Below are positions 1-64,000 of a stretch of DNA of 64,000 nt, piece after piece. The DNA lies in the NCBI GenBank assembly GCA_945874145.1, contig CAMCFN010000003.1:62001-126000 (forward strand), in the 5' to 3' direction. Source of the DNA: Akkermansia muciniphila. Lineage in GTDB: Bacteria; Verrucomicrobiota; Verrucomicrobiia; Limisphaerales; SXTU01. Position 1 is the first letter of the stretch. Each line of letters begins with the position of its first letter. The position numbers and the translations under genes were made by a program. Under the pieces are notes generated by a model. It worked only from the letters and a program-made list of their open reading frames with translations. It did not search any database and had not been told where the DNA came from.

Positions 1-206
1 GCTTCCGCAAGTTGCTCGGACGCACCCCGCACGCGGAGATCCTGCGCGTGCAACTGCAACGCGTGAAACAGCTCCTGACGGAAACGGATCTCACCATCGA
101 GGTGATCGCCGAGCGCACCGGCTTCGCGCATTCGGAATACCTCAGTGTCGTATTCCGCCGTGAAGTCGGCCTGCCTCCCGGCCGTTATCGCGAGCAACAT
201 CGCTAG
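1..206 (+). CDS. AraC/XylS-family transcriptional regulator, C-terminal fragment
   Basis: The frame is open from base 3 to a TAG at 204-206, so only the last 67 or so residues of a longer protein are in the window. The fragment matches the second half of an AraC-type DNA-binding domain: FRKLLGRTP, a long helix, then the second helix-turn-helix (IEVIAERTGFAHSEYLSVVF) and the closing GLPPGRYREQ. The family binds promoter DNA as a double helix-turn-helix. The sensor part lies upstream and is not visible. The next gene, 76 bases downstream on the same strand, is a sugar-type binding protein, so a link to carbohydrate uptake is plausible but only inferred. Confidence 0.85.
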   Translation, partial: FRKLLGRTPHAEILRVQLQRVKQLLTETDLTIEVIAERTGFAHSEYLSVVFRREVGLPPGRYREQHR

Positions 207-231
207 GTTCGTGGTCGCCGCCTCGCTCCGT

Positions 232-252
232 CGGCCACCTTTTTTGTGGCCG
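232..252 (+). other. Short hairpin before the binding-protein gene
   Basis: The bases at 232-238 (CGGCCAC) pair perfectly with 246-252 (GTGGCCG) around a 7-base T-rich loop. It lies between the AraC stop and the next start codon. The T-run is in the loop, not after the stem, so it is not a typical intrinsic terminator. Its role, if any, is unknown. Confidence 0.4.
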
Positions 253-282
253 GTCCCGGCCGCCTTCCGTAGCCTCCGCGCT

Positions 283-1248
283 ATGAAGTTCATACTGCGA
301 TTTGCCCTCCGCGCGACCGCCCTGCTGGCCGCCTTTGCGCCCCTCTTGGCCCAGGCCCAGAAAAGCTACTCCTTCGGCATGATTGCCAAGTCGCAGGGCA
401 ACATGTTCTTCCTCGCCGCCCGCGCCGGGGCCGAGGACATGGCCAAGGAGCTCGGCGCGAAGCACGGCATCAAGATCAAGATCGACTGGCGCACCCCTAA
501 CGAGGAGGACGCCCAGCGCCAGGCCGAATACATCGAGCAGCTCCTGCTGGCCGGCACGGACGGCGTGATCATCTCCTGTTCCGACGCCAACAAGCTCACC
601 GACGCCATCAACAAGGCGGACCGCCAGGGCGTCCCAGTCGTGACCTTTTCCGGCGACGCCCCGGCCAGCCGGCGCTTCGTCAGCATCGGCATTGATGACT
701 TCAAGTGCGGCGAACAGACTTTCATCGAGCTGGCCAAGCTCATGGGCGGCAAAGGCACTGTCGCCGCCATTGATGGCAATCCCAACGCGCAAAACCTCCA
801 GCAACGCGCCGCCGGCTTCCGCACCGCTGCCAAGCGCTCGCCCGGCATCAAGGTGCTCGACATTTTTTACCACAAGGAAACCCCGCAGGACGCCGTCGCC
901 AAGATCGAGCAGGTGCAGCAGGCCAACCCCGACATCGCCGGCTGGGGCTTGCTCGGCGGCTGGCCGCTCTTCACGGACAACGCCCTCAAATGGCCCGCCG
1001 GCACGGTGAAATGCGTCTCCGTGGACGCGCTGCCACCGCAGCTTGCGTATGTCCGCAGCGGCCATGTGGAAATCCTGCTGGCGCAGGACGTGTATGGCTA
1101 CGGCCAGCGTTCCGTGCAGCACCTCGTCAACAAGCTGCACCTCAAGAAGAACCCCGCCTCCCCGCAGGATGTCACGCCGCTCATCTCCGTGACCAAGGCG
1201 AACGTGGAGGCTTACGCCAAGAACTGGGAGAAGTGGCTGCCCAAGTGA
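283..1248 (+). CDS. Periplasmic sugar-binding protein (ABC-type, ribose/LacI-like fold)
   Basis: A 321-residue protein with a clear signal peptide: MKFILRF, a hydrophobic stretch, then AQAQ at about residues 23-26. Start at ATG 283 was preferred over the in-frame start at 145, because it places the signal peptide at the N-terminus and avoids overlap with the regulator. The mature part fits Peripla_BP_4: a first strand with SFGMIAKSQGNMFF, GTDGVIISCSD near residue 95, VPVVTFSGDAP, GGKGTVAAIDGNP and a C-terminal QDVYGYG segment. Such proteins capture a sugar or related ligand in the periplasm for an ABC importer. No permease or ATPase gene follows, so it is an orphan here or works with distant genes. 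The ligand cannot be told from sequence. Confidence 0.85.
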   Translation: MKFILRFALRATALLAAFAPLLAQAQKSYSFGMIAKSQGNMFFLAARAGAEDMAKELGAKHGIKIKIDWRTPNEEDAQRQAEYIEQLLLAGTDGVIISCSDANKLTDAINKADRQGVPVVTFSGDAPASRRFVSIGIDDFKCGEQTFIELAKLMGGKGTVAAIDGNPNAQNLQQRAAGFRTAAKRSPGIKVLDIFYHKETPQDAVAKIEQVQQANPDIAGWGLLGGWPLFTDNALKWPAGTVKCVSVDALPPQLAYVRSGHVEILLAQDVYGYGQRSVQHLVNKLHLKKNPASPQDVTPLISVTKANVEAYAKNWEKWLPK

Positions 1249-1250
1249 AC

Positions 1251-1345
1251 GGCAGCCTTCAGGCTGCTTCCGTGTTCGTGCGGACCGGGTGAAAGGATTG
1301 GTCGGCGGAATTACGGACGGCGAAGCGGCGCAAACGCCGCGCCCA
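1251..1345. repeat. Weak imperfect inverted repeat of the dispersed GCTTCAGGC type
   Basis: A local palindrome GGCAGCCTTCAGGCTGC begins just after the binding-protein stop, and GAAGCGGCGCAAACGCCGCG follows about 60 bases on. The arms are only loosely complementary. It resembles the better-conserved dispersed palindromes elsewhere in the window, so it may be a decayed copy. Confidence 0.35.
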
Positions 1346-1533
1346 GGTCGGTTCTTCGCAGCTTCAATTAAGCAGTTGCCAATAAACCGCGCTTTGCCCA
1401 TAGAATCCCGCCGCGTTCGGTCGCGCTGGTTGCAGGATTTGGTGAATCGTCAGGTGAACGTGGTTCAGTGATGATTTGAAACCCGGTGGTCGGGAACAGT
1501 CGGAGCAGTAGTTGCGACAGGAGCAAATCATCA

Positions 1534-1953
<420 letters not shown>

Positions 1954-1973
1954 TCGCTGACGGATCAATCTCG

Positions 1974-2012
1974 CGCGGGGGGCTGGCAACAGCCTCCCGC
2001 GTTTTGCTTTTT
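1974..2012 (+). terminator. Intrinsic terminator of the RRM gene
   Basis: A 12-bp stem (1974-1985 with 1990-2001, one G-U pair) is closed by a GCAA tetraloop of the GNRA type and followed by TTTTGCTTTTT at 2002-2012. It starts 20 bases after the RRM stop codon and lies before the convergent copper ATPase gene. Confidence 0.9.
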
Positions 2013-2053
2013 GACTGGCTGAATTGTAACTGCTCACCGCGTGAGCGATGGCG

Positions 2054-4345
2054 TCAAACTTTCTCCGAGCTGCCGGCGAGCACGTAGGATCGCAACCGAA
2101 GGGCGTTGCCGATGACGATGACATCCGACAAGCCCATGGCCGCTGCGCACAGCACCGGACTGAGCAGCCCGAGGGCGGCCAGCGGCACGGCGGCGGCGTT
2201 GTAAAAGAAGGCCCAGAACAGGTTTTGCTTGATGGTGCGCAGGGTTGCCTGCGCCAGTCCGAGGGCCTCCGGCACGGCTTGCAAATCAGATTTCAGGAGG
2301 AGGATGTCCGCCGCCTCCCGGGCCACGTCACTGGCCCGGGCCACCGCGATGCCGAGGTCCGCCTGCTCCAGTGCGGGCGCATCGTTGATGCCATCGCCGA
2401 CAAACGCCACCCGTTCGCCCCGCGCTTGAAGCTGCTGCACAATCCCTGCCTTCTGCTCCGGTCGCACCTCGGCAAACACGTTGGCGCGGGGAATGCCGGC
2501 TTGTTCGGCCATGGCAGCCGCCGTGGCGGCGGTGTCGCCGGTGACAACCCAGGCCACTTGGCCTTGCCGCGCGAGCTGGGCCACCACGCGAGCGGCCTCG
2601 GGCTTGAGCTGGTCGCGCAAGGCGAAGACGCCCAACAGCTCGGCATCCCGGGCCAGTCCCAGCACCGTCGCTCCCTGACCAGTCCACTCCGCGACAAATG
2701 CGGTCGGCACCGCTGTGGCTCCGGCTTCGTTTAGCCAACGCAGCGAGCCCAGCCGCCAGACCGCCCCTTGCGCGGTGGCTTCGATGCCCGACCCGCGCAC
2801 TTCACGCCAGTTGGCAAACTCCATGAGACTGGCCGGCGCGGGCCGGCTGACCAGTGCGCGGCTCAGTGGATGATTTGAGGGAGCGGCCAATGCGGCGGCA
2901 ACTTCTCCGGCTGATGAGCTGTCCGCCTTCATTTCCAACCTTGCCGCCACGGCGAGTTTTCCTTCGGTCAGCGTGCCGGTCTTGTCGAAGAGCACCGCTG
3001 TGATGCGCCCGCTCTTTTCGAGGGCGGCCCCGTCGCGGATCAAGATGCCACGCCGGGCCGCCGCGTTCACCCCGGCCATGATGGCGGCGGGCGTCGCCAA
3101 GCCCATCGCGCACGGGCACGCCACGATCAGCACGCCCGCCGCATGAATGAAAGCGGCCGCCAGCGGTGAGGGAAAATGCCCGGCCGGCAGGAAGGGCAGC
3201 AACGCAGTGGCCGTGCGCAAGGCACTTTCATAAGCGAGTCCCCACCACAAGCCGGTGGCCAGCGCCACCAGCACCACCATCGGCACAAACACCGCGCTGA
3301 CCCGGTCGCCGAGCTTTTGGATGGCGGCGCGACTGGTCTGCGCGCGTTGCACCATGACGATGATTTGTGCTAGGGCGGTGGCCGAACCCGTGGCCGTGAC
3401 GCGGAAGACCAGCCGTCCGTTTTGGTTCACCGTGCCGCCGTAGAGCTTCGCGCCGGTGGACTTTTCCACGGGCAGGGATTCGCCCGTCAGCATGGCCTCA
3501 TCCACGGCAGATTGGCCTTCGATCACCTCGCCGTCCACCGGCACGCGATCCCCCGGCCGGAGCACGACGCGGTCGCCGACTTGCAAAGCCGTGACGTCAA
3601 CCGCGCGCTCTTCGCCTGACGTCTCCAGCCGGTGAGCTTGCGGCGGGGTGAGCGTGAGCAAGGCCCGCAAGGAGCTGGCCGCGCGCGCGCTCATGCGGGC
3701 CTCCAGCCAATGCCCCACGCTGATGAGCGTGATGATCGCGGCGGCTTCCATGAAATATCCATGCCCCGTCCAGCCCGTGAACAAGGCCCAGGTGCTGAAG
3801 CCAAACGCCGTGGTCGAGCCCAGCGCCACCAGCGTGTCCATGTTGGAGCTGCCCGCCCGGAGCTGTCGCCAGGCCCCGACATAGAAGCGTGCGCCACACA
3901 CCAGTTGCACCGGCAACGCGAGGGCAAAGGCGGTCCACTGGAACCAGCGTGTCATCCCCAGCCCCAAGCCCCACTCCCCCAACATCAGCAGGCCGGTAAT
4001 CAATCCCCCGAACCCGACGTTGAACTGCCAACCCGCCAGTGGTGACCAATCGGAAGGTGGCTTGGCGGGGGCGGCGAGACTGATCGGTTCGGCGGGAAAA
4101 CCGACGGCCTGCAGCGCGCGCACGATGGCGTCCGCTCGGACCGGTGCGTCTGGCTGCCAATGCACCGTGGCCCGGGCCAGTTCGAGATTGACCACGGCGT
4201 TCGTGACGCCGGGCACCCCCTGGAGTGCCTCCGTTGCTTTGCGCACGCAGCCTTGGCAGTTCATGCCATGCACGGTGAATTCCATCGGGCTGATGGTGGC
4301 CCCGGGCTGGGCCGGATCGCAATCAGTTGAACACGCGCTGCTCAT
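2054..4345 (-). CDS. copA: Copper-translocating P1B-type ATPase
   Basis: A 763-residue heavy-metal P-type ATPase that exports Cu(I) across the inner membrane using ATP. One N-terminal metal-binding domain carries GMNCQGC (Cys30, Cys33). The membrane CPC motif is at about residues 410-412, the phosphorylation site DKTGTLTEG at about 454, the HP locus as HPLSRAL, and the hinge as [10 protein letters not shown]. The length is normal for CopA. Start ATG 4345 gives a short Cys-containing leader before the HMA domain; GTG 4354 and ATG 4276 are alternatives. In the last membrane segment the usual Cu-site M-x-x-S-S reads MGLSD (about residues 737-741), so the last Ser is Asp. No copper regulator or chaperone gene is adjacent. 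Confidence 0.95.
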
Positions 4346-4489
4346 CCAGACCACTTAGCCACAGTGCGCGCCTGACTGCACCCTTCATTCTCAACGCGAC
4401 CCAGCGTAGGACGACGAATCTTCCAGCGGATGTGCCCCGCCCGTTGGAAGCTTGCCAAAGCGCCCCCCCCTCCGCATCTTTTCGGCCGT

Positions 4490-5602
4490 ATGAGTAATAA
4501 GACGGCGGTCATAGTGTTGATAGCGTTGAGCGTTTTGCTCGGAATTGGCCTGCTCATGCGGCACAACGCAGCCGAGGAGCAGAAGCGGAACGACACCGCC
4601 CAGATCACCAAGCTGGACACCAATTTGAAGGCCACCGAGGGCCAGCTCACCGACCAGAAGAAGGTCAACGAATCCCTGCTCCAGACCAACGCCCTCATCA
4701 CCACGAACCTCGCCGTCAAGACCGAGGAAGCCAAGGTGCTGACGGCCAAAGTCGAAGCCACCTCCAGCGAATTGACCCAGACCAAGCAGGTGCTCACCAA
4801 GACCCAAGCCGAGGCCAAGGCTGCGCAGGCTGCTGCTGAGAAAGCCGCCGCCGCCGCCCTGCAGGCCGAGGCCGCCGCCAAGAAAGCCCAGGCCGAGATT
4901 GCTGTCGCCCAAGCGGAAACCAAGACCGCTCAGGCCGCCACCAAGCAGGCGGAAACCACGCTCAAGTCTGTCCAGACCAAGGCGGATGCTGATGCGAAGA
5001 CCGCCGCGACCCGCCTTGCCGCCCTTGAAAAGTCCAAGGCAGACGAAATTGCCCGGCGCGACGCCAGCATACAGGACTTGCAGACCACGCGTGACCAGCT
5101 CAACGCCAAAATCGTCGGGCTGAACGCCGACATCGCCAAGCTCCAGACCACGGTCAGCACGCTCAACGCCCGCATCAACCTCGTTGAGGGCGAACTGCAA
5201 GTGGCCAACAACGACAAGGCCTTCCTCACCAAGGAGCTGCAACGCATGCAAACCGAGCGCACCGAGATGGAGCGCAAGATGAACGACCTCGCCTTCCTTC
5301 GCGAACAGATGTCCACCATCAAGAGCGAGCAGGCCATCGGCCGGCGCGTGGAATGGATGCGGCAGGGTGTCTTCATGGATGAGCGCAAGGGCGGGCAACT
5401 GCTCAACGACGGGCTGCGCCCCCTCCCCGCCGCCAAGCCGATGAGCACGCGCGGCAGCCAGCTCAATGTCGAAGTGCATCGCGACGGCACCGTCACCATC
5501 AAGCCGGCCGGTCCAGCCGCGAAGCAGGGGGACAAGGGGGCTGAGAAGAGCGTGACCGTCGGGCCCGACTTCCCCGCCACGCCCACGCCGAAGCAGAAGT
5601 AA
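4490..5602 (+). CDS. Membrane-anchored coiled-coil protein of unknown function
   Basis: A 370-residue protein starting MSNKTAVIVLIALSVLLG. One membrane segment lies at about residues 5-22. It is followed by about 250 residues rich in Ala, Lys, Glu, Gln and Thr with heptad-like spacing (many TK/AEA/KAQ runs), which predicts a long coiled coil. A less repetitive C-terminal part follows, with VEWMRQGVFMDER and LNVEVHRDGTVTIKP. Start 4490 was chosen because the frame upstream from 4430 gives a proline-rich non-hydrophobic leader. The likely topology is a single-pass anchor with the coil in the periplasm. I do not recognise a named family. It stands alone between copA (divergent) and moaA. Confidence 0.75.
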   Translation: MSNKTAVIVLIALSVLLGIGLLMRHNAAEEQKRNDTAQITKLDTNLKATEGQLTDQKKVNESLLQTNALITTNLAVKTEEAKVLTAKVEATSSELTQTKQVLTKTQAEAKAAQAAAEKAAAAALQAEAAAKKAQAEIAVAQAETKTAQAATKQAETTLKSVQTKADADAKTAATRLAALEKSKADEIARRDASIQDLQTTRDQLNAKIVGLNADIAKLQTTVSTLNARINLVEGELQVANNDKAFLTKELQRMQTERTEMERKMNDLAFLREQMSTIKSEQAIGRRVEWMRQGVFMDERKGGQLLNDGLRPLPAAKPMSTRGSQLNVEVHRDGTVTIKPAGPAAKQGDKGAEKSVTVGPDFPATPTPKQK

Positions 5603-5640
5603 GGCGCGACCGCTGGCTTTGGCTGCCCGGCTGAAGTATG

Positions 5641-5698
5641 CAGTGTCCAGTAATCAGTGAGGCGAACCACCGGTCACTGACTGAATACTGAACACTGA
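5641..5698. repeat. Imperfect inverted repeat with CAGTGTTCAGTATTCAGTG-type arms
   Basis: CAGTGTCCAGTAATCAGTG at 5641-5659 is roughly the reverse complement of CACTGACTGAATACTGAACACTG ending near 5697. It fills the gap before moaA. Such arms recur in many bacterial genomes; no function is known to me. Confidence 0.6.
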
Positions 5699-5711
5699 AT
5701 ACTCCTCCTTC

Positions 5712-6782
5712 ATGTCCGGCCTCCCCTCACTGAACGACTCCTTCGGTCGCACGATGCGCGACCTCCGGGTCAGCATCACGGACCGCTGCAATTTCCGGTG
5801 CCTGTATTGCCTGCCGGAGACCGAGGAGGCCGCCAACTTCTATCGCGGCAAGTTCGACGCGCTCAAGAACCCGCAGCCCACGCTCACGCCCATCGTCCGC
5901 GAGTGGAAGCCCAAGTCCGCGCTGCTGACCTATGAGGAGATCGAGCGGGTGGTGCGCGTCGCCGTTGGCTTGGGCATCGAGAAAGTCCGTATCACGGGCG
6001 GCGAACCGCTCCTCCGCCGTGACGTGCCGGGTCTCGTCGCCCGCCTCGCGCCCATTCCCGGCATCCGTGATCTCGCGATGACGACGAACGGTTCGCAATT
6101 TGCTCCCCACGCCGCTGCCTTGCGGGCCGCTGGTCTGCAACGCATCAGCTTCAGTCTCGACTCGTTGGAACAGGAGAATTTCAAACGCATCACTGGTCGC
6201 GACGGCCTACGCTCGGTGCTCGCTGGCATCGTCCAGGCCAAGGCGCTCGGCTTCGCGCCCGTGAAGGTCAATGCGGTGGTCATTCGCGGCCTGAATGATC
6301 ATGAGCTGGAGCGGCTCGCCGAGTTCGCGCGCGAACAAGACGTGAGCTTGCGCTTCATCGAGTTCATGCCGCTGGATTCCGGCCGCGCCTGGCTGCGCGA
6401 CCTTGTCGTGCCGGGCCGCGAAATCCTCGCCCGGCTCCAAGCGCGCTTCGCTCTGCGTCCAGTGGTGTCGGAGAACAAGTCCGAGACTGCGAAGCGCTGG
6501 ACCTTCGCGGACGGGCGCGGCGAGATCGGCATCATCGCGCCGGTCACGGAAGCCTTCTGCGGCCATTGCAATCGCCTCCGGCTCACCGCCGATGGGAAGA
6601 TCCGCACCTGCCTCTTCAGCCTGCACGAGCACGATCTGAAACCCCTTCTGCGCGGCCGTGCCGGGGATGCGGAGCTGGCTGCGCGGCTGCGGGAAATTGT
6701 GCTGGGGAAAGAGGCTCGCCACCACATTGGCGAGCCGGGTTTTCAGCAGCCCGAGCGCACCATGAGTTGCATCGGCGGCTGA
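5712..6782 (+). CDS. moaA: GTP 3',8-cyclase, molybdenum cofactor biosynthesis
   Basis: A 356-residue radical SAM enzyme that converts GTP to 3',8-cyclo-GTP, the first step of molybdopterin synthesis in the cytosol. The N-terminal 4Fe-4S motif is CNFRCLYC near residue 22. TGGEPLLRRD follows near residue 95. The C-terminal cluster is CGHCNRLRLTADGKIRTC near residue 285. The chain ends in the Gly-Gly tail that the family needs (CIGG). After the first cluster there are about 30 extra residues (ANFYRGKF...VREWKPKS) compared with E. coli MoaA. No other moa or mog gene is nearby, so cofactor genes must be scattered. Confidence 0.95.
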   Translation: MSGLPSLNDSFGRTMRDLRVSITDRCNFRCLYCLPETEEAANFYRGKFDALKNPQPTLTPIVREWKPKSALLTYEEIERVVRVAVGLGIEKVRITGGEPLLRRDVPGLVARLAPIPGIRDLAMTTNGSQFAPHAAALRAAGLQRISFSLDSLEQENFKRITGRDGLRSVLAGIVQAKALGFAPVKVNAVVIRGLNDHELERLAEFAREQDVSLRFIEFMPLDSGRAWLRDLVVPGREILARLQARFALRPVVSENKSETAKRWTFADGRGEIGIIAPVTEAFCGHCNRLRLTADGKIRTCLFSLHEHDLKPLLRGRAGDAELAARLREIVLGKEARHHIGEPGFQQPERTMSCIGG

Positions 6783-6815
6783 ACAGGGCAGGGGACCGAA
6801 CGCAGCTCCAGCGCG

Positions 6816-7202
6816 TTACGCCCCGGGATCAGCCGGCTTTGGGAGCAGGCTTTCCACCGCATTGAGGATTTCCTCCACGCTGAAAGGTTTGGCCAGCGCC
6901 AGGTGCGCTCCCAGCTTCTGGGCCATCACGAGGATGGCTCCGCCGGTTCTGGGCACGCTGCCGGTGATGGCGATGATTTTGACCTCGGGGAACTGGCGGC
7001 GAATGTCGAGGATGGTTTCGATGCCGTCCTTGCCGGGCATGTAAAGGTCCACAATGGCCACATCCGCCGGGGCTGCCTGCAGGGCGGCTATCGCCGTGGT
7101 GCCGTCCTTGGCCCGCCGGGCCTCGTGGCCGGCCAGCGTCAAGGTCCGCTGCATCAGATGACAAAAGTCATCCTCGTCGTCGGCGATGAGAATCCGTGCC
7201 AT
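6816..7202 (-). CDS. Stand-alone response regulator receiver domain protein
   Basis: A 128-residue single receiver domain of the CheY type. The acidic pocket is Asp8/Asp9, the phosphorylated residue is Asp52 (VAIVDLYMPGKDG), the switch Thr is Thr80 (AITGS) and the conserved Lys is Lys105 (LAKPF). There is no output domain, so it probably acts through protein contacts or in a phosphorelay. The start at ATG 7202 gives MARILIADDEDD. The longer frame from 7301 adds an unrelated 33-residue leader. No histidine kinase is adjacent; moaA faces it and the SDR gene is divergent. Confidence 0.9.
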   Translation of the reverse strand: MARILIADDEDDFCHLMQRTLTLAGHEARRAKDGTTAIAALQAAPADVAIVDLYMPGKDGIETILDIRRQFPEVKIIAITGSVPRTGGAILVMAQKLGAHLALAKPFSVEEILNAVESLLPKPADPGA

Positions 7203-7361
7203 TTTGGTTGTGGCTGTCCGCCTGCCTTTGCCTGCGTTTACGGCGTGTGACAACTGAGAACGTCGCGAGCAATAGCCGGACGGACGTGGGTAGTCGAGCA
7301 TTTACCGCTCGCATTTACCGCTCGCGTTTGCCGGGGCATCTCGTTTTGATTTCCGCACCGC

Positions 7362-8123
7362 ATGGCCATCAACATTGACCTCTCGGGCAAGGTCGCCCTC
7401 ATCACCGGCGCGTCGCAAGGCATCGGCGCGCAGATGGCGCGCACTTTCCACGCTGCCGGCGCGACGGTCGTGCTGAACCATCCCGACCTCGGCACCACCC
7501 GCGCCGACGCGGAGCGCTTGACCGCCGAGTTGAACGCGCTCCGCTGCGACAGCGCTGACGTGCTCGCGGCGGACGTTGCCGAAGCCGAGGCCGTCCGCAC
7601 GATGATGCAGGCGGTGCAGGAACGGCGCGGTGGACTGGACTTCCTCATCAACAACGCCGCCATCCTCCGCGACCGCACCATCGCCAAATTATCGCCCGAT
7701 GACTGGCAGGCCGTGCTCGACGTGAACCTCACCGGCGTCTTCCACTGTTGCAAGTTCGGCCTCGAAGTCATGCGCGACGGCGGGGCCATCGTGAGCATGG
7801 GGAGCATCGCGGCCATTCAAGGCTTCTTCGGCCAGACCAACTACGCCGCCGCCAAGGCCGGCGTGCAGGCCATGATGCGCGTGCTCGCCCGCGAGTGCGC
7901 GCGACGCGGCATCCGCGCCAACGCCATCGCGCCCGGCGTGATTGACACTACGATGGCCGCGACCATCCCCGAGGCCGCCCGCACCGAGATGCTTAAGAAC
8001 ATCCCCCTCGCCCGACTCGGCACGCCCGAGGAAGTCGCCAACGTTGCGCTCTTTCTCTGCTCGCCACTAGCCAGTTACGTCAGCGGCCAGACTATCGAGG
8101 TCAACGGGGGCTGGAGAGGGTGA
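7362..8123 (+). CDS. Short-chain dehydrogenase/reductase (FabG-like)
   Basis: A 253-residue NAD(P)-dependent oxidoreductase. The cofactor motif is TGASQGIG at residues 15-22, followed by NNAAI near residue 105. The catalytic set is Ser in SMGSIAA and Tyr-x-x-x-Lys in NYAAAKAG. The C-terminus SGQTIEVNGGW is typical of FabG-like SDRs. The stop codon overlaps the start of the next gene by four bases, so the two are translationally coupled. The CoA-transferase partner suggests work on a hydroxy- or keto-acid route rather than bulk fatty-acid synthesis. The substrate cannot be named. Confidence 0.92.
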   Translation: MAINIDLSGKVALITGASQGIGAQMARTFHAAGATVVLNHPDLGTTRADAERLTAELNALRCDSADVLAADVAEAEAVRTMMQAVQERRGGLDFLINNAAILRDRTIAKLSPDDWQAVLDVNLTGVFHCCKFGLEVMRDGGAIVSMGSIAAIQGFFGQTNYAAAKAGVQAMMRVLARECARRGIRANAIAPGVIDTTMAATIPEAARTEMLKNIPLARLGTPEEVANVALFLCSPLASYVSGQTIEVNGGWRG

Positions 8124-9649
8124 GAGCTGCCGCGCGCATCGTCTCTGCGGCCGAGGCCGTGGCTGAGATTCCGTCTGGAGCGACGGTTGCCATCGGTGGT
8201 TTCGTCGGCGCGGGGCATCCGGAGATGCTTTCGTCCGCGCTGGAGCGGCGCTTTATGGAGAGCGGTTCCCCGCGCGACCTCACGCTGCTCTACTGCGCTG
8301 GCCAAGGCGACCGTGCGGAACGCGGCTTGAACCATCTTGCCTACGCCGGCCTCGTGAAGCGCGTCATCGGCGGCCACTGGAACCTCGCACCCAAGCTGGG
8401 CCGGCTCGCGCTCGCGAATAAGATTGAGGCCTACAACTTCCCGCAAGGCGTCCTGTGCGTGCTGCTCCGCGAAATCGCCGCGAAGCGCCCCGGCGTTTTC
8501 ACACGCATCGGGATGAACACGTTCATTGACCCGGTCAACGGTGGCGGTCGACTCAATGCGCGCACCACCGAACCGCTCGTCGAGCGCGTCCAGCTTGATG
8601 GCGAGGATTGGCTGCGCTACCGCACGTTTCCCGTCACCGTCGGCCTCATCCGCGCGACGACGGCCGACGCGCACGGCAACCTCACGCTCGAACGCGAGGC
8701 ACTCATCGGCGAGGTGCTGCCCATCGCGCAGGCCGCGCACAACCACGGCGGCATCGTCATCGCGCAGGTTGAGCGTGTGGTCGAGCGCATCACCGACCCG
8801 AAGGCGGTGCGCGTGCCCGGCGTGCTCGTGGACTACCTCGTCGTCTCCGGCGGCGCACAGCACGACCAGACTTTCGCCGAACCGTTCAATGAGGCTTACG
8901 TCACGAGCCTTGGAAACGATGCGGCTTTCCAACCGATGCCGTTCAGCGAACGCAAAATCATCGGTCGCCGCGCGCTCCGCGAAATCCGCGCCGGCAACAT
9001 CGTGAACCTCGGCATTGGGGTCCCTGAGGCGGTCGCAGCCGTCGCGGCAGAGATGGGACGGCTCGCGGAGTTCACGCTTACCTTGGAAAGCGGCCCCATC
9101 GGTGGTTTGCCAGCGGGTGGGTTAAGCTTCGGTTGCAGCGCGCACCCGGAAGCCGTCGTGGACCAGCCTTCACAGTTTGATTTCTACGACGGCGGCGGGC
9201 TGGACATCGCCGTGCTGGGTGCACTGGAGGTGGACGCCGAGGGCAGCGTGAACGTGACCGCGCTTGGCGGCGGGCGCTTCGCGGGCGTGGGCGGCTTCGT
9301 GAACATCACGCAAAGCGCCAAACGCGTCATCTTCGCCTGCACGTTCCGCGCGGATGGACTGGAGGTGGATGCGAGTGAAGGCGCGTTGCGCATCAAGCGT
9401 GAAGGCGCGAAGGCGAAGTTTGTGCGCCGCGTTGCGCAAGTCTGCTTCCACGGGCCGTCCGCCGTGGCGCGCGGGCAACAAGTCCTCTACGTCACCGAGC
9501 GCGCCGTGTTCGAGCTGAAGGCGGATGGCCTGCACCTGCTCGAACTTGCGCCGGGCGTTGACTTGAACGCCGACGTGCTCCAGCGGATGGAGTTCAAGCC
9601 CTACCTTGAACAGTGCGCGCGGATGCCGGTAGAGTGCTTCACGCGGTAG
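8120..9649 (+). CDS. Family I acyl-CoA:carboxylate CoA-transferase (YdiF/propionate CoA-transferase type)
   Basis: A 509-residue single-chain CoA-transferase in which the alpha and beta halves are fused. The N-terminal half has GATVAIGGFVGAGHPE and GGHWNLAPKLGRLALANK, with a FIDPVNGGGRLN segment. The C-terminal half has LGIGVPEAVAAVA and the predicted catalytic Glu in TLESGPIGG near residue 324, followed by GFVNITQSA. The enzyme moves CoA between carboxylic acids through a glutamyl-CoA thioester. GTG 8120 is the start and overlaps the SDR stop (GTGA). The pair faces an MHS-family transporter, which may import the acid used; that link is inferred. Confidence 0.93.
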   Translation: MRAAARIVSAAEAVAEIPSGATVAIGGFVGAGHPEMLSSALERRFMESGSPRDLTLLYCAGQGDRAERGLNHLAYAGLVKRVIGGHWNLAPKLGRLALANKIEAYNFPQGVLCVLLREIAAKRPGVFTRIGMNTFIDPVNGGGRLNARTTEPLVERVQLDGEDWLRYRTFPVTVGLIRATTADAHGNLTLEREALIGEVLPIAQAAHNHGGIVIAQVERVVERITDPKAVRVPGVLVDYLVVSGGAQHDQTFAEPFNEAYVTSLGNDAAFQPMPFSERKIIGRRALREIRAGNIVNLGIGVPEAVAAVAAEMGRLAEFTLTLESGPIGGLPAGGLSFGCSAHPEAVVDQPSQFDFYDGGGLDIAVLGALEVDAEGSVNVTALGGGRFAGVGGFVNITQSAKRVIFACTFRADGLEVDASEGALRIKREGAKAKFVRRVAQVCFHGPSAVARGQQVLYVTERAVFELKADGLHLLELAPGVDLNADVLQRMEFKPYLEQCARMPVECFTR

Positions 9650-9677
9650 CCCGGAATGCCGGTCTCCAGCGCGGGGT

Positions 9678-10952
9678 TCACTTCGGACTACCTTCAGGCA
9701 TTTCTGTCAGCTCCACCTGGTTCGTTTCCCGCGCGCACCAGACGGAGACGAGCGTGATGGCGGACATGCCGATGAGGTAGAGCGCCACCGGCCAGGGCTT
9801 CCCGTTGGCCCACTTCAGCAGCGCCGTGGCGATGAGCGGGGCAAGGCCGCCGGCGAGCGGCGAGGCGAGCTGGTAGCCCAGTGACACGCCGCTGAAGCGC
9901 ACCCGCGTGCTGAAGAGCTCAGAAAAAAACGCCGCTTGCGGGCCATACATCGCGGAATGCACGACGAGACCCAGCGTGATGGCGAACCAGAGACCCGCCG
10001 TCGCGCGGGTCTCGACAAGCCAGAAAAACGGGAACGCGAACAACGCCAGTCCCGCCGCCCCCGCCAGGTACACCGGCCGGCGCCCGATGCGATCCGAGAG
10101 CGCGCCAAAGAATGGAATCGCCACGAGCTGCACTGCGGAACCAATCAGCACGCCGTTTAACACATCGATTTTCGTGGTGCCAAGCCGGGTCGTGGCATAG
10201 GAGAGCACAAAGACGGTGAAGACGTAAAACGCCGCGTTTTCCGCGAAGCGCGCGCCCATGGCCACCAGCACATTGCGGGGATGCAACCGGATGGCTTCGA
10301 GCACCGGCAGACGCGGGGTGACCTCGGCTTTGCCTTGGGCTGCTTGGAACAGCGGGCTTTCCAGTATTCGCAACCGGATGAACATCCCGACGGCGAGCAG
10401 CAGAATCCCCAGCAAGAACGGCACGCGCCAGCCCCACGCGAGGAAGTCCTGCTCCGGCATCGAGGAGCACACGGAGAAGACCGCGTTCGCCAGCAGCAGC
10501 CCGACCGGCACGCCGGCCTGCACCCAGCTCGCGTAGAATCCGCGTTTCCCGCGATGCCCGTGCTCCACCGCCATCAGCACCGCGCCGCCCCATTCACCGC
10601 CGACGCCCAGCCCTTGCACGAAGCGCAGCGTCACGAGCAGCACCGGTGCGAGCACGCCCGCTTGTTCGTAAGTCGGCAGCAGGCCGATGCAGAACGTGGC
10701 CACGCCCATCAGCATGAGCGTGGTCACGAGCACGGACTTGCGCCCGAGCTTGTCACCGAAGTGACCGAAGATGACGCCGCCCAGTGGACGTGCGAAGAAG
10801 CCGACGGCATAGGTGGCGAACGCCGCCATCGTTCCCGCCAGCGGGTCCACGGTGGGGAAGAACAACTTGTTGAACACCAGCGCCGCCGCCGTGCCGTAGA
10901 GGAAGAAGTCATACCACTCGATGGTGGTGCCGATGAAGCTGGCGAGGACCAC
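9678..10952 (-). CDS. MFS transporter, metabolite:H+ symporter (MHS) family
   Basis: A 424-residue membrane protein with about 12 predicted helices. The start region LASFIGTTIEWYDFFLYG and the loop ARPLGGVIFGHFGDKLGRK are signatures of the MHS group (ProP, ShiA and related proton symporters for organic acids and osmolytes). The repeat loop DRIGRRPVY is in the second half. GTG 10952 is the only good start I see; an in-frame stop lies 19 codons upstream, so the N-terminal tail is shorter than usual. It converges on the CoA-transferase gene with 28 bases between the stops. An organic-acid substrate is likely but unproven. Confidence 0.9.
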   Translation of the reverse strand: MVLASFIGTTIEWYDFFLYGTAAALVFNKLFFPTVDPLAGTMAAFATYAVGFFARPLGGVIFGHFGDKLGRKSVLVTTLMLMGVATFCIGLLPTYEQAGVLAPVLLVTLRFVQGLGVGGEWGGAVLMAVEHGHRGKRGFYASWVQAGVPVGLLLANAVFSVCSSMPEQDFLAWGWRVPFLLGILLLAVGMFIRLRILESPLFQAAQGKAEVTPRLPVLEAIRLHPRNVLVAMGARFAENAAFYVFTVFVLSYATTRLGTTKIDVLNGVLIGSAVQLVAIPFFGALSDRIGRRPVYLAGAAGLALFAFPFFWLVETRATAGLWFAITLGLVVHSAMYGPQAAFFSELFSTRVRFSGVSLGYQLASPLAGGLAPLIATALLKWANGKPWPVALYLIGMSAITLVSVWCARETNQVELTEMPEGSPK

Positions 10953-11097
10953 GCGACCTACGGGCGTGGGGTTGGGTGAGGGGCTGGGCGGCGAGACGTT
11001 GATTTAGTGAGTGAACGATTTGGCGTGGCAGAACTCAAGTCCGGCCGCCGCTTGCGATCATGAGCGGAAACGCCTTCGCCTGCGTCTCTAGCTGGAC

Positions 11098-13419
11098 ATG
11101 AAACCAAACGTCTCCCGCTCGCTCGCGCTGGCCTCGCTGGTCGTGGGGCTCTTGGCCGCGCCCCTTCACGCCGCCACGTTGGTGAAAAACGGCCAGCCCA
11201 CCGCCGTGCTCGCACTGCCCGCGGAGCCGGACGCGCATGAACAACTCGCCGCAAAGGAGTTCCTCGCGCACCTCGAGAAGATGTCTGGCGCGAAGCTGGA
11301 GTCCGCCACAGTCAACGCGGCGGAGGTGGGCAACTTCATCAAGCAGAGCAAGGCGGCGGGCCGCATCCCGGTTTTCCTAGGACGTAATGTGCGTGACCGT
11401 TTGCCGCTGCCCGCGACCGCCCTGCGCGGCGCGTTTGCACTGCACGTCTCGGTGGACGCGGTGATGATCGCCGGGGTTGAGGAGGGCACGACTTACGGCG
11501 CGATGGAGCTGCTCGAACAGCTCGGCTGCCGGTGGTTCATGCCCGGCCCGCTCGGCACCGTCATTCCCAAGCTCGCCACCGTGGACGTGAGCACACAGCA
11601 GACCGCGCAGTCGCCCTCGTTTCCCTCGCGCTGGTTCCAGATGCCGGACAAGGACTGGCAGGCGCGCGTGCGCTGCGGAGGCGTGGCCTTCCCCGGCGGT
11701 CACGGGCTGCCCGCGCCGAAGGTCACGGTGGACAAGGCTACGAAGAAAATTGAGAACCAAGAGGTCGCCGAGATGTTCTCGCTGGTTAAAGGCGTGCGCA
11801 CGACACGACAGCATTGCGTGTCGAACCCCAAGCTCGTCGAGTTCGCCATCAACCATGTGAAGCAGGCGCGCAAGGCGGGTCGCGGGCCGGTCATCGGCAT
11901 GGGGCCGAACGACGGCGGCGGCTTCTGCGAGTGCGAGCGCTGCCGCGCGCTGGACGGCGGGGACTTCGATCCGTTCTCGAACGAGCTGTCCGTCACCGAC
12001 CGCTACATCTGGTTCTTTAACCAAGTGCTCAAGGGCGTCGAGGGCGATTTCCCCGACACGAAGCTCGCCTTCTACATCTACCACTCCTATATGCGCCCGC
12101 CGAAGCGCTGGAAGCCCGACGTTCGCATCATGGGCGCGCTCGCCCCTATCGCGCTGGACCGCGTGCATGGCTTCTCGAATCCAATCGCGCCAGAGAAGAG
12201 CTACGCGCGTTGGCTCTATCAGGAGTGGGGCAAGCTGCTTCCCGAACTCTACGACCGCGGCTACTGGAGCAACCTCGCGGACCCCGGCTTCCCGTTCATC
12301 ATCGTCCATCGGCTGCGTGATGAAATTCCCGCGTGCCACGCGCTTGGGGTGAAGGGCTGGCGTGTCGAGACCTTCCCCAACTACGCGCCGCAGTTCCCCT
12401 CGATGTATGTCGCGGCGAAGCTCATGTGGAACCACAAAGCCGACGTGGACGAGCTGCTGAAGGATTGCTACGAGAAGTTCTTCGGCCCTGCCGCCGGGCC
12501 GATGGGCGAGTATGTCACGCTGATGGACGCGGCCTTGCGCGACGGCGATTTCGCCACTGGCTGCGCGTGGGACATGCCGCACTTCTACCCGCCCGCCTTG
12601 CGCGCCAAGGCCCGTGGCCTGATCACGCAGGCCACGAAGCTCGCGCCCGCCGGCAGCGATTACGCCGCGCGCGTGAAGGTCATGAGCCAGTCGCTCGACA
12701 TGCTCGACGCGTTTAACACGATGATGGACGCCCGTGCGCGCGTGGACTTCGTCACGGCGAAGGCGGAACTGACCAAGCTTGATGTCGTTGCCGAGGAACT
12801 TATGGGCGTGAAGCCCGTCGCGATGGTTTCCGACGGGCGCTTCAGCACTTACGTGAACTACATGAAGCGCTTTTACCGACCTTGCACCGAGCAGGGATTC
12901 AAGCGCGTGACCGAGGGCAACCAGCTCATCGCCGCCGCGCCGGACGAGTGGCAGTTTCAAATCGACCCGGCGAAGATTGGCGAGGACATCGGCCTCTGGC
13001 GGGCGGAAACCACCGGCGGCAACTGGCAGCGACTCAAGACCTCCAGCTCGTCGTGGAGCAATCAGGGGCTGCGTTACTACAAGGGCCTCGCGTGGTATCG
13101 CACGACGGTGGACGTGCCCGCGAAGTTCGCCGGGCAGCGCGTCTTCCTCTGGTGCGGCGGCGTGGACGAGGCGGCGAAGGTCTGGGTGAACGGCCAGCAC
13201 CTCGGCAACAGCCCCGGCGCGGCGTTTTATCCCTTCGAGATGGACGCCACCGACGCGGTGAAGCCCGGCAAGAACACAATTGTGGTCTGCGTCTCGAACC
13301 AGATTGTGAACGAGCTGGGCACCGGCGGCATTGTCGCGCCGGTCATCCTCTACGCGCCTGCCGCGGGCAAGGACGCGAAGCTGGAAAACATCCGCGACCT
13401 CAAGCCGACGTTCCCGTGA
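11098..13419 (+). CDS. Secreted DUF4838 protein with C-terminal sugar-binding-like domain
   Basis: A 773-residue exported protein. The signal peptide runs from MKPNVSRSLALASL to HAATLV. Residues about 30-150 resemble the alpha-glucuronidase N-terminal domain (EQLAAKEFLAHLEKMSGA, GTTYGAMELLEQLGCRWF). The central DUF4838 domain follows, with NDGGGFCECERCRAL and a YIYHSYMRPPKRWKP segment. Residues about 620-765 look like the jelly-roll domain of beta-galactosidases (GLWRAETTGG, KGLAWYRTTVDVP, VWVNGQHLG). The family is common in polysaccharide-degrading Verrucomicrobiota and Planctomycetota and is thought to act on glycans, but its reaction is not established. It is flanked by a repeat and an MBL-fold gene, not by other glycan genes. 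Confidence 0.85.
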   Translation: MKPNVSRSLALASLVVGLLAAPLHAATLVKNGQPTAVLALPAEPDAHEQLAAKEFLAHLEKMSGAKLESATVNAAEVGNFIKQSKAAGRIPVFLGRNVRDRLPLPATALRGAFALHVSVDAVMIAGVEEGTTYGAMELLEQLGCRWFMPGPLGTVIPKLATVDVSTQQTAQSPSFPSRWFQMPDKDWQARVRCGGVAFPGGHGLPAPKVTVDKATKKIENQEVAEMFSLVKGVRTTRQHCVSNPKLVEFAINHVKQARKAGRGPVIGMGPNDGGGFCECERCRALDGGDFDPFSNELSVTDRYIWFFNQVLKGVEGDFPDTKLAFYIYHSYMRPPKRWKPDVRIMGALAPIALDRVHGFSNPIAPEKSYARWLYQEWGKLLPELYDRGYWSNLADPGFPFIIVHRLRDEIPACHALGVKGWRVETFPNYAPQFPSMYVAAKLMWNHKADVDELLKDCYEKFFGPAAGPMGEYVTLMDAALRDGDFATGCAWDMPHFYPPALRAKARGLITQATKLAPAGSDYAARVKVMSQSLDMLDAFNTMMDARARVDFVTAKAELTKLDVVAEELMGVKPVAMVSDGRFSTYVNYMKRFYRPCTEQGFKRVTEGNQLIAAAPDEWQFQIDPAKIGEDIGLWRAETTGGNWQRLKTSSSSWSNQGLRYYKGLAWYRTTVDVPAKFAGQRVFLWCGGVDEAAKVWVNGQHLGNSPGAAFYPFEMDATDAVKPGKNTIVVCVSNQIVNELGTGGIVAPVILYAPAAGKDAKLENIRDLKPTFP

Positions 13420-13424
13420 GGCCC

Positions 13425-13520
13425 GTGCCGGCGGCTTCCAGCCGCCGTGTTGCGCGTGGATTGCTCGGGGCCGGTTCGTGTTTCCGCTGCCCACACACGG
13501 CCGCTTCCAGCCGCCGGCAC
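13425..13520. repeat. Dispersed inverted repeat (GGCGGCTTCCAGCCGCC arms)
   Basis: GTGCCGGCGGCTTCCAGCCG at the left end mirrors CGGCTTCCAGCCGCCGGCAC-like sequence ending at 13520. Each arm is itself a small palindrome. The repeat lies directly after the DUF4838 stop and before the next signal-peptide gene. Confidence 0.75.
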
Positions 13521-13568
13521 GACCACTTCCCGTTTGACGCCCCTTCGCGTTCTGCAAAAGTCGCCGCC

Positions 13569-14591
13569 ATGAAGCCACTTCTCCGCACCGCCCATGCTTT
13601 TGCCCTCGCCACCCTGCTGGCCGCTCCGCTCGCCCGCGCCGAGGTGAACGTCGTGGAGAAGGTCGCCACCGATGTTTACTTCCACGAGGGTGATATTGGC
13701 CGCCATGGGCACTGCAACAACGGCTGGATCATCTTCAACGACTACGTGCTCGTCATCGACGCGAATTTTCCCTCGGGCGCGCAGGTCATCCTGCCCAAGA
13801 TCAAGGCCCTCACCGACAAGCCCATCAAGTTCGCCTTCGACACCCATCACCACGGCGATCACGCCTACGGCAACCAGGTCATGCACGAGGCCGGCGCGAC
13901 CATCGTCGCCCACGCGGGCGTGCTGGCGGAGATGAAGAAATACGAGACGAACCTCTTCGGCGGCGGCAAGCCGGGCCGCTGGGAGGACGCCGCCAAGGGC
14001 CGCAAGGACGTCGCCGCCAGCAAGCTCCGCCCGCCCAGCCTGCTGTTCGAGCAGAAGATGGCCTTCGACGACGGCACGCACCGCGTCGAGCTGCTGCACT
14101 TCGGCGTCGCGCACACGCATGGCGACGGCTGGGCTTGGCTGCCCAAGGAACGCATCGTCTTCACCGGCGATGCCTGCGTGAACGGCCCCTACAACTACAC
14201 CGGCGACGGGAACATACACGAGTGGATCAAGACCTTGGACAAGGTCATCGCGCTTAAGCCGCTGAAAGTCTGCCCCGCGCACGGTCCCAGCGGCGGTCCT
14301 GAGGTGCTGGTGAACCAGCAGCTTTACTTCAAAACTCTCCTCGCCGAGGTGAAGAAGCTCAAGGACGCGAACAAGACCGCCGCTGAAGTCGAGGCCGCTG
14401 CCGACACCATCAAGGCCACCCTCCGCAAGGACGAGCGCATCGCCATCTACGTCGGCCAGTTCATCACCATGCAGTTGCAGAGCGCCTGGACCGAGATGGG
14501 CGGGGCCCCGTTCCCCGGCAAGAAGCAGGCGCAGGTGGAGCCAGTGAAGCTCAAGGCCCGTGCACTGGTGGCGCAAACCGGTGCCCGCTGA
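13569..14591 (+). CDS. Exported metallo-beta-lactamase-fold hydrolase
   Basis: A 340-residue protein with a signal peptide (MKPLLRTAHAFALATLLAAP, cleavage after ARA). The zinc motif is THHHGDH near residue 95, with further ligands in AHTHGDG, FTGDAC and CPAHGP. An N-terminal CNNGWIIFNDYVLVIDANFP segment is typical of MBL-fold hydrolases related to class B beta-lactamases and SoxH-like proteins. The C-terminal 80 residues are helical. ATG 13569 is the start because the upstream frame runs back through the previous gene. The substrate is unknown; the signal peptide puts it outside the cytoplasm. Antibiotic resistance should not be assumed. Confidence 0.88.
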   Translation: MKPLLRTAHAFALATLLAAPLARAEVNVVEKVATDVYFHEGDIGRHGHCNNGWIIFNDYVLVIDANFPSGAQVILPKIKALTDKPIKFAFDTHHHGDHAYGNQVMHEAGATIVAHAGVLAEMKKYETNLFGGGKPGRWEDAAKGRKDVAASKLRPPSLLFEQKMAFDDGTHRVELLHFGVAHTHGDGWAWLPKERIVFTGDACVNGPYNYTGDGNIHEWIKTLDKVIALKPLKVCPAHGPSGGPEVLVNQQLYFKTLLAEVKKLKDANKTAAEVEAAADTIKATLRKDERIAIYVGQFITMQLQSAWTEMGGAPFPGKKQAQVEPVKLKARALVAQTGAR

Positions 14592-14621
14592 AGTCACGGC
14601 TGGTCCGGCCAAATCCCCTTG

Positions 14622-14650
14622 TTGCCAAATCCCGCCGCCTTTCCTAACGT
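14622..14650 (+). promoter_or_regulatory. Candidate sigma-70-type promoter for the LURP/thrS operon
   Basis: TTGCCA at 14622-14627 (five of six consensus bases) is separated by exactly 17 bases from TAACGT at 14645-14650 (three of six). Transcription would start near 14657, which is the A of the small leader frame. The -10 element is weak, so this is a candidate only. Confidence 0.35.
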
Positions 14651-14656
14651 CCGCCC

Positions 14657-14689
14657 ATGTTCCGCCGGAACCTGACGACTACCATTTAG
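14657..14689 (+). CDS. Possible Thr-codon leader peptide (ten codons)
   Basis: ATG 14657 opens MFRRNLTTTI and then TAG. The last four sense codons are ACG ACT ACC ATT, that is Thr-Thr-Thr-Ile. The frame lies directly before a perfect hairpin and an intrinsic terminator, about 580 bases ahead of thrS. This is the layout of amino-acid attenuators such as the thr operon leader. There is no Shine-Dalgarno sequence, but the promoter candidate would make the message leaderless. It could be chance: I could not find a strong alternative antiterminator pairing. Confidence 0.35.
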   Translation: MFRRNLTTTI

Positions 14690-14713
14690 CGTCCACGCAC
14701 AACCCGTGGACGC
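14689..14713 (+). promoter_or_regulatory. Perfect 9-bp hairpin after the leader frame
   Basis: GCGTCCACG (14689-14697) pairs perfectly with CGTGGACGC (14705-14713) around a 7-base loop. The left arm begins at the last base of the leader stop codon. In an attenuator it would be the 1:2 stem ahead of the terminator. Confidence 0.6.
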
Positions 14714-14715
14714 CG

Positions 14716-14752
14716 ACGCCTCGCACTGATTGGTCGAGGCGTTTTTGTTTTT
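14716..14752 (+). terminator. Intrinsic terminator upstream of the LURP/thrS genes
   Basis: ACGCCTCG (14716-14723) pairs with CGAGGCGT (14735-14742) around an 11-base loop, followed by a T-rich run to 14752 with one G. It may end the MBL-fold transcript, which stops 125 bases upstream, or serve as the attenuator terminator of the operon that begins 20 bases later. Confidence 0.8.
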
Positions 14753-14771
14753 GAACTGACCCAGCAGCTCT

Positions 14772-15263
14772 ATGCGCTACGTGATGAAGCAAAAGCTCTT
14801 CAGTTGGGGCGACGACTTCCGCATCAAGGACGCGGCCGGTCGGGACGTCTTCTTCGTGGACGGGCGTGCCTTCAGCCTCGGTAAAAAACTTTCCTTCCAG
14901 GACTTGAACGGCCACGAGCTTGCCTTCATCCGGCAGAAGCTCCTCTCGTGGGGCCCGACCTACGAGGTCACCCGCGGCAACGAGCTGCTCGCCGTGGTGA
15001 AGAAGCAGTTGTTCACCCTGTTCCGCTGCAAGTTCACCGTGGATGTGCCCGGCCCCGACGACCTCGAAGCGCAAGGCAGCTTCATGGACATGGAATACCG
15101 GTTCGAGCGCGGCGGGCGGACCGTGGCGGAAGTCTCCAAGCGCTGGTTCAGTTGGAGCGACAGCTACGGCGTGGACATTGCCGATGGGGAAGACGACGTG
15201 CTGATCCTCGCCAGCACCGTGGTCATTGACATGATTTGCCACGACGACAAGCAACAGCACTAA
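14772..15263 (+). CDS. LURP-one-related family protein
   Basis: A 163-residue protein of the LURP-one/Tubby-like fold, also seen in bacterial YxjI. The recognisable pattern is MKQKLFSWGDDFRIKD, followed by repeated beta strands (VFFVDGRAFSLGKKLSFQD, LLSWGPTYEVTRGNELLAVV, VAEVSKRWFSWSDSYGVDI). The family is a closed 12-strand beta barrel around a central helix; its bacterial role is unknown. The stop is six bases before thrS, so the two genes almost surely form one transcript. That tight link to a tRNA synthetase is unexplained. Confidence 0.85.
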   Translation: MRYVMKQKLFSWGDDFRIKDAAGRDVFFVDGRAFSLGKKLSFQDLNGHELAFIRQKLLSWGPTYEVTRGNELLAVVKKQLFTLFRCKFTVDVPGPDDLEAQGSFMDMEYRFERGGRTVAEVSKRWFSWSDSYGVDIADGEDDVLILASTVVIDMICHDDKQQH

Positions 15264-15269
15264 GCTTTT

Positions 15270-17339
15270 ATGGCCGAAGAAAACCAACCACCGCAGCCGC
15301 CCGCCGCCCCGAACCCCGAGCGCAAGACGCTCGACGACCGCGCCAAGATGACCGAGCTGGAGCGCATCCGGCACTCGTGCGCCCACGTCCTGGCCACCGC
15401 CATCCTGCGCCTGTGGCCGGACGCCCAGTTCGCCTACGGGCCGCCCGTCGAGAACGGCTTTTACTACGACCTCGAATGCTCGCACCGCATCTCCCCCGAG
15501 GACTTCGCCAAGCTCGAGGAGGAGATGAAGAAGGAGATCAAGGCCAACAACGTCTTCGAGAAGCTCACCGTCACGCGCGAGCAGGCCATCGCCGACGCGC
15601 AGAGCGGACGCCTCGGCGGTCTCGCCGAGCGGCCCGGCAACGCCAGCAAGTTCAAGCTCGACCTGCTCAAGAACATCCCCGAGGGCGAGCCGATCTCCTA
15701 CTTCAAGAACGGCGACTTCATTGACCTCTGCGCCGGGCCGCACGTCATGCGCACTGGCAACATCGGCGCGTTCAAGCTCACCACCGTGGCCGCCGCCTAC
15801 TACAAGGGCGACGAGAAAGGCCCGCAGCTCCAGCGCATCTACGGCACAGCCTTCAAGAACAAGACCGCGCTCGAGGAGTGGCTCAAGCTCCAGGAGGAGG
15901 CCAAGCGCCGCGACCACCGCAAGATTGGCGCGGAGATGAACCTCTTCGCGTTCGACGCGGACTTCACCGGGCCGGGCCTGCCGCTGTGGCTGCCCAAGGG
16001 CGGGGCCATCCTCGAGGAGCTGGAGAAGCTGGCGAAGGAAACGGAGTTTCAAGCCGGCTACGTGCGCGTGAAGACGCCGCATCTGGCGCGGGAGAAGATG
16101 TATAAAACCTCGGGGCACCTGCCTTACTACGCGGAGAGCATGTTCCCGCCGATGCGTTTACCAGTAGAATCCGAGCCTGAACTTAAGGCCGAGCTGGAAA
16201 AACTGCGCCAAAGCAACCACGACCTGTTTGAAAGATTTGTCGATAGCGCCCCTGCTTCGAAGAATCTCGAGCAAATTGAGGCATGGAAGGCGGATGAGCC
16301 CAAACAAGCGCTACGGACTGAGATGCTCCAGCGCGACACCAAGATTAAGAGCATTGAAAGCGCTCTTGCTCTGGGTGAGCGCTACTACCTCAAAGCCATG
16401 AACTGCCCGCACCACCACCGCATCTTTGCGGCGGAACCGCGCAGTTACCGCGACCTCCCGCTCCGGCTCGCCGAATACGGCACCTGCTACCGCTACGAGC
16501 AGTCCGGCGAACTCTTCGGCCTCATGCGCGTCCGCTCGATGAACATGAACGACGCGCACATCTACTGCACCCCCGAGCAGTTCGCCGACGAGTTCCGCGC
16601 CGTGAACGAGATGTATCTCAAATACTTTCAAATCTTCGGCCTCGGCAAATACCAGATGCGCTTCAGCACCTCCTCGCCCGAAGGCCTCGGTAAGAAATAC
16701 GTCAACGAACCCGAGCTGTGGAAGCAGACCGAGGACATGGTGCGCAAGGTCCTCGTTGAGTCCGGCATCAACTTCGTGGAAGTGGCGAACGAAGCCGCCT
16801 TCTACGGCCCGAAGATTGACGTGCAGGTGTGGAGCGCCATCGGCCGCGAATTCACCATCGCGACGAACCAGGTGGACTTCGCCGTGCCGGCCAAGTTTGG
16901 CCTCACCTACCGCGACCGCGACAACACGGACAAGACGCCGCTGTGCATCCACCGCGCGCCGCTGGGCACGCACGAGCGCTTCATCGGCTTCCTCATCGAG
17001 CACTACGCCGGGAACTTCCCGCTCTGGCTCGCGCCCGACCAGGTCCGCGTCATCACCCTCGGCGACGACGCCCCGCTCCTCGCCGCCGGCAAGGCGCTGG
17101 TGCACGAACTGCGCCAGAACTTCGTGCGCGTGGACGGCGACTTCACCAACGAACCCATGAAGGCGAAAATCGCGAACGCCGAGCACCGCCGCATCCACAC
17201 CATGCTAGTCCTCGGCCCCCGCGACCTCGAAGCCGGCAACGTCTCCGTGCGCCTCCACACCGGCGGCCCGCAGGGGGCGAAGCCGACGGCGCAAGTCGTG
17301 GCGGATATCGTGCAGAGCATCAAAGAGCGGCGGGCGTAG
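15270..17339 (+). CDS. thrS: Threonine--tRNA ligase, without TGS domain
   Basis: A 689-residue class II synthetase that charges tRNA-Thr. It starts directly in the editing domain: HSCAH near residue 33 and DLCAGPH near residue 152 form the proof-reading site. The N-terminal TGS domain of bacterial ThrRS is absent. The catalytic core has motif 1 near YVRVKTPHL, the zinc ligands Cys in KAMNCPHH, His in NDAHIYC and His in CIHRAPLG, and motif 3 in GTHERFIGFLIEHY. The C-terminal anticodon-binding domain is complete. Between MFPPM and YYLKAMNCPHH lies an extra segment of about 75 residues (bases 16153-16382), charged and helical, with visibly lower GC than the rest. It is intact and in frame. Confidence 0.95.
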   Translation: MAEENQPPQPPAAPNPERKTLDDRAKMTELERIRHSCAHVLATAILRLWPDAQFAYGPPVENGFYYDLECSHRISPEDFAKLEEEMKKEIKANNVFEKLTVTREQAIADAQSGRLGGLAERPGNASKFKLDLLKNIPEGEPISYFKNGDFIDLCAGPHVMRTGNIGAFKLTTVAAAYYKGDEKGPQLQRIYGTAFKNKTALEEWLKLQEEAKRRDHRKIGAEMNLFAFDADFTGPGLPLWLPKGGAILEELEKLAKETEFQAGYVRVKTPHLAREKMYKTSGHLPYYAESMFPPMRLPVESEPELKAELEKLRQSNHDLFERFVDSAPASKNLEQIEAWKADEPKQALRTEMLQRDTKIKSIESALALGERYYLKAMNCPHHHRIFAAEPRSYRDLPLRLAEYGTCYRYEQSGELFGLMRVRSMNMNDAHIYCTPEQFADEFRAVNEMYLKYFQIFGLGKYQMRFSTSSPEGLGKKYVNEPELWKQTEDMVRKVLVESGINFVEVANEAAFYGPKIDVQVWSAIGREFTIATNQVDFAVPAKFGLTYRDRDNTDKTPLCIHRAPLGTHERFIGFLIEHYAGNFPLWLAPDQVRVITLGDDAPLLAAGKALVHELRQNFVRVDGDFTNEPMKAKIANAEHRRIHTMLVLGPRDLEAGNVSVRLHTGGPQGAKPTAQVVADIVQSIKERRA

Positions 17340-17362
17340 CGGACTCAGACGGGCCTTGTCCT

Positions 17363-17965
17363 ATGGAACTCGACCTTGAAGGCCAATACGCCGAGCGCGC
17401 CTACCCGCTGCTGGCTTCGCTCGTTACGCCGCGGCCCATCGCGTGGGTGACGACTCTCGGGCCGGATGGCGTGGTGAACCTCGCGCCGTTCAGCTTCTTC
17501 AACCTGCTCGGCGCGAACCCGCCCATCCTCGGCTTCTGCCCCGGTGACCGCGACGACGGCACACCCAAGGACACCGCGCGCAACATCCGGCAGATGCACG
17601 AGTTCGTGGTGAACCTCGTGGACGAGGCGACCGCCGAGGCGATGAACCGCACCGCTGCGTCACTGCCTTACGGCGTGAGCGAGCTGGCGAGCGCGGGACT
17701 GACTACGCTGCCGTCGTCGGTCGTGAGGCCGCCGCGCATTGCCGAGTCGCCAGCCAGCTTGGAATGCACGGAGTGGGGCACGCTCCAGATCGGCGACAAC
17801 CGGCTCATCATCGGCCTCATCAAGCGCATCTACGTCCGCGACGAGTTGTTCGACCCGGCCACGCAACGCATCCGCACCGAGCGGTTGCAAACCATCGGGC
17901 GCATGGCCAGCCCGCACTGGTATTGCCGCACGGGGGACCGCTTCGAGATGAAGCGGCCGGATTGA
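17363..17965 (+). CDS. Flavin reductase-like domain protein
   Basis: A 200-residue protein. The start MELDLEGQYAERAYPLLASL leads into LVTPRPIAWVTTLGPDGVVNLAPFSFFN, the core signature of the flavin reductase-like/DIM6-NTAB family. GFCPGDRDDGTPKDTARNI and VVNLVDEATAEAMNRT follow. These proteins bind FMN in a split barrel. Members range from flavin reductases to uncharacterised flavoproteins, so the reaction is not known. ATG 17363 lies 23 bases after thrS, so it may be co-transcribed. The longer frame inside thrS is not used. Confidence 0.88.
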   Translation: MELDLEGQYAERAYPLLASLVTPRPIAWVTTLGPDGVVNLAPFSFFNLLGANPPILGFCPGDRDDGTPKDTARNIRQMHEFVVNLVDEATAEAMNRTAASLPYGVSELASAGLTTLPSSVVRPPRIAESPASLECTEWGTLQIGDNRLIIGLIKRIYVRDELFDPATQRIRTERLQTIGRMASPHWYCRTGDRFEMKRPD

Positions 17966-18000
17966 ACAGTCCGTAGAACTTGACCCTCCACCCAACTGTC

Positions 18001-18486
18001 ATGCCCATGCCTGCCCAGCTCATCCACATTCAGCCCGGCGAAGGCCCGGCGTTCTCCGCTGTCGGCGATGTTTACCGCATTCTTGCCACGGGAGATCAAA
18101 CCGGCGGCGTTTATGCGTTGTGCGAGGCGCGCGTGCTGCCCGGTGGCGGACCGCCGCCGCACATTCACCATCGCGAGGACGAATCGTTCTTCGTGCTGGA
18201 GGGTGAAATCACATTTCAGCTCGCGGGGAACAAAGTAGTGGCGATGGCCGGCTCGTTCATCCAAGGGCCGCGCGGGATTCCGCATGCCTTCAAGAACGAG
18301 AGCAGTGCGCCGGCGCGCATGCTGATTCATGTGTCGCCGCCGGGCTTCGAGAAGTTCCTTGCCGAATTTGCCACGCCGGTGCCGTCCTTCGATTCGCCGC
18401 CCACGCCGGTGACCCCGGCGGACATTCAGAAGCTGCTCGCCGTGGCTCCCGCTTACGGCATTGAAATCCTCCCGCCGCCGCACTGA
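18001..18486 (+). CDS. Cupin-domain protein
   Basis: A 161-residue protein with a single cupin barrel. Motif 1 is GGGPPPHIHHREDESFFVLEG, with two His and a Glu as metal ligands. Motif 2 is GPRGIPHAFKNES, with the third His. The group resembles quercetin-dioxygenase-like cupins. ATG 18001 was chosen over TTG 17980; ATG 18007 is also possible. The reaction is not predictable. It follows the flavin reductase-like gene by 35 bases. Confidence 0.88.
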   Translation: MPMPAQLIHIQPGEGPAFSAVGDVYRILATGDQTGGVYALCEARVLPGGGPPPHIHHREDESFFVLEGEITFQLAGNKVVAMAGSFIQGPRGIPHAFKNESSAPARMLIHVSPPGFEKFLAEFATPVPSFDSPPTPVTPADIQKLLAVAPAYGIEILPPPH

Positions 18487-18491
18487 GTTCG

Positions 18492-18531
18492 CCCGCGACA
18501 CGGCAAGCCGGAGGCTTGCGCCACGCTACAG
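18492..18531. repeat. Short palindromic repeat between convergent genes
   Basis: GCAAGCCGGAGGCTTGC is a near-perfect palindrome, followed by GCCACGCTACAG. A similar half-element with GCCGGCCTCCGGC and CGCTACGTTACAG occurs at 42343-42382. Both lie at gene ends. Confidence 0.5.
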
Positions 18532-18546
18532 CGCCCCTCCCAGAAC

Positions 18547-19542
18547 TTACTCGAAGGCTTCGCGCACGGGCTGGCCGATGGTGTTTGGGGGCAGTTTGAA
18601 GCCGAGCAGCCAGGCGATGGTAGCGGCGGTGTCGGGCAACGAAATTGGGGTGGTGAGCGAATGGCCCCGCTTCACGCCAGAGCCCCACGCAATCCACGGA
18701 ATGGTCATGTCCTCCGGGCGATCCACACCGTGGCTGAGGCCGGCCCCGCCGTGGTCGGCAGTGATCAGGAAAATCACATTGGTCACGCCGGCTTGCGCGA
18801 TGCCGGTGCGCAGGGTTTTGAGCGCCGCATCACACTCGGCTAGGGCGACGAATTGCTCAGGAGACGGCCAGCCATAGTAGTGCCCGGCGATGTCGGCGTC
18901 CGAGAGGTGGACGAACATGAGCCGGGGCTGGTGTTGCGCGAAGTATTTCAGGGCCTGCTCGGCCACCTTGCTCGCGGAGAAGACGTTCGTGCCGTAGTAG
19001 TCGCGCGGGTCGGGCACCGGGTAGGAAATCACATCCGCCGAACCGGGCGGGAAGAGGTAACCGAGCTTGTCTTTGGCCGAGAACATCGCGGCGCTGAGGC
19101 CGTTGGACTTGGCCAGCATGAAAACAGTCGGGAACCGCAGCGGGCCAAACGCGGGAATCCACATGTTCCAATAGACTTGATGCACTTCCGGGGCTAGGCC
19201 GGAAAGCATCGAACTGTGGGAGGGCAGGGTGAGCGGCGGGATAATGCTGCGCGCGGTCCAGGTGGTCGCGCCCTCCCTAGCCATCGCGTGCAGCGTGGGC
19301 ATCTGCGCCTGTTGCAGGAAGTCAGGTCGGCCGCCATCCAGGCTGATGAGCACAATGTGGGCGGCGTGGGCCGGCACAGTGGCGGGGGTGAGCGGCGGAC
19401 GGTGCGGTGCTGCGGCAGATGGTGAGCTTGGCTGACTTGCAGGTGCGGTCGGGGGGGCAGTTGGCGGCTGTTTCTGGCAGCCAGTGACCGTCAGCAAAGC
19501 TGCCAGCAAGGCACCGATCCGGATGTGGCAGGTTGGTTTCAA
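18547..19542 (-). CDS. Alkaline-phosphatase-superfamily phosphodiesterase, lipoprotein
   Basis: A 331-residue protein with a lipoprotein signal (LLTVTGC, lipidated Cys at about residue 22) and a Pro/Ala/Ser-rich linker. The catalytic domain has the type I phosphodiesterase/nucleotide pyrophosphatase pattern: LISLDGGRPDFL (first metal Asp), then LTLPSHSSMLSG (nucleophile Thr or Ser region), DADIAGHYYG (Asp and His ligands) and TADHGGAG (Asp-His pair). Such enzymes cleave phosphodiester or pyrophosphate bonds outside the cytoplasm. Its start overlaps the stop of the upstream MEKHLA gene by four bases, so the pair is translationally coupled. Confidence 0.88.
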   Translation of the reverse strand: MKPTCHIRIGALLAALLTVTGCQKQPPTAPPTAPASQPSSPSAAAPHRPPLTPATVPAHAAHIVLISLDGGRPDFLQQAQMPTLHAMAREGATTWTARSIIPPLTLPSHSSMLSGLAPEVHQVYWNMWIPAFGPLRFPTVFMLAKSNGLSAAMFSAKDKLGYLFPPGSADVISYPVPDPRDYYGTNVFSASKVAEQALKYFAQHQPRLMFVHLSDADIAGHYYGWPSPEQFVALAECDAALKTLRTGIAQAGVTNVIFLITADHGGAGLSHGVDRPEDMTIPWIAWGSGVKRGHSLTTPISLPDTAATIAWLLGFKLPPNTIGQPVREAFE

Positions 19543-20003
19543 AGGAATTCCCAGCAGTCGAAGCGGGCGGCCTGACCGTAAGGCTCTCCGCGTTCATCGA
19601 GGAGATTCCACACCACCGCCTGGGCGATGCGGAAACGCCGGCCGGACTTGGCGATGCGCACGCCGGAGTAATTCGCGATGTGGCCATGCTGGGTCACCTC
19701 GGCGAGCAGCCGGGCGCGCTCCTCACGGGCCACGGGTTCGGCCGTGAAGCGCGATGGCGTGCGGGTGAGTTCTTCCCAGGGCGTTTCCCAGAGGGCGAGT
19801 GCCGCGCGGTTGCCGTAGTTGAGCACCGGGTCGGTCTGGGTGCCGTGGGAGACGAGGACGAAGGGGGCTTCAAACACGTCACGGGCCAAGGCGCGCGGGT
19901 CGGTGGCGGACGGCAGTAAATCCCGCCCGAGCCAGTGCCGAAAGCTCCGGGCCAGCGTGGCTGCGTGGGCGATGGCCCAGTCCGATGCCCAAGGGGCTTC
20001 CAT
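19539..20003 (-). CDS. MEKHLA (PAS-like) domain protein
   Basis: A 154-residue protein that consists almost wholly of a MEKHLA domain. Signatures are FEAPFVLVSHGTQTDPVLNYGNRAALALWE, PSRFTAEPVAREERARLLAEV and SGRRFRIAQAVVWNLLDERG. MEKHLA is related to PAS folds and is found alone in bacteria and at the end of plant HD-ZIP III factors; a sensing role is assumed but not shown. It is the first gene of a two-gene unit with the phosphodiesterase lipoprotein. Its start is close to the tRNA-Thr gene on the same strand. Confidence 0.85.
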   Translation of the reverse strand: MEAPWASDWAIAHAATLARSFRHWLGRDLLPSATDPRALARDVFEAPFVLVSHGTQTDPVLNYGNRAALALWETPWEELTRTPSRFTAEPVAREERARLLAEVTQHGHIANYSGVRIAKSGRRFRIAQAVVWNLLDERGEPYGQAARFDCWEFL

Positions 20004-20033
20004 GAAAAGGTTGGTCTGGTTGCGGGGAAAAGC

Positions 20034-20108
20034 TGGAGCCAGTGGTCGGTTTCGAACCGACGACCTGCTGTTTACGAAACAGCTGCTCTACCCCTGAGCT
20101 ACACTGGC
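20034..20108 (-). tRNA. tRNA-Thr(CGT)
   Basis: On the minus strand GCCAGTG pairs with CACTGGC as a perfect acceptor stem, with discriminator T and an encoded CCA. The D arm is GCTC..GAGC. The anticodon arm is GCTGT-TTCGTAA-ACAGC, which puts CGT at 34-36 and reads ACG. The T arm is GTCGG-TTCGAAA-CCGAC. It is the only tRNA in the window and reads a Thr codon, with thrS 3 kb away. Confidence 0.97.
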
Positions 20109-20174
20109 AGTGGCAACCGCACCTAGCGTGGTGCCGATTGCGGGCGGAGTTTGGAAGGGGAAGCATCTAAGGCA

Positions 20175-20200
20175 AGTAAAATCCCGACAGTAAAATCCCG
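20175..20200. repeat. Direct repeat of AGTAAAATCCCG
   Basis: Two 12-base copies (20175-20186 and 20189-20200) two bases apart, between the tRNA and the next gene. No function is apparent. Confidence 0.5.
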
Positions 20201-20222
20201 GCTACGGCCGCGGCTGGCACGT

Positions 20223-21410
20223 TCAGTAGTCTGCGATGGAGCCGTCCTTGAGCCGTCCGCGGGTGGGCCACTCGGGCTTGGCCGGCTGCTTGGAGAGTTC
20301 GTCCAGCTTGGCTTCATTTACCTCGCAACCGAGACCTGTGCCGGTCGGCAGGGAGGCGTAGCCGTCCTTGTCCACCTCCCAGGTTTTTTGCACGAGATCC
20401 TTGGGCGTGATGCTGGGGTAGTATTCGTGAATGAGGAACAAAGGCACCGACGCGGAGACATGCAGGCTGGCGGACATGCCTAGATCCGTGGTGACGCTGT
20501 GCGGGGCGATGGGGACCTGGTAGGCCTCGCCGAGCATCGCAATCTTCAGCAACTGCGACATGCCGCCGGTGTGCGCCATGTCCACCTGGAGGAAATCACC
20601 GACGCGTTCCGACAAGTAGGGGATGACCTCCCAGATGGTGCGGGCCTGCTCGCCGATGGCCAGCGGGATGGAGACATGCTGCTTGATGCGCTTGAATGCC
20701 TCCATGTTCCCCGGCACGGCGGGCTCCTCAATGTAGGTGATGTCGTAGGCCTTGATGGCGCTGGCAAGCTGGATGAGGAACGGCGGCGGCAGCGCGCAGT
20801 GGGCGTCGAACATCACCATGCCGTTCGGGCCGACCCGCTTGCGGGCCTGCTCGATGTTGCGCACATGCCGCTCCATGTCCGCCGGCGTGCCGGAGAATTG
20901 CTCCGACCCCGCGCCGACCTTCGTCGCCGTGGCGGAGGGATACACGCGGACCTTGTCGCGCGTGGGGCCGCCGAGCAGCCGATATACGGGCACGCCCCAG
21001 AGTTTGCCGGCGATGTCCCACAAGGCCATGTCAATGCCCGCCAGCGTGTGCGTCATGAACGGCCCGCCGCGCATGTCGCGGTGCGAGCGGTAAATCTTCT
21101 GCCAGAGAAACTCGATGCGGGTTGGGTTCTCGCCGTTGAGCAGCTCGAACAACGAGCGCGCCAGCATGGCGGCCACGTAGGGCTCCAACTGGTCGATTTC
21201 GCCCCAGCCAGCCACACCGTGGTTGGTCTCGATCTTGAGATATACTTTTCGCGCCACGGGGGTGGCCGTGAGCTTGGTGATGCGGATCGAGCTGCTGCGG
21301 TCGGCCACGCTGGCGGCGGGGCTCTCGGCGGCGATGAGCGTCTGCGTCAGCGCGACTTTGGCGGCGGCCACGGGGCCAAGGGAGGTGAACCAGTCACGGC
21401 GATTCCACAT
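20223..21410 (-). CDS. Enolase-superfamily enzyme (mandelate racemase/muconate lactonizing type)
   Basis: A 395-residue protein with a twin-arginine-like start MWNRRDWFTSLG, followed by an Ala-rich segment, so export by Tat is likely. The capping domain has GVAGWGEID and THTLAGIDMALWDIAGKLWGVPVYRLLGG, the family signature. The barrel carries the metal ligands Asp in MFDAHCALPP, Glu in IEEPAVPGN and Glu in AIGEQAR, with a general-base His in IAPHS. It looks closest to RspA/sugar-acid dehydratase members. Substrate is unknown, likely an aldonic or uronic acid. ATG 21410 was chosen over TTG 21416. The gene lies 43 bases after a Tat-exported phosphoesterase. Confidence 0.87.
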   Translation of the reverse strand: MWNRRDWFTSLGPVAAAKVALTQTLIAAESPAASVADRSSSIRITKLTATPVARKVYLKIETNHGVAGWGEIDQLEPYVAAMLARSLFELLNGENPTRIEFLWQKIYRSHRDMRGGPFMTHTLAGIDMALWDIAGKLWGVPVYRLLGGPTRDKVRVYPSATATKVGAGSEQFSGTPADMERHVRNIEQARKRVGPNGMVMFDAHCALPPPFLIQLASAIKAYDITYIEEPAVPGNMEAFKRIKQHVSIPLAIGEQARTIWEVIPYLSERVGDFLQVDMAHTGGMSQLLKIAMLGEAYQVPIAPHSVTTDLGMSASLHVSASVPLFLIHEYYPSITPKDLVQKTWEVDKDGYASLPTGTGLGCEVNEAKLDELSKQPAKPEWPTRGRLKDGSIADY

Positions 21411-21452
21411 AAGCAATCAGGGGTTTTGAAATGAGCGGGGCAGGAGAATGAT

Positions 21453-22505
21453 TCAAAGCGTGGCTTTCCAAGTCTGGGGCGTCCACCGGCCGGTTTGCCA
21501 GCCATCTTTGGTTTCGTATTCGCGGACGAGCAGGCCGTCACCGCGCACCTCGACATGAAAAAACGCCTGGGCCGGGCCGCTGAAGTGCGCGGCATTGTCC
21601 ACGTTGAAGACGGCGACGCCCTTGGACGCCTTGGTGGAGTTGCCGTCCCAGCGGAACACGTTCCGGAAGTGAGTGTGCCCGTAAAAGATCGCCACGCGCC
21701 GGTCCTTGATGACGTTGTGGAAGGCCTTCACATCCGCCGGGTCCCACTCCCACTTGGTGAAATCAGTGTCGGGTTTCTCGACTGTGTAGCGGGCCATGTC
21801 CACATGATGCATGAGCACGAGCGGTTGGTCCTTCGTGGTGTTGGCCGCGAGGTCTTCCTGGAGGAAGGCCAGGCTGTCCATGGCGGCGTAGCGCCGCTTG
21901 CGGTTTACGCTCTTATCGGTGCCGACGATCAGACCCAGCGCGGCGAAATGCACGCCGCCCCAGTCCCATGAGTAATGCAGGCCGTTCGGGCTGATCGCCT
22001 TGAGGTTCTGCCGCGCCCGCTGGCGGGCGGCCAGCTTCTCGATCATGAGTCCGGCGCCGTGGGGGGAATCATGGTTGCCGGTGATCTCCATCACGGGGGG
22101 CTGGAGCCGGGTGCAAAATTCTTTGTAGTAAGCGGCCCATTCGGTGCGCTGCATGATGGCGGACACCGGGCCGGTCTTGTCCCCGGTGTCGATGATGTCG
22201 CCGACGTGCAGGATGCCGTTGGGCGCGGGGACCTTGCCGCCGCCGGCGTCCGCTGAAATCTCCGTGCCGGGCAGGCGATTGAGCGTATCCACCAACTGAT
22301 GAGTGTAGGCGGCGGAAGTGGCGTCCATGCGTTCCGGCTCCGTTTTTTCCGCGAGGAAATGAGTGTCGCCGACGACAAAGAAACTGGCACTGGGAGCGGT
22401 GGCTTCAGCCCGGAGTGGCAGCGCGGCGCTGCTGAGGGCGAGGCCGGCTTGCTGGAGGAATGCGCGACGATTAAGGGTGTTTGCGGCGGCGGGCGTGGCG
22501 GGCAT
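21453..22505 (-). CDS. Tat-exported calcineurin-like metallophosphoesterase
   Basis: A 350-residue protein. The start NRRAFLQQAGLALSSAALPL is a classic twin-arginine signal. The catalytic metal motifs follow in order: GDTHF near residue 47, GDIIDTGDK near 103, GNHDSP near 145, a lone His in LMHHVDMARY and GHTHFRN near 275. This fits the metallophosphatase fold with a di-metal centre. The natural substrate is unknown. It is probably co-transcribed with the enolase-superfamily gene downstream and the PQQ gene upstream (69-base gap). Confidence 0.9.
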   Translation of the reverse strand: MPATPAAANTLNRRAFLQQAGLALSSAALPLRAEATAPSASFFVVGDTHFLAEKTEPERMDATSAAYTHQLVDTLNRLPGTEISADAGGGKVPAPNGILHVGDIIDTGDKTGPVSAIMQRTEWAAYYKEFCTRLQPPVMEITGNHDSPHGAGLMIEKLAARQRARQNLKAISPNGLHYSWDWGGVHFAALGLIVGTDKSVNRKRRYAAMDSLAFLQEDLAANTTKDQPLVLMHHVDMARYTVEKPDTDFTKWEWDPADVKAFHNVIKDRRVAIFYGHTHFRNVFRWDGNSTKASKGVAVFNVDNAAHFSGPAQAFFHVEVRGDGLLVREYETKDGWQTGRWTPQTWKATL

Positions 22506-22574
22506 GTGGGAAGAACAGACGTGGGCATCAGCTCATCGCTTCGCAGGCAAAATGCAGGTGCATGGTGCTGCGGC

Positions 22575-25500
22575 TCATTCGGCCCCGGGCGGCACGAAGG
22601 CCACGGTGGACTGGATCGCGTGGTAGCAGGTGCAGCCTGAACTGGCCTCCACCTGCACGATCACCCCGCCGGCCGGGATGATGTTGATCAGGCAGCCGGG
22701 GCGCATGCCGGTGAAGGCCATCAAGGTGCCGCCGGTGCCAGCATCGCGCATCACGGTGTAACCATCGCGGTAGAACAGCATCCCGGCGGACGCGGACATC
22801 TGGCCGCACGCGCCGTTGGGCGGGACGGACCACGGGATGGGGCCCTTGGGGCCGGGCTTCATCACGGTCGCTCCGGATTGGAGGTCGTAGGCCTTGGGCC
22901 GGCCGATGACGTGGTTGCCAACCAGCACCGGCCGGACGCGATTGCCGATGGCCTGGTTCCAGAGCTGCGAGCCATCGCTGGCGGACAACGCCAGCGCGCG
23001 GCGTTCATGTTCATCGCCCTTGGCCGCACCATAGGCGTTGTAAATGCCGGCGAGCAGAACCACGCCGTTCTTCGCGGTGAGACAAAGGCTGCTGGTCCAG
23101 CCGCCGCACAGGGTGAGGTCGTGATCCTTAGCCCATAGGGTTTTGCCCGTGGCGAGGTCGAGCGCGACCACCGTGCGGAGGTAGGGCGGCGGCGGGCCTT
23201 CGGGCTTGGGGGCCTTGCCCTTGGCGGCGAGTTTATAGGCCTCGGCCACGGTGGGCACCTTGGGCGCGGCGGTCTGTCCACGATGCTCGACGAGAAACAG
23301 CTTGCCGCCTTGGAGGGCGAACGTGCTGTTGCGGATGGCGGGGCTGTCGTAACGCCATTTCAACTGATCCGTGAGCAGGTCATACGCGAAGATGGTGCTG
23401 CTAAACTGGTAGCCCGCCGAGGTGCTGCCGATGAGCAGATCGCCCTCCGCCGCCACGTAAGCCCAGACTCCACGGGTGCCATCCGGTCCGGCGGGCACGG
23501 GATACGTCTTGCGGGTCTCGCCCGTGGCGAGGTCCAGCCGGTGGCATTCCTTGTCGGCGGCCACGAACAGGCCATGCGGGGAGCAGGCTAGGTTGCCGCA
23601 GTCCTGCGTGATGTCGAGCCGCTCGGCCCCGGGAAATTCCCGCTCCCAGTAGGGCAGGCCGTTGTAGGCGTCGAAGCTCAGGAGCAGCGGCATTTTCGTG
23701 AGCTGGCGATAGCCTTGCACAAACATGCGGCCGGCGATGGACAGCGGGGCTTCGCTGCGGCGGTGGCGGTCGTGCATCTTGTCCGCGCCGGGCTCGCCAT
23801 ACCACAACACCTCGGGCCGGCCCCGCACGCGCTCGTCATCGGAGGAGCCGGTGTTGCCCGCGTCGGCGTATTGGTGCGTCCAGTCACGGGCACCGGGGAG
23901 CTGGCCGCGAACCAGTTTGGTCCAGGTGCCGGAAGTGCCGAGCGAGACGGTGGCCACGCTGCCGGCCTTGGCCCACGTGGCGGCGGGTGAAGCGGTGCCG
24001 GCGAGCAGGATGCCGCCATGGGGCTTCAGCACGCGCAACACCTCACGCTCGGTCGCAGCACCCTGACCCAACACGGTCCCATCCACGACCACGAGGTTCG
24101 CAAAATACGGCGGATACGGCAGCCCGTTGGTCTGGCCGGCGGGCACCACGTCCACCTCCACTTTGGCACCATAAACGCCGGCGGCGGCCAGCGCGGCCCG
24201 GGTGGTGGCCGCCCGGGCGGGATCGGTTTCGGCCACATGGATCTTTAAGCTGGAGCGGCGTGCGAGCTCGTGGGCCAGACGGCCGGCATCGCCGCCGATG
24301 ACGAGTCCGTAGCCGCGCTGAATGCCCGTCTGCTTGAGAATTGCCTCGGCCTGGGCGGCGATGCGTCCGGTGGCATCGGCCGGCGGGTTGCCCGGTGCGG
24401 GTTTGCCCGCCAGCGCGGCCGGTGCGCCGGGGCCAAAGCAGTGCAGGCGGCCGTTGCCGGTGCTCACGATGAGCCGGCCATTGGCCACGGCCAAGCCCTT
24501 GGCCAGCCCGTCCACCTTGCCCGTCCAAACGGACTTGCCGGTCGTGATGTCCACGGCGAAGACGGAGTTGGAGCCGCCCACGATCACGTGTGTCCCAGTC
24601 GCGATGAGCAATTGGAGCTGCGGTCCGTTGAAGGTCCAGCGGGCGGCTTCCTTGGGCAGCGTGCCCCGGCGCGGTGCGGCATCGGCGGCGGCGCGATCAA
24701 TCGCGGTGACGACATTGTGGCGCTCGGTCGTGTCGCGTCCGTATCTCGGCGGCGGTGGCCCGGTGAGGCGGAAGTAATGGCTGCGGGTGGCCAGCAGTTG
24801 GGCGGCTTCCTTGAGAGTGGAGACATGCTTGCCGTCGGGCGTGTAGCAATGCAGCTCGTTCTGCGATCCGAGGTAGTAGAGGTCGTCCACCAGCACACCG
24901 TAATCACCGCTCACGACGCCTTTGCTGGGGACAATCAGGTAGGTCTTCACCATGGAGCCGCGCGAAGCCCCGTCCGCGCGGGCGTAAGCCAGCGGTGCGG
25001 TGCGACCACACGGAACGTAGAGCTGGTCCGCCGTGGCGAGCAGGTAGCCTTGCGGCGCGAGCGCCACATACGCCTCGCCGGACTTGGGCGCGGCCGTGGT
25101 CTTCCACAGCGGCTTCCCCGTGGCGGCGTCGAACGCGGCCACCGCTGTCTCGCGGGCGGGGAAAATTCCCGCCCCGCAATACGCCACGCCACCGTCCACC
25201 AGGACGCTCGTTCGGACCGGCCACAAGGAACTCATCCGCCCTGCGCCGAGAATGCGCGTGGTGCCCGCGCCCGGCCGCGCGCTCCACACCAGGCGACCTT
25301 CCCTGGCGTCGAGGCAATACACCAGCCCGTCATCTGAACCAGCATACACGCGGCCTTCTGCCACGGTGGGGGCCAGCCGCACCGGGCCTTCGGTGAAGAA
25401 GGTCCAACGCTGCGCACCCGTTCGTGCGTCCACCGCGTGGATGCCGTTGTCCACCACCGAACCGAAAAAGACCGTGTCACCCGCCATTGCCACATGGGTG

Positions 25501-25748
25501 GCGTCATCGAAGGCAAGCTTGGGCAGCTCGTTGTAGCCCGGCTGCGGACTCGGCCACGCCCGCGTCGGCTCGGCCGGCGGGGTGTAACTCCAGAGTTCTC
25601 CTAGTGGCAGGGCGAGCGTCTCCTGCGACACTCCGCTGCGCGCGCGGTCGTGCATGTAAGTCGGCCAGTCTTCGGCCGGGGCCGAAGCTCCCAGCAGGAG
25701 TCCGGCGAGCAGCAACGCTTGCCGCGCGCCGAGCTGGACTTTGCCCAT
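22575..25748 (-). CDS. PQQ-type beta-propeller protein with an internal methyltransferase-like domain
   Basis: A 1057-residue exported protein with a signal peptide ending SAPAEDWP. Residues about 25-450 contain repeated PQQ/WD-like strands (GIHAVDARTGAQRWTFF, LVYCLDAREGRLVWSA). Residues about 465-605 break the propeller with a Rossmann-like segment: LVIGGDAGRLAHELAR, IHVAETDPARAATTRAAL, YFANLVVVDGT and EVLRVLKPHGGILLAG, which is the order of a SAM-dependent methyltransferase. A second set of propeller repeats then runs to the end (HRLDLATGETRKTYP, VVALDLATGKTLWAKDHD). ATG 25748 is preferred to 25796 because it brings the signal peptide to the start. Function is unknown; a secreted SAM enzyme would be odd. 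Confidence 0.85.
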   Translation of the reverse strand: MGKVQLGARQALLLAGLLLGASAPAEDWPTYMHDRARSGVSQETLALPLGELWSYTPPAEPTRAWPSPQPGYNELPKLAFDDATHVAMAGDTVFFGSVVDNGIHAVDARTGAQRWTFFTEGPVRLAPTVAEGRVYAGSDDGLVYCLDAREGRLVWSARPGAGTTRILGAGRMSSLWPVRTSVLVDGGVAYCGAGIFPARETAVAAFDAATGKPLWKTTAAPKSGEAYVALAPQGYLLATADQLYVPCGRTAPLAYARADGASRGSMVKTYLIVPSKGVVSGDYGVLVDDLYYLGSQNELHCYTPDGKHVSTLKEAAQLLATRSHYFRLTGPPPPRYGRDTTERHNVVTAIDRAAADAAPRRGTLPKEAARWTFNGPQLQLLIATGTHVIVGGSNSVFAVDITTGKSVWTGKVDGLAKGLAVANGRLIVSTGNGRLHCFGPGAPAALAGKPAPGNPPADATGRIAAQAEAILKQTGIQRGYGLVIGGDAGRLAHELARRSSLKIHVAETDPARAATTRAALAAAGVYGAKVEVDVVPAGQTNGLPYPPYFANLVVVDGTVLGQGAATEREVLRVLKPHGGILLAGTASPAATWAKAGSVATVSLGTSGTWTKLVRGQLPGARDWTHQYADAGNTGSSDDERVRGRPEVLWYGEPGADKMHDRHRRSEAPLSIAGRMFVQGYRQLTKMPLLLSFDAYNGLPYWEREFPGAERLDITQDCGNLACSPHGLFVAADKECHRLDLATGETRKTYPVPAGPDGTRGVWAYVAAEGDLLIGSTSAGYQFSSTIFAYDLLTDQLKWRYDSPAIRNSTFALQGGKLFLVEHRGQTAAPKVPTVAEAYKLAAKGKAPKPEGPPPPYLRTVVALDLATGKTLWAKDHDLTLCGGWTSSLCLTAKNGVVLLAGIYNAYGAAKGDEHERRALALSASDGSQLWNQAIGNRVRPVLVGNHVIGRPKAYDLQSGATVMKPGPKGPIPWSVPPNGACGQMSASAGMLFYRDGYTVMRDAGTGGTLMAFTGMRPGCLINIIPAGGVIVQVEASSGCTCYHAIQSTVAFVPPGAE

Positions 25749-25948
25749 GAAGGTTTTGGAACTCCTGATTTTGGACCTGAGGCAAAGGGGGGTCATGGCT
25801 GGTGCGATGCGAGCATGTTAGCTGAGGGAAGATGGACGCTGCCAAGCAAGGAATCCTCCAATGACTCGTGCGCCTTTTGGTCCGGCAGATATATTTTCTT
25901 CGTGCCCATTCGTTCCGGTTCATGGTTTGCTTCCCGCGTCTTCAAAAC

Positions 25949-26884
25949 ATGTCCGACCTCATCAAGAATGCCGCCAAGCGCGGCTTGAAGCAGGCCGCGC
26001 GCTGGGCCAGCACCGGCAAGAACCTCCCACGGCTCAAGGGCATGCAAGCGTGGTGGCAGCGGCATGTCGGCAACCAGAACGAGATCAACGCCCTGCGCGA
26101 GCAATATGCCGGCCTGATCCACGCGGCGGACAAGCGCACCCTGCTGGCCGCCCACGAGCGGAAGATCCACTCACAGTTTGGCGAGGATGGCCTGCTGCTG
26201 CATTTCTTTTCTAAGATTGGTGCGCCGAACAAGACCTTCATCGAGTTCGGCATCGAGGACGGCACGGAGTGCAATGCCGCCAATCTCGCACTGCACTTCG
26301 GCTGGGGCGGCTTGTTTCTGGAGGGCAGCGACTCGCTGGCGGACCGGGCCCGGCTTTTCTACCACCGGGAACATGCCATTCCGGCGGATCATGTGAAGAT
26401 TCGCACCGCCTTCATCACCCGGGAAAACGTCAACGACCTCTTCCTGCAAAACGGCCTGCGCGGGGAAATCGACTTCCTCTCGGTGGACGTGGACGGCGTG
26501 GACTACTGGCTCTACGAAGCCATCACGGTGGTCCAACCGCGCTTGGTGGTGTTGGAATTCAGCACCACCTATGGCCCGGATCGTTCGCTCACCGTCCCGT
26601 ATGAGCCGGCGTTCGAGCGGTATGCGAAGCATCCGAGCGGCTACTATCAAGGGGCTTCCCTGCTGGCGTTGACCAAACTGGCCGAGCGCAAGGGTCTTGT
26701 GCTGGTCGGTTGCGGCACGGCGGGGGCCAACGCCTTCTTCGTGCGCCGCGATTTGGCGGCGGCGGCCGGGTTGCCCACCTACACGCCGGCGGAAGCGTAT
26801 GAGATCAACGCCGTCTGGCGGGCACGCCATACGGACCCGGACGCCTTCGAGGTCATCAAGCATTTGCCCCTGATCGAGGTCTAG
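25949..26884 (+). CDS. FkbM-like methyltransferase-fold protein, surface-glycan type
   Basis: A 311-residue protein with a Lys/Arg-rich helical start (MSDLIKNAAKRGLKQAARW). The core is FIEFGIEDGTECNAANLALH near residue 97, followed by FLEGSDS, then DFLSVDVDGVDYWLYEAI near 175 and LVVLEFSTTYGP. The order and the D-x-D-G-x-D-Y element match the FkbM-like methyltransferases often found in O-antigen and capsule clusters. A catalytic role is inferred. ATG 25949 was chosen over 25868, which would add an unrelated leader. It begins a three- or four-gene operon with gaps of 13, 2 and 17 bases. Confidence 0.75.
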   Translation: MSDLIKNAAKRGLKQAARWASTGKNLPRLKGMQAWWQRHVGNQNEINALREQYAGLIHAADKRTLLAAHERKIHSQFGEDGLLLHFFSKIGAPNKTFIEFGIEDGTECNAANLALHFGWGGLFLEGSDSLADRARLFYHREHAIPADHVKIRTAFITRENVNDLFLQNGLRGEIDFLSVDVDGVDYWLYEAITVVQPRLVVLEFSTTYGPDRSLTVPYEPAFERYAKHPSGYYQGASLLALTKLAERKGLVLVGCGTAGANAFFVRRDLAAAAGLPTYTPAEAYEINAVWRARHTDPDAFEVIKHLPLIEV

Positions 26885-26897
26885 CGCCCCAGCCTGC

Positions 26898-27662
26898 ATG
26901 AACACCAAAAGAGGCATTCTGTTCGTCGCTTGCGGGGAAAAATATGTGGAAGAGGCGAAGACGGCGATTGCGTCCTGCCGCGCGCACCTCAAGGGCTATC
27001 CCATTGCCTTGGTCACTGATTCCAAGTCCGTTCCGGCCGGTCTGGTGGACTTGATTATCCCGTTGGAAAAGCCGGAGAAGAGCTTCGCCGTCAAAATCCA
27101 ACCGCTCATCAACACCCCGTTCGAGGAGACGCTCTTCCTCGACACGGACGTGCTGGTTTGCGAGCCATGCGACGAAATCTTCGCCCCATTGGAGCGCTAC
27201 GATCTGGCCATCGCGCATGATCCTTACCGGACTTCCTACAAGATCGAGACGCTCCCAGTCAGCATCCCCATGCCCAACACCGGGGTGATTGTTTACAAGC
27301 GCACCGAGGGCGTGCTGCGCATGTTTCGCCGGTGGGAAGAGCGGCATCGGAATCACTTTGGGAAGCACCACGGCAATGATCAGCCGGCCTTCCGTGAAGC
27401 CATGTTCGAGGCCGACATCCGGCATTTCATCCTGCCCCCGGAATACAACCTGCGCACCTTCTTCCCCTCGATGATCGGCGGCCACATTGATGTGAAGATC
27501 ATCCACGAGCACACCCCCTACCTACACGAGATTGCTCGTGTGCTGAAGCGTGCCCACGCCACGGGGGCTCCGACTATTTACGGCCGTCTCAAACCAGGGC
27601 TGGTCTGGTTTTACTATTTCACCAAGGTCCGCCGCGTGCTCAACCGCTGGTTGAACAAATAA
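26898..27662 (+). CDS. Nucleotide-diphospho-sugar transferase-like glycosyltransferase
   Basis: A 254-residue protein. ILFVACGEKYVEEAKTAIAS and PIALVTDSK form the start of a GT-A fold. FLDTDVLVCEPCDEIF near residue 82 holds the D-x-D metal/nucleotide-sugar site. PMPNTGVIVYKRTEGVLRMF and GNDQPAFREAMFE follow the pattern of GT8-like and Nucleotid_trans families. It should transfer a sugar in the cytoplasm during surface-glycan assembly. The donor and acceptor are unknown. It sits between two FkbM-type genes, two bases before the second. Confidence 0.82.
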   Translation: MNTKRGILFVACGEKYVEEAKTAIASCRAHLKGYPIALVTDSKSVPAGLVDLIIPLEKPEKSFAVKIQPLINTPFEETLFLDTDVLVCEPCDEIFAPLERYDLAIAHDPYRTSYKIETLPVSIPMPNTGVIVYKRTEGVLRMFRRWEERHRNHFGKHHGNDQPAFREAMFEADIRHFILPPEYNLRTFFPSMIGGHIDVKIIHEHTPYLHEIARVLKRAHATGAPTIYGRLKPGLVWFYYFTKVRRVLNRWLNK

Positions 27663-27664
27663 CC

Positions 27665-28522
27665 ATGAGCCTTCTCGCTTCCTTTGAGTTTCTCCGTGAC
27701 CGCCGCCGCATCCTGCGGTTGCCCAACGCCAAACCCAGTGCCAAGGCGATTTACCACGCCTGGCTCCAGCTCCGCCGCTTCCCGAGGGCCAACCGCGACA
27801 AGCCGCTGGCCATTGAACTGGGCAACACCGTCATCCACGCGCAGAACTGGCTGGAGCTGTCGTTCCTGTTCGAGGAGGTCTTTGTGGGGAACGAGTATCT
27901 GGTGAAGCTCCCCCGCCGCGACCCGGTCATCATTGATTGCGGTGCGAACATCGGCTGCGCCACGCTCTACTTCAAGTTGCACTACCCCGACGCGCGCATC
28001 CTCGCCTTCGAGCCGAACCCGTTCTGCTTCGAGATGCTCAAGCAGAACGTCGAGGTGAACGGTTTGAAAGACGTCTCACTGGTGCAAGCCGCCTGTGCCA
28101 GCGCGCCGGGCACGACGACCTTCCATGTGAACCCCGGCTTCTCGCCGATGAGCAGCGCCATCGGCAACCGCGACGAGAAGCAGAAGACCGTGCCCATCGA
28201 GGTGCGGCTGGTGAAGCTTTCCGATTCCATCCATGAAGACGTGGACCTGCTCAAGCTCGACATCGAGGGCGGCGAGTGGGAGGTCTTCGCGGACCTAGTG
28301 GCGAGCGGCAAGCTGGCGCGCATCCACCGCATGGCCATCGAGTATCACCACCGCTACGGCACGACGGAGGTGAAGATGAGCCGCTTCCTCAAGATTCTGG
28401 AAGACGCGGGCTACACCTACTCCGTAGCCGTCAACATCAAGGCCGAGCGCCGCTTCATGGGCGTGTTCCAGGACGTGATGATTTACGCGGTGAAGCTGGG
28501 GATTGAAGACAAGGCGGGTTAG
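27665..28522 (+). CDS. FkbM family methyltransferase
   Basis: A 285-residue SAM-dependent methyltransferase. VIIDCGANIGCATLYFKLHY near residue 85 is motif I, ILAFEPNPFCFEMLKQNV is motif II, and DLLKLDIEGGEWEVF near residue 198 is the FkbM signature. IHRMAIEYHHRYG follows. FkbM proteins O-methylate sugars and polyketides. Here the neighbouring glycosyltransferase points to a glycan substrate. The start is two bases after the upstream stop, so translation is coupled. Confidence 0.9.
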   Translation: MSLLASFEFLRDRRRILRLPNAKPSAKAIYHAWLQLRRFPRANRDKPLAIELGNTVIHAQNWLELSFLFEEVFVGNEYLVKLPRRDPVIIDCGANIGCATLYFKLHYPDARILAFEPNPFCFEMLKQNVEVNGLKDVSLVQAACASAPGTTTFHVNPGFSPMSSAIGNRDEKQKTVPIEVRLVKLSDSIHEDVDLLKLDIEGGEWEVFADLVASGKLARIHRMAIEYHHRYGTTEVKMSRFLKILEDAGYTYSVAVNIKAERRFMGVFQDVMIYAVKLGIEDKAG

Positions 28523-28539
28523 CCGTATAGCTTGCCGGC

Positions 28540-28878
28540 ATGAAGAACCTTTTGGTGGGTGTTTGTGGTCATGCAGTCGCGATTGACAAGGCGACCGGCA
28601 CCACGGTCTGGCAAACCCAGCTCCAAGGTGGCCGTAGTGAAGCCATAGTCGGTGGCTTCGGAGAATCGTTCGTGAGTCTGGCGACGGATGGGAACTTGGT
28701 GTTCGCACACACGCGAGGGAAGGTCTATTGCCTTACTGCTGAAACCGGAGAAGTCCTGTGGCGAAATGACCTCCCCAAGCTTGGTTTCAGCACCGCCACA
28801 CTCTGTGCTCTTCCCATGACGCCAGACGCGGGGATAACTGCTGAACAAATTCAGGCCAAGCGCAGCGCGGGTTCCTAG
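28540..28878 (+). CDS. Short PQQ-repeat-like protein, possibly truncated
   Basis: A 112-residue protein. It contains two propeller-like strands: AVAIDKATGTTVWQTQLQGG and VYCLTAETGEVLWRNDLPK. These repeats normally occur in sets of seven or eight, so two are too few for a propeller. The stop codon lies right at the edge of a repeat-rich stretch (28880-29121), which suggests that a longer gene was cut short. There is no signal peptide. It may be a decaying remnant or a small partner. It follows the FkbM gene by 17 bases. Confidence 0.6.
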   Translation: MKNLLVGVCGHAVAIDKATGTTVWQTQLQGGRSEAIVGGFGESFVSLATDGNLVFAHTRGKVYCLTAETGEVLWRNDLPKLGFSTATLCALPMTPDAGITAEQIQAKRSAGS

Positions 28879-28879
28879 C

Positions 28880-29121
28880 CGCGCGCACTTTCGTCTTGTC
28901 TGGCCCCAGCGAGGCCAAACGTGAGTAGCCGGGGGTGAAGCGAGACACGCGAGCGCAACCCCCCGGAACCGATTGGCAAACACCGCGAACCGCGTAGCGG
29001 TTCAACCCGGCTCGCAACCCAAGATTTGTTGCACCGCCACGCGGGGCCAAACCATTGATGTCGGCTTCCGTGGGTTTCACCCACGGCTACTGTTGTTCGG
29101 CCACTCCGTGGCCAAAGCGGG
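28880..29121. repeat. Block of small palindromes with no gene
   Basis: Several hairpins follow each other: GGCCCCAGCGAGGCC, AACCGCGTAGCGGTT, CCGTGGGTTTCACCCACGG and GGCCACTCCGTGGCC. I see no open frame worth calling. The block resembles repeats seen between genes in PVC genomes and separates two oppositely oriented genes. Confidence 0.65.
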
Positions 29122-30234
29122 TTACGCCGGCAGATGCTTCCGCAGGAAGTTCAGGAAGTTGCCCGACATGATGCCTTCGATCTCCGCCTTCTTGTAGCCG
29201 CGCTTCTTCAGCAGGCCGGGAATCGTCTGGAGATCGTAGATCGTGTCCATGTCCAGCGGCGTCTGCTCGGTGCCGAAGCCGCCGTCGAGGTCCGTGCCGA
29301 TGCCGACGTGCTTCGCGTTGCCGGCGAGCTGGCAGATGTGGTCAATGTGGTCGCAGATGCGCTCAATCTTGAGCTGGAAGTCAGCGGCCTTGCTGCGGTG
29401 ATGCACCCAGCCGGGCACCATCATGATGCCGTCGAACGCCATGCCCAGCACGCCGCCGCGCTGGATGACCGTCTTGATCTGGTCGTCGGCGAACTGGCGG
29501 TTCCACGGCGCGAGCACGCGGCAGTTTTGATGGCTGGCCCAGAGCGGCCCTTGGAAAATGTCCACCGCCTCCCAGAAGTTCTCATCGTTCAGGTGCGTGG
29601 TATCGAGGATCATGCCGAGCCGGTCCATCTCCTTGAGCAAGTCCTTGCCGCGCGCGGGCAGCGGGCCTTCGGAGTCGGTGCCGTGAGCGTAAACGCCGGT
29701 GCCGTAGTGCGCCGGGCCAAGCGCGCGCAGGCCGTCCGCGTAACTGCGCTCCAGATGTTTCAGCGTGATGAGCGAGTCCGCACCTTCCAGGCTGAGCACG
29801 AAGCCGATGGGGGCCTTCGCGGCCTTCCGGCGGGACTCGACCACGTAGCACTTTTCCTCCGGGGCGGGCAGCTTCTGCCAGAGCTTGAAATGCGCGTCGA
29901 GCTGCGTGCTGGTGCGGATGGACACCAGTTCCCCCGCCTCTTCCATCGCCCGATACCAAGCAAGCTGGCCCTGGGTTTGCGCCCAGGCCTGATGCGGTGA
30001 GTTCCAGCCGGGCAGGCGGTGGAAGTAGGGCGCGTGCCGGGCGATTTGCGTGGCCACGCACAGGCCGATCTCCGCGCGGCGCATCTCGGGGAAGGTCACC
30101 GTGCCATTGCCCCGGTCTGTCTTATCCTTCTTGCCGAGTTCCCAGCGGCGGATGCGCTCAACGGACCACGTGAGGTCGCGGTTCCATTCCAGCGCGTTCA
30201 TGGCGAGGTCGAGGTGGGCGTCGAGGATAAACAT
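29122..30234 (-). CDS. Membrane dipeptidase family (peptidase M19)
   Basis: A 370-residue zinc peptidase of the renal dipeptidase type. DAHLDLA at residues 5-11 gives the first His-x-Asp. LSLEGADSL near residue 150 gives the bridging Glu. DTTHLND near 215 and ASHQNCR near 235 give further His ligands. GIGTDLDGGFG near 315 is the C-terminal signature. There is no signal peptide, so it is probably cytosolic. The family cleaves dipeptides and some D-amino-acid amides. It follows the epimerase gene by 65 bases but shows no functional link to it. Confidence 0.92.
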   Translation of the reverse strand: MFILDAHLDLAMNALEWNRDLTWSVERIRRWELGKKDKTDRGNGTVTFPEMRRAEIGLCVATQIARHAPYFHRLPGWNSPHQAWAQTQGQLAWYRAMEEAGELVSIRTSTQLDAHFKLWQKLPAPEEKCYVVESRRKAAKAPIGFVLSLEGADSLITLKHLERSYADGLRALGPAHYGTGVYAHGTDSEGPLPARGKDLLKEMDRLGMILDTTHLNDENFWEAVDIFQGPLWASHQNCRVLAPWNRQFADDQIKTVIQRGGVLGMAFDGIMMVPGWVHHRSKAADFQLKIERICDHIDHICQLAGNAKHVGIGTDLDGGFGTEQTPLDMDTIYDLQTIPGLLKKRGYKKAEIEGIMSGNFLNFLRKHLPA

Positions 30235-30299
30235 GATTTAGGTGGGCGGAAGTTAGGCGGAATGCACGGCCGTCGTCAGCAAGGAATTTGGCGGGGCGA

Positions 30300-31250
30300 T
30301 CACGCGGGGGTGCCTGCATTCCATGTCCGGCACCATGCAACTGCGCGCGGGATGCCCGCTTCCAGCGGCACCTGCGGCGTGTAGCCGAGGAGTTGCTTCG
30401 CTTTGGTGATGTCGGCGACGTAGCGCGTGACTTCGCCGAGTTGCGTGGGGGCTAGGGTGATTTGCGGCGTCTTTCCCAGCGCTTCACCGACGAGTTCCGC
30501 CATGTGGACGAGCGTGTGGCCCTGTCCGCAGGCGAGGTTGATCGTCTCGTTCTTCACTCGGCCCGCCGCCAACGCCGCCACGCCACGCGCAATTCCGTCC
30601 ACGCAGTCGTCCACGTAGGTGAAGTCGAGCACCTTGTCCGCACCGAAGATCGTGATGGGCTGCTCCGCCGCAATGCGCCGGATGAAGAGCGGAATGACTC
30701 GCTCCATGCGCTCGATGTCGTTGTCGAACCGGCCATAGACATTGCTGAAGCGGAAGACGAGGTAGGGCAGGCCGTAGCAGCGCGCGTAGGAGTAGATCAG
30801 CGCCTCGCCGGCAATCTTGCTCGCCGAATAAGTGCTCTCCGTGTAGGCGAAGTCCGCGCTCGCCTCGGCCGTCGCGAAGCGGTGGATGTCGCCATACACC
30901 TCGCGGCTGCTGGAGAAGACCAGCGGCGTGCGCGTGAGCCGGCAGTATTCGAGCACGTTGAAGGTGACGGTGATGTTCTCCAGCGCGCGATACGGCTCCT
31001 TCACGAGCTGATGGACCTTCGCGTTCGCCGCGAGGTGGACGACCACGTCGCTCTTCGGATACTCCGCGTCACCGATGCCGGTGGACGAGGCGGGATAATT
31101 GCCACTGAGGTCTTGCAGTAGCGTGGGGAAGCGGTCGGTCCAAGTGTTCGCGCGCTTGTCCACGCCGAAGACCTCGTGCCCGTCCGCGAGCAGGCGCAAC
31201 GCGAGGTTCGTGCCGATTTGCCCGCTGGAACCGAAGAGGAGAATGCGCAT
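30300..31250 (-). CDS. NAD-dependent sugar-nucleotide epimerase/dehydratase
   Basis: A 316-residue extended SDR. GSSGQIG at residues 7-13 binds NAD. VVHLAANAKVHQL, FSSSREVYG and the catalytic Tyr-x-x-x-Lys (TYSASKIAGE) follow. FRFSNVYGR and DFTYVDDCVDGI are typical of UDP-hexose epimerases and dehydratases. It should remodel a nucleotide-activated sugar. Together with the DegT aminotransferase upstream and an RfaH-like factor it forms a glycan cluster on the minus strand. ATG 31250 gives MRILLFG; the frame upstream to 31274 is not needed. Confidence 0.92.
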   Translation of the reverse strand: MRILLFGSSGQIGTNLALRLLADGHEVFGVDKRANTWTDRFPTLLQDLSGNYPASSTGIGDAEYPKSDVVVHLAANAKVHQLVKEPYRALENITVTFNVLEYCRLTRTPLVFSSSREVYGDIHRFATAEASADFAYTESTYSASKIAGEALIYSYARCYGLPYLVFRFSNVYGRFDNDIERMERVIPLFIRRIAAEQPITIFGADKVLDFTYVDDCVDGIARGVAALAAGRVKNETINLACGQGHTLVHMAELVGEALGKTPQITLAPTQLGEVTRYVADITKAKQLLGYTPQVPLEAGIPRAVAWCRTWNAGTPA

Positions 31251-31267
31251 GGTGAACGCGGCGGATT

Positions 31268-31300
31268 TAACCACGAATGGACACGAATGGACACGAATTT
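31268..31300. repeat. ACACGAATGG tandem repeat
   Basis: ACCACGAATGGACACGAATG and a third ACACGAAT lie just before the epimerase start. The same unit is part of the longer inverted repeat at 32568-32720. Confidence 0.7.
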
Positions 31301-31305
31301 GTCGG

Positions 31306-31414
31306 CCGGAGCACGGACTTCAGTCCGCTTCACCCTGCGAAGTTCCCGAGCGTCAATCCCAGCGAAGCTGCTCGGTAGTGCTCGCGTTGAAGCGGGCTGA
31401 GGCCTGCGCTCCGG
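31306..31414. repeat. Dispersed inverted repeat between epimerase and aminotransferase
   Basis: The left arm starts CCGGAGCACGGACTTCAGTC. The right arm ends GGCTGAGGCCTGCGCTCCGG. The arms pair over about 28 bases with six mismatches. The repeat ends just before the DegT stop codon. Confidence 0.8.
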
Positions 31415-31419
31415 AAACG

Positions 31420-32553
31420 CTACCTCCCCGCCACCACGAATTCGCTGACCGCCGCGATGACCTCGTCCTGCTGCGCGCGCGTCAGCTCGGGGAAGATGGG
31501 GAGGCTCACGGCTTCGCCCGCGAGTTGCGCGGACACCGGCAAGTCCGTGTCCGTCTGTGCCACGGCAGCAAAACACTCCTGCGCATGGAGCGGCACCGGG
31601 TAGTAAATCTCCGAGCCGATTTGCCGGGCGGTGAGCCAGGTGCGCAACGCGTCACGCTGGCCCGCGCCGGGCAGCCGCAGCGTGTATTGGTTCCAGATGT
31701 GGCCGTTGCCGGGTTGGGCAGCCGGGAGAATCAGCTGCGTGCCGAGGCCGGGTAGCTTGGCGAAGTGCTCGGTGTAACGCGCCGCGTTTGCCGCCCGTAG
31801 CTGCGCGTAGCCGTCCAGATGTGGAAGTTTCACTGCGAGCAGTGCGGCCTGCACGGCGTCGAGGCGGAAGTTTCCACCCACGAACCTATGGAAATACTTT
31901 GGGTGCGCGCCGTGGTTGCGGAGCAGCGTGGCGCGCTCGGCCAAGCTGTCGTCGTTGGTCGTGAGCAGGCCAGCGTCGCCAAACGCGCCGAGGTTCTTGG
32001 TCGGGAAGAAGCTGAACGCGCCGAAGTCGCCGAGGCCGCCGATGCGCTTGCCACCCTGCGTCGCCCCGACCGCTTGCGCGGCGTCCTCGATGACCTTGAT
32101 CCCGTGCTGGCGGGCCAGTGCGTTCACGGATTCCATCTCCGCCGCCTGCCCGTAAAGATGCACGGGCAGGATGGCCTTGGTGCGCGGGGTGATGCGGCGC
32201 GCGGCATCGGCCACGTCGAGGTTGAAGGTGTCCGCGCGCACATCGCAGAAGACCGGCTTCGCGCCGGTGCGCGCGACGCAGCCAGCGGTGGCGAAGAACG
32301 TGAAGCTCGGGCAAATCACCTCATCGTCCGGGCCGATGTCCAACGCCATCAGCGCGAGCAGGATGGCATCGGTGCCCGAGGAGATTCCCAGCGCGTGCCG
32401 CACCCCGAGATACTCCGCGCACTGGCGCTCGAAGTTCTGCACCTCGGGGCCGAGGATGAACATGCCCGAGGCCAACACCCGGGCGAAGGCCGCTTGCAGG
32501 TCGGCGGCAAGCGCGTGGTTCTGGATTTTGGTGTCGAAGAGCGGGACAGGCAT
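31420..32553 (-). CDS. DegT/DnrJ/EryC1/StrS-family sugar aminotransferase
   Basis: A 377-residue PLP enzyme. GISSGTDAILLALMAL near residue 56, then EVICPSFTFFATAG, VIEDAAQAVGA and the PLP Lys in FSFFPTKNLGAFGDAG near residue 180 are family signatures. GGNFRLDAVQAALL and the C-terminal VSLPIFPEL follow. It transfers an amino group to a keto-sugar nucleotide, giving an amino sugar for a surface glycan. ATG 32553 (MPVPLFDTK) was chosen, because the frame further upstream is repeat DNA. It lies between the RfaH-like regulator and the epimerase. Confidence 0.95.
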   Translation of the reverse strand: MPVPLFDTKIQNHALAADLQAAFARVLASGMFILGPEVQNFERQCAEYLGVRHALGISSGTDAILLALMALDIGPDDEVICPSFTFFATAGCVARTGAKPVFCDVRADTFNLDVADAARRITPRTKAILPVHLYGQAAEMESVNALARQHGIKVIEDAAQAVGATQGGKRIGGLGDFGAFSFFPTKNLGAFGDAGLLTTNDDSLAERATLLRNHGAHPKYFHRFVGGNFRLDAVQAALLAVKLPHLDGYAQLRAANAARYTEHFAKLPGLGTQLILPAAQPGNGHIWNQYTLRLPGAGQRDALRTWLTARQIGSEIYYPVPLHAQECFAAVAQTDTDLPVSAQLAGEAVSLPIFPELTRAQQDEVIAAVSEFVVAGR

Positions 32554-32567
32554 GGCAAACGAACTGG

Positions 32568-32720
32568 TTAACCACCAATGGACACGAATGGACACGAAGC
32601 AAGGAAACCGATTCCGCCCGCCAAACACGCGAAGGACGCCAAATGAAACGGCTCCTTTCGCGCTGTTTCGCGCGTTTCGCGGGCACCCAATTCGTGTTTC
32701 TTCGTGTCCATTTGTGGTTT
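32568..32720. repeat. Long inverted repeat with ACACGAATGGACACGAA arms
   Basis: AACCACCAATGGACACGAAT begins the left arm and CTTCGTGTCCATTTGTGGTT ends the right arm. A second palindrome, CGCGCTGTTTCGCGCG, lies inside. The repeat fills the gap between the RfaH-like gene and the aminotransferase gene. Confidence 0.75.
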
Positions 32721-32730
32721 CACTCTGTTT

Positions 32731-33267
32731 TCAGTCGAGGCGTGGATTGACGCCGGTTTTGACGAGGCTGGCGGCGGCGAGTTCGGTTTCCACGGGACGC
32801 CCCAGAAACTCCAGCAGCACCCGCACGCGGTCCTTGGCGGGCATGAGCCGCTGCACCACTGCCGTGATGCCCATGAAGGTGCCATCCGCGATGACCACCT
32901 CGTCACCTGGTTGCACCGCGTCGGGAAACACCTTGAGGTCAGTTTCATCCAGTCGCGTGCGCAGGTCGGTGATGACCTCGTCCGGCACGGGAGCGAAGTA
33001 GTCGCCAAAGTGGACGACGCCGGCGACGCCGTGCGCAGCCTTGATGATGCGCAAGTCGCGCAGGTCGAACCGGGCGAAGAGGTAGTTCGGAAACATCGCT
33101 TCGTTGAACCAGACCTTGCCCCTCCGGGTGGCGCGCTGGAAACGCACGCGCGGGCAGAACACGTCCACCCCCGGCAACTGCTTCAAGTGGCCGGCGGCGA
33201 TGTGCTCGTGTTTGATTTGCGACCGCACGCAAAACCAAGCCGGCGCGGCTTCCGAAGCATCACTCAT
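32731..33267 (-). CDS. RfaH/NusG-type transcription antitermination factor
   Basis: A 178-residue NusG paralogue. The N-terminal NGN domain has AAPAWFCVRSQIKHEHIAAG, DVFCPRVRF and MFPNYLFARFDL. The C-terminal KOW-like part is VQPGDEVVIADGTFMGITAVV. RfaH/UpxY-type paralogues bind RNA polymerase and let it run through long surface-polysaccharide operons. It is the first gene of the minus-strand glycan cluster, which fits that role. ATG 33267 (MSDASEAAPAW) is preferred to 33303. The gap to the next gene is 177 bases and holds a repeat. Confidence 0.88.
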   Translation of the reverse strand: MSDASEAAPAWFCVRSQIKHEHIAAGHLKQLPGVDVFCPRVRFQRATRRGKVWFNEAMFPNYLFARFDLRDLRIIKAAHGVAGVVHFGDYFAPVPDEVITDLRTRLDETDLKVFPDAVQPGDEVVIADGTFMGITAVVQRLMPAKDRVRVLLEFLGRPVETELAAASLVKTGVNPRLD

Positions 33268-33365
33268 GTGCGCTGACCGTAGCCCGGTGCGTTTCGGGGT
33301 CACAAGCCTTTTGCAGGTGCGTGGCTTGCCTCCGCTGGCGGGGTCCGCAATGCTGCGCCCTGCCT

Positions 33366-34202
33366 ATGACATTCCCGACTGTGCGTTCACTCTGGTTGTG
33401 CGCTGCGAGTTCACTGCTCGCCACCGCCGCTCTGCTTTCCGCCCAAACCCTTGACGCCGACCTCATGCAAGCCCGCGAGAAATTCCAAACCCAGCTCTCC
33501 AAACAGGTTGAACTCGGCTACCTGCTCTACCTGCCGCCGGGCTACGATGTGAAGGCGGCGAAGCAGTGGCCGCTCATACTCTTCCTCCACGGCGCGGGCG
33601 AACGCGGCACGAACCTCGCGCAAGTTTCCGCCCACGGCCCGCCCAAGCTGGTGAAGAAGAATCTGCCTGCGCCGAAAGCTGAGACTGAGGCCGCCCGCCA
33701 GGAGCGCGAGGTCGCCACGCAGTTGCTGAAGGAGAAATTTATCATCGTGTCGCCGCAATGCCCCACGGGACAGCGCTGGGAGAGCGAGACGATCATTGCC
33801 CTGATCGACAGCGTGCTCGCCCGCCACAAGGTGGATGCGGCTCGGGTGTATCTCACCGGACTGAGCATGGGCGGGTATGGTTCGTGGGCCTTGCTGGCGA
33901 AATTCCCAGAGCGCTTTGCCGCCGTGGCCCCCATCTGCGGCGGGGGCGAACGCATCGACATCCTGCTGGCGGCCCGCGAGAAGGCCGCCGCCCTGAAATC
34001 ACTTCCCGTGTGGGCCTTTCACGGGGCCAAGGATCCAGTCGTCCCGCTCGTGGAATCGGAGCGGATGGTGGAGGCGCTGAAGAAAGCCGGGGTGAAGGAA
34101 CTGCAACTCACGGTGTATCCTGAGGCGCAGCACGACTCATGGACGGCGACTTACAGCAACCCGAAGCTCTACGAGTGGTTCCTCGCGCACGAGCGGAAGT
34201 AA
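33366..34202 (+). CDS. Exported alpha/beta-hydrolase esterase
   Basis: A 278-residue protein with a signal peptide (MTFPTVRSLWLCAASSLLA, cleavage near LSAQ). LYLPPGYD and LILFLHGAGERG form the oxyanion region. The nucleophile Ser is in GLSMGGYG near residue 175. The acid is Asp in HGAKDPVVP and the base is His in PEAQHDSW. This matches the dienelactone-hydrolase-like/phospholipase-carboxylesterase group, with many members that are feruloyl or acetyl-xylan esterases. A glycan-deacylating role is possible but not shown. ATG 33366 was chosen over 33321 since it starts the signal peptide. Confidence 0.9.
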   Translation: MTFPTVRSLWLCAASSLLATAALLSAQTLDADLMQAREKFQTQLSKQVELGYLLYLPPGYDVKAAKQWPLILFLHGAGERGTNLAQVSAHGPPKLVKKNLPAPKAETEAARQEREVATQLLKEKFIIVSPQCPTGQRWESETIIALIDSVLARHKVDAARVYLTGLSMGGYGSWALLAKFPERFAAVAPICGGGERIDILLAAREKAAALKSLPVWAFHGAKDPVVPLVESERMVEALKKAGVKELQLTVYPEAQHDSWTATYSNPKLYEWFLAHERK

Positions 34203-34276
34203 GCCGGGGCGCGCGAAGGCCGCGAAGTGGATAGGTTGAAGAGGTGGCCAAGGCCTTTGCACGGCACCGTCTTGGC

Positions 34277-34828
34277 TCACGTCTCCAGCGGCGCGCCGAT
34301 GTTGATCCCGTGCTTCCGGCAGAAAGCCCCGTTGCCCACGTATTTCTCCGCCCAGTATTTCAGGCCAGCCCGTTCTTCCGGCGTGAGCGTGCGCACCACC
34401 TTCGCCGGCGAGCCGAGCACCAGGGAGCCGGGCGGCACCTTTGTCCCCCCGGTCACGAGCGCGTTCGCCCCCACGATGCTTTGCGCACCGATCTCCGCGC
34501 CGTCGAGGATGGTCGCGCCCATGCCGATGAGGCATTCGTCGCCTATGGTGCAGGCGTGGATGATGGCGGAGTGGCCGACGGTGACCCACTCGCCGATGAG
34601 GCAGGCAAAGTCGTCCGCGAGATGCACCACCGCGTTGTCCTGAATGTTCGAGTTCGCGCCGACTACGATGCGGTTGATGTCGCCCCGCAGCACAGCGCCA
34701 TACCACACGCTGGCGTAGTCTCCCAAGGTGACATCGCCCAGAACCACGGCGGTCTTGGCTAGATAAACCCCGTTGCCGAGAACGGGCTTGTTGCGGAGAA
34801 AGGTGTCGAGGCGTTGTTCCAAAGTCAT
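34277..34828 (-). CDS. Gamma-carbonic-anhydrase-like hexapeptide-repeat protein
   Basis: A 183-residue left-handed beta-helix protein of the YrdA/PaaY group. Hexapeptide turns run from AVVLGDVTLGDYASVWYGAV to GANALVTGGTKVPPGSLVLG. The three candidate zinc His residues are in VVHLADD and in VGHSAIIHAC. Members either hydrate CO2 or have lost that activity. ATG 34828 starts MTLEQRLDTF; the frame extends upstream to 35146 but codes nothing family-like. The neighbouring genes give no hint of its role. Confidence 0.9.
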   Translation of the reverse strand: MTLEQRLDTFLRNKPVLGNGVYLAKTAVVLGDVTLGDYASVWYGAVLRGDINRIVVGANSNIQDNAVVHLADDFACLIGEWVTVGHSAIIHACTIGDECLIGMGATILDGAEIGAQSIVGANALVTGGTKVPPGSLVLGSPAKVVRTLTPEERAGLKYWAEKYVGNGAFCRKHGINIGAPLET

Positions 34829-35006
34829 GGAGGGATGAAACGGCGCGGGCGCGCGGGCGCAAGGCAAAATTGCCCGCGCCCATTGGCCTGTGGACGTGCG
34901 GAGGCTGAATCGGCGTGAAAGCCGCGTCCCTTCACCGGAAAACTTCCACTTTTCACTTGGAGCATGGGCCTTTGTGGCGTAAGCAGGAATTGCCAGTCCG
35001 TCGCGT

Positions 35007-35942
35007 ATGAACAGTGAACCGGGACATTTGCAAACTGGAGGAACCAGGCGCCGCAAGCTGCCGAGTTCCTTCAAGGAGCTCACCCCCACCAAGGCCTTCA
35101 ACCCGCGCACGTTCTTCCGCGAAATGGTGTGGAAGGCTCTGGTCACGCGGCGTGCGGGGGAGCATCAGATGCCCAAGTTCCCCCGGCTGGAGCCCGGCCA
35201 GCTCGCGTTGACCTGGATCGGGCACGCGTCCTTTCTGGTCCAGTTCAACGACCTCAATGTGCTGGTGGACCCGAACTTCGCCAACTGGCTGTTCCTCCTG
35301 AAACGGCTGCGGCGCTCCGGCCTCAAGCTGGCGGACCTTCCGCCCATCGACCTTGTTCTGCTCACGCACGCGCACTTTGACCACTTCCACAAGCCATCCA
35401 TCCGCAAGTTGCCGCATCCGAAGATCGGCGTGATGCCGTGGGGCATGGGCTTGCTGGCCAAGGGACTGGGCTTCAGCCGCATCGTCGAGCTGCAATGGTG
35501 GGAGAGCTTCAGCCACGGGGATTGGAAAGTGACGCTGACGCCCTGCAAGCATTGGGGAGCGCGGACGTTGACGGACCGGCATCGTGGCTACGGCGGCTTC
35601 GTGCTGGAGCATCAGGGGCGCACGGTCTACCACGCCGGCGACAGCGCCTATTTCGATGGGTTCAAGGAGATTGGCACCCGGCTCGCCCCGGAGATCGCGC
35701 TGCTGCCGATTGGCGCTTACTACCCCGAGAGTTTCCGCAACGTCCACATGGGCCCGGATGAGGCCATGCAGGTCTTCCATGACGTAAAGGCCAAGTGGTT
35801 CGTGCCGATGCACTACGGCACGTTCAAGCTGTCCTTCGAGGAGATGGACGAGCCGCCGCGGTGGCTGCGTGATTTGTCGCGGAAGAACGGCACCGCCAAC
35901 CAGGTGCGGATACTGGACGAGGGTGTGCCGGAGGTGTTCTGA
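35007..35942 (+). CDS. MBL-fold hydrolase, NAPE-PLD/UlaG-like
   Basis: A 311-residue metallo-beta-lactamase-fold enzyme without a signal peptide. LTWIGHASFLVQFNDLNVLVDPNF, then LLTHAHFDHFHK near residue 115 (zinc His/Asp set), HWGARTLTDRHRGYGGFVLE, YHAGDSAYFDGF and PMHYGTF are the family elements. The N-terminal RTFFREMVWKAL segment and the HWGAR motif match the NAPE-PLD-like branch, which in bacteria may act on lipids or other phosphodiesters. The substrate is unknown. Confidence 0.88.
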   Translation: MNSEPGHLQTGGTRRRKLPSSFKELTPTKAFNPRTFFREMVWKALVTRRAGEHQMPKFPRLEPGQLALTWIGHASFLVQFNDLNVLVDPNFANWLFLLKRLRRSGLKLADLPPIDLVLLTHAHFDHFHKPSIRKLPHPKIGVMPWGMGLLAKGLGFSRIVELQWWESFSHGDWKVTLTPCKHWGARTLTDRHRGYGGFVLEHQGRTVYHAGDSAYFDGFKEIGTRLAPEIALLPIGAYYPESFRNVHMGPDEAMQVFHDVKAKWFVPMHYGTFKLSFEEMDEPPRWLRDLSRKNGTANQVRILDEGVPEVF

Positions 35943-36036
35943 GGCTCGGGTCCGATCACTCGCCGCCGTTTGGCTCTGGCCCTCGATTACTCCTCTTGCG
36001 CCCCGCGCCCGACATCCCCAACATCCGCCGCTCTGG

Positions 36037-37989
36037 ATGCTTACGCTTTCCGAAATTTCAAAAGGCTTCGGCGGACGCACGCTGTTTAGCGATGTGTCGT
36101 TGCAGGTAAACCGTGGCGACCGTATCGGCCTGGTCGGGCCCAACGGCGCGGGCAAATCCACGCTCTTCTCCCTGATCTTGCAGGAGGACACGCCGGATGA
36201 GGGCGACGTGAACTTCGAGCGGGGCATCACCCTGGGCTTCCTCCCGCAGGAGAGCGCGCCGGCGGGCGACGAGACGGTGGTCGAGCTGGCCACGGCCATC
36301 ACGCCGGATTTCATCGAGTTGAGCCGCAAGCTCAAGGCGTGGGAAACAACGCATCCCGACGACATCGACCCGCATGACGATGTGCATGCGCGCTTCAACG
36401 ACTTGGGCGGCTATCAGGTGGAGTCGCGGGCGAAGAAGATTCTCAAGGGCCTGAGCTTCCGCGACTCGGACTTCGACCGGCCCGCGCGCGAGATGTCCGG
36501 TGGCTGGGTGATGCGGGCACACTTGGCGCGATTGCTCACGCAGGAGCCGGACCTGTTGATTCTGGACGAACCTACGAACCACCTCGACCTCGAGGCGCTG
36601 CTGTGGTTTCAGGACTATCTGAAGGGGTATCCCGGGGCGGTGTTGATGATTTCGCACGACCGCGAGTTCCTCAACCAGCTCGTCGGCAGCATCATCGACA
36701 TCCGCCACGGCAAGCTCACGCGCTATCGCGGCAACTACGAAGAATACCTCGCCCAGCGCGCCGCGAAGGACGCCCAGCAGCTCGCCGCCTACAAGAACCA
36801 GCAGAAGGAAATCGCGCACCTTCAGGAGTTCGCCGACCGCTTCCGGGCCAAGGCCAGCAAGGCCGCGCAGGCGCAATCCAAGCTCAAGCAAATCGAGCGG
36901 ATGGAGAAAATCGAGGCCCCCGTGGCCGATGATGCGACGGTCGGCTTCAGCTTCCCGCAGCCGCAGCGCAGCGGGCTGAAAGTCGTCTCGCTCAAGGGTG
37001 TGGACTTCAGCTACGGCGCGACGCCCGTTTACCGGAACCTGGAATTTCAGGCGGAGCGTGACGAGCGCACCGTGCTCGTCGGCCCGAACGGCGCGGGTAA
37101 ATCCACCTTACTCAAGCTGCTCGCCGACGTGCTCAAGCCGCAGGCCGGCGAGCGCAACCTCGGTCACAACGTCCAGTCCGGTTACTTCTCGCAGTATCGC
37201 ACCGAGACGCTCGACATGTCGCGCACGGTGCTGGACGAGGCGTCCGACACGCCGCAGCGCGTGACTGAGCAATACATCCGCACCGTGCTCGGCAGCTTCC
37301 TCTTCCGGGGCGACGATGTGTTCAAGAAAGTCTCCGTCCTGAGCGGCGGTGAGAAAAGCCGCCTCGCACTGGTGAAGCTGCTGCTGAACCCGCCGAACCT
37401 CCTGCTAATGGACGAGCCGACCACGCACCTCGACATGGCGAGCATCGACGCACTCGTCAGCGCGCTGAAAGCCTACACTGGCACGCTCATCTTCATCAGC
37501 CACGACGTGTATTTCATCCGCGCGCTGGCGAACAAGGTTCTCCACGTCAACGCTGGTGTCCTCACGCCCTACGCGGGCGATTACCAGTATTACTTGGACA
37601 AGACCAAGTCCTCCTCCGCCCGCGTCGCCTTGACCGCCGGCCTAAGCGATGCCCGGCCCGCGCAACGTGAGGCAGCCCGGAGCGCCCCCATTCCCGGCAT
37701 GGACCGCAAAGAGCAGAAACGCCTTGAAGCCACCAGTCGGCAAGCCCGCTCGAATGCGCGCAAGACCCAGCAGGACTTGGTCACTCGTCTCGAACAGCGC
37801 ATCGCCCAGTGTGAGACCCGGCAGGCCGATTTGGCCGTTGAACTGGAGAAGCCGGAGACCTACGCGAAAGCCGGCGCGGCTATGCACCTAAACCGGGAGC
37901 TGATGGGCGTGCAGCACGAACTCGATTCGCTCAACGCGGAATGGGAGGCTGCGGCGGAGAAGTTGTCAGGCATGGACCCGGCGGGGTGA
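36037..37989 (+). CDS. ABC-F family ATP-binding protein
   Basis: A 650-residue soluble protein with two ABC modules and no membrane helices. Both carry Walker A (GPNGAGKST, residues about 34 and 355), signature LSGGEKSR in the second and MSGGWVMRAHLARLL in the first, and Walker B (LLILDEPTNHLD; LLLMDEPTTHLD). An ABC-F linker with charged helices joins them. The C-terminal 100 residues form a coiled coil (RLEQRIAQCETRQADLAVEL). ABC-F proteins act on the ribosome. This one looks like the Uup/YheS group. ATG 36037 is used; upstream frame is unrelated. Confidence 0.93.
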   Translation: MLTLSEISKGFGGRTLFSDVSLQVNRGDRIGLVGPNGAGKSTLFSLILQEDTPDEGDVNFERGITLGFLPQESAPAGDETVVELATAITPDFIELSRKLKAWETTHPDDIDPHDDVHARFNDLGGYQVESRAKKILKGLSFRDSDFDRPAREMSGGWVMRAHLARLLTQEPDLLILDEPTNHLDLEALLWFQDYLKGYPGAVLMISHDREFLNQLVGSIIDIRHGKLTRYRGNYEEYLAQRAAKDAQQLAAYKNQQKEIAHLQEFADRFRAKASKAAQAQSKLKQIERMEKIEAPVADDATVGFSFPQPQRSGLKVVSLKGVDFSYGATPVYRNLEFQAERDERTVLVGPNGAGKSTLLKLLADVLKPQAGERNLGHNVQSGYFSQYRTETLDMSRTVLDEASDTPQRVTEQYIRTVLGSFLFRGDDVFKKVSVLSGGEKSRLALVKLLLNPPNLLLMDEPTTHLDMASIDALVSALKAYTGTLIFISHDVYFIRALANKVLHVNAGVLTPYAGDYQYYLDKTKSSSARVALTAGLSDARPAQREAARSAPIPGMDRKEQKRLEATSRQARSNARKTQQDLVTRLEQRIAQCETRQADLAVELEKPETYAKAGAAMHLNRELMGVQHELDSLNAEWEAAAEKLSGMDPAG

Positions 37990-38073
37990 ATCGGTGGCTA
38001 GCAGGCCAGTGAGTTGTTCGCATCACGACGGGCGGACGCCATTTGAACTGTGCCGGCAGAGCGGAGTGCAAGT

Positions 38074-38170
38074 GGAGCGCGGCGTTCACGCCGCAGCAGG
38101 TTGGAGTGGAAAAGTGCGTGCGGAGCAGCGTTGACCTACGCACGTTTCTGCGGCCTGAAGGCCGCGCTCC
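38074..38170. repeat. Dispersed inverted repeat (GGAGCGCGGCGTTCACGCCG arm)
   Basis: The 23-base arms (38074-38096 and 38148-38170) pair with three mismatches. A smaller hairpin GTGCGT...ACGCAC sits in the loop. It lies between the ABC-F stop and the sulfatase stop. Confidence 0.85.
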
Positions 38171-38200
38171 TCGCCCTTGGTTTGTGTTCGGCGTTCGGGC

Positions 38201-39949
38201 TTATTGCTTCTTCTTCCCCTTCTTCGCCGGGGCATCCGACGGCGCTTCGCCATACTGCGGCGTGTGTGGCCAGGGAATGGCGTTGGCGCGTTTGGCCCAG
38301 GCCTCCCATTTCGCGACGAGTTCCTTGAGCTTCCCCGGTTCCGCGCTGGCGAGGTCGCGGGTCTCGGTGCGGTCGGCGAGCATGTCGTAAAGCTCCCATT
38401 TTCCGCCGGGGCCTTTGGCGACGAGCTTCCACTGGCCTTCGCGGGCGGCGCGGTTGCCTTCGTGTTCCCAGAAGATGGGTTCGGTGCGCGGGAGCGGCTG
38501 GTTCACGAAGGCGGAACGGAGGCTGACGCCTTGCATCGCGGTGATTTGCTCGCCGTTCAAGTCGGCGGGATACTTCGCGCCGGCGATATCCACGGCGGTG
38601 GCCATCAGGTCAATCAAGTGTCCGGGCTGCGGACGCAGTTCACCGCGCGCGGCAATCCCCTTGGGCCAGTGCGCGACCAGCGGCGTGCTGATGCCGCCCT
38701 CGTGGACCCAGTGCTTGTATTCGCGGAAGGGCGTGTTGCTCACGTTGGCCCACTCGCGTCCGTAGCCGATGTAAGTGTCCGCCGGGCCGGGCATCACGCC
38801 GTAGCCCTGGCGCACGGGGAAGCCGTCGCGGGTCTGCTTGGGCGTGCTGCCGTGCTGGAGGTCAGTCGGGGCCATCGGCGGAAGGGAAGGCTTGTCCGCG
38901 CGGACGGAAAAGTTTGTGCCGCGGCCCATCGGCTCGGCACAGCCGCCGTTGTCCTGAAGGAAGCAGATGAGCGTGTTCTCGAACTGCCCGCGCTCCTTCA
39001 GCTCGGCGACGATGCGTCCGATGCCTTGGTCCATGCAGTCAATCATCGCGGCATACACCTCCATGCAGCGCGCCTCGAAGGCCTTGTTCCGCACGCCGTC
39101 CCACGCTGTGGACGCGGGCGTGAGTTCCCACTTCGCGTCCACGAGGCCGAGCTGTTTGGCCTTCGCCCAGCGCGCGGCGCGGATGGGTTCGTAGCCGGCG
39201 TCGTAGCGGCCCTTGTATTTGGCAATGTCGCTTTCCCGCGCGTGCATCGGCCAATGCGCGGCGGTGTAGGCGACGTAGAGGAAGAAGGGCTTGTCCGCCG
39301 CCTGCTGCGCGTGGTCGCGGATGAAACGGACGGCGTGGTCGCTGATGGCGTCCGTGTAAAAATAAGTTTCCTTCGGCTGATACTCGGCGTCGCTGACGCA
39401 GGTGACGATGGCGTTGTCGCGCACGAGTGAGCTGGGATCCCAGAAGCTGCCCGCGCCGTGGATGGTGCCATAGAAGCGGTCGAAACCGCGCTGAAGCGGC
39501 CAGTTGTGGCGTGGCGGCTGGGAGTTGTCCTTGGGAATGGGCGTAACGTGCCACTTGCCGACGGCGTAAGCGCGGTAGCCAGCGGGCTTCACGGCTTGCG
39601 CGATGGTGATGCAGTTTTTGTTCAGCTCGTTCTGGTAGCCCGGCCCGCCCTTCTTGCTGTCCACCATGTGACCGACGCCGGCTTGGTGCGGGTAAAGGCC
39701 GGTGAGTAGCGAGGCGCGCGTGGGGCAGCAGCGCGCGGTGTTGTAAAACTGCGTGAAGCGCAGCCCGCCCGCCGCCAGCGCGTCGAGATTTGGCGTGGTA
39801 ATCTCGCCGCCGTAGCACCCGATGTCCGAGAAGCCCATGTCATCGGAGAGGATGTAGATGATGTTCGGCTTCGCGGTGGCGGGGAATGTCCACATCCCCA
39901 ATCCCAAGCTCCAAAGAAGCAGCAGGCTCCAGATTCTGACCTTGGCCAT
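38201..39949 (-). CDS. Secreted arylsulfatase-family sulfatase
   Basis: A 582-residue type I sulfatase with a signal peptide (MAKVRIWSLLLLWSLGLG, cleavage near TAKP). IIYILSDDMGFSDIGCYGG holds the Asp-Asp metal ligands. CCPTRASLLTGLYPHQAG near residue 73 is the C-x-P-x-R-type site whose second Cys is converted to formylglycine. GKWHVTP, FLQDNGGCAEPMG and a Lys-rich tail (KKGKKKQ) follow. Sulfatases of this kind remove sulfate esters from algal or animal glycans outside the cell. ATG 39949 is the true start; the frame runs upstream to 40639 through unrelated sequence. No FGE gene is in the window. Confidence 0.95.
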   Translation of the reverse strand: MAKVRIWSLLLLWSLGLGMWTFPATAKPNIIYILSDDMGFSDIGCYGGEITTPNLDALAAGGLRFTQFYNTARCCPTRASLLTGLYPHQAGVGHMVDSKKGGPGYQNELNKNCITIAQAVKPAGYRAYAVGKWHVTPIPKDNSQPPRHNWPLQRGFDRFYGTIHGAGSFWDPSSLVRDNAIVTCVSDAEYQPKETYFYTDAISDHAVRFIRDHAQQAADKPFFLYVAYTAAHWPMHARESDIAKYKGRYDAGYEPIRAARWAKAKQLGLVDAKWELTPASTAWDGVRNKAFEARCMEVYAAMIDCMDQGIGRIVAELKERGQFENTLICFLQDNGGCAEPMGRGTNFSVRADKPSLPPMAPTDLQHGSTPKQTRDGFPVRQGYGVMPGPADTYIGYGREWANVSNTPFREYKHWVHEGGISTPLVAHWPKGIAARGELRPQPGHLIDLMATAVDIAGAKYPADLNGEQITAMQGVSLRSAFVNQPLPRTEPIFWEHEGNRAAREGQWKLVAKGPGGKWELYDMLADRTETRDLASAEPGKLKELVAKWEAWAKRANAIPWPHTPQYGEAPSDAPAKKGKKKQ

Positions 39950-39968
39950 GCGTGCGGGAGGGGCGAAA

Positions 39969-40072
39969 GGAGCGCAGGCTTCAGCCCGCCTCAACGTGGG
40001 CAGTTCGAGGGCGTTACTGCTTTCGAGCATGCTGCCAGTTCGGAAGGTGAAGCGGTCTGAAGGCCGCGTTCC
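39969..40072. repeat. Dispersed inverted repeat upstream of the sulfatase
   Basis: GGAGCGCAGGCTTCAGCCCG starts the left arm and GGTCTGAAGGCCGCGTTCC ends the right arm. The arms pair over about 27 bases with six mismatches. It lies 20 bases from the sulfatase start codon. Confidence 0.8.
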
Positions 40073-40243
40073 GGGCGAGCAGCGGCAGCGTTCATTTGGG
40101 GTAGGGAGATTTTGCATGGCTTTGTGGACGGCGAGTGTGCCAGCGGGGTTTCGGACGTGCCACATTCTCCTTTCCAAGCCGCCCTGAAACTTCATTCTCC
40201 GCCGAACTTTCCGCCAAGGCCCTTGAGCCGGCGGGCCATTGCC

Positions 40244-42310
40244 ATGCTGCCATTTGCGCTGACGATTTTCACCGGGGCCTTCCTGCTCTTCTTGGTTCAA
40301 CCCCTGATTGGCAAATACATACTCCCGTGGTTCGGCGGCACGCCGGGCGTGTGGACGACGTGCATGCTCTTCTTCCAAATGGTGCTGCTGGCGGGCTACG
40401 CCTACGCGCACTTCACCTCCCGGTGGCTCAAGCCACGCCAGCAAGCCCTGCTGCATCTGGTGCTGCTGGGGACGGCGGTCGCCATGCTGCCCATCACCCC
40501 GTCGGACGCATGGAAGCCGCAGTCCGTGGACTCGCCCATCGGGCACATCCTGCTGCTGTTGGGTGCCAGCATCGGCCTGCCTTACTTCGTGCTCTCGACG
40601 ACCGGACCTTTGATGCAGGCGTGGTTTGCGCGCCTGCACCCGGACCGGTCGCCCTACCGGCTTTACGCCCTGTCGAACATTGGTTCGCTGCTCGCGTTGC
40701 TGGGATTTCCCTTTCTGTTCGAGCCCGTGCTGGCGAGAAAAGTGCAGGCAGAATACTGGGGTTGGGGGCTGGTGGCTTACGTGGTTTCGGCGGCGTGGTG
40801 TGCGTGGTTGCTCTGGAAGCGCGGGGTAGCTGATGAAATTCCTGCGCCTGGGAGCACGAACGCCGAGGAGGAGCCGGTGGAAGTCCCCTCGTTGCGGCGA
40901 AAGTTTCTGTGGCTCGCACTGCCCGCGTGCGCGTCGGCGCTGCTGCTGGCTACCACCAACAAGTTGTGCCAGGACGTGGCGGTGATTCCGTTCCTGTGGG
41001 TGCTGCCGCTAAGCCTGTATTTGCTCACGTTCATCCTTTGCTTCGATGCGCAGCGGTGGTATTGGCGACCGCTCTTCCTGCCGGCAATGCTGGGTTGTTT
41101 CGGCTGGCTGATCTACGTGCTGGCCAAAATCAACTCCATCGGCATCGGCTGGCAGGTGTCGGCGTTCTGCCTGACGCTGTTCGTCGCCTGCATGGTGTGT
41201 CATGGCGAGCTATATGCCCTGAAGCCGCACCCGCGCTGGCTGACGGGCTTTTATCTGATGATTTCACTGGGTGGTGCCGTGGGCGGTTTCCTCGTGGCGG
41301 TCGTCGCCCCGCACGTCTTCACCACCTACGCGGAACTGGCGTGGTCGTGCGGGGCCTGCGCGGTCCTGGTGTGGCTCGTTTGCCTGCCAAACTGGCGCGC
41401 GCCCGGCTTCCAATGGTGGCGCTTTCACGCGTGGCTGGCTGGTTCCCTGCCTGCGCTGGCCGTCTGTCTGGCGTTCTACATCCAGAGTCACGAGCGCGAC
41501 AACCTCGTTGAGGCCAGCCGTAATTTCTACGGGGCCATGTCCGTGCTGGATTACAACGAAGAGACTCCCGGCTCGCGCTACCTACTGCTTCAGCATGGGC
41601 GCATCACGCACGGCTTTCAACTCACCGACCCCGAGCAACGCCGGCGCATCACGACTTACTACGGCGAGAAGAGCGGCGTGGCCTTGGCTATTCTGAATTT
41701 TCCCCGGAAGGAAAAGCGCATCGGCGTGGTGGGCTTGGGCACGGGCACGCTGGCCGCCTTTGGCCAGAAGGGAGATTACGTGCGCATCTACGAGATCAAC
41801 ACCGAGGTCAAACGCCTCGCAACGTCGCGCTTCACCTTCGTCAACGACACGATCACCAACGGGGCCAAAGTGGACATCATCATGGGCGACGCCCGGCTCT
41901 CCATGGAACGCGAGGAACCGCAGAAGCTGGATGTGCTCGCGCTCGATGCGTTCAGCAGCGACGCGATTCCCGTGCATCTGCTGACCAAGGAAGCCGTGCA
42001 GATCTACCAAAAGCATCTGGCTCCCGACGGCGTGCTGGCCGTGCATATCTCCAATCGTTATCTGGACCTGGAGCCGGTGGTGGCGAACCTCGCCAAGGAA
42101 TTCGGTTACTCCATGGTGACCGTGGAAGACAGCAACACCGCCGAGGAATGGTGGATCTACACCTCCACCTGGGTTCTGCTGTCCAAGAACACTACCCTGA
42201 TTGACGCCATCACCAGCCTGTCCCCTGCCGAGACTAAAGAGAAAAGCCACAAGCTGGTCCCGCTCTGGACCGACGACTACGCCAGCCTGCTGCCGATCAT
42301 GAGCTGGTGA
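40244..42310 (+). CDS. Membrane-fused spermidine-synthase-like protein
   Basis: A 688-residue protein. Residues about 1-430 hold around ten membrane helices (LPFALTIFTGAFLLFLVQPL, LLLGASIGLPYFVLSTTGPL). Residues about 470-670 form a Rossmann domain of the spermidine synthase type: IGVVGLGTGTLAAFG, VRIYEINTEV, VDIIMGDARLSM and LALDAFSSDAIPVHLLT. This fused MFS-like/SpeE-like architecture is common in PVC and Acidobacteria, where the substrate is unknown. Polyamine synthesis itself is unlikely. ATG 40244 begins the first helix; the frame upstream to 40112 lacks coding character. Confidence 0.88.
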   Translation: MLPFALTIFTGAFLLFLVQPLIGKYILPWFGGTPGVWTTCMLFFQMVLLAGYAYAHFTSRWLKPRQQALLHLVLLGTAVAMLPITPSDAWKPQSVDSPIGHILLLLGASIGLPYFVLSTTGPLMQAWFARLHPDRSPYRLYALSNIGSLLALLGFPFLFEPVLARKVQAEYWGWGLVAYVVSAAWCAWLLWKRGVADEIPAPGSTNAEEEPVEVPSLRRKFLWLALPACASALLLATTNKLCQDVAVIPFLWVLPLSLYLLTFILCFDAQRWYWRPLFLPAMLGCFGWLIYVLAKINSIGIGWQVSAFCLTLFVACMVCHGELYALKPHPRWLTGFYLMISLGGAVGGFLVAVVAPHVFTTYAELAWSCGACAVLVWLVCLPNWRAPGFQWWRFHAWLAGSLPALAVCLAFYIQSHERDNLVEASRNFYGAMSVLDYNEETPGSRYLLLQHGRITHGFQLTDPEQRRRITTYYGEKSGVALAILNFPRKEKRIGVVGLGTGTLAAFGQKGDYVRIYEINTEVKRLATSRFTFVNDTITNGAKVDIIMGDARLSMEREEPQKLDVLALDAFSSDAIPVHLLTKEAVQIYQKHLAPDGVLAVHISNRYLDLEPVVANLAKEFGYSMVTVEDSNTAEEWWIYTSTWVLLSKNTTLIDAITSLSPAETKEKSHKLVPLWTDDYASLLPIMSW

Positions 42311-42342
42311 AGGGCTGGGCTTGTCCCGGTTCGTTCGCGCAT

Positions 42343-42382
42343 TGCTGTGGCCGGCCTCCGGCACCGCCGCGCTACGTTACAG
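42343..42382. repeat. Short palindromic repeat after the spermidine-synthase-like gene
   Basis: GCCGGCCTCCGGC is a palindrome and is followed by CGCTACGTTACAG, close to the element at 18492-18531. Confidence 0.5.
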
Positions 42383-42473
42383 CCGTAACTCTCCGTTCTC
42401 AGCGTGCCGCTCGACCCGTAGCAGCACAGCGAGCTGATTGGGCCGGTTCCGACCTCATGGACATCACTTCCAG

Positions 42474-45400
42474 CTAAGCTTGCCGCTGCGGCTGCAACAA
42501 CTCCGTCCGACCCAGCGCAAGGAAGTGCAGCCATGTCCGGGTGACCTTCTTCCCGTAAATCCGTTCCAGCGCCTCCGTGTAGAGCGACAACTGCGGTCCG
42601 TATTCCCGCACCTTCGTCGGCAATTCAGCCTCATCGAAGTGGTCCGTCTTGTAGTCCAGTAGCCAAATCTCGTGTTCACCGAACACCACCAAGTCTGCAA
42701 CCCCCTGCACGATGACGAACTCGGCTTCGTTTTGCCGCGTTCCGTGCTCCGTGTCCCGCGTTTGCATCAGCCCCATCGCCTCCAGTTCCCGCACCGTGAA
42801 GCGCGCGGTGAACGGCACTTCCCGCTGCACGCGGCTGTCTTGCGCCTGCGTGCGCACCTGCCGGCCGACGGGCGAATCCCAAAACCTCAGCAGCGCCTCG
42901 AAGTCCAAGGCCGCCATGTCGCGCTCGGTCAGAAAACCTGCGGCCACCAGTCGCGCGGCTTCATTCCGCAAGTCCAGCTCCGTCGCCGTGCGCGCGAAGT
43001 CCACGCACTGAAGAAAAGTGTGGTGTGCCACGCCCAGTTGCGCGGCGGATAGCTCGCCGCGCTTGCGCCGGGTTTCTGCCCTGCTCGTACGGAACCATTG
43101 CGTCGCCTCCTCGTCCGCCTCCGCTGCGCGCCGCCGCAGGAGGGTGACGGAGGTCTTGGCCGGTTCGTGCGTCGCCGCTTCATGTGCGTAAGCCTGAGTC
43201 AACTTCGCGCGGAGGCGTGCGACCGCCGCCGCTGCTCCCTCGCCCCCATCGGGTGTGAGGGCCGGGGTGAGGGGGCTGGCATCGTCGCGAATGAAGTGCG
43301 CTTCGCCCGACGAGGCTAACAGCTCATCCGACTGCCCAGACGGCGCGCTGAGGACCGCGCGCCCTCTCTGCGCCAGCCGTGCATCGTCCACCGCGTAGAA
43401 ATCCCAACGCAACAAATCGCTCCGACCAGCCGAGTCGCTTTGCCAGTCGTCGTCAAGCGTCACCGAGGGCAGCCACAGGCGCAGCCAATTCAACGGACAC
43501 CGCGCCTTGAGCAACGCGAGGTCACTCAACTCCGCCGCCGGGCCGCGCCATTTCACCGCCACTTCCTTGCCCGCATCCGTCCCGACGAGCAGCAGCGTGT
43601 CACGCGCGCGGGTGAGCGCCACGTAGAGCAGGCGCAACTCCTCGCCCAGCAGCTCGCGTCGACCGCGTCGGCGCGCGAGCCAGTGCGGCAGGCTCGCGTA
43701 GCGCCGCTCGCGACCGGGTGGCGACACCATCGGGCAGAGGCCGAACTGCTCGTCGATCAGGATGTCCCCGCGCAGGTCGCGCTCGTTAAACATCGTGCCC
43801 AAGCCCGCCACCACGACGACCGGGAATTCTAGCCCTTTGCTTTGGTGGATGCTCATCAAGCGCACCGCATTGTCCGTCGGCGCGGGCGCGGGGCCGTGGT
43901 CCAGCTCCTCCTCCTCCTGCGCGGCGATGAACTGGAGGAAGCGGTGCAAGCCCTGCCGCTGATACGGGTCAAATTGCCGTGCGAGGTCGAGCAGGCGGCG
44001 GACATTCGCCACGCGCTCCGTTCCACGCGGTTCGGCCAGCAACAGCGATTCGTAATGCGTCTCCGCCAACGCGCGTTCGAGGCAGTCGGTGAGCGAGCCG
44101 AGGCGGAGGCGCTTGCGCCAAACGGCGAAGCGAGCGAGGAACGCGCGGGCTTTGGCGAACGCGGAATGAGCAGCGGACGGCTCGCCAGCCGCGCCGAACT
44201 TCGTCAGCGCGTCCCAGAAAAGCCGCTCTTCGTTATGCGCGCGGATGGCAACGAGTTCCTCCAGCGACATCGCCACCAGCGGCGAGCGCATCACGGCCAG
44301 CAAGGGCAGGTCTTGCAGCGGGTTGTCCAACAGGCGGAGCAGGTTCAGCAAGTCGCTGACTTCCAGCGCCTCATAGAAGCCGCCGCGTTCCGCGTGCAAC
44401 GGCACCCCGGCGCGGTGAAACTCCTGTGCGAAGCTCTCCACTCGCGAGCCGGGCGAGCGCATCAGCACCACCATGTCGCGCCACTCGACGGGGCGTGCCG
44501 CTTTCGCTTCCTCGTCCCAAACCTCGTGGCTGCTGGTGTGCAACTGGCAAAGTCGGAGCGCCACGCAGCGTGCTTCGCGCTCGACGGCGAGTAGGTCGAG
44601 CGCGTCGGTTGCGGCGTCGCGGTCTTCGGACGGCTCGTCAGCGTCCTTGGTAAGAACGTGCAACTCGACGCGAGCGGCCCCCTTGTCACGGCCCTCTCCC
44701 CCTGTGAGGGCGAGGGCGGGGAGGCTGCGGAGCAGCGCTCGGCCTTCGGAGTTGCCAAACTGCAGCTTCGCCTCCTTATCGTAAGCCACGCCACCGATGG
44801 ACTCGCGCATGAGCGCATGGAACAACGGGTTCACGAAGTTCAGGATGGCCTCGCGGCTGCGGAAGTTTTCCGAGAGAGCGATGACGCCTGAAGCGCCGGT
44901 CTCTGCCCCGGCGCGTTGATCCCGACTGGAAGACAAGGCCGGGTCGGAGGCCGGCGCTCCACGACGCCATGCCTTCGCGTAGCCGGCGAAGATGTGTGGG
45001 TTCGCGAGGCGGAAGCGGTAGATGCTTTGCTTGAGGTCGCCGACGAGGAAGCGGTTAGCTGCCGCGCCATCACCGCTGAGGGCGCGAAGGATGGCGTCCT
45101 GCGCGGCGTTGATGTCCTGATATTCGTCCACGCAGACGTGCGTGAACTGCGTGCGGCACTGGCGGGCGACGCCGGTCGCGCCATCGCGCAGCAGCCGCAG
45201 CGCGAACTGTTCGAGGTCCGCGAAGTCCAGCCCGCCGAGCTGGCGCTTGGCCTCACCGAAGCGCGTGGTGAACTGCTGCGTGAGTTCGACCAGCGCGGCC
45301 ATTTCGTGACGGCACCAGTCCCAATCCTCGGCTAGCGCGGTGGCGGAGCCGTCCTCGCCGACGAGGGAGAGAAAGAACTCCGCTTCTCCAAAGAATTTAG

Positions 45401-46316
45401 CGAAGGGCGGGCGGAGTTCAGTCTTCTTGCGCTTCCAATTTTCGGCGCTGTCGGCGGCGAGTATTTCGGGGAGCGCGGTCGAAGCGGTAGCCAAGCAGGA
45501 CAATGTGTCTCGCCTGTCCTTCTGACTTTCCGCATGAGCGGGAGCTTGAGTTTGTTGGTCAGGCGGGACGCGCTGAACTACTTGAATGGCGGCGAGCGCG
45601 GTTCCGGAACGCTTCAGCGCGGGCACGTCAGGCGCGGTTGCGAGGGCGGGGAGCCATTCGGCGCACCACGCGGCGAGGGATGTGGTCAGCCAGTGTTTCC
45701 ATTGCGTCGGCGCGGGTTCACGGAAGGCGGTGAGCTGCGCGGTGAACCACGCATCGGGGGCGGGCAGGGTTTGCGAGTAGCGATGGAGTTTCCAGACGAG
45801 CACGCGGAGATGTTCGTCCGAGCCGCGACCGGCGCGGCGGATGAGTTGCTGGACAGCCTCGCTGTGCGGGTGCCGACTGGCGTAGTGCTCGGCGAGCAGC
45901 GCGGTGAGGCGGTCGCGGGCGAGCGGGCGGGTCTGGCGCTCGTCGAGGATGACGAGCTGCGGGTCAATCGCGAGGTGATTAAAGTGCTGCCGCACAAGGC
46001 GAAGGCAGAAGCTGTGCAGCGTGGAAATCTGTGCGGTGTCGAGCAGGGCGAGTTGCTCGGCTAAGCGGTCGCTTTCAGAGGCCGGTGCTTTTTCCAATTC
46101 GCACTGAAGTGCCTTCCGCAGCCGCGCACGCATCTCGGCGGCGGCGGCCTCGGTAAAGGTGACGAGGAGCATCTGGTCGAGCGAAGCGCCTTCGCGCAGC
46201 AGTTGCAGGCAGCGCTCAATGAGTGTGCGCGTCTTGCCCGTGCCCGCACCGGCCACGACGAGCACGTTGCCGCGCGCGGCGATGGCGGACTGTTGGGCGG
46301 GGGTGAAGCTGCTCAA
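42474..46316 (-). CDS. addA: AddA-type UvrD helicase/nuclease (double-strand break repair)
   Basis: A 1280-residue protein. Helicase motifs: Walker A AGAGTGKT at residues 22-29, DEYQD near 395, SENFRSREAIL near 480 and MSIHQSKGLEF near 820. The C-terminal RecB nuclease has WLLDYKTDHF near 1220. With AddB it should unwind and resect DNA ends for RecA. TTG 46316 overlaps the addB stop (TTGA) and starts SSFTPAQQSAI, so coupling favours it over the frame from 46370. Three stretches look like inserted repeats: GAPASDPA...AGAETGAS just before SENFRS, LPALALTGGEGRDKG and SPLTPALTPDGGEG. The frame stays open through all of them. Confidence 0.93.
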   Translation of the reverse strand: MSSFTPAQQSAIAARGNVLVVAGAGTGKTRTLIERCLQLLREGASLDQMLLVTFTEAAAAEMRARLRKALQCELEKAPASESDRLAEQLALLDTAQISTLHSFCLRLVRQHFNHLAIDPQLVILDERQTRPLARDRLTALLAEHYASRHPHSEAVQQLIRRAGRGSDEHLRVLVWKLHRYSQTLPAPDAWFTAQLTAFREPAPTQWKHWLTTSLAAWCAEWLPALATAPDVPALKRSGTALAAIQVVQRVPPDQQTQAPAHAESQKDRRDTLSCLATASTALPEILAADSAENWKRKKTELRPPFAKFFGEAEFFLSLVGEDGSATALAEDWDWCRHEMAALVELTQQFTTRFGEAKRQLGGLDFADLEQFALRLLRDGATGVARQCRTQFTHVCVDEYQDINAAQDAILRALSGDGAAANRFLVGDLKQSIYRFRLANPHIFAGYAKAWRRGAPASDPALSSSRDQRAGAETGASGVIALSENFRSREAILNFVNPLFHALMRESIGGVAYDKEAKLQFGNSEGRALLRSLPALALTGGEGRDKGAARVELHVLTKDADEPSEDRDAATDALDLLAVEREARCVALRLCQLHTSSHEVWDEEAKAARPVEWRDMVVLMRSPGSRVESFAQEFHRAGVPLHAERGGFYEALEVSDLLNLLRLLDNPLQDLPLLAVMRSPLVAMSLEELVAIRAHNEERLFWDALTKFGAAGEPSAAHSAFAKARAFLARFAVWRKRLRLGSLTDCLERALAETHYESLLLAEPRGTERVANVRRLLDLARQFDPYQRQGLHRFLQFIAAQEEEELDHGPAPAPTDNAVRLMSIHQSKGLEFPVVVVAGLGTMFNERDLRGDILIDEQFGLCPMVSPPGRERRYASLPHWLARRRGRRELLGEELRLLYVALTRARDTLLLVGTDAGKEVAVKWRGPAAELSDLALLKARCPLNWLRLWLPSVTLDDDWQSDSAGRSDLLRWDFYAVDDARLAQRGRAVLSAPSGQSDELLASSGEAHFIRDDASPLTPALTPDGGEGAAAAVARLRAKLTQAYAHEAATHEPAKTSVTLLRRRAAEADEEATQWFRTSRAETRRKRGELSAAQLGVAHHTFLQCVDFARTATELDLRNEAARLVAAGFLTERDMAALDFEALLRFWDSPVGRQVRTQAQDSRVQREVPFTARFTVRELEAMGLMQTRDTEHGTRQNEAEFVIVQGVADLVVFGEHEIWLLDYKTDHFDEAELPTKVREYGPQLSLYTEALERIYGKKVTRTWLHFLALGRTELLQPQRQA
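43234..43279 (-). repeat. Protein-coding repeat of the PLTPALSP type, inside addA
   Basis: The stretch codes for SPLTPALTPDGGEG on the minus strand. Its DNA has CCCTCGCCCCCATC opposite GAGGGCCGGGGTGAGGG, so it is partly palindromic. The same peptide type is scattered through many unrelated bacterial genes. Confidence 0.65.
44678..44726 (-). repeat. Second PLTPALSP-type repeat inside addA
   Basis: The stretch codes for LPALALTGGEGRDKG on the minus strand. It shares the CCTCTCCCCCTGTGAGGGCG core with the copy at 43234-43279. Confidence 0.6.
44892..44958 (-). repeat. 67-base coding palindromic element inside addA
   Basis: The arms (44892-44912 and 44938-44958, 21 bases each) pair with four mismatches around a 25-base loop. 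It encodes GAPASDPA...AGAETGAS. An element of the same 67-base length and near-identical peptide lies in addB. Confidence 0.85.
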
Positions 46317-49300
46317 GCTTCTTCCTCCTTGACGGTCGGCTTGGGCAACGTGCGGTAGGGCTGCGTCCACGGGTCGAAGCGGCAGATGGCACGGTAATCG
46401 CAGCGGTCGCAGGCTTTCTCGCTCGCACTCAGGCGGACGGGGGAAACGGCGACCTCGCCGGCGAAGATGGCTTCACCGAGGCGACGGAGATTGGCATCGA
46501 CTTGCGTGTGCAGTGCGGAGAACTCGGCATGAGGCAGCGCATCGCCGCCGCGTTTGCTGAGGCTTCCGTCTTTGTTCAGCGTGTAGCGGAACTGGCCGCT
46601 GGACTGGCCGCCGGGCCGGGCGTCGAGTAAAGCACGGTGCGTGAAGTCGAAGCGGCCGGCGTGCTGGTAGGTGGCGCGGCGAGCGGCTTCGTCCTCGGCG
46701 AGAATCTCAGCGCGCTCGCCGGTGGAGCCGGATGCGCCGTGGAGCGGAACGTAGAAGACCCCGGCTGGGTGAGGTTTCGTTGCAGCCGAGGGGAGGAGGC
46801 TATGACTCCATTCCGCATTCGTCATTTCTGATTCCGCGCTAGATGGAGCCTCCTCACGTCGGCTGCTACTGAGGACGTTGAGATACGCGAGCAATTGAAG
46901 TTGGAGGCCGTGGGCAACTTTGAGCGCGTCGAGTTTCTTGGGGCTGCTCTTGTAGTCCACGACGACGGCGAGGATTTCGCCAGTTTTCTCGTCTCGGCAG
47001 AGGTCCACGCGGTCAATGCGGCCGCGCAGCGACAGTGCGCGTCCGTCGGCGAGGTCCAGGTTCCACGCGGGCAAGGGGCTGCCGGGGAGGCCGAAGCCAA
47101 GCTCCACCGCGACGGGGTCGAAGGCGTAGCCCGGCATCCAGCCGACGAGGGCGGCGAGGAGGCGTTGCGCGCTGGCGATGAGCGAACGCGCGGCAAAGCG
47201 ACGGGATTCGTCTGCCGCGAAGAGCGCAAACTCGGGGCTGGCGAGGAGGTCCTCGCCGACGCGAGTGGCGAGTGCTGCGGCATCGTCGGGTGAGAGGTCG
47301 CGCCAGCGGCGGCCTGACGCGGTGACGCGGAGATGGAATTCATCGAGCAGCCGGTGGATGAAACTGCCGCGCTCGCGATGGTCCACCTCGAATTCCTTGC
47401 GTTCCTCCGCGCCGAGCCCGGCGGCGACGAAGAACTTGAAAGGGCACTCGGCGAATTGCTCGAGCTTGCTGACGGAGGTGCGGAGTTCGCCTTCGTAGAG
47501 CTGGAAAATGGCGCTTGGGGAAAGTGCGGTGATGGCACGGGCAGCGGTGAGTTCACGCCAGCAGGCGACGACGGGGGCGATGGCGGGGAGGGAGGCGAGG
47601 GAATGGGAGATGGGAGATGGGAGATAGTGTCTGGCGTCAGGCAGATAGGGCAGTGCCGGCGATTGCGAATCGCTGGCACTGGCGGAGGCGAGTTCGCGGA
47701 GGATGGGTTCAAGCAATTCCTCGGTGTGCTCGGCTTCGCGCCAGTCGGACGAGGTTGGGATTTTTTCCAGTTCGAGGCCGGGGAAGAGTTGTTGGACGTG
47801 CGCGAGGATGGGCGAGGGGTGGAGTGGTTTGCCGTCGGTGTCAGCGGTGGAGCAAGTGAGCACGAGTCGCGCGCGGCTGCGGGTGCAGGCGATGTAGGCG
47901 AAGTAGCGCTCGTGGGCAATCTGCGCGCGCGGGTCGAGGCCGAGGCGAGTGTCGTGCGCGGCGAGCAGGTCACGCTCGGAGTCGGTGAGCAGGACGGGCG
48001 GCGCGGGCGGGGCGGGGAAAATGCCTTCGTTCAGGCCGAGCACGAGGGCGAGTTGCAACTCGGGATTACGCGAGCGGTCAATGGTGCCGATGAGCACCTG
48101 GTCGAGCGCGGGGGGAATGACGCCGACGGAGAGGGAGCTGAGTCCGGTTTCGAGGATGGGGAGCCATTCGCGGAGCGGCAAGGCGGGAGCGCTGACGGGG
48201 AAGGCGCGCTCCAGATTGTCGAGCCACTCGTGCATCTGTCTTAAGACGGTGCTGTGGAGTGGCGGAGCGAGGTTGGGGGAGTCGAACTCAGCGGCGAGGT
48301 TGTCGTCCCAGGTTTGCAGGCGGGACTCGATGGTGAGGTCATCCCAGAAGGCGCAGAGGGCGGCGGCGAGGGTGGAGCCGGAGATTGATGAAGGCGGAGC
48401 GCCGGTTTCGGACCCGGCGTTTTGTGAAGTGGCAGTGCTTTGCGCCGGGTCGGAGACCGGAGCTCCGAGGCGTTGCGCAAAACTCCGTAGCGGAGCGGTG
48501 AGGCGGGCGCGGAGGTGTTCGGCACGCGCCATGTTGAATTGCGGTTCTGGGACATTGAGCGGTTCGAGCCATTGCGCGCCGCGCCAGCCGTAGGCGAGGG
48601 CGAGGTTTTCCAGCCAGTCAATGTCCTCGTCGCGGTCGTGGGCGAGGCCGGATTTCAGCGCGCCGAAGAGATCGTCGAGCTGCCAGCCGTAGGCGAGCGT
48701 GCGCAGTGCGAAGCGCGTCAGCTCCGCGAGCGGGTGGTGGGCGACGGGTTCGCGGCGGTCGAGGAAAAAGGGGATGTCGTAGCGCGTGAAGGCGCGGCGG
48801 AGCGCGCTGTGGTGGTGGTCGAGCGTGCGGAGAATGACAGCGCAGTCGCGGAAGCGTCCGCCCGCGCGGACGTGGCCGAGGATTTCGCGGGCGGCGAGGG
48901 TGGCCTCGGCCTCGGGGTTGGCGCAGAGGGCGATGCGCAGGGCCGGCGATTTACAATCGCCGTCGGGAGTGTTCGTCTCGTCGGGCGCGTTTGCATTGCT
49001 GGGCGCCGTGGGCGGCGATCGCAAATCGTGGGCACGGGCAACGGGGGCTGTCCAGTTGGCTGCCAGATGCGCGAGCGGAGGGCAGTCGCGGAAACGGCTG
49101 TGGATGGGATTGGGTGTGAATTTGCTTTCGGTGATTTCGCAATCGGGCAGCGCCTTGATGCGCTGCTTGCAGTCTGCGTAGGTGCGGCGGACGGTGGACC
49201 AGAGGGACAGCCAGCTGTGCGAGTCGGCGGCTTGCGAATCGAGGCAGAAGGCGAGCGTAGTGGTGTGGCAGAACGGGAGCACGGCGCAGAGCAGGTCAAG

Positions 49301-50011
49301 TTCCTGTGGCGTCATCTCGGCGAAGCCGTCGAGCCAGAGGCCGCCGATGCGGAGCGGTGCTGGTTGCTGAATGTTGGATGATCGAGGGCGGGGCGCGGTT
49401 TGGCTGGCCGTGTTCCGCAGAAAATCAGTTGCCACATCGAGCAACTGGTCCCCGTCCTGCGTGTCGCTCTCGGTGAGCCAATCATGATAGGCGCGGAGCA
49501 GGTGGTGGAGGTCGTGGAGTTTGTCACGCAGCGGGGCGCTCTCGATGCACTGCTCGGCGAGTCGGGCGAGTCGCGCGGGCGTGAGGTGGTGGCGCTGGAA
49601 CTCGCGGAGGAGCTGGCTGAGTTGCCGGGCGAAACCGGGCAGGCGCGCGGTGGCGCGGAAGACGCGGAGGGCAGGTTGCTCGCGGGCCAGCAGCGCGCGC
49701 AGCACCATCACGCGGCCCTCGTCATCAAGGAGCTCGGGCACGGTGCTGAAAGTTTCGAGCAGCCAGCGCGCGAGACGGTCGAAGGAGACGATTTGGAGGC
49801 GCGTGTAGCCGGCGAGGCCGGGGCTTTCGAGGAGCTGCCGCTCCAACTGAAACGTCGCCTGCTTGGGCGCGAGGAGCAGGAGCGGTGGGCCATCGGGAGC
49901 ACGCTTCAGCTCGGCGCGAATTTCCTCCAGACAACGCCACGTCTTGCCGCTGCCGGCAGGGCCGAGGAGGAAGTGGACGCGCACGCACTGATGGTCGGGC
50001 AGGGAGTTCAA
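46313..50011 (-). CDS. addB: AddB-type helicase-nuclease subunit with iron-sulfur motif
   Basis: A 1232-residue protein and partner of AddA. GPAGSGKT at residues 17-24 is the AddB Walker A. The nuclease site VVVDYKSSPKK is near residue 1017. A lone Cys in FAECPFKFF (about 855) and CDRCDYRAIC (about 1196-1205) match the four cysteines of the AddB 4Fe-4S nuclease domain. TTG 50011 starts the longest frame; GTG 49984 (VRVHFLLGPAGSGKT) may be the real start, because TTG lies in a GTTCAAAG tandem repeat. Three palindromic elements sit inside the gene without breaking the frame. It is the first gene of the addBA operon. Confidence 0.9.
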   Translation of the reverse strand: MNSLPDHQCVRVHFLLGPAGSGKTWRCLEEIRAELKRAPDGPPLLLLAPKQATFQLERQLLESPGLAGYTRLQIVSFDRLARWLLETFSTVPELLDDEGRVMVLRALLAREQPALRVFRATARLPGFARQLSQLLREFQRHHLTPARLARLAEQCIESAPLRDKLHDLHHLLRAYHDWLTESDTQDGDQLLDVATDFLRNTASQTAPRPRSSNIQQPAPLRIGGLWLDGFAEMTPQELDLLCAVLPFCHTTTLAFCLDSQAADSHSWLSLWSTVRRTYADCKQRIKALPDCEITESKFTPNPIHSRFRDCPPLAHLAANWTAPVARAHDLRSPPTAPSNANAPDETNTPDGDCKSPALRIALCANPEAEATLAAREILGHVRAGGRFRDCAVILRTLDHHHSALRRAFTRYDIPFFLDRREPVAHHPLAELTRFALRTLAYGWQLDDLFGALKSGLAHDRDEDIDWLENLALAYGWRGAQWLEPLNVPEPQFNMARAEHLRARLTAPLRSFAQRLGAPVSDPAQSTATSQNAGSETGAPPSSISGSTLAAALCAFWDDLTIESRLQTWDDNLAAEFDSPNLAPPLHSTVLRQMHEWLDNLERAFPVSAPALPLREWLPILETGLSSLSVGVIPPALDQVLIGTIDRSRNPELQLALVLGLNEGIFPAPPAPPVLLTDSERDLLAAHDTRLGLDPRAQIAHERYFAYIACTRSRARLVLTCSTADTDGKPLHPSPILAHVQQLFPGLELEKIPTSSDWREAEHTEELLEPILRELASASASDSQSPALPYLPDARHYLPSPISHSLASLPAIAPVVACWRELTAARAITALSPSAIFQLYEGELRTSVSKLEQFAECPFKFFVAAGLGAEERKEFEVDHRERGSFIHRLLDEFHLRVTASGRRWRDLSPDDAAALATRVGEDLLASPEFALFAADESRRFAARSLIASAQRLLAALVGWMPGYAFDPVAVELGFGLPGSPLPAWNLDLADGRALSLRGRIDRVDLCRDEKTGEILAVVVDYKSSPKKLDALKVAHGLQLQLLAYLNVLSSSRREEAPSSAESEMTNAEWSHSLLPSAATKPHPAGVFYVPLHGASGSTGERAEILAEDEAARRATYQHAGRFDFTHRALLDARPGGQSSGQFRYTLNKDGSLSKRGGDALPHAEFSALHTQVDANLRRLGEAIFAGEVAVSPVRLSASEKACDRCDYRAICRFDPWTQPYRTLPKPTVKEEEA
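47651..47681 (-). repeat. Short coding palindrome inside addB
   Basis: CAGTGCCGGCGATT at 47651-47664 mirrors AATCGCTGGCACTG at 47668-47681 with one mismatch. It encodes SASDSQSPAL on the minus strand. Confidence 0.75.
48398..48464 (-). repeat. 67-base coding palindromic element inside addB
   Basis: The 22-base arms (48398-48419 and 48443-48464) pair imperfectly around a 23-base loop. It encodes GAPVSDPA...AGSETGAP in the addB frame. Because it is palindromic, the plus strand also reads GAPVSDPA...AGSETGAP. Confidence 0.88.
48943..49032 (-). repeat. Coding inverted repeat with CGGCGATTTACAATCGCCG core, inside addB
   Basis: The left arm CGGCGATTTACAATCGCCG is itself a palindrome and pairs with the right arm GGCGGCGATCGCAAATCGTG about 50 bases on. 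It encodes a stretch ending DGDCKSPAL, similar to the SDSQSPAL copy at 47651-47681. Confidence 0.7.
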
Positions 50012-50034
50012 AGTTCAAGGTTCAAAGTTCAAGG
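50008..50034. repeat. GTTCAAAG/GTTCAAGG tandem repeat at the addB start
   Basis: Four GTTCAA units run through the gap between addB and the divergent gene. The addB TTG start falls in the first unit. Confidence 0.6.
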
Positions 50035-50088
50035 CGCTTGCTTGTAACGCAGGGTTGCGACAGCGAGGGAGTTCGCTACGCTGCGGCC

Positions 50089-52458
50089 ATGTCTTCCACC
50101 GCAGTGCGTTCTTGGGTCGTGGGTGCCTGCATGTTGTCGGTCGGTTTGGCGGGCGGGTATTTCGCCGGGCGGGGCGCTTTGCCAGCCGCGCCGCAGATCG
50201 GCAAGGCGGCGACCGCACCACCCACCACGGCTTCCACCCCTGCCGTCGCGAAGAAGGCGGCGAAGGAATCGCGCGGCTCCGACCCCGCCCGTGCGAACCC
50301 CTCGACCAGCAACGCGCCGCGCTCGCTCGACGAGATCGTCGCGAAGCTGCGGCAGGCGATGGCGGACCCGAACTATATGCGCGTCGGGCAGGGCATTTTC
50401 GAGGCGGCGCAGCATCTTGCTCCGGCGGACATCCCGGCGGTGCTGGCCCAGCTCAAGGGCCAGAGCGCTCAGCGAAACTTCTACGCCGTGCTCACGGCGC
50501 TCATGCCGCGCTGGGCGGAGGCGGACCCGGAGGCGGCGCTGGCCTACGCGCAGGCACTCACGCGCGTAAACGAGCGGCAGATGGCGCTCGCGGCGGTCTT
50601 TTCCGGCTGGGCGCGGCACGACGTGGAGGCGGCGATTGCGGCGGTGGAACGGCTCAAGAGCAGTGACGAGCGTCGGGGCGCGTGGGCGGCGATTCTGCCC
50701 GAACTGGCGCAAACCTCTCCGGAGCGCGCGTTGGAACTGCATCAGAAGCATGCCCAGGGCGGGAGCCAATACGGCGTGACCTACGGCCTCGGCTCAGTTC
50801 ACGGCATCTTTCACGCGTGGGCGCAAAACGACCCGGCGGGCGCGGCGGCAAAGGCGATGCAGTTGCCGGCGCGCGACCGCGACATGGCCATCAGCAGCAT
50901 CGCAACGCAGTGGGCGACGAAGGACTTGAACGGCGCGCTGGCATGGGCGCAGGCATTGCCCGAGGGCACGGGCAAGCGCAACGCCACGCGCGCGGTGCTG
51001 GGCGAATTGGCGAACCAAAACCCGCAGGCCGCCGGGCAATACGCCATGAGCCTCAAGGGCGCGGCCCAGCAGGACGCCATGTCCGCCGTCGCCGCCGCGT
51101 GGGGCCAGACCGATCTCACCGGCGCGCTGTCGTGGGCGCAGAACCTTACCGACGGACGCGCGCGCGACCGGGCGCTGCAATCGCTCGGCTCCGAATGGAC
51201 GCGGCGCGACCCGCAAGGCGCGGCGACTTACGTGAACAACCTCCCGTCTGGCCAGTTGAAAAACAGCCTCATCACGAGCATTGCGTCGGCGTGGGCCGGC
51301 ACGGACTCGAGGGCCGCGCTGGAATGGGTGCAGGCGCTTCCATCCGGCCAGTCACGCAACAGCGCGCTGCAAAGTGTCGTGAGTCAGATGAGTCACCGTG
51401 ATCCCGCCGCCGCTGCCGCGTGGTTGGAGGCGCTGCCGCCCGGTGGTTCGCGGCAGAGCTATTTGTTCAGCAATGTCGCCAGCCAGTGGGCTCAGCAAGA
51501 TCCGGAACGAGCGGCGGAGTGGGTGAAGCGGCTGCCCCCGGGAGCCGGCCAGCGGGATGCGGCAAACAACATCATCTACCAGCTCGCCGAAGCGAATCCC
51601 AAGCTGGCCGCGGATTTCGCCCTGTCGCTGCCCGCCGGGCAGTCGCAGCAAAACAGCGTCGGCAACGTCGCCTCACGCTGGGCGGCCAGTGATGCCAAGG
51701 GGGCGGTGGAATGGGCGCAGCAGTTGCCAGAAGGGGGCGTGCGGGACAACGCCTTGCGCAACGTGGCGAGCGCGTGGGCGCAGAACGATCCGCAGGCGGC
51801 GGCGGCGTTTGCCCAGAGCCTGCCGGCGGGGGGAACCCAGAAGAGCGCGCTGGCTTCCGTGGCGAGCGCCTGGGCCAGCCAGGATCCCAAGGCCGCCGCG
51901 CAGTGGGTGGCCGGCATGGGGAGCACCGACAGTTCAGGTGATTTGGTGCGCAGTGTGGCGCAGGGCTGGGCGCAGAACGCGCCCGCGGAGGCTGCGTCCT
52001 GGGTCGCGACGCTGCCGGTGGGAAAAGACCAGAACACCGCAGCGCTGGCCATTGTGAGCGCGTGGTCGCATCAGGAGCCGGCGGCAGCGGCGGCGTGGGT
52101 CGGGGCGTTTCCCGAGGGCCAGACGCGCGACAGTGCGATGCGCAATGTGATGTCCGGCTGGGCGCAGAATGATCCAGCGGGTGCGGGCGGCTGGCTGGAG
52201 ACGCTGCCCTCCGGTAAGTCCCGCGAGCGGGCGGTCGAGGCGTTTGTGGATCAAGTGTCGTATCAAGAACCCGCGCTGGCGGCGAAGTGGGTGTTGGAAT
52301 TGGTCTCGGCCAGTGCCGATGGAAAGGCCAGCCGGGAATCCTACCGCATTGATAATCTGGCCCGGCAGTGGTTGCAGCAGGACGAAACCGCCGCCCGGGC
52401 GTGGATTCAACAGGCGCCGATCTCGGAGGAGAAGAAGCGGATGCTGCTGAAGCGGTAG
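50089..52458 (+). CDS. Solenoid protein with about twenty 32-residue repeats
   Basis: A 789-residue protein with one N-terminal membrane or signal segment (WVVGACMLSVGLAGGYFAG) and a Pro/Ala/Lys linker. From about residue 85 to the end it is built of repeats of 32 residues with the pattern VASAWAxxDPxAAAxWAxxL, then PxGxxRxxAL. I count about 19-20 copies. The spacing and the Trp-Ala/Asp-Pro positions predict a helical-hairpin superhelix, likely a protein-binding scaffold in the periplasm. ATG 50089 is used; the frame upstream to 49885 overlaps addB. I do not recognise a named family. It is divergent from addB. Confidence 0.8.
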   Translation: MSSTAVRSWVVGACMLSVGLAGGYFAGRGALPAAPQIGKAATAPPTTASTPAVAKKAAKESRGSDPARANPSTSNAPRSLDEIVAKLRQAMADPNYMRVGQGIFEAAQHLAPADIPAVLAQLKGQSAQRNFYAVLTALMPRWAEADPEAALAYAQALTRVNERQMALAAVFSGWARHDVEAAIAAVERLKSSDERRGAWAAILPELAQTSPERALELHQKHAQGGSQYGVTYGLGSVHGIFHAWAQNDPAGAAAKAMQLPARDRDMAISSIATQWATKDLNGALAWAQALPEGTGKRNATRAVLGELANQNPQAAGQYAMSLKGAAQQDAMSAVAAAWGQTDLTGALSWAQNLTDGRARDRALQSLGSEWTRRDPQGAATYVNNLPSGQLKNSLITSIASAWAGTDSRAALEWVQALPSGQSRNSALQSVVSQMSHRDPAAAAAWLEALPPGGSRQSYLFSNVASQWAQQDPERAAEWVKRLPPGAGQRDAANNIIYQLAEANPKLAADFALSLPAGQSQQNSVGNVASRWAASDAKGAVEWAQQLPEGGVRDNALRNVASAWAQNDPQAAAAFAQSLPAGGTQKSALASVASAWASQDPKAAAQWVAGMGSTDSSGDLVRSVAQGWAQNAPAEAASWVATLPVGKDQNTAALAIVSAWSHQEPAAAAAWVGAFPEGQTRDSAMRNVMSGWAQNDPAGAGGWLETLPSGKSRERAVEAFVDQVSYQEPALAAKWVLELVSASADGKASRESYRIDNLARQWLQQDETAARAWIQQAPISEEKKRMLLKR

Positions 52459-52474
52459 AGCCGCCCGCGTGCGG

Positions 52475-54091
52475 TCAGTTCTGGCGAACGACTTGGAGGG
52501 AGCCGAGATCGAACCACGCGCGGCCTTTTTCAGCGCGGAGTTCGCAGACGAGCATGACTTCGGTGCCGGGCCCGGGCACTTCGAATTCAAAGGTGATCTT
52601 CTTCCAGTCGTTGTCCCCGCTGACTTGATTGGGCCGGGACGAGCCGGAAATGCGCAGGCCTGCGCCCTCGCCGGTGGGTTCCTTGATCGGCACGACGTCC
52701 TTGGTGGCGATCTTGCCTTCGAAGCGGTATTTGCCTGCGTCCAGCAGCACCCGGGTGCGCCAGGAGGCGACGACGCGGTTCGGCTTTTCGAGATTGATCT
52801 CCAAGGACTTCACCCCGCCTCGATCGGCATCGGTCATCTTCGTCTCGCCGGAGTCAATCTGCGGCTCCCACTTGCCGATCTTGAGCACGCCGTTTGCGTC
52901 GGGCTTGACCGGCTTTGGCGGCTGGATGCCGAGCTGCTTCTGGATGCCGGCGATGCGCGCGAGGAGGCGGTTGTTCAGGTCGCGCGTGGAGTTGTCGAAG
53001 TTCTTCGCCGTGCCTTCGTTTATCTCGGCGAGCATGGGGCGGACGCGGGCGTGGACCTTGGCGGTTTCGTTGGTGAGAAAATCGGCGGTGAAGACGTTGG
53101 TGAGCAGGTAGCCGACGCGGTCGCGATAAAGCTGCTTGGTCTGGGGGAGCTGCCACAGGGCGCTGGTGACCATTCCGCCCATGCTGTCGAACACGGGGAA
53201 GTTCGCGTCGCCGAAAAGCTGGTCCATGCCCGAGGCGAGGAAGTGAACCTTGGTGCTGCCGGCGGGCGTGAGGAGGCGGTAATTGTTGCGGTTGCGCGCG
53301 TAGCCGTCCCAGTGCGCGGTCATCATTTCCAAGGCGACGACGGAGAGGAAATGGTCAATGGCCAGCGTGTCCTCCAGTCGGGCGGCGCGTTTGACGAGGT
53401 CTGGTTCGCGGCAGGCGGCGACGAGGGCTTTCAGGTCCGCCTGATCATTGGTGCCCTGGCCGATTTTGCGATCCTTCCGCTGATCGATGTCCGCGCAAAA
53501 GCCGCCGTCGTAAAAGGTGCCGGCCTTGCTGCCGAAGTGGTCGCGCATGAACTGCGTGTCGAAGCCCTCTTTCAGCACGTAGAAGCCGAGGTCGCGGCCA
53601 TTGAGCCACACGCGGGCATGCGAGATGCGCAGGGCCGGGACGCCGCCGGCGTTGAAGAGCACCGAGGCCATATACTCGTTGAGGTAGCCGGTGTCCTGCA
53701 CGGAGTTGTTGAGGTGAATCTTGTCGAGGCCGTGGAACTTTTGCTTCTCACGGTATTTGTCGAAGTTGAGCGTCAGGGCTGGGCGATCATTCACCGGACG
53801 GAAACTGCCGGCCGCGCCCTTCAGGTGAACGCCCACTTCGCTGAAGATAAAGTCGTCCCCCTCGCGCACCGTGCAGCGGACGTAGTTGCGCTGGTCCTTG
53901 TTGAGCTTGGCGAGTTCCGAGGGGGAGATCTCGATGCGGAGTTTGGGGATGTGGCCTGACCGGAAGAAGACTTTGTCCGGAGCGTCAGGGTTATCGGCGG
54001 CGTGGGTGCCGAGCGCCGCCACCAGAGCTAGCACGCCGACCAGCCGCCGGGTGACCCGGCCAAGGGGGAGGGTGAATTGTGGCGATGGCAT
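52475..54091 (-). CDS. Exported CotH-family protein with C-terminal beta domain
   Basis: A 538-residue protein with a signal peptide (RRLVGVLALVAALGTHAAD). LRIEISPSELAKLNKDQRNY, then GVHLKGAAGSFRPVNDRPAL and FHGLDKIHLNNSVQDTGYLN are CotH-kinase-family signatures. YVLKEGFDTQFMRDHFG and a catalytic-like DGYARNRNNYRLL follow. The last 140 residues look like a beta-sandwich. Some CotH proteins phosphorylate partner proteins; this one may or may not be active. ATG 54091 is used because the longer frame covers an intergenic repeat. It converges on the solenoid gene with 16 bases between stops. Confidence 0.88.
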   Translation of the reverse strand: MPSPQFTLPLGRVTRRLVGVLALVAALGTHAADNPDAPDKVFFRSGHIPKLRIEISPSELAKLNKDQRNYVRCTVREGDDFIFSEVGVHLKGAAGSFRPVNDRPALTLNFDKYREKQKFHGLDKIHLNNSVQDTGYLNEYMASVLFNAGGVPALRISHARVWLNGRDLGFYVLKEGFDTQFMRDHFGSKAGTFYDGGFCADIDQRKDRKIGQGTNDQADLKALVAACREPDLVKRAARLEDTLAIDHFLSVVALEMMTAHWDGYARNRNNYRLLTPAGSTKVHFLASGMDQLFGDANFPVFDSMGGMVTSALWQLPQTKQLYRDRVGYLLTNVFTADFLTNETAKVHARVRPMLAEINEGTAKNFDNSTRDLNNRLLARIAGIQKQLGIQPPKPVKPDANGVLKIGKWEPQIDSGETKMTDADRGGVKSLEINLEKPNRVVASWRTRVLLDAGKYRFEGKIATKDVVPIKEPTGEGAGLRISGSSRPNQVSGDNDWKKITFEFEVPGPGTEVMLVCELRAEKGRAWFDLGSLQVVRQN

Positions 54092-54204
54092 CCGCGTTTC
54101 GACTCTGCGTCGGGTTGTGACGTTCGAAAGTATCGGACAAAGTTTGGTTCCTGCAAGCCATGGCTGAGGAAGGCGGAAAGCAGGCCGCAGCTTGACACTG
54201 CCCC

Positions 54205-54309
54205 TGGAGCGCGGCCCGCCGGCCCGCTTTGCGCGTGGGCGGTAAACTGTGGTTGAGCAGGACCGGTGTGGACTCCGGGCGTGTAAAGCGGGGGGACGCC
54301 CGCGCTCCA
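54205..54309. repeat. Dispersed inverted repeat upstream of the CotH gene
   Basis: TGGAGCGCGGCCCGCCGGCC begins the left arm and GGACGCCCGCGCTCCA ends the right arm. The arms pair over about 25 bases with mismatches, with a loop of about 55 bases. Confidence 0.8.
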
Positions 54310-54344
54310 TCCGGTGGGGCTTCGCGGCCGTTTCAAGGCGATGG

Positions 54345-54373
54345 TTGGCATTCGTCTTGGTTCGTGCGATAAG
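54345..54373 (+). promoter_or_regulatory. Candidate sigma-70-type promoter of the lipoprotein/DUF3299 pair
   Basis: TTGGCA at 54345-54350 is 17 bases from GATAAG at 54368-54373 (four of six -10 bases). Transcription would begin near 54380, about 23 bases before the ATG. Confidence 0.4.
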
Positions 54374-54402
54374 CAGGGCGAATTAACGAACAAACCTCCT
54401 TC

Positions 54403-54891
54403 ATGAAAACGCTCTTCACCCTTTCGTGTGTCGCACTGCTGGCCTTCTGCGTCGGTTGCGATAAGTCCAAATCTGCCTCCGGCCACAGCCACGGCGGCCA
54501 CCATCACGAGCCGCCGCATGGCGGGACGGCCATCGACCTCGGCGACGAGGAGGCGCATCTGGAGTTCGTGCTTGATGCCGCTGCGGGCAAGCTCACCTGC
54601 TACGTGCTCAAACCCCACATGAGCGGGTTTCAGCGCATCACGCAGGAGGCGCTGGAATTGACGGCCACGGTGGGTGGCAAGGCCGAGTTGCTCACGCTGA
54701 AGGCCGTTGCCAACGCCGCCACCGGCGAAAAGGCCGGGGATACTTCGCAGTTCGAGGCGCAGGCGGATTGGCTCAAGACGGCGAAGAGCTTCGATGCGGA
54801 GTTGAAGAAGGTTGGCGTGCGGGGAAAGGATTACACCGCCCTGAAATTTAACTTTCCGAAGGGCAGCGCTGCCGAGGGCGTCCATAAGTGA
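54403..54891 (+). CDS. Small His-rich lipoprotein
   Basis: A 162-residue protein. MKTLFTLSCVALLAFCVGC is a lipoprotein signal with the lipidated Cys at about residue 19. Directly after it lies GHSHGGHHHEPPHGG, seven His in 15 residues, a likely metal-binding patch. The rest is a small beta domain (AHLEFVLDAAAGKLTCYVLK, KAELLTLKAVANA). Such proteins occur near metal-efflux genes in other bacteria, but none is next to it here. It forms an operon with the DUF3299-like gene seven bases downstream. The function is inferred only. Confidence 0.75.
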   Translation: MKTLFTLSCVALLAFCVGCDKSKSASGHSHGGHHHEPPHGGTAIDLGDEEAHLEFVLDAAAGKLTCYVLKPHMSGFQRITQEALELTATVGGKAELLTLKAVANAATGEKAGDTSQFEAQADWLKTAKSFDAELKKVGVRGKDYTALKFNFPKGSAAEGVHK

Positions 54892-54898
54892 CCTGTCT

Positions 54899-55519
54899 AT
54901 GAATTACTCGCTCCCATTCTTCGCTGTGGCCGCTGCTGGTTGTCTGTTCGTGAATGCCGCTGAGCCTGCCAGGCCTGGCAAGAAAGAGGTGCGCGGCGCG
55001 CCGATTCAGAAGCTGGCACCTGCGGCGACGAACGCTGTCCCGGCGGCCCCGGACGCCAAGGCACCCGCTCCCGGCGCGGTGCAGAAGGACGGGGATTTCC
55101 TCATCGTCGGTTTCGATCGGCTGGCTGGCTTCAATTACGATGTGCCGGATGACGCGCCGGTGGGGACCAACAAGACTGTGAAGGTCGAGCCGCCTAAGGA
55201 GCAGATTCCCACCACCGTCAAGGCCTTCGACAAGCAGCGTGTCGCGCTCAAGGGCTTCATGCTTCCCTTGAAGGTCGAGGGCGGGCTCATCACCGAACTG
55301 CTCATCATGCGCGACCAGTCTATGTGCTGCTACGGCACGGTGCCTAAGATCAACGAGTGGGTCAGCGTCAAGATGACCGGCAAGGGCGTGAAGCCCATCA
55401 TGGATCAAGCCGTGACACTTTACGGCAAGCTGCACGTCGGCGAAATCCGGGAGAATGGCTACCTCGTGGGCATCTACCAGATGGATGGGGAGAAGGTGGC
55501 TGGGCCGCTGGACCTCTGA
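54899..55519 (+). CDS. Exported DUF3299-like protein
   Basis: A 206-residue protein with a signal peptide (MNYSLPFFAVAAAGCLFVNA) and a Pro/Ala linker. IPTTVKAFDKQRVALKGFMLPLKVEGG is the DUF3299 signature, followed by LIMRDQSMCCYGTVPKINEW, with a Cys-Cys pair. Related proteins occur with metal transporters and cytochrome-type genes. Its neighbour is a His-rich lipoprotein, so a role with metal ions in the envelope is a reasonable guess. The exact function is unknown. Confidence 0.75.
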   Translation: MNYSLPFFAVAAAGCLFVNAAEPARPGKKEVRGAPIQKLAPAATNAVPAAPDAKAPAPGAVQKDGDFLIVGFDRLAGFNYDVPDDAPVGTNKTVKVEPPKEQIPTTVKAFDKQRVALKGFMLPLKVEGGLITELLIMRDQSMCCYGTVPKINEWVSVKMTGKGVKPIMDQAVTLYGKLHVGEIRENGYLVGIYQMDGEKVAGPLDL

Positions 55520-55530
55520 GCCGACGCCAA

Positions 55531-55624
55531 AGTAGGTTGGCGCTTCCAACCTGACCTCCATTTGAAAGCATTCCGCTTGAGCGGTTTCTGAAAGTTAGAA
55601 GTCAGGCTGGAAGCTTGGCCTACT
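55531..55624. repeat. Inverted repeat with AGTAGGTTGGCGCTTCCAAC arm
   Basis: The left arm runs to CTGAC at 55555; the right arm GTCAGGCTGGAAGC continues to TACT at 55624. The inner 14 bases pair with a single mismatch. It separates the DUF3299-like gene from the next gene. Confidence 0.8.
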
Positions 55625-55712
55625 TTACGGACGCGATGCGCGAAGTGCCGCCGCCCTTCTTTCCTTGAACTAGCTGTGTTCCCGCAGCGTCCGCTGCTAC
55701 AATTAACTGAAC

Positions 55713-56774
55713 GTGAAACACCTCCTCAGATCCGCACTGGTCCTCGTTGTTCTTGGTGCGCTTGCGCAAGCCAGCTTCGCCGCCGGCGCGCCCGGCTCCT
55801 CCACCCGTCCCAAGGATACCGTCATCGTGGATGCCAAGACCGAGGCCACCATCAAGGGTGCCCTCAAATACCTTGCCTCCAAACAGCAGGCATCCGGGGC
55901 GTGGGGGTTCAGTGGCGAGGAGCAGAAGCGGCAGGTGGCCATGACCGGCTACACGCTCATGGCCATGCAGGCGGCCGGCCAGCTCCCCGGGGAGGGCGAG
56001 TATGGCAAGAACGTCACCGCCGGGATGAACTACCTCTTGGATTCCATCGGGCCTGACGGCCTCTACAACATGCGGAGCGACGGCCAATACATGTATTCAC
56101 ACGGCATCGCCACCATCGCGCTGGCGGAGCTTTACGGCCAGACCAAGTCCCCGACCATGCGCGGCAAGCTCGACAAGGCCGTGAAGGTCATCATCAGCGC
56201 GCAGGCGAACGAACCCGGTCACGAGGGCGGCTGGCGCTACCGGCCCGTTGCGAAAGACGCCGACATCTCCGTCACCGTGCTGTGCCTGGTCGCTTTGCGC
56301 GCGGCGAAGAACGGCGGCCTCGAAGTGCCGCAGCGCACCATCGACGAGGCCGTCACCTACGTGAAGCGCTGCCAGGACGAGCGCACCGGTGGCTTCTGCT
56401 ACCAACCGCAGCGCGACCCCGGCTTTGCGCGCACGGCGGCGGCGATTTACTCCCTGCAAGTCTGCGGCCTTTATGAAGACCCCATGGTGAAAAAGGGCTC
56501 GGAATACCTCTTCCAAAATCTGCGCGACGATCATGAGTGGTTCACCTACGGGAACTTCTACGCCGCCTCCGCGCAATACATGGTCGGGGGTGAGACGTGG
56601 CAGAAGTGGTATGCGAAGATCAACGGAGTGCTGCAATCGCAGGTTGTTAAGCAAGGTGACGTGGCCTACTGGGAATCGCGCGGTCGCGGCGGCGTCGGCC
56701 CGACCTTCTGCACGGCGGTTTACACGATGATTCTGGCGATGCCGTATCACTACATCCCGCTGTATCAGCGGTGA
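55713..56774 (+). CDS. Exported squalene-cyclase/prenyltransferase-fold repeat protein
   Basis: A 353-residue protein with a signal peptide (VKHLLRSALVLVVLGALAQA). It is made of alpha/alpha-barrel repeats: ALKYLASKQQASGAWGFSG, GMNYLLDSIGPDGLYNMRSD, KVIISAQANEPGHEGGWRYR and YVKRCQDERTGGFCYQPQRD. This is the squalene oxidase/prenyltransferase fold. The Asp-rich catalytic motif of true terpene cyclases is not seen, so a non-enzymatic or unknown role is likely, as for most exported PVC members. Start is GTG 55713. Confidence 0.82.
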   Translation: MKHLLRSALVLVVLGALAQASFAAGAPGSSTRPKDTVIVDAKTEATIKGALKYLASKQQASGAWGFSGEEQKRQVAMTGYTLMAMQAAGQLPGEGEYGKNVTAGMNYLLDSIGPDGLYNMRSDGQYMYSHGIATIALAELYGQTKSPTMRGKLDKAVKVIISAQANEPGHEGGWRYRPVAKDADISVTVLCLVALRAAKNGGLEVPQRTIDEAVTYVKRCQDERTGGFCYQPQRDPGFARTAAAIYSLQVCGLYEDPMVKKGSEYLFQNLRDDHEWFTYGNFYAASAQYMVGGETWQKWYAKINGVLQSQVVKQGDVAYWESRGRGGVGPTFCTAVYTMILAMPYHYIPLYQR

Positions 56775-56778
56775 GGAC

Positions 56779-56820
56779 GGGGAAGGATTAGGATTAAGAG
56801 CAAGATTACGATTACGAAGC
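56779..56820. repeat. GATTAGGATTAAGAGCAAGATTACGATTACGA-like direct repeat region
   Basis: Short GATTA/GATTAC units repeat after the previous stop. No gene or function is seen. Confidence 0.5.
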
Positions 56821-56867
56821 CAACGCCCCCTCCTGTTCTTACTCCAGAAGAATGCCAGACTGGATGC

Positions 56868-57383
56868 GTGTTCGATTTAATACCTAGTGTGACAACGGTG
56901 TTACAAAACATCCTCTACTGTCAGTCCCTTGACTGCTTGTTGGGACGAGGGGTGGCGAAAGATGAACGCCGCGCATTCGAGCTTAACGCTGAAGTCGCCA
57001 AGGCGGGGCACCGTGAAGCTGTGTTGGCGATGGGTTGGTTTTACCTCAATGGCGTAGGAGTCGAACGAGACGCTGACCGCGCCAGAAAGTGGTATCGAGA
57101 ATCAGCGCGACACGGAGAGACCATGGCAATGTTTAGCCTTGGCCAAATTGGCTGCGACGAAGGTGACTTTTCGGATGCGCTTACGTGGTTCACTCGCGCA
57201 GCGGAAGCAGGCCATGCACGGTCGCTCTACTGGCTAGGCAGGCTTCACTGGCGAGGTCACGGCGTGGAGACAAACAGGAAGCAGGCCGTGAAGTTCTTTC
57301 ACCTCGCTGCGGGCAAGAGTATTCGGGAAGCCCAGCGCTTTCTGAGGTTCTATTCCAACCCATCCATCTCACACCATGGGTGA
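56868..57383 (+). CDS. Sel1-like repeat protein
   Basis: A 171-residue protein with about four Sel1/TPR-like repeats: GRGVAKDERRAFELNAEVAK, AMGWFYLNGVGVERDADRAR, LGQIGCDEGDFSDALTWFTR and LGRLHWRGHGVETNRKQAVK. Such repeats make helical scaffolds for protein contacts. No signal peptide is seen. GTG 56868 is the best start. The region has visibly lower GC and different codon use from its neighbours, which hints at recent gain. The partner is unknown. Confidence 0.78.
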   Translation: MFDLIPSVTTVLQNILYCQSLDCLLGRGVAKDERRAFELNAEVAKAGHREAVLAMGWFYLNGVGVERDADRARKWYRESARHGETMAMFSLGQIGCDEGDFSDALTWFTRAAEAGHARSLYWLGRLHWRGHGVETNRKQAVKFFHLAAGKSIREAQRFLRFYSNPSISHHG

Positions 57384-57410
57384 GCAAGGTGATATCGCGT
57401 CGGCTGGGAC

Positions 57411-57450
57411 TATCCATTCCCTCGCCCCCACCGGGGGGGGGAGATGGCCG
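57411..57450. repeat. C-run/G-run repeat of the PLTPALSP DNA type
   Basis: CCCTCGCCCCCACC is followed by nine G and AGATGG. It resembles the two elements inside addA but lies between genes. Confidence 0.45.
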
Positions 57451-57552
57451 CAGTGAAAGGGCAAGGCGGACGGCACTTCAAGCCAGCCCGGAAACAGATT
57501 TGACCCGCCAACGCCGCTCCCGCACCGTGCTGCCATAAACAATCCGCCTGCC

Positions 57553-57801
57553 ATGAATGCCCTGACCTTCCGCGCCCACTTCGACGGCAAGCACATATGC
57601 ATCGACGAGGGTTGCGACCTGCCGCTCGACACCGAGTTGCTCATCACCGTCGTGCCGCAGAGCGAAGCCGCGCTTCAAGCCGAGCGCGAAGAGTGGCGCA
57701 GACTTTCCCTCTCCAACTTGGCGCGCGGCTACGGCCCCAATGAGCCAGACTACGACGAGTCCATGCTGAAGGAGCTGAACCCGGATTATGAGGCAAGGTG
57801 A
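57553..57801 (+). CDS. Probable antitoxin of a MazF-type module
   Basis: An 82-residue protein. The start FRAHFDGKHICIDEGCDLPLDTELLITVV resembles the AF2212-like antitoxin N-terminus (FDGK, then a PxGT-like turn and a beta strand). The charged C-terminal half (REEWRRLSLSNLARGYG) may wrap the toxin. Its end overlaps the toxin gene by 14 bases, the usual antitoxin-first order. Such antitoxins neutralise the toxin and repress the operon. Confidence 0.75.
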   Translation: MNALTFRAHFDGKHICIDEGCDLPLDTELLITVVPQSEAALQAEREEWRRLSLSNLARGYGPNEPDYDESMLKELNPDYEAR

Positions 57802-58123
57802 CGTCTTCCTGGCCGCCGTTCCGCAGTCGGACCATCTGTGGAAGCTCCGCCCGGTCCTGTTGCTCCGCGAGATGCCGCCCTTTCGGGACTGGCTCGTTTG
57901 CACCATCAGCACCCACCTCCACCATGAGGTTGCTGGCCTCGACGACGTGTTGCGCCAGGGTGACCCCGACTTTGCAGGCACGGGGTTCAAGGATGGTTCG
58001 CTATGCCGGCTTGAGCATTTGAACGTGCTGCCCCAAAAAGATCTGCGTGGACGTTTGGGAAAAGTGGCGCCTGCCCGTCACCGCAGACTACTTGCCCGCC
58101 TCGATCTTCACCTTTCGCCTTAA
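57788..58123 (+). CDS. MazF/PemK-type endoribonuclease toxin
   Basis: A 111-residue protein of the PemK/MazF fold. RQGDVFLAAVPQSDHLWKLR and PVLLLREMPPF give the first strands with the conserved Arg-Pro. WLVCTISTHLHHEV and LCRLEHLNVLPQKDLRGRLG follow, ending in a helix (RHRRLLARLDLHL). MazF toxins cut mRNA at short motifs. Together with the upstream gene it forms a type II module, standing four bases before the PA14 gene. The ATG overlaps the antitoxin gene. Confidence 0.85.
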   Translation: MRQGDVFLAAVPQSDHLWKLRPVLLLREMPPFRDWLVCTISTHLHHEVAGLDDVLRQGDPDFAGTGFKDGSLCRLEHLNVLPQKDLRGRLGKVAPARHRRLLARLDLHLSP

Positions 58124-58126
58124 CCC

Positions 58127-61100
58127 ATGTCGTCCGTTCATCTACCTATCCGCGCCCATCCGCGTGTTCTGCGGGCACTGCTCTGCTTCCTTGCCTGCGC
58201 CACCGCCCACGCCGGCTCGCTGCGCACGCGCGAGGGGAAGTTCCTCGAAGGCAATGTCCAGCTCGATGCGCCGGCCGGGGTCAAGATCACCCTCGCCAAC
58301 GGCCAGCAGCAGGCGTTCCCGTTTGCCAGTCTGGAGCAGGCGACTTTCACCGCGAGTTCTGCCACCAGCCTTCCGCCGGAAGTGGCGGCCTTGATGAAGG
58401 GGCAGGGCCTCGGTCTGTTGGGCACTTACTACGAACGCGTGGATCTCAGTGGTCGCCCGGTGCACCGGCTGGATGCGACCGTCAACTTCGACTGGGAACT
58501 CGGCGAACCCATCGCTGGCGTGCAGAAGGATTACTTCAGCGCGCGCTGGAGCGGGCAGTTGGAAGCGCCGGTGTCCGGCAAGTTCACCTTCCACCTCGAT
58601 GCGGATGATGGGGCGCGGTTGTGGGTGGGGGACCGGCTCGTTTGTGATGCGTGGCGCATCTCGGACAGCTCCGAGATCAGCGGCACCATGGACCTGCAAG
58701 CCGGGCAGCGTTACGACCTCCGGCTCGAATACTACGACAACCTCGGTCCGGCGCACCTGCGTCTTTCCTGGGCCGGGCCGGGCATCCCCAAGAGCATTGT
58801 GCCCCGCAGCCAGTTGCATCCGAGCCTGGGGGTCAAGCCCACTGGCAGCCAAGGCTTGCTCGCCGCCTACTTCCGCCGCACGGACCTGGACAGCAGTAGC
58901 GCGGTGACGCGGCTGGACCCGCAGCTCGATTTCAACTGGGGCAACAACGCCCCGGTGGCCGAGGTGCCGGCGGAGAGTTTTAGCGCGCGCTGGAGCGGAC
59001 AGGTGAATGCGCAATTCACGGAGAGCCACACCTTCCACGTCGAGGCCGGTGGCGGGGTGCGGGTGTGGCTGGATGGCCAGCGCATCCTCGATCAATGGCG
59101 CGACCAGCCCGGCGAATTCTACAGCACCGTGGTGCCGCTCACGGCTGGCCAGAAGTATGACCTGCGCATCGAGCACTTCAGCACCAGCAAAGAGGCGAAG
59201 ATGCGCTTGCTGTGGAGTAGCGCCTCCCAGCGCAAGTCCGTCATTCCTGCCGCCGCGCTTTCCCCGTCACAACCGGCCCGGCCCGCCGGGGCCAAACCAG
59301 TTCATGGTCTGCTGGGCACTTACTTTTCCCGGGCCGATTGTTCGAGCGAGGTGCTCAAGCGCGTGGATGCACAAGTGAATTTTGACTGGGCCGACAAGCC
59401 TGCCGCGATGGGCGTGCCCACCGAGGATTTTTCAGTGCGGTGGACCGGCCAGGTGCAGGCCCAGCACACGGAGAACCACACCTTCCACCTTGAGACCGAC
59501 GATGGCGTGCGCGTCTGGGTTGGCGACAAGCAGGTCATCGACGAGTGGCGTCAGCAGTCCACCACCGTCGTGAGCCTGCCCGTGCCGCTCGCTGCCGGAC
59601 AATTTTACCCCCTTACCATCGAGTATTTCTCCGCGAAGCCGCCGGCACTGGTGAAGCTGAAGTGGAGCAGCCCTTCCACTCCGCTGGGCATCATTCCGGC
59701 GAGCCGCCTCTATCCGCCCCATGCGCCCAACACCCCTGCGCCGGGTGAGCGCCGCCTCGGTTTGGATCGCGGAGTTGTGACGTGGGATGGCTCCTTCCTC
59801 GCCGCTCCGCTCGTGGCCGGCGACGACACGGCGCTGCAGTTCGGCGGGGCGCAAAAAGACTTCTCCCTCTCCACCGTCAACGCCGCCCGCCTGATCTTTC
59901 AAAACCTCTCCGCCCAGCGGGCCGCCAAGGTGGAGCCCGGCCGCAGCGGCGTGCTGCTGGTCAACGGCGACTTTGTGGACGGCGAATTCAAAGGGCTGGA
60001 GCGCGGACGCGTGAAGCTAAGTTCCGTCCTGTTCGGTCTCAAGTTCTTCGACGCCAACTATGAAGTCGTGGCCGTGATCCTGCGTGAGCCTTCGCCCGGG
60101 ACACCCCAGTTCCGCATCCGCGCCAGCGATGGTTCGGTGCTGCTGGTTAAGAAGTTCGCCATCACGCCGGAAGGCCTGACCGTCGAGGACGCCACCTTGC
60201 GCGGCTACAAAGTGCCGGCGCAGGAGTTGGTCGAGATCCGGCAGGGCAGCGGGACGAACCTTTTCTCCGCCTCGCTCCAGCTTGGGCCGCAATCACTCCA
60301 CGCCCAGGCGGCCAAAGTGGACGCCGCCGCCGAGCGCGAGTGGAAGGCCAAGGCCGAAGCGGTCCGCAACGTCGTCGTCGCGGAGAACGACAAGCGCGCC
60401 CGGATGGAAGTCGAGGAGGAGCGCAAAATCCGCACGGAACTCGACGCCGCCACCGACGCCGACCGCGTGCTCAAGGCCACCCTCGCCAAACTCGCCGAGC
60501 AGCAGGAGGCCCTCGCCAAAGCCCGCGCCGAACTCAAGGACGCCGAGGCCAAGGCCGAGGAGCTCCGCCTCGCCGCGAAGAAGGTGACGGAGGCCCACGA
60601 CGCTAAGACCGCCGAGACCGACAAGCTCAAGGCTCAGCACGACAAGCAGAAGGCCGCGTATTCGCAGCGTGGGCAGGAATTCCTCGCCGCCACGCAGAGC
60701 CAAGCCCGTCGCCACGCCGTGTTGAATGCGGAAGTTGCCGCCGCCGAGGCCGCGCTCGCTGGCACCCGCAACCGGCTGGTCATCGCGAAGCAGGAAGAGA
60801 CCAGCCGCACCAAGACCGCCGACGCCGGTCGCAAGGCCGCCGCGCTGGCAGCCGAGCAGGGCGAAGCCGCGCGCGCGAAAGCGGAAGCTGCTTGGAAAGG
60901 CACACAGTCGGATGCGGTGAAAGCGGTCGCCGCGCGTGAGGAAGCAAAAAAATTCGCAGACCAAGCCGCCGCCGAACTAACGAGTGCTTTGAAGCGAAGC
61001 GCGGACAGCAAACTTGCCACCGACAAGGCCACCGTCGAGTCGGCCAACCGAGCGAAGGCGGCGGCTGAGGCACGGACCAGCGCGGACAAGCTGGCCGCCA

Positions 61101-62203
61101 AGGCCGCCACGGAAAAAGTCACCGCCGAAGCCGCGTGGACTCAGGCCAAAGCCTCTGCCGACAGGGCTGCGACGGAGCTGGTCGGCGCACTCAAGACAGC
61201 CACTGACGCCAAGCTGGCTGCTGACAAGGCCACCGTCGAGTCGGCCACCAAAACGAAAGCCGCCACCGAGGCCCGGGCCAGCGCGGACAAACTTGCTGCC
61301 AAAGCCGTTACGGAAAAAGCCGCTGCCGAGGTCGACGCAAATCTGGCCAAGGCCAGCGCTGACAAGGCCGCTGCCGTGCTGGTGAGTGCCTTGAAGCGAA
61401 GCGCGGACAGCAAACTTGCCAGCGACAAGGCCGCAGCCGAATCCGCCAACCGAGCCAAAGCCGCCAGCGAGGCTCGGGCCAGTGCCGACAAGCTGGCCGC
61501 CAAGGCCGCCACGGAAAAGGCCGCCGTTGAAGCCGCGGGGACTCAGGCCAAAGCCGCCGCCGACAAGGCTGCGACCGAGTTGGCGAGTGCGCTGAAGACG
61601 AACGCGGAAAACAAGCTGGCGGCCGACAAGGTGAACACCGACCTCGCCGCCAAGACTCGCACCGCTGAGGAAGCCCGCGTCAAACGCGATAGGCTCGCGA
61701 CCGACGAGGCCGCGAAGAAGCGCGAGTTGGACCGGCTGACGGCGGAGTTCACCGTCAAGGCCGCTGCCGCCAAAGCTACCCAGGCCGCCTTCGAGAAGAC
61801 TGAGCGCGACATGAAGGAAGCCCGCGTCAAGGTGGAGGAGCAGTTGAAACAGGCGGACACCAAACTCACCGAGACCAAGGCCAGCAAGGAGAAGGAGCTG
61901 GCCGGGTTGACCGCGAAAGTGACTGAGCTGGACACGGCGCGGAAGGCGTTGGACAAGGAGAACACCGACCTCTGGAACCTGATTCAGAAGCTCGTGGCGG
62001 AGCGGAACCAATTGAAGATCCAGCAGACCAACGCCGAGAGCGCGCTGGGCCGGGCGAACACGGACGTGGCTTTGCGCAAGCGCACCGTGCAGAGCGCGGA
62101 GGCGCTGGTCGCGCAGTCCGCCGAGAAGAAGCTCGCCACTGAGAAGCTGCTTGCCACCGCCCGCGCCGCCATTGAGAAGCGCGCCCGGGCGCAGTTTAAG
62201 TAA
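58127..62203 (+). CDS. Giant exported protein with three PA14 domains and a long coiled coil
   Basis: A 1358-residue protein with a signal peptide (VLRALLCFLACATAHAG). Three PA14 domains start near residues 95, 243 and 393 (GLLGTYYERVDLSGRPV, GLLAAYFRRTDLDSSSAV, GLLGTYFSRADCSSEVL). Residues about 610-710 are a beta domain (LLVNGDFVDGEFKGLERGRV, LSSVLFGLKFFD) shared with the next gene. From about residue 725 the rest is Ala/Lys/Glu coiled coil with a 67-residue (201-base) tandem repeat. PA14 binds glycans, so cell-surface or matrix attachment is a fair guess. The stop overlaps the next start (TAATG). Confidence 0.85.
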   Translation: MSSVHLPIRAHPRVLRALLCFLACATAHAGSLRTREGKFLEGNVQLDAPAGVKITLANGQQQAFPFASLEQATFTASSATSLPPEVAALMKGQGLGLLGTYYERVDLSGRPVHRLDATVNFDWELGEPIAGVQKDYFSARWSGQLEAPVSGKFTFHLDADDGARLWVGDRLVCDAWRISDSSEISGTMDLQAGQRYDLRLEYYDNLGPAHLRLSWAGPGIPKSIVPRSQLHPSLGVKPTGSQGLLAAYFRRTDLDSSSAVTRLDPQLDFNWGNNAPVAEVPAESFSARWSGQVNAQFTESHTFHVEAGGGVRVWLDGQRILDQWRDQPGEFYSTVVPLTAGQKYDLRIEHFSTSKEAKMRLLWSSASQRKSVIPAAALSPSQPARPAGAKPVHGLLGTYFSRADCSSEVLKRVDAQVNFDWADKPAAMGVPTEDFSVRWTGQVQAQHTENHTFHLETDDGVRVWVGDKQVIDEWRQQSTTVVSLPVPLAAGQFYPLTIEYFSAKPPALVKLKWSSPSTPLGIIPASRLYPPHAPNTPAPGERRLGLDRGVVTWDGSFLAAPLVAGDDTALQFGGAQKDFSLSTVNAARLIFQNLSAQRAAKVEPGRSGVLLVNGDFVDGEFKGLERGRVKLSSVLFGLKFFDANYEVVAVILREPSPGTPQFRIRASDGSVLLVKKFAITPEGLTVEDATLRGYKVPAQELVEIRQGSGTNLFSASLQLGPQSLHAQAAKVDAAAEREWKAKAEAVRNVVVAENDKRARMEVEEERKIRTELDAATDADRVLKATLAKLAEQQEALAKARAELKDAEAKAEELRLAAKKVTEAHDAKTAETDKLKAQHDKQKAAYSQRGQEFLAATQSQARRHAVLNAEVAAAEAALAGTRNRLVIAKQEETSRTKTADAGRKAAALAAEQGEAARAKAEAAWKGTQSDAVKAVAAREEAKKFADQAAAELTSALKRSADSKLATDKATVESANRAKAAAEARTSADKLAAKAATEKVTAEAAWTQAKASADRAATELVGALKTATDAKLAADKATVESATKTKAATEARASADKLAAKAVTEKAAAEVDANLAKASADKAAAVLVSALKRSADSKLASDKAAAESANRAKAASEARASADKLAAKAATEKAAVEAAGTQAKAAADKAATELASALKTNAENKLAADKVNTDLAAKTRTAEEARVKRDRLATDEAAKKRELDRLTAEFTVKAAAAKATQAAFEKTERDMKEARVKVEEQLKQADTKLTETKASKEKELAGLTAKVTELDTARKALDKENTDLWNLIQKLVAERNQLKIQQTNAESALGRANTDVALRKRTVQSAEALVAQSAEKKLATEKLLATARAAIEKRARAQFK
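60956..61690 (+). repeat. 201-base in-frame tandem repeat in the PA14/coiled-coil gene
   Basis: Three full units (60956-61156, 61157-61357, 61358-61558) and a decaying fourth encode ADxAAxELxSALKxxxDxKL repeats of exactly 67 residues. The frame is kept. Copy number may vary between strains. Confidence 0.85.
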
Positions 62204-63618
62204 TGCACCCGGTGGCGGCAGGCGGGCCTGGCGGAGGAGTTGGTGAGTTGATTGCGCGCCAATCGGAGACCGGCGCTCCGGCTGAAGCAATTCTGCGCGT
62301 CCCGACCCCGTTCGGGCAGGGGCGCAGGATTCCTCGGAGCCAGCTCCACTTGGTTTTCCTCCTGCTGCTCACGCTGGCGGCAGCGGCTGACACGTTGGAA
62401 ACCCTCGACGGTCAATCCTTCGCCGGACGAGTTTCCCTCGCCGCTGACGCCTTCGTCGTTACTCGCGAGGGTGCGAGCCCCGTGCGCGTGCCGGCGGCTG
62501 GTTTGCGCCGCGTTGCTTTTGACGTTGGTGCCGTGGTGCCACGGCCAGTGGTCACGAACCACTGGCATGGTCAGCCCGTCGGACCGATTCCAGTCACGGG
62601 CAGCTTCGCCGTGTCGAATGGGATTTTTCATGTCTCCAGCAGCGGCACCGGCAAGCGCATGGCGGATGGCCACTACTTCGTTTGGGACAAACTCGGCCCG
62701 CAGGCGGAGCTGACAGTTTTTGTGCCGCCGCAAGTTGCCGCCAGAAAAGATGCGGACAAATACAAGTCCGCCGGGCTGGAGATGCGCGCACAACTGACCG
62801 GCGAAGGTCCACGCATCAGTCTGTTTTCCGAGGGCGGACGCAACGTTCTGCTGCAGACCCGCTTGTCCGACGGGAAGGACAAGTCGAAGTATTTTAGCAT
62901 CGCCCAGCGCGGCATCTGGCTGCGGCTCACGCGCCAGGGCATGGAGGTTTCCGGGGCCATGAGCACCGACGGCGAGGCTTGGAAAGAACTGGGTTCAATC
63001 CACGCGGCCCTGCCGGACTCAGCTTTCGCCGGGCTGCTGCTGTGCGGAGCCAAACGCGAGGGGGAAGGCACGGTGGCCTTTCAGAACGTGAAGTTTCAAA
63101 GCGCCGGCGGAGCCCCGCCGGCCTTGCCGCAACTCGTGTTGCGGGATGGGGGAGTTTTGTTGGGTCGCTTCCTGGGTGCGGATGGTTCCGTGGTCCGCTG
63201 GGAGGCGTTGGGGCGCGCGTGGGGCATCTCGCTGGTGAACGTGAGCCGGCTGGTGTTGCAGCCGGGCGCGCAGACGTTGATCAAGCGCGTGCGCGCGGGT
63301 CGCGTGGGCGGGTTGCTCGTCAGCGGTGATTTCGTGGATGGCGAGCTGGCCGCCGGCCCGGGTGGGCAAGTGCGCATCAGTTCGGTTTTGTTTGGGCTGC
63401 GAAGCTACGCGGCGGAAGGCGAACTGGTGGCTGTGTTCGTGCGTGAGCCGTTGGTCGCCCCGCTGGAGTTTGAGGCCCGCACCAGCGACGGTTCCCATTT
63501 GCACCTTCGCCAACTGAGGCTCCGCGAGGGAGTGCTCACCGCGCACGATCGAAGCTTGGGCGAAGTCACCTTTCCCTTGGAGAAACTTGCTGAATTACGG
63601 CGAGCCGCCGGCCCGTGA
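62203..63618 (+). CDS. Exported beta-sandwich protein paralogous to the PA14/coiled-coil protein
   Basis: A 471-residue frame from ATG 62203. A hydrophobic signal (LVFLLLLTLAAAADT) lies only at about residue 50, so TTG 62350 may be the real start; the stretch before it holds a palindromic repeat. LETLDGQSFAGRVSLAADAF matches the N-terminal domain of the upstream gene. The middle (GSFAVSNGIFHVSSSGTG, GIWLRLTRQGMEVSGAMSTD) is a lectin-like DUF1349-type sandwich. The C-terminus (LLVSGDFVDGELAAGPGGQV, ISSVLFGLRSY) matches the domain at residues 610-710 of the upstream protein. The two genes look duplicated and co-transcribed. Confidence 0.78.
   Translation: MHPVAAGGPGGGVGELIARQSETGAPAEAILRVPTPFGQGRRIPRSQLHLVFLLLLTLAAAADTLETLDGQSFAGRVSLAADAFVVTREGASPVRVPAAGLRRVAFDVGAVVPRPVVTNHWHGQPVGPIPVTGSFAVSNGIFHVSSSGTGKRMADGHYFVWDKLGPQAELTVFVPPQVAARKDADKYKSAGLEMRAQLTGEGPRISLFSEGGRNVLLQTRLSDGKDKSKYFSIAQRGIWLRLTRQGMEVSGAMSTDGEAWKELGSIHAALPDSAFAGLLLCGAKREGEGTVAFQNVKFQSAGGAPPALPQLVLRDGGVLLGRFLGADGSVVRWEALGRAWGISLVNVSRLVLQPGAQTLIKRVRAGRVGGLLVSGDFVDGELAAGPGGQVRISSVLFGLRSYAAEGELVAVFVREPLVAPLEFEARTSDGSHLHLRQLRLREGVLTAHDRSLGEVTFPLEKLAELRRAAGP
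62258..62333. repeat. Palindromic repeat at the 5' end of the DUF1349-like gene
   Basis: CGGAGACCGGCGCTCCGG at the left end matches an arm of the addAB elements, and the codons read SETGAPAE. A second small palindrome, CTGCGCGTCCC/GGGGCGCAG, follows. The stretch lies before the likely signal peptide. Confidence 0.65.
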
Positions 63619-63671
63619 GGTGACAGGAGTGTCCGCTTCACTTCCCGCCTCCGCTCCGCCAAGCTCCCGCC

Positions 63672-64000
63672 ATGCGCATCATCGGCGGCACCGCTGCCAA
63701 CCGTCTGCTCAAAGCCCCCAAGGGTCTCGACGTGCGGCCCACACCGGACTTGGTCCGGCAGGCGGTCTTCAACAGCCTGGGCGACCGTGTGCTGGATGCG
63801 CGCGTGCTGGAGCTGTTCGGCGGCACCGGGGCATTGAGCCTCGAATGCCTCAGCCGCGGGTCGGCGTCGGCGGTCTGTGTGGAGCTGTCCACACGGCACG
63901 CGCGGTTCATCGAATCGAACGTCATCACCGCCGGCCTGCCACGGGAGAAGTTTCAGGTGCGCGTGCAGGATGTTTTTGTCGCGCTGCCGCAACTGGTTTC
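63672..64000 (+). CDS. rsmD: 16S rRNA (guanine(966)-N(2))-methyltransferase, partial
   Basis: The first 109 or so codons of a gene that runs off the window. MRIIGGTAANRLLKAPKGLD and RPTPDLVRQAVFNSLGDRV are the RsmD start. VLELFGGTGALSLECLSRG is the SAM-binding motif I, and AVCVELSTRHARFIESN is motif II. The catalytic NPPY motif is beyond the end. RsmD methylates G966 of 16S rRNA. The gene follows the DUF1349-like gene by 53 bases. Confidence 0.93.
   Translation, partial: MRIIGGTAANRLLKAPKGLDVRPTPDLVRQAVFNSLGDRVLDARVLELFGGTGALSLECLSRGSASAVCVELSTRHARFIESNVITAGLPREKFQVRVQDVFVALPQLV

Follow-up and report, generated by a model that had tools for sequence, protein, structure and literature searches.

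In-frame REP-dimer-like palindromes in addA and addB of a verrucomicrobial lineage

REP and REPIN elements combine a short tag with a hairpin and form inverted dimers with variable spacers; they occur in many copies, mainly outside genes, with some copies in frame within genes. In PMC3733652, intragenic REPs are recorded from Verrucomicrobia and from recBCD, some lie in frame in recBCD, DnaE and tRNA synthetases, and the verrucomicrobial species Opitutus terrae has the most intragenic GTAG repeats. The palindromic elements of Rickettsia (RPE) and Wolbachia (WPE) are also inserted in frame in ORFs. Those of R. conorii carry a CGTC tag (PMC3733652), and in-frame palindromes of Wolbachia lie in addA, addB and priA among 12 recombination genes (PMC4224334). 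A literature search found no paper on repetitive palindromic elements in Pedosphaera.

The 64,000-nucleotide stretch of DNA analysed here (the window) carries one palindromic dimer of a family designated F1 in each of the adjacent genes addA and addB (Table 1). F1 resembles REP/REPIN in its hairpin unit, in its inverted pairing (of 186 unique copies in the sampled loci, 110 are full dimers and the other 76 have one arm only) and in its many dispersed copies. It is likewise mainly extragenic, since copies with flanking coding sequence on both sides and a frame open throughout numbered 25 of 186 by a strict and 44 of 186 by a loose definition. By contrast, its GGAG tag belongs to neither the GTAG nor the CGTC superfamily, whereas the F2 dimer of the same addB is GTAG-tagged, and no transposase partner was found for F1, whereas REP/REPIN have a cognate RAYT (Y1) flanked by repeats. 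The likeness to RPE and WPE, drawn by description, lies in the in-frame insertion; phylum and tag differ, and F1 hosts are environmental MAGs of several megabases rather than reduced endosymbionts. We consider it very probable that F1 is a non-autonomous REP-dimer-like palindrome of one verrucomicrobial order, and that addA and addB are permissive to several palindrome families. The GGAG-tagged family, the convergence of several families on addAB and the reading-frame bias described below are apparently new.

Table 1 Features of addA and addB in the window.
Feature	Position	Strand	Description
addA ORF	42474..46370	-	1298 aa, UvrD-like helicase/nuclease; PDB 3u44_A, E 6.1e-135
CCCTCACCCCGGCCCTC-type palindrome, in addA	43235..43276		SPLTPALTPDGGEG; up to 11 further loci match
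F1 palindromic dimer, in addA	44889..44960		GGAG-tagged; residues about 471-493; limits set by eye
Further dimer, in addA	45493..45583		QRVPPDQQTQAPAHAESQKDRRDTLS; by-eye comparison with L333 6483-6579
addB ORF	46313..50011	-	1232 aa; PDB 3u44_B, E 1.6e-101
F2 dimer, in addB	46779..46869		GTAG-tagged consensus GTAGCAGCCGACGTGAGGAGGCTC; one arm degenerate
F1 palindromic dimer, in addB	48395..48467		Residues about 515-539
Short GDCKSP-type palindrome, in addB	48942..48964		Up to 5 further loci match

F1 is dispersed and lies in frame across many genes

The initial annotation described matching 67-base palindromes in addA and addB that broke neither gene. Both ORFs are uninterrupted and both palindromes are present, with symmetry extending slightly beyond 67 bases. 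The encoded peptides were read correctly as GAPASDPALSSSRDQRAGAETGAS (addA copy) and GAPVSDPAQSTATSQNAGSETGAP (addB copy), and the plus strand of the addB copy does give nearly the same peptide, GAPVSDPAFCEVAVLCAGSETGAP, within an ORF at 47949-48593. Each element pairs two copies of a shared 24-base arm, GGAGCGCCGGTCTCCGACCCGGCG, separated by a spacer of 23-24 bases. In the arm, a 6-bp hairpin follows the GGAG tag, and none of the six frames has a stop codon; folded singly (GGAG plus the 6-bp stem, -7.3 kcal/mol), the arm is unexceptional, with z about -1.4. In the dimer the two arms stand in opposite orientation and the spacer sequence varies from copy to copy, 62 of 107 dimers having a spacer of 23 or 24 nt. 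The two arms pair mutually in the best fold, and as single-stranded DNA the dimers reached z = -3.6 (addA) and -7.3 (addB) on the plus strand and -3.4 and -4.8, respectively, on the minus strand.

Both segments lie in variable linkers of the proteins. Motifs that we take to be those of helicase and nuclease are present in AddA, and its F1 copy sits between what are presumably helicase motifs III and IV. When the segments were mapped on structures, as the initial annotation had suggested for surface loops, the addB copy formed a low-confidence stretch (pLDDT about 58) between confident flanking helices (>90) of an AddB fragment model; a model of an AddA fragment was of low quality (pLDDT 57.6).

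The source genome contains 50 F1 arms at ≤3 mismatches against 0 for a reversed-pattern control, and a second search pattern gave 24 matches against 0 in its control. Among the 58 genomes that represent the genus and order (source genome counted), 19 contain an 18-base F1 core. In 387 genomes from the phylum (385 outside the order) an exact 23-base match was confined to the source genome; viral contigs gave 0 exact F1 matches. The further copies on which a mobile-element reading had been made to depend are thus numerous. The 44 loose genic copies fall in 41 ORFs, and 27 of 30 scanned ORFs from this set match a Pfam family. One domain match spans F1 in eight ORFs (C5-methylase, RecQ, ProRS, AMP-binding, KsgA, ValRS, a solute-binding protein and DUF1015), and in L167 a gapped AAA_19 match additionally crosses an element.

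Relatives aligned to AddA and AddB do not have the segment residues, so that descent from a common sequence, named beforehand as the finding that would count against insertion, does not apply. The ValRS site is filled by F1 in three loci and empty in six ValRS-like loci from five genomes of the genus. Speaking against the element reading, no clean target duplication was found, and filled sites exceed empty ones by an apparent 75 to 83 nt, not 71, judging from extrapolated blast ends. The dispersed copies, the relatives without segments and the filled and empty ValRS sites together support a dispersed, in-frame, coding-compatible palindrome, as in Rickettsia. This part of the original proposal stands; the mobility we infer, in that F1 would have spread by transposition.

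The reading frame is biased. Among full genic copies, 25 of 30 by the loose definition, two orthologous pairs included (L022/L094, L063/L114), and 15 of 18 by the strict one have their 3' arm in the AGSETGAP frame. An early frame-calling script, whose stop penalty distorted margins, gave 19 in-frame open copies against 16 with same-strand coding flanks in differing frames. These 16 may lie at gene borders or in broken genes, so a loss of out-of-frame copies is presumed rather than shown.

Palindromes in addA and addB

The initial annotation treated the sharing of F1 by two subunits of one complex as special. This was not supported, since addA and addB of congeners carry palindromic dimers from several families, some at shared loops. 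In the source genome, the F2 dimer of addB is in frame and encodes SSSRREEAP...SLLPSAATK, and the AddB of congener G010 bears a dimer that by eye resembles the further dimer of addA. A single AddA loop is occupied by F1 in the source genome, F2 in G005 and G001, a degenerate F2-like element in G004 and another palindrome in both G003 and G009, the latter having one unit only, with families assigned partly by eye. It is a better description that addA and addB of the genus hold many palindrome families. Some of these palindromes look inherited, one site being common to G007, G009 and G010.

Palindromic dimers are in excess in the congeners' addAB over other genes: 17 were counted in 50.0 kb of addAB and 8 in 321 kb of control genes, with different ORF rules; under the control's rule, addAB of eight congeners gave 17 in 53.3 kb (hand sums). 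Controls without G046, from another family, had 7 per 242 kb, and those of at least 700 aa had 2 per 93.8 kb. Outside genes or at gene edges there were 46 per 54.9 kb. The tRNA synthetases and DnaE were intermediate (8 per 74.4 kb), differing from control genes (p 0.005) and from addAB (p 0.006), whereas addAB and tRNA synthetases alone did not differ significantly (p 0.088); trials in these Fisher tests were 100-nt units, and copies shared by descent are non-independent. For F1 itself, none of 125 exact 18-base-core matches in 18 other genomes lay in located addA or addB, as judged by eye per contig with some addAB genes fragmentary or missing. About 0.2 matches were expected there by length, which neither supports nor excludes F1 enrichment in addAB. 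AddA accounts for two of 114 stretches from the genome-contig scan (L143, L167), too few for enrichment to be claimed.

The excess could mean that insertions in addAB are favoured, altered AddAB lowering inter-repeat recombination or giving a mutator-like benefit. It extends over all control genes, over the long controls and over tRNA synthetases with DnaE, and the Wolbachia palindromes (PMC4224334) and the REPs of recBCD and further repair genes, for which PMC3733652 speculates similarly, fit such an advantage. However, addA and addB have dN/dS of 0.17-0.30 and intact motifs, which disfavours strongly impaired enzymes; both genes are under purifying selection and look functional. A recombination benefit does not predict the enrichment of tRNA synthetases and DnaE either, nor is the difference from tRNA synthetases alone significant, and we regard favoured insertion as unlikely. 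It is considerably less probable still that the palindromes act in the mRNA, controlling addAB stability or translation with the peptide incidental: the strong dimer folds suit such a role, but palindrome positions and families vary between species, and RNA function does not predict the frame bias of F1. Neutral on this point, no Rfam family matched positions 42000-50500 of the window at gathering thresholds. That the segments are ordinary fast-evolving linkers, palindromic-looking through base composition, agrees with their location but is scarcely credible, being contradicted by the 50-fold recurrence of one DNA arm, which is found within different genes, in extragenic positions and across many further genomes.

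The preferred reading, a permissive addAB, would have several unrelated palindrome families entering both genes, repeatedly at the same loops, with the encoded peptides translated as flexible loops and gene-breaking copies probably lost; the excess in addAB may then reflect tolerance and purging, not benefit. A bolder proposal, which we hold to be doubtful, is that DNA-end-processing genes (addAB/recBCD) are a recurrent palindrome landing site across unrelated phyla, with Verrucomicrobia in this analysis and Wolbachia and Xanthomonas in published work, to a degree that tolerance would not account for, repeat insertion tuning recombination in repeat-rich genomes, and that F1 is a separate GGAG-tagged REP-like class with its own mobiliser. 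Unrelated palindrome families at the same loops of one complex, in sister species and with purifying selection maintained, constitute a natural experiment. Read alongside the reports on Wolbachia and recBCD, this experiment makes testable the old and loosely framed question of why repair and recombination genes gather in-frame palindromes. F1-type insertion also offers a simple route to new protein loops.

Candidate mobilisers

A transposase supplied in trans may move F1, with the Y1/TnpA-REP type the likeliest candidate. The source genome (82% complete) gave zero Y1_Tnp matches, and Y1 matches occurred in 47 of the 58 genus and order genomes. No F1 arm adjoined any of 40 Y1 loci sampled, which represent 39 separate places and in some cases stop at a contig end; the nearest arm (≤4 mismatches) was about 1.6 kb off. 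No link of F1 to a specific transposase could be made, and no mobilising enzyme was found. Two sampled Y1 loci, L280 and L278, were adjoined by dimers of their own. The ORFs of L194, the one locus with widely spaced arms inspected, included no transposase. Its DNA methyltransferase gene (Pfam; the same gene as in L076) carries an F1 dimer in frame, with one degenerate arm, and there is one further single F1 arm.

In-frame F1 dimers in addA and addB

The initial annotation described in-frame palindromic elements inside both subunit genes of the AddA/AddB helicase/nuclease repair complex, and this was borne out: each gene carries one F1 dimer, and both dimers are built from the same 24-base arm, GGAGCGCCGGTCTCCGACCCGGCG. 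The single-stranded DNA fold of the plus strand had z values of -3.6 (addA F1) and -7.3 (addB F1).

Positions of addA, addB and their F1 dimers in the window
Feature	Position	Strand	Description
addA	42474-46370	minus	one in-frame F1 palindromic dimer inside
addB	46313-50011	minus	one in-frame F1 palindromic dimer inside
F1 dimer in addA	~44889 to 44960		symmetric part
F1 dimer in addB	48395 to 48467		symmetric part

A single F1 arm folds to GGAG plus a 6-bp hairpin (z only about -1.4), matching the tag-plus-hairpin layout of a REP unit. The loci sampled yielded 186 unique F1 copies, 110 of which were dimers and 76 single arms; the spacer, whose sequence varies between dimers, was 23 or 24 nt in 62 of the 107 dimers of an earlier list. 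Read from its sequence, the arm has no stop codon in any frame of either strand.

When AddA and AddB were aligned to relatives, the F1 segments were missing from the latter in both proteins, as the mobile-element reading had anticipated. In the predicted model of AddB 431-640 (mean pLDDT 86), the segment is a low-confidence stretch between confident helices; the AddA fragment model was poor (57.6) and uninformative on its segment. Ten comparisons with six congeners, excluding codons adjoining gaps, gave dN/dS of 0.17-0.30 for addA/addB, and helicase and nuclease motifs are present. On sequence grounds, both look like functional genes still.

Spread of F1 and its putative mobiliser

Further copies, on which the initial annotation made its mobile-element reading depend, are present in the window's own genome: 50 arms at ≤3 mismatches versus 0 for the reversed control, representing 34 sites, with both arms passing at 16 (hand count). 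Of 58 genomes from the genus and order, 19, with the own genome among them, contain an 18-base F1 core, and an exact 23-base match occurs only in the own genome among 387 genomes sampled from the phylum (385 of them outside the order). A contig scan matched at least 114 stretches. Among the 80 listed, by hand count, 59 were labelled Verrucomicrobia, Limisphaerales or Pedosphaera, 12 "Proteobacteria" (RFSE01), 3 "Akkermansia muciniphila" (CAMAUZ01) and 6 just "bacterium"; RFSE01 is a genome placed in the window's genus (G004) and CAMAUZ01 one of its order (G046). No exact F1 arm was found in viral contigs.

Matches to Y1 transposase were found in 47 of 58 genomes and not in the own genome (82% complete), and across 40 sampled Y1 loci, which represent 39 distinct places and are in part truncated at contig ends, the nearest F1 arm lay about 1.6 kb away. 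F1 is thus REP-dimer-like in its make-up, and a REP-associated Y1 transposase (RAYT) is its putative mover. At least two sampled Y1 loci of this order (L280, 768-2280; L278, 3925-4880) have other, non-F1 dimers adjoining the gene, of types TGCCCCGGAGGGGCA and AACCCCG..GGGGTT.

GGAGCGC also stands at the outer end of dimers with other stems (window 38074-38170; L333 2442-2515 and 3010-3070; L339 7643-7711), a hint that F1 may be one of several REP-like elements in a wider GGAG-tagged class. The dimer at window 13424-13521 belongs to yet another family (CGTGCCGGCGGCTTCCAGCCGCCG).

F1 copies inside genes

Long ORFs of the loci served to train a codon-periodicity model, by which a copy was called genic if coding sequence lay on either side and the frame stayed open through the element; 25 of 186 copies qualified strictly and 44 loosely (in 41 ORFs). 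Of 30 such ORFs scanned against Pfam, 27 matched families and three matched none. A single domain match spans F1 in eight: C5-methylase (L076), RecQ zinc domain (L082), ProRS editing domain (L102), AMP-binding (L113), KsgA (L118), ValRS (L142), solute-binding (L174) and DUF1015 (L188). In L167, a gapped AAA_19 match runs across F1. F1 sits at a different position in each of four AddA genes: the own copy at 471-493 and, in own-residue numbering by alignment, ~337-345 (L143, single arm), 243-248 (L167) and 267-298 (L256, from G046). The 3' arm is in the AGSETGAP frame in 25 of 30 full copies (loose) and 15 of 18 (strict), a bias that could come from selection on the peptide or from a frame-biased target.

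The clearest presence/absence comparison is ValRS, with F1 at one site in L142, L180 and L361 (the last from G010, a genome of the window's genus) and absent from six ValRS-like loci spread over five genomes of that genus (own, G001-G004); filled sites appear 75-83 nt longer than empty ones from extrapolated blast ends. Two own-genome loci, L360 and L373, match the ValRS flanks, which may reflect either two ValRS-like genes in the own assembly or a degree of contamination.

A C5-cytosine DNA methyltransferase gene (L194 452-2185, from G005; same gene as L076 745-2550) contains an in-frame F1 dimer with one arm degenerate, plus an additional single arm. At a site shared by two genomes, L022 637-704 and L094 3837-3907 (AcrB family by Pfam, with the same flanks in L022), the F1 lengths differ by 3 bases, as expected if selection kept the frame.

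Palindrome density in addA and addB

The content of one AddA loop, compared partly by eye, varies among genomes: the own genome has F1 there, G005 and G001 both have the GTAG-tagged dimer family F2, G004 has a degenerate stretch resembling F2, G003 has another palindrome, and G009 has one unit of that palindrome. The own addAB contains at least six repeats (partly by eye): two F1 copies, F2 (46779-46869) and three more.

Dimers were counted at one fixed inverted-repeat score, at which the addB F1 is the one genic dimer of the window. In nine congeners, with the own genome left out, the addA/addB ORFs recovered, several of them incomplete, held 17 dimers in 50.0 kb: six each in G005 and G010, three in G001, one each in G007 and G009, and none in G002, G003, G004 or G008. 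Three occupy a common AddA site across G007, G009 and G010 and look inherited. Of the 5 dimers that AddA/AddB of other genera contained over 208.5 kb, G046 accounts for four, and one of these four lies at the very beginning of AddB. Control genes had 8 dimers in 321 kb (seven in G005), those ≥700 aa 2 in 93.8 kb, and the control sequence beyond called genes or at their edges 46 in 54.9 kb. The difference between addAB and all control genes (p 5e-10) is biased upwards because the control stretches came from G005, G010, G046 and G001, picked after their addAB counts were seen. The addAB genes are extreme in dimer density, yet not alone, given counts of 6 dimers per 41.9 kb for class I tRNA synthetases and 2 per 32.5 kb for DnaE (own included). 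The excess was short of significance against the synthetases by themselves (p 0.088), and p was 0.006 when DnaE was pooled with them.

According to PMC3733652, GTAG and CGTC REPs occur within genes, with the highest numbers in Opitutus terrae and R. conorii, and many of the intragenic ones sit in repair genes, recBCD included; PMC4224334 describes in-frame palindromes in Wolbachia addA, addB and priA, of 12 recombination genes. No literature was found on F1 or addAB repeats of this order in a search that reached few subscription journals and did not use the F1 sequence as a query.

At ≤2 mismatches, G005 contained 139 F2 arms, G001 67, G004 53 and the own genome 15; the control gave 0 in all 11 genomes. 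At least three exact F2 arms lie in the G005 addAB, where about 0.2 of the 139 would be expected by length (our own arithmetic). The DNA polymerase III alpha gene of G005 (L391, DnaE family) carries an in-frame F2 dimer (SSRREEAP...SLVTSAAT).
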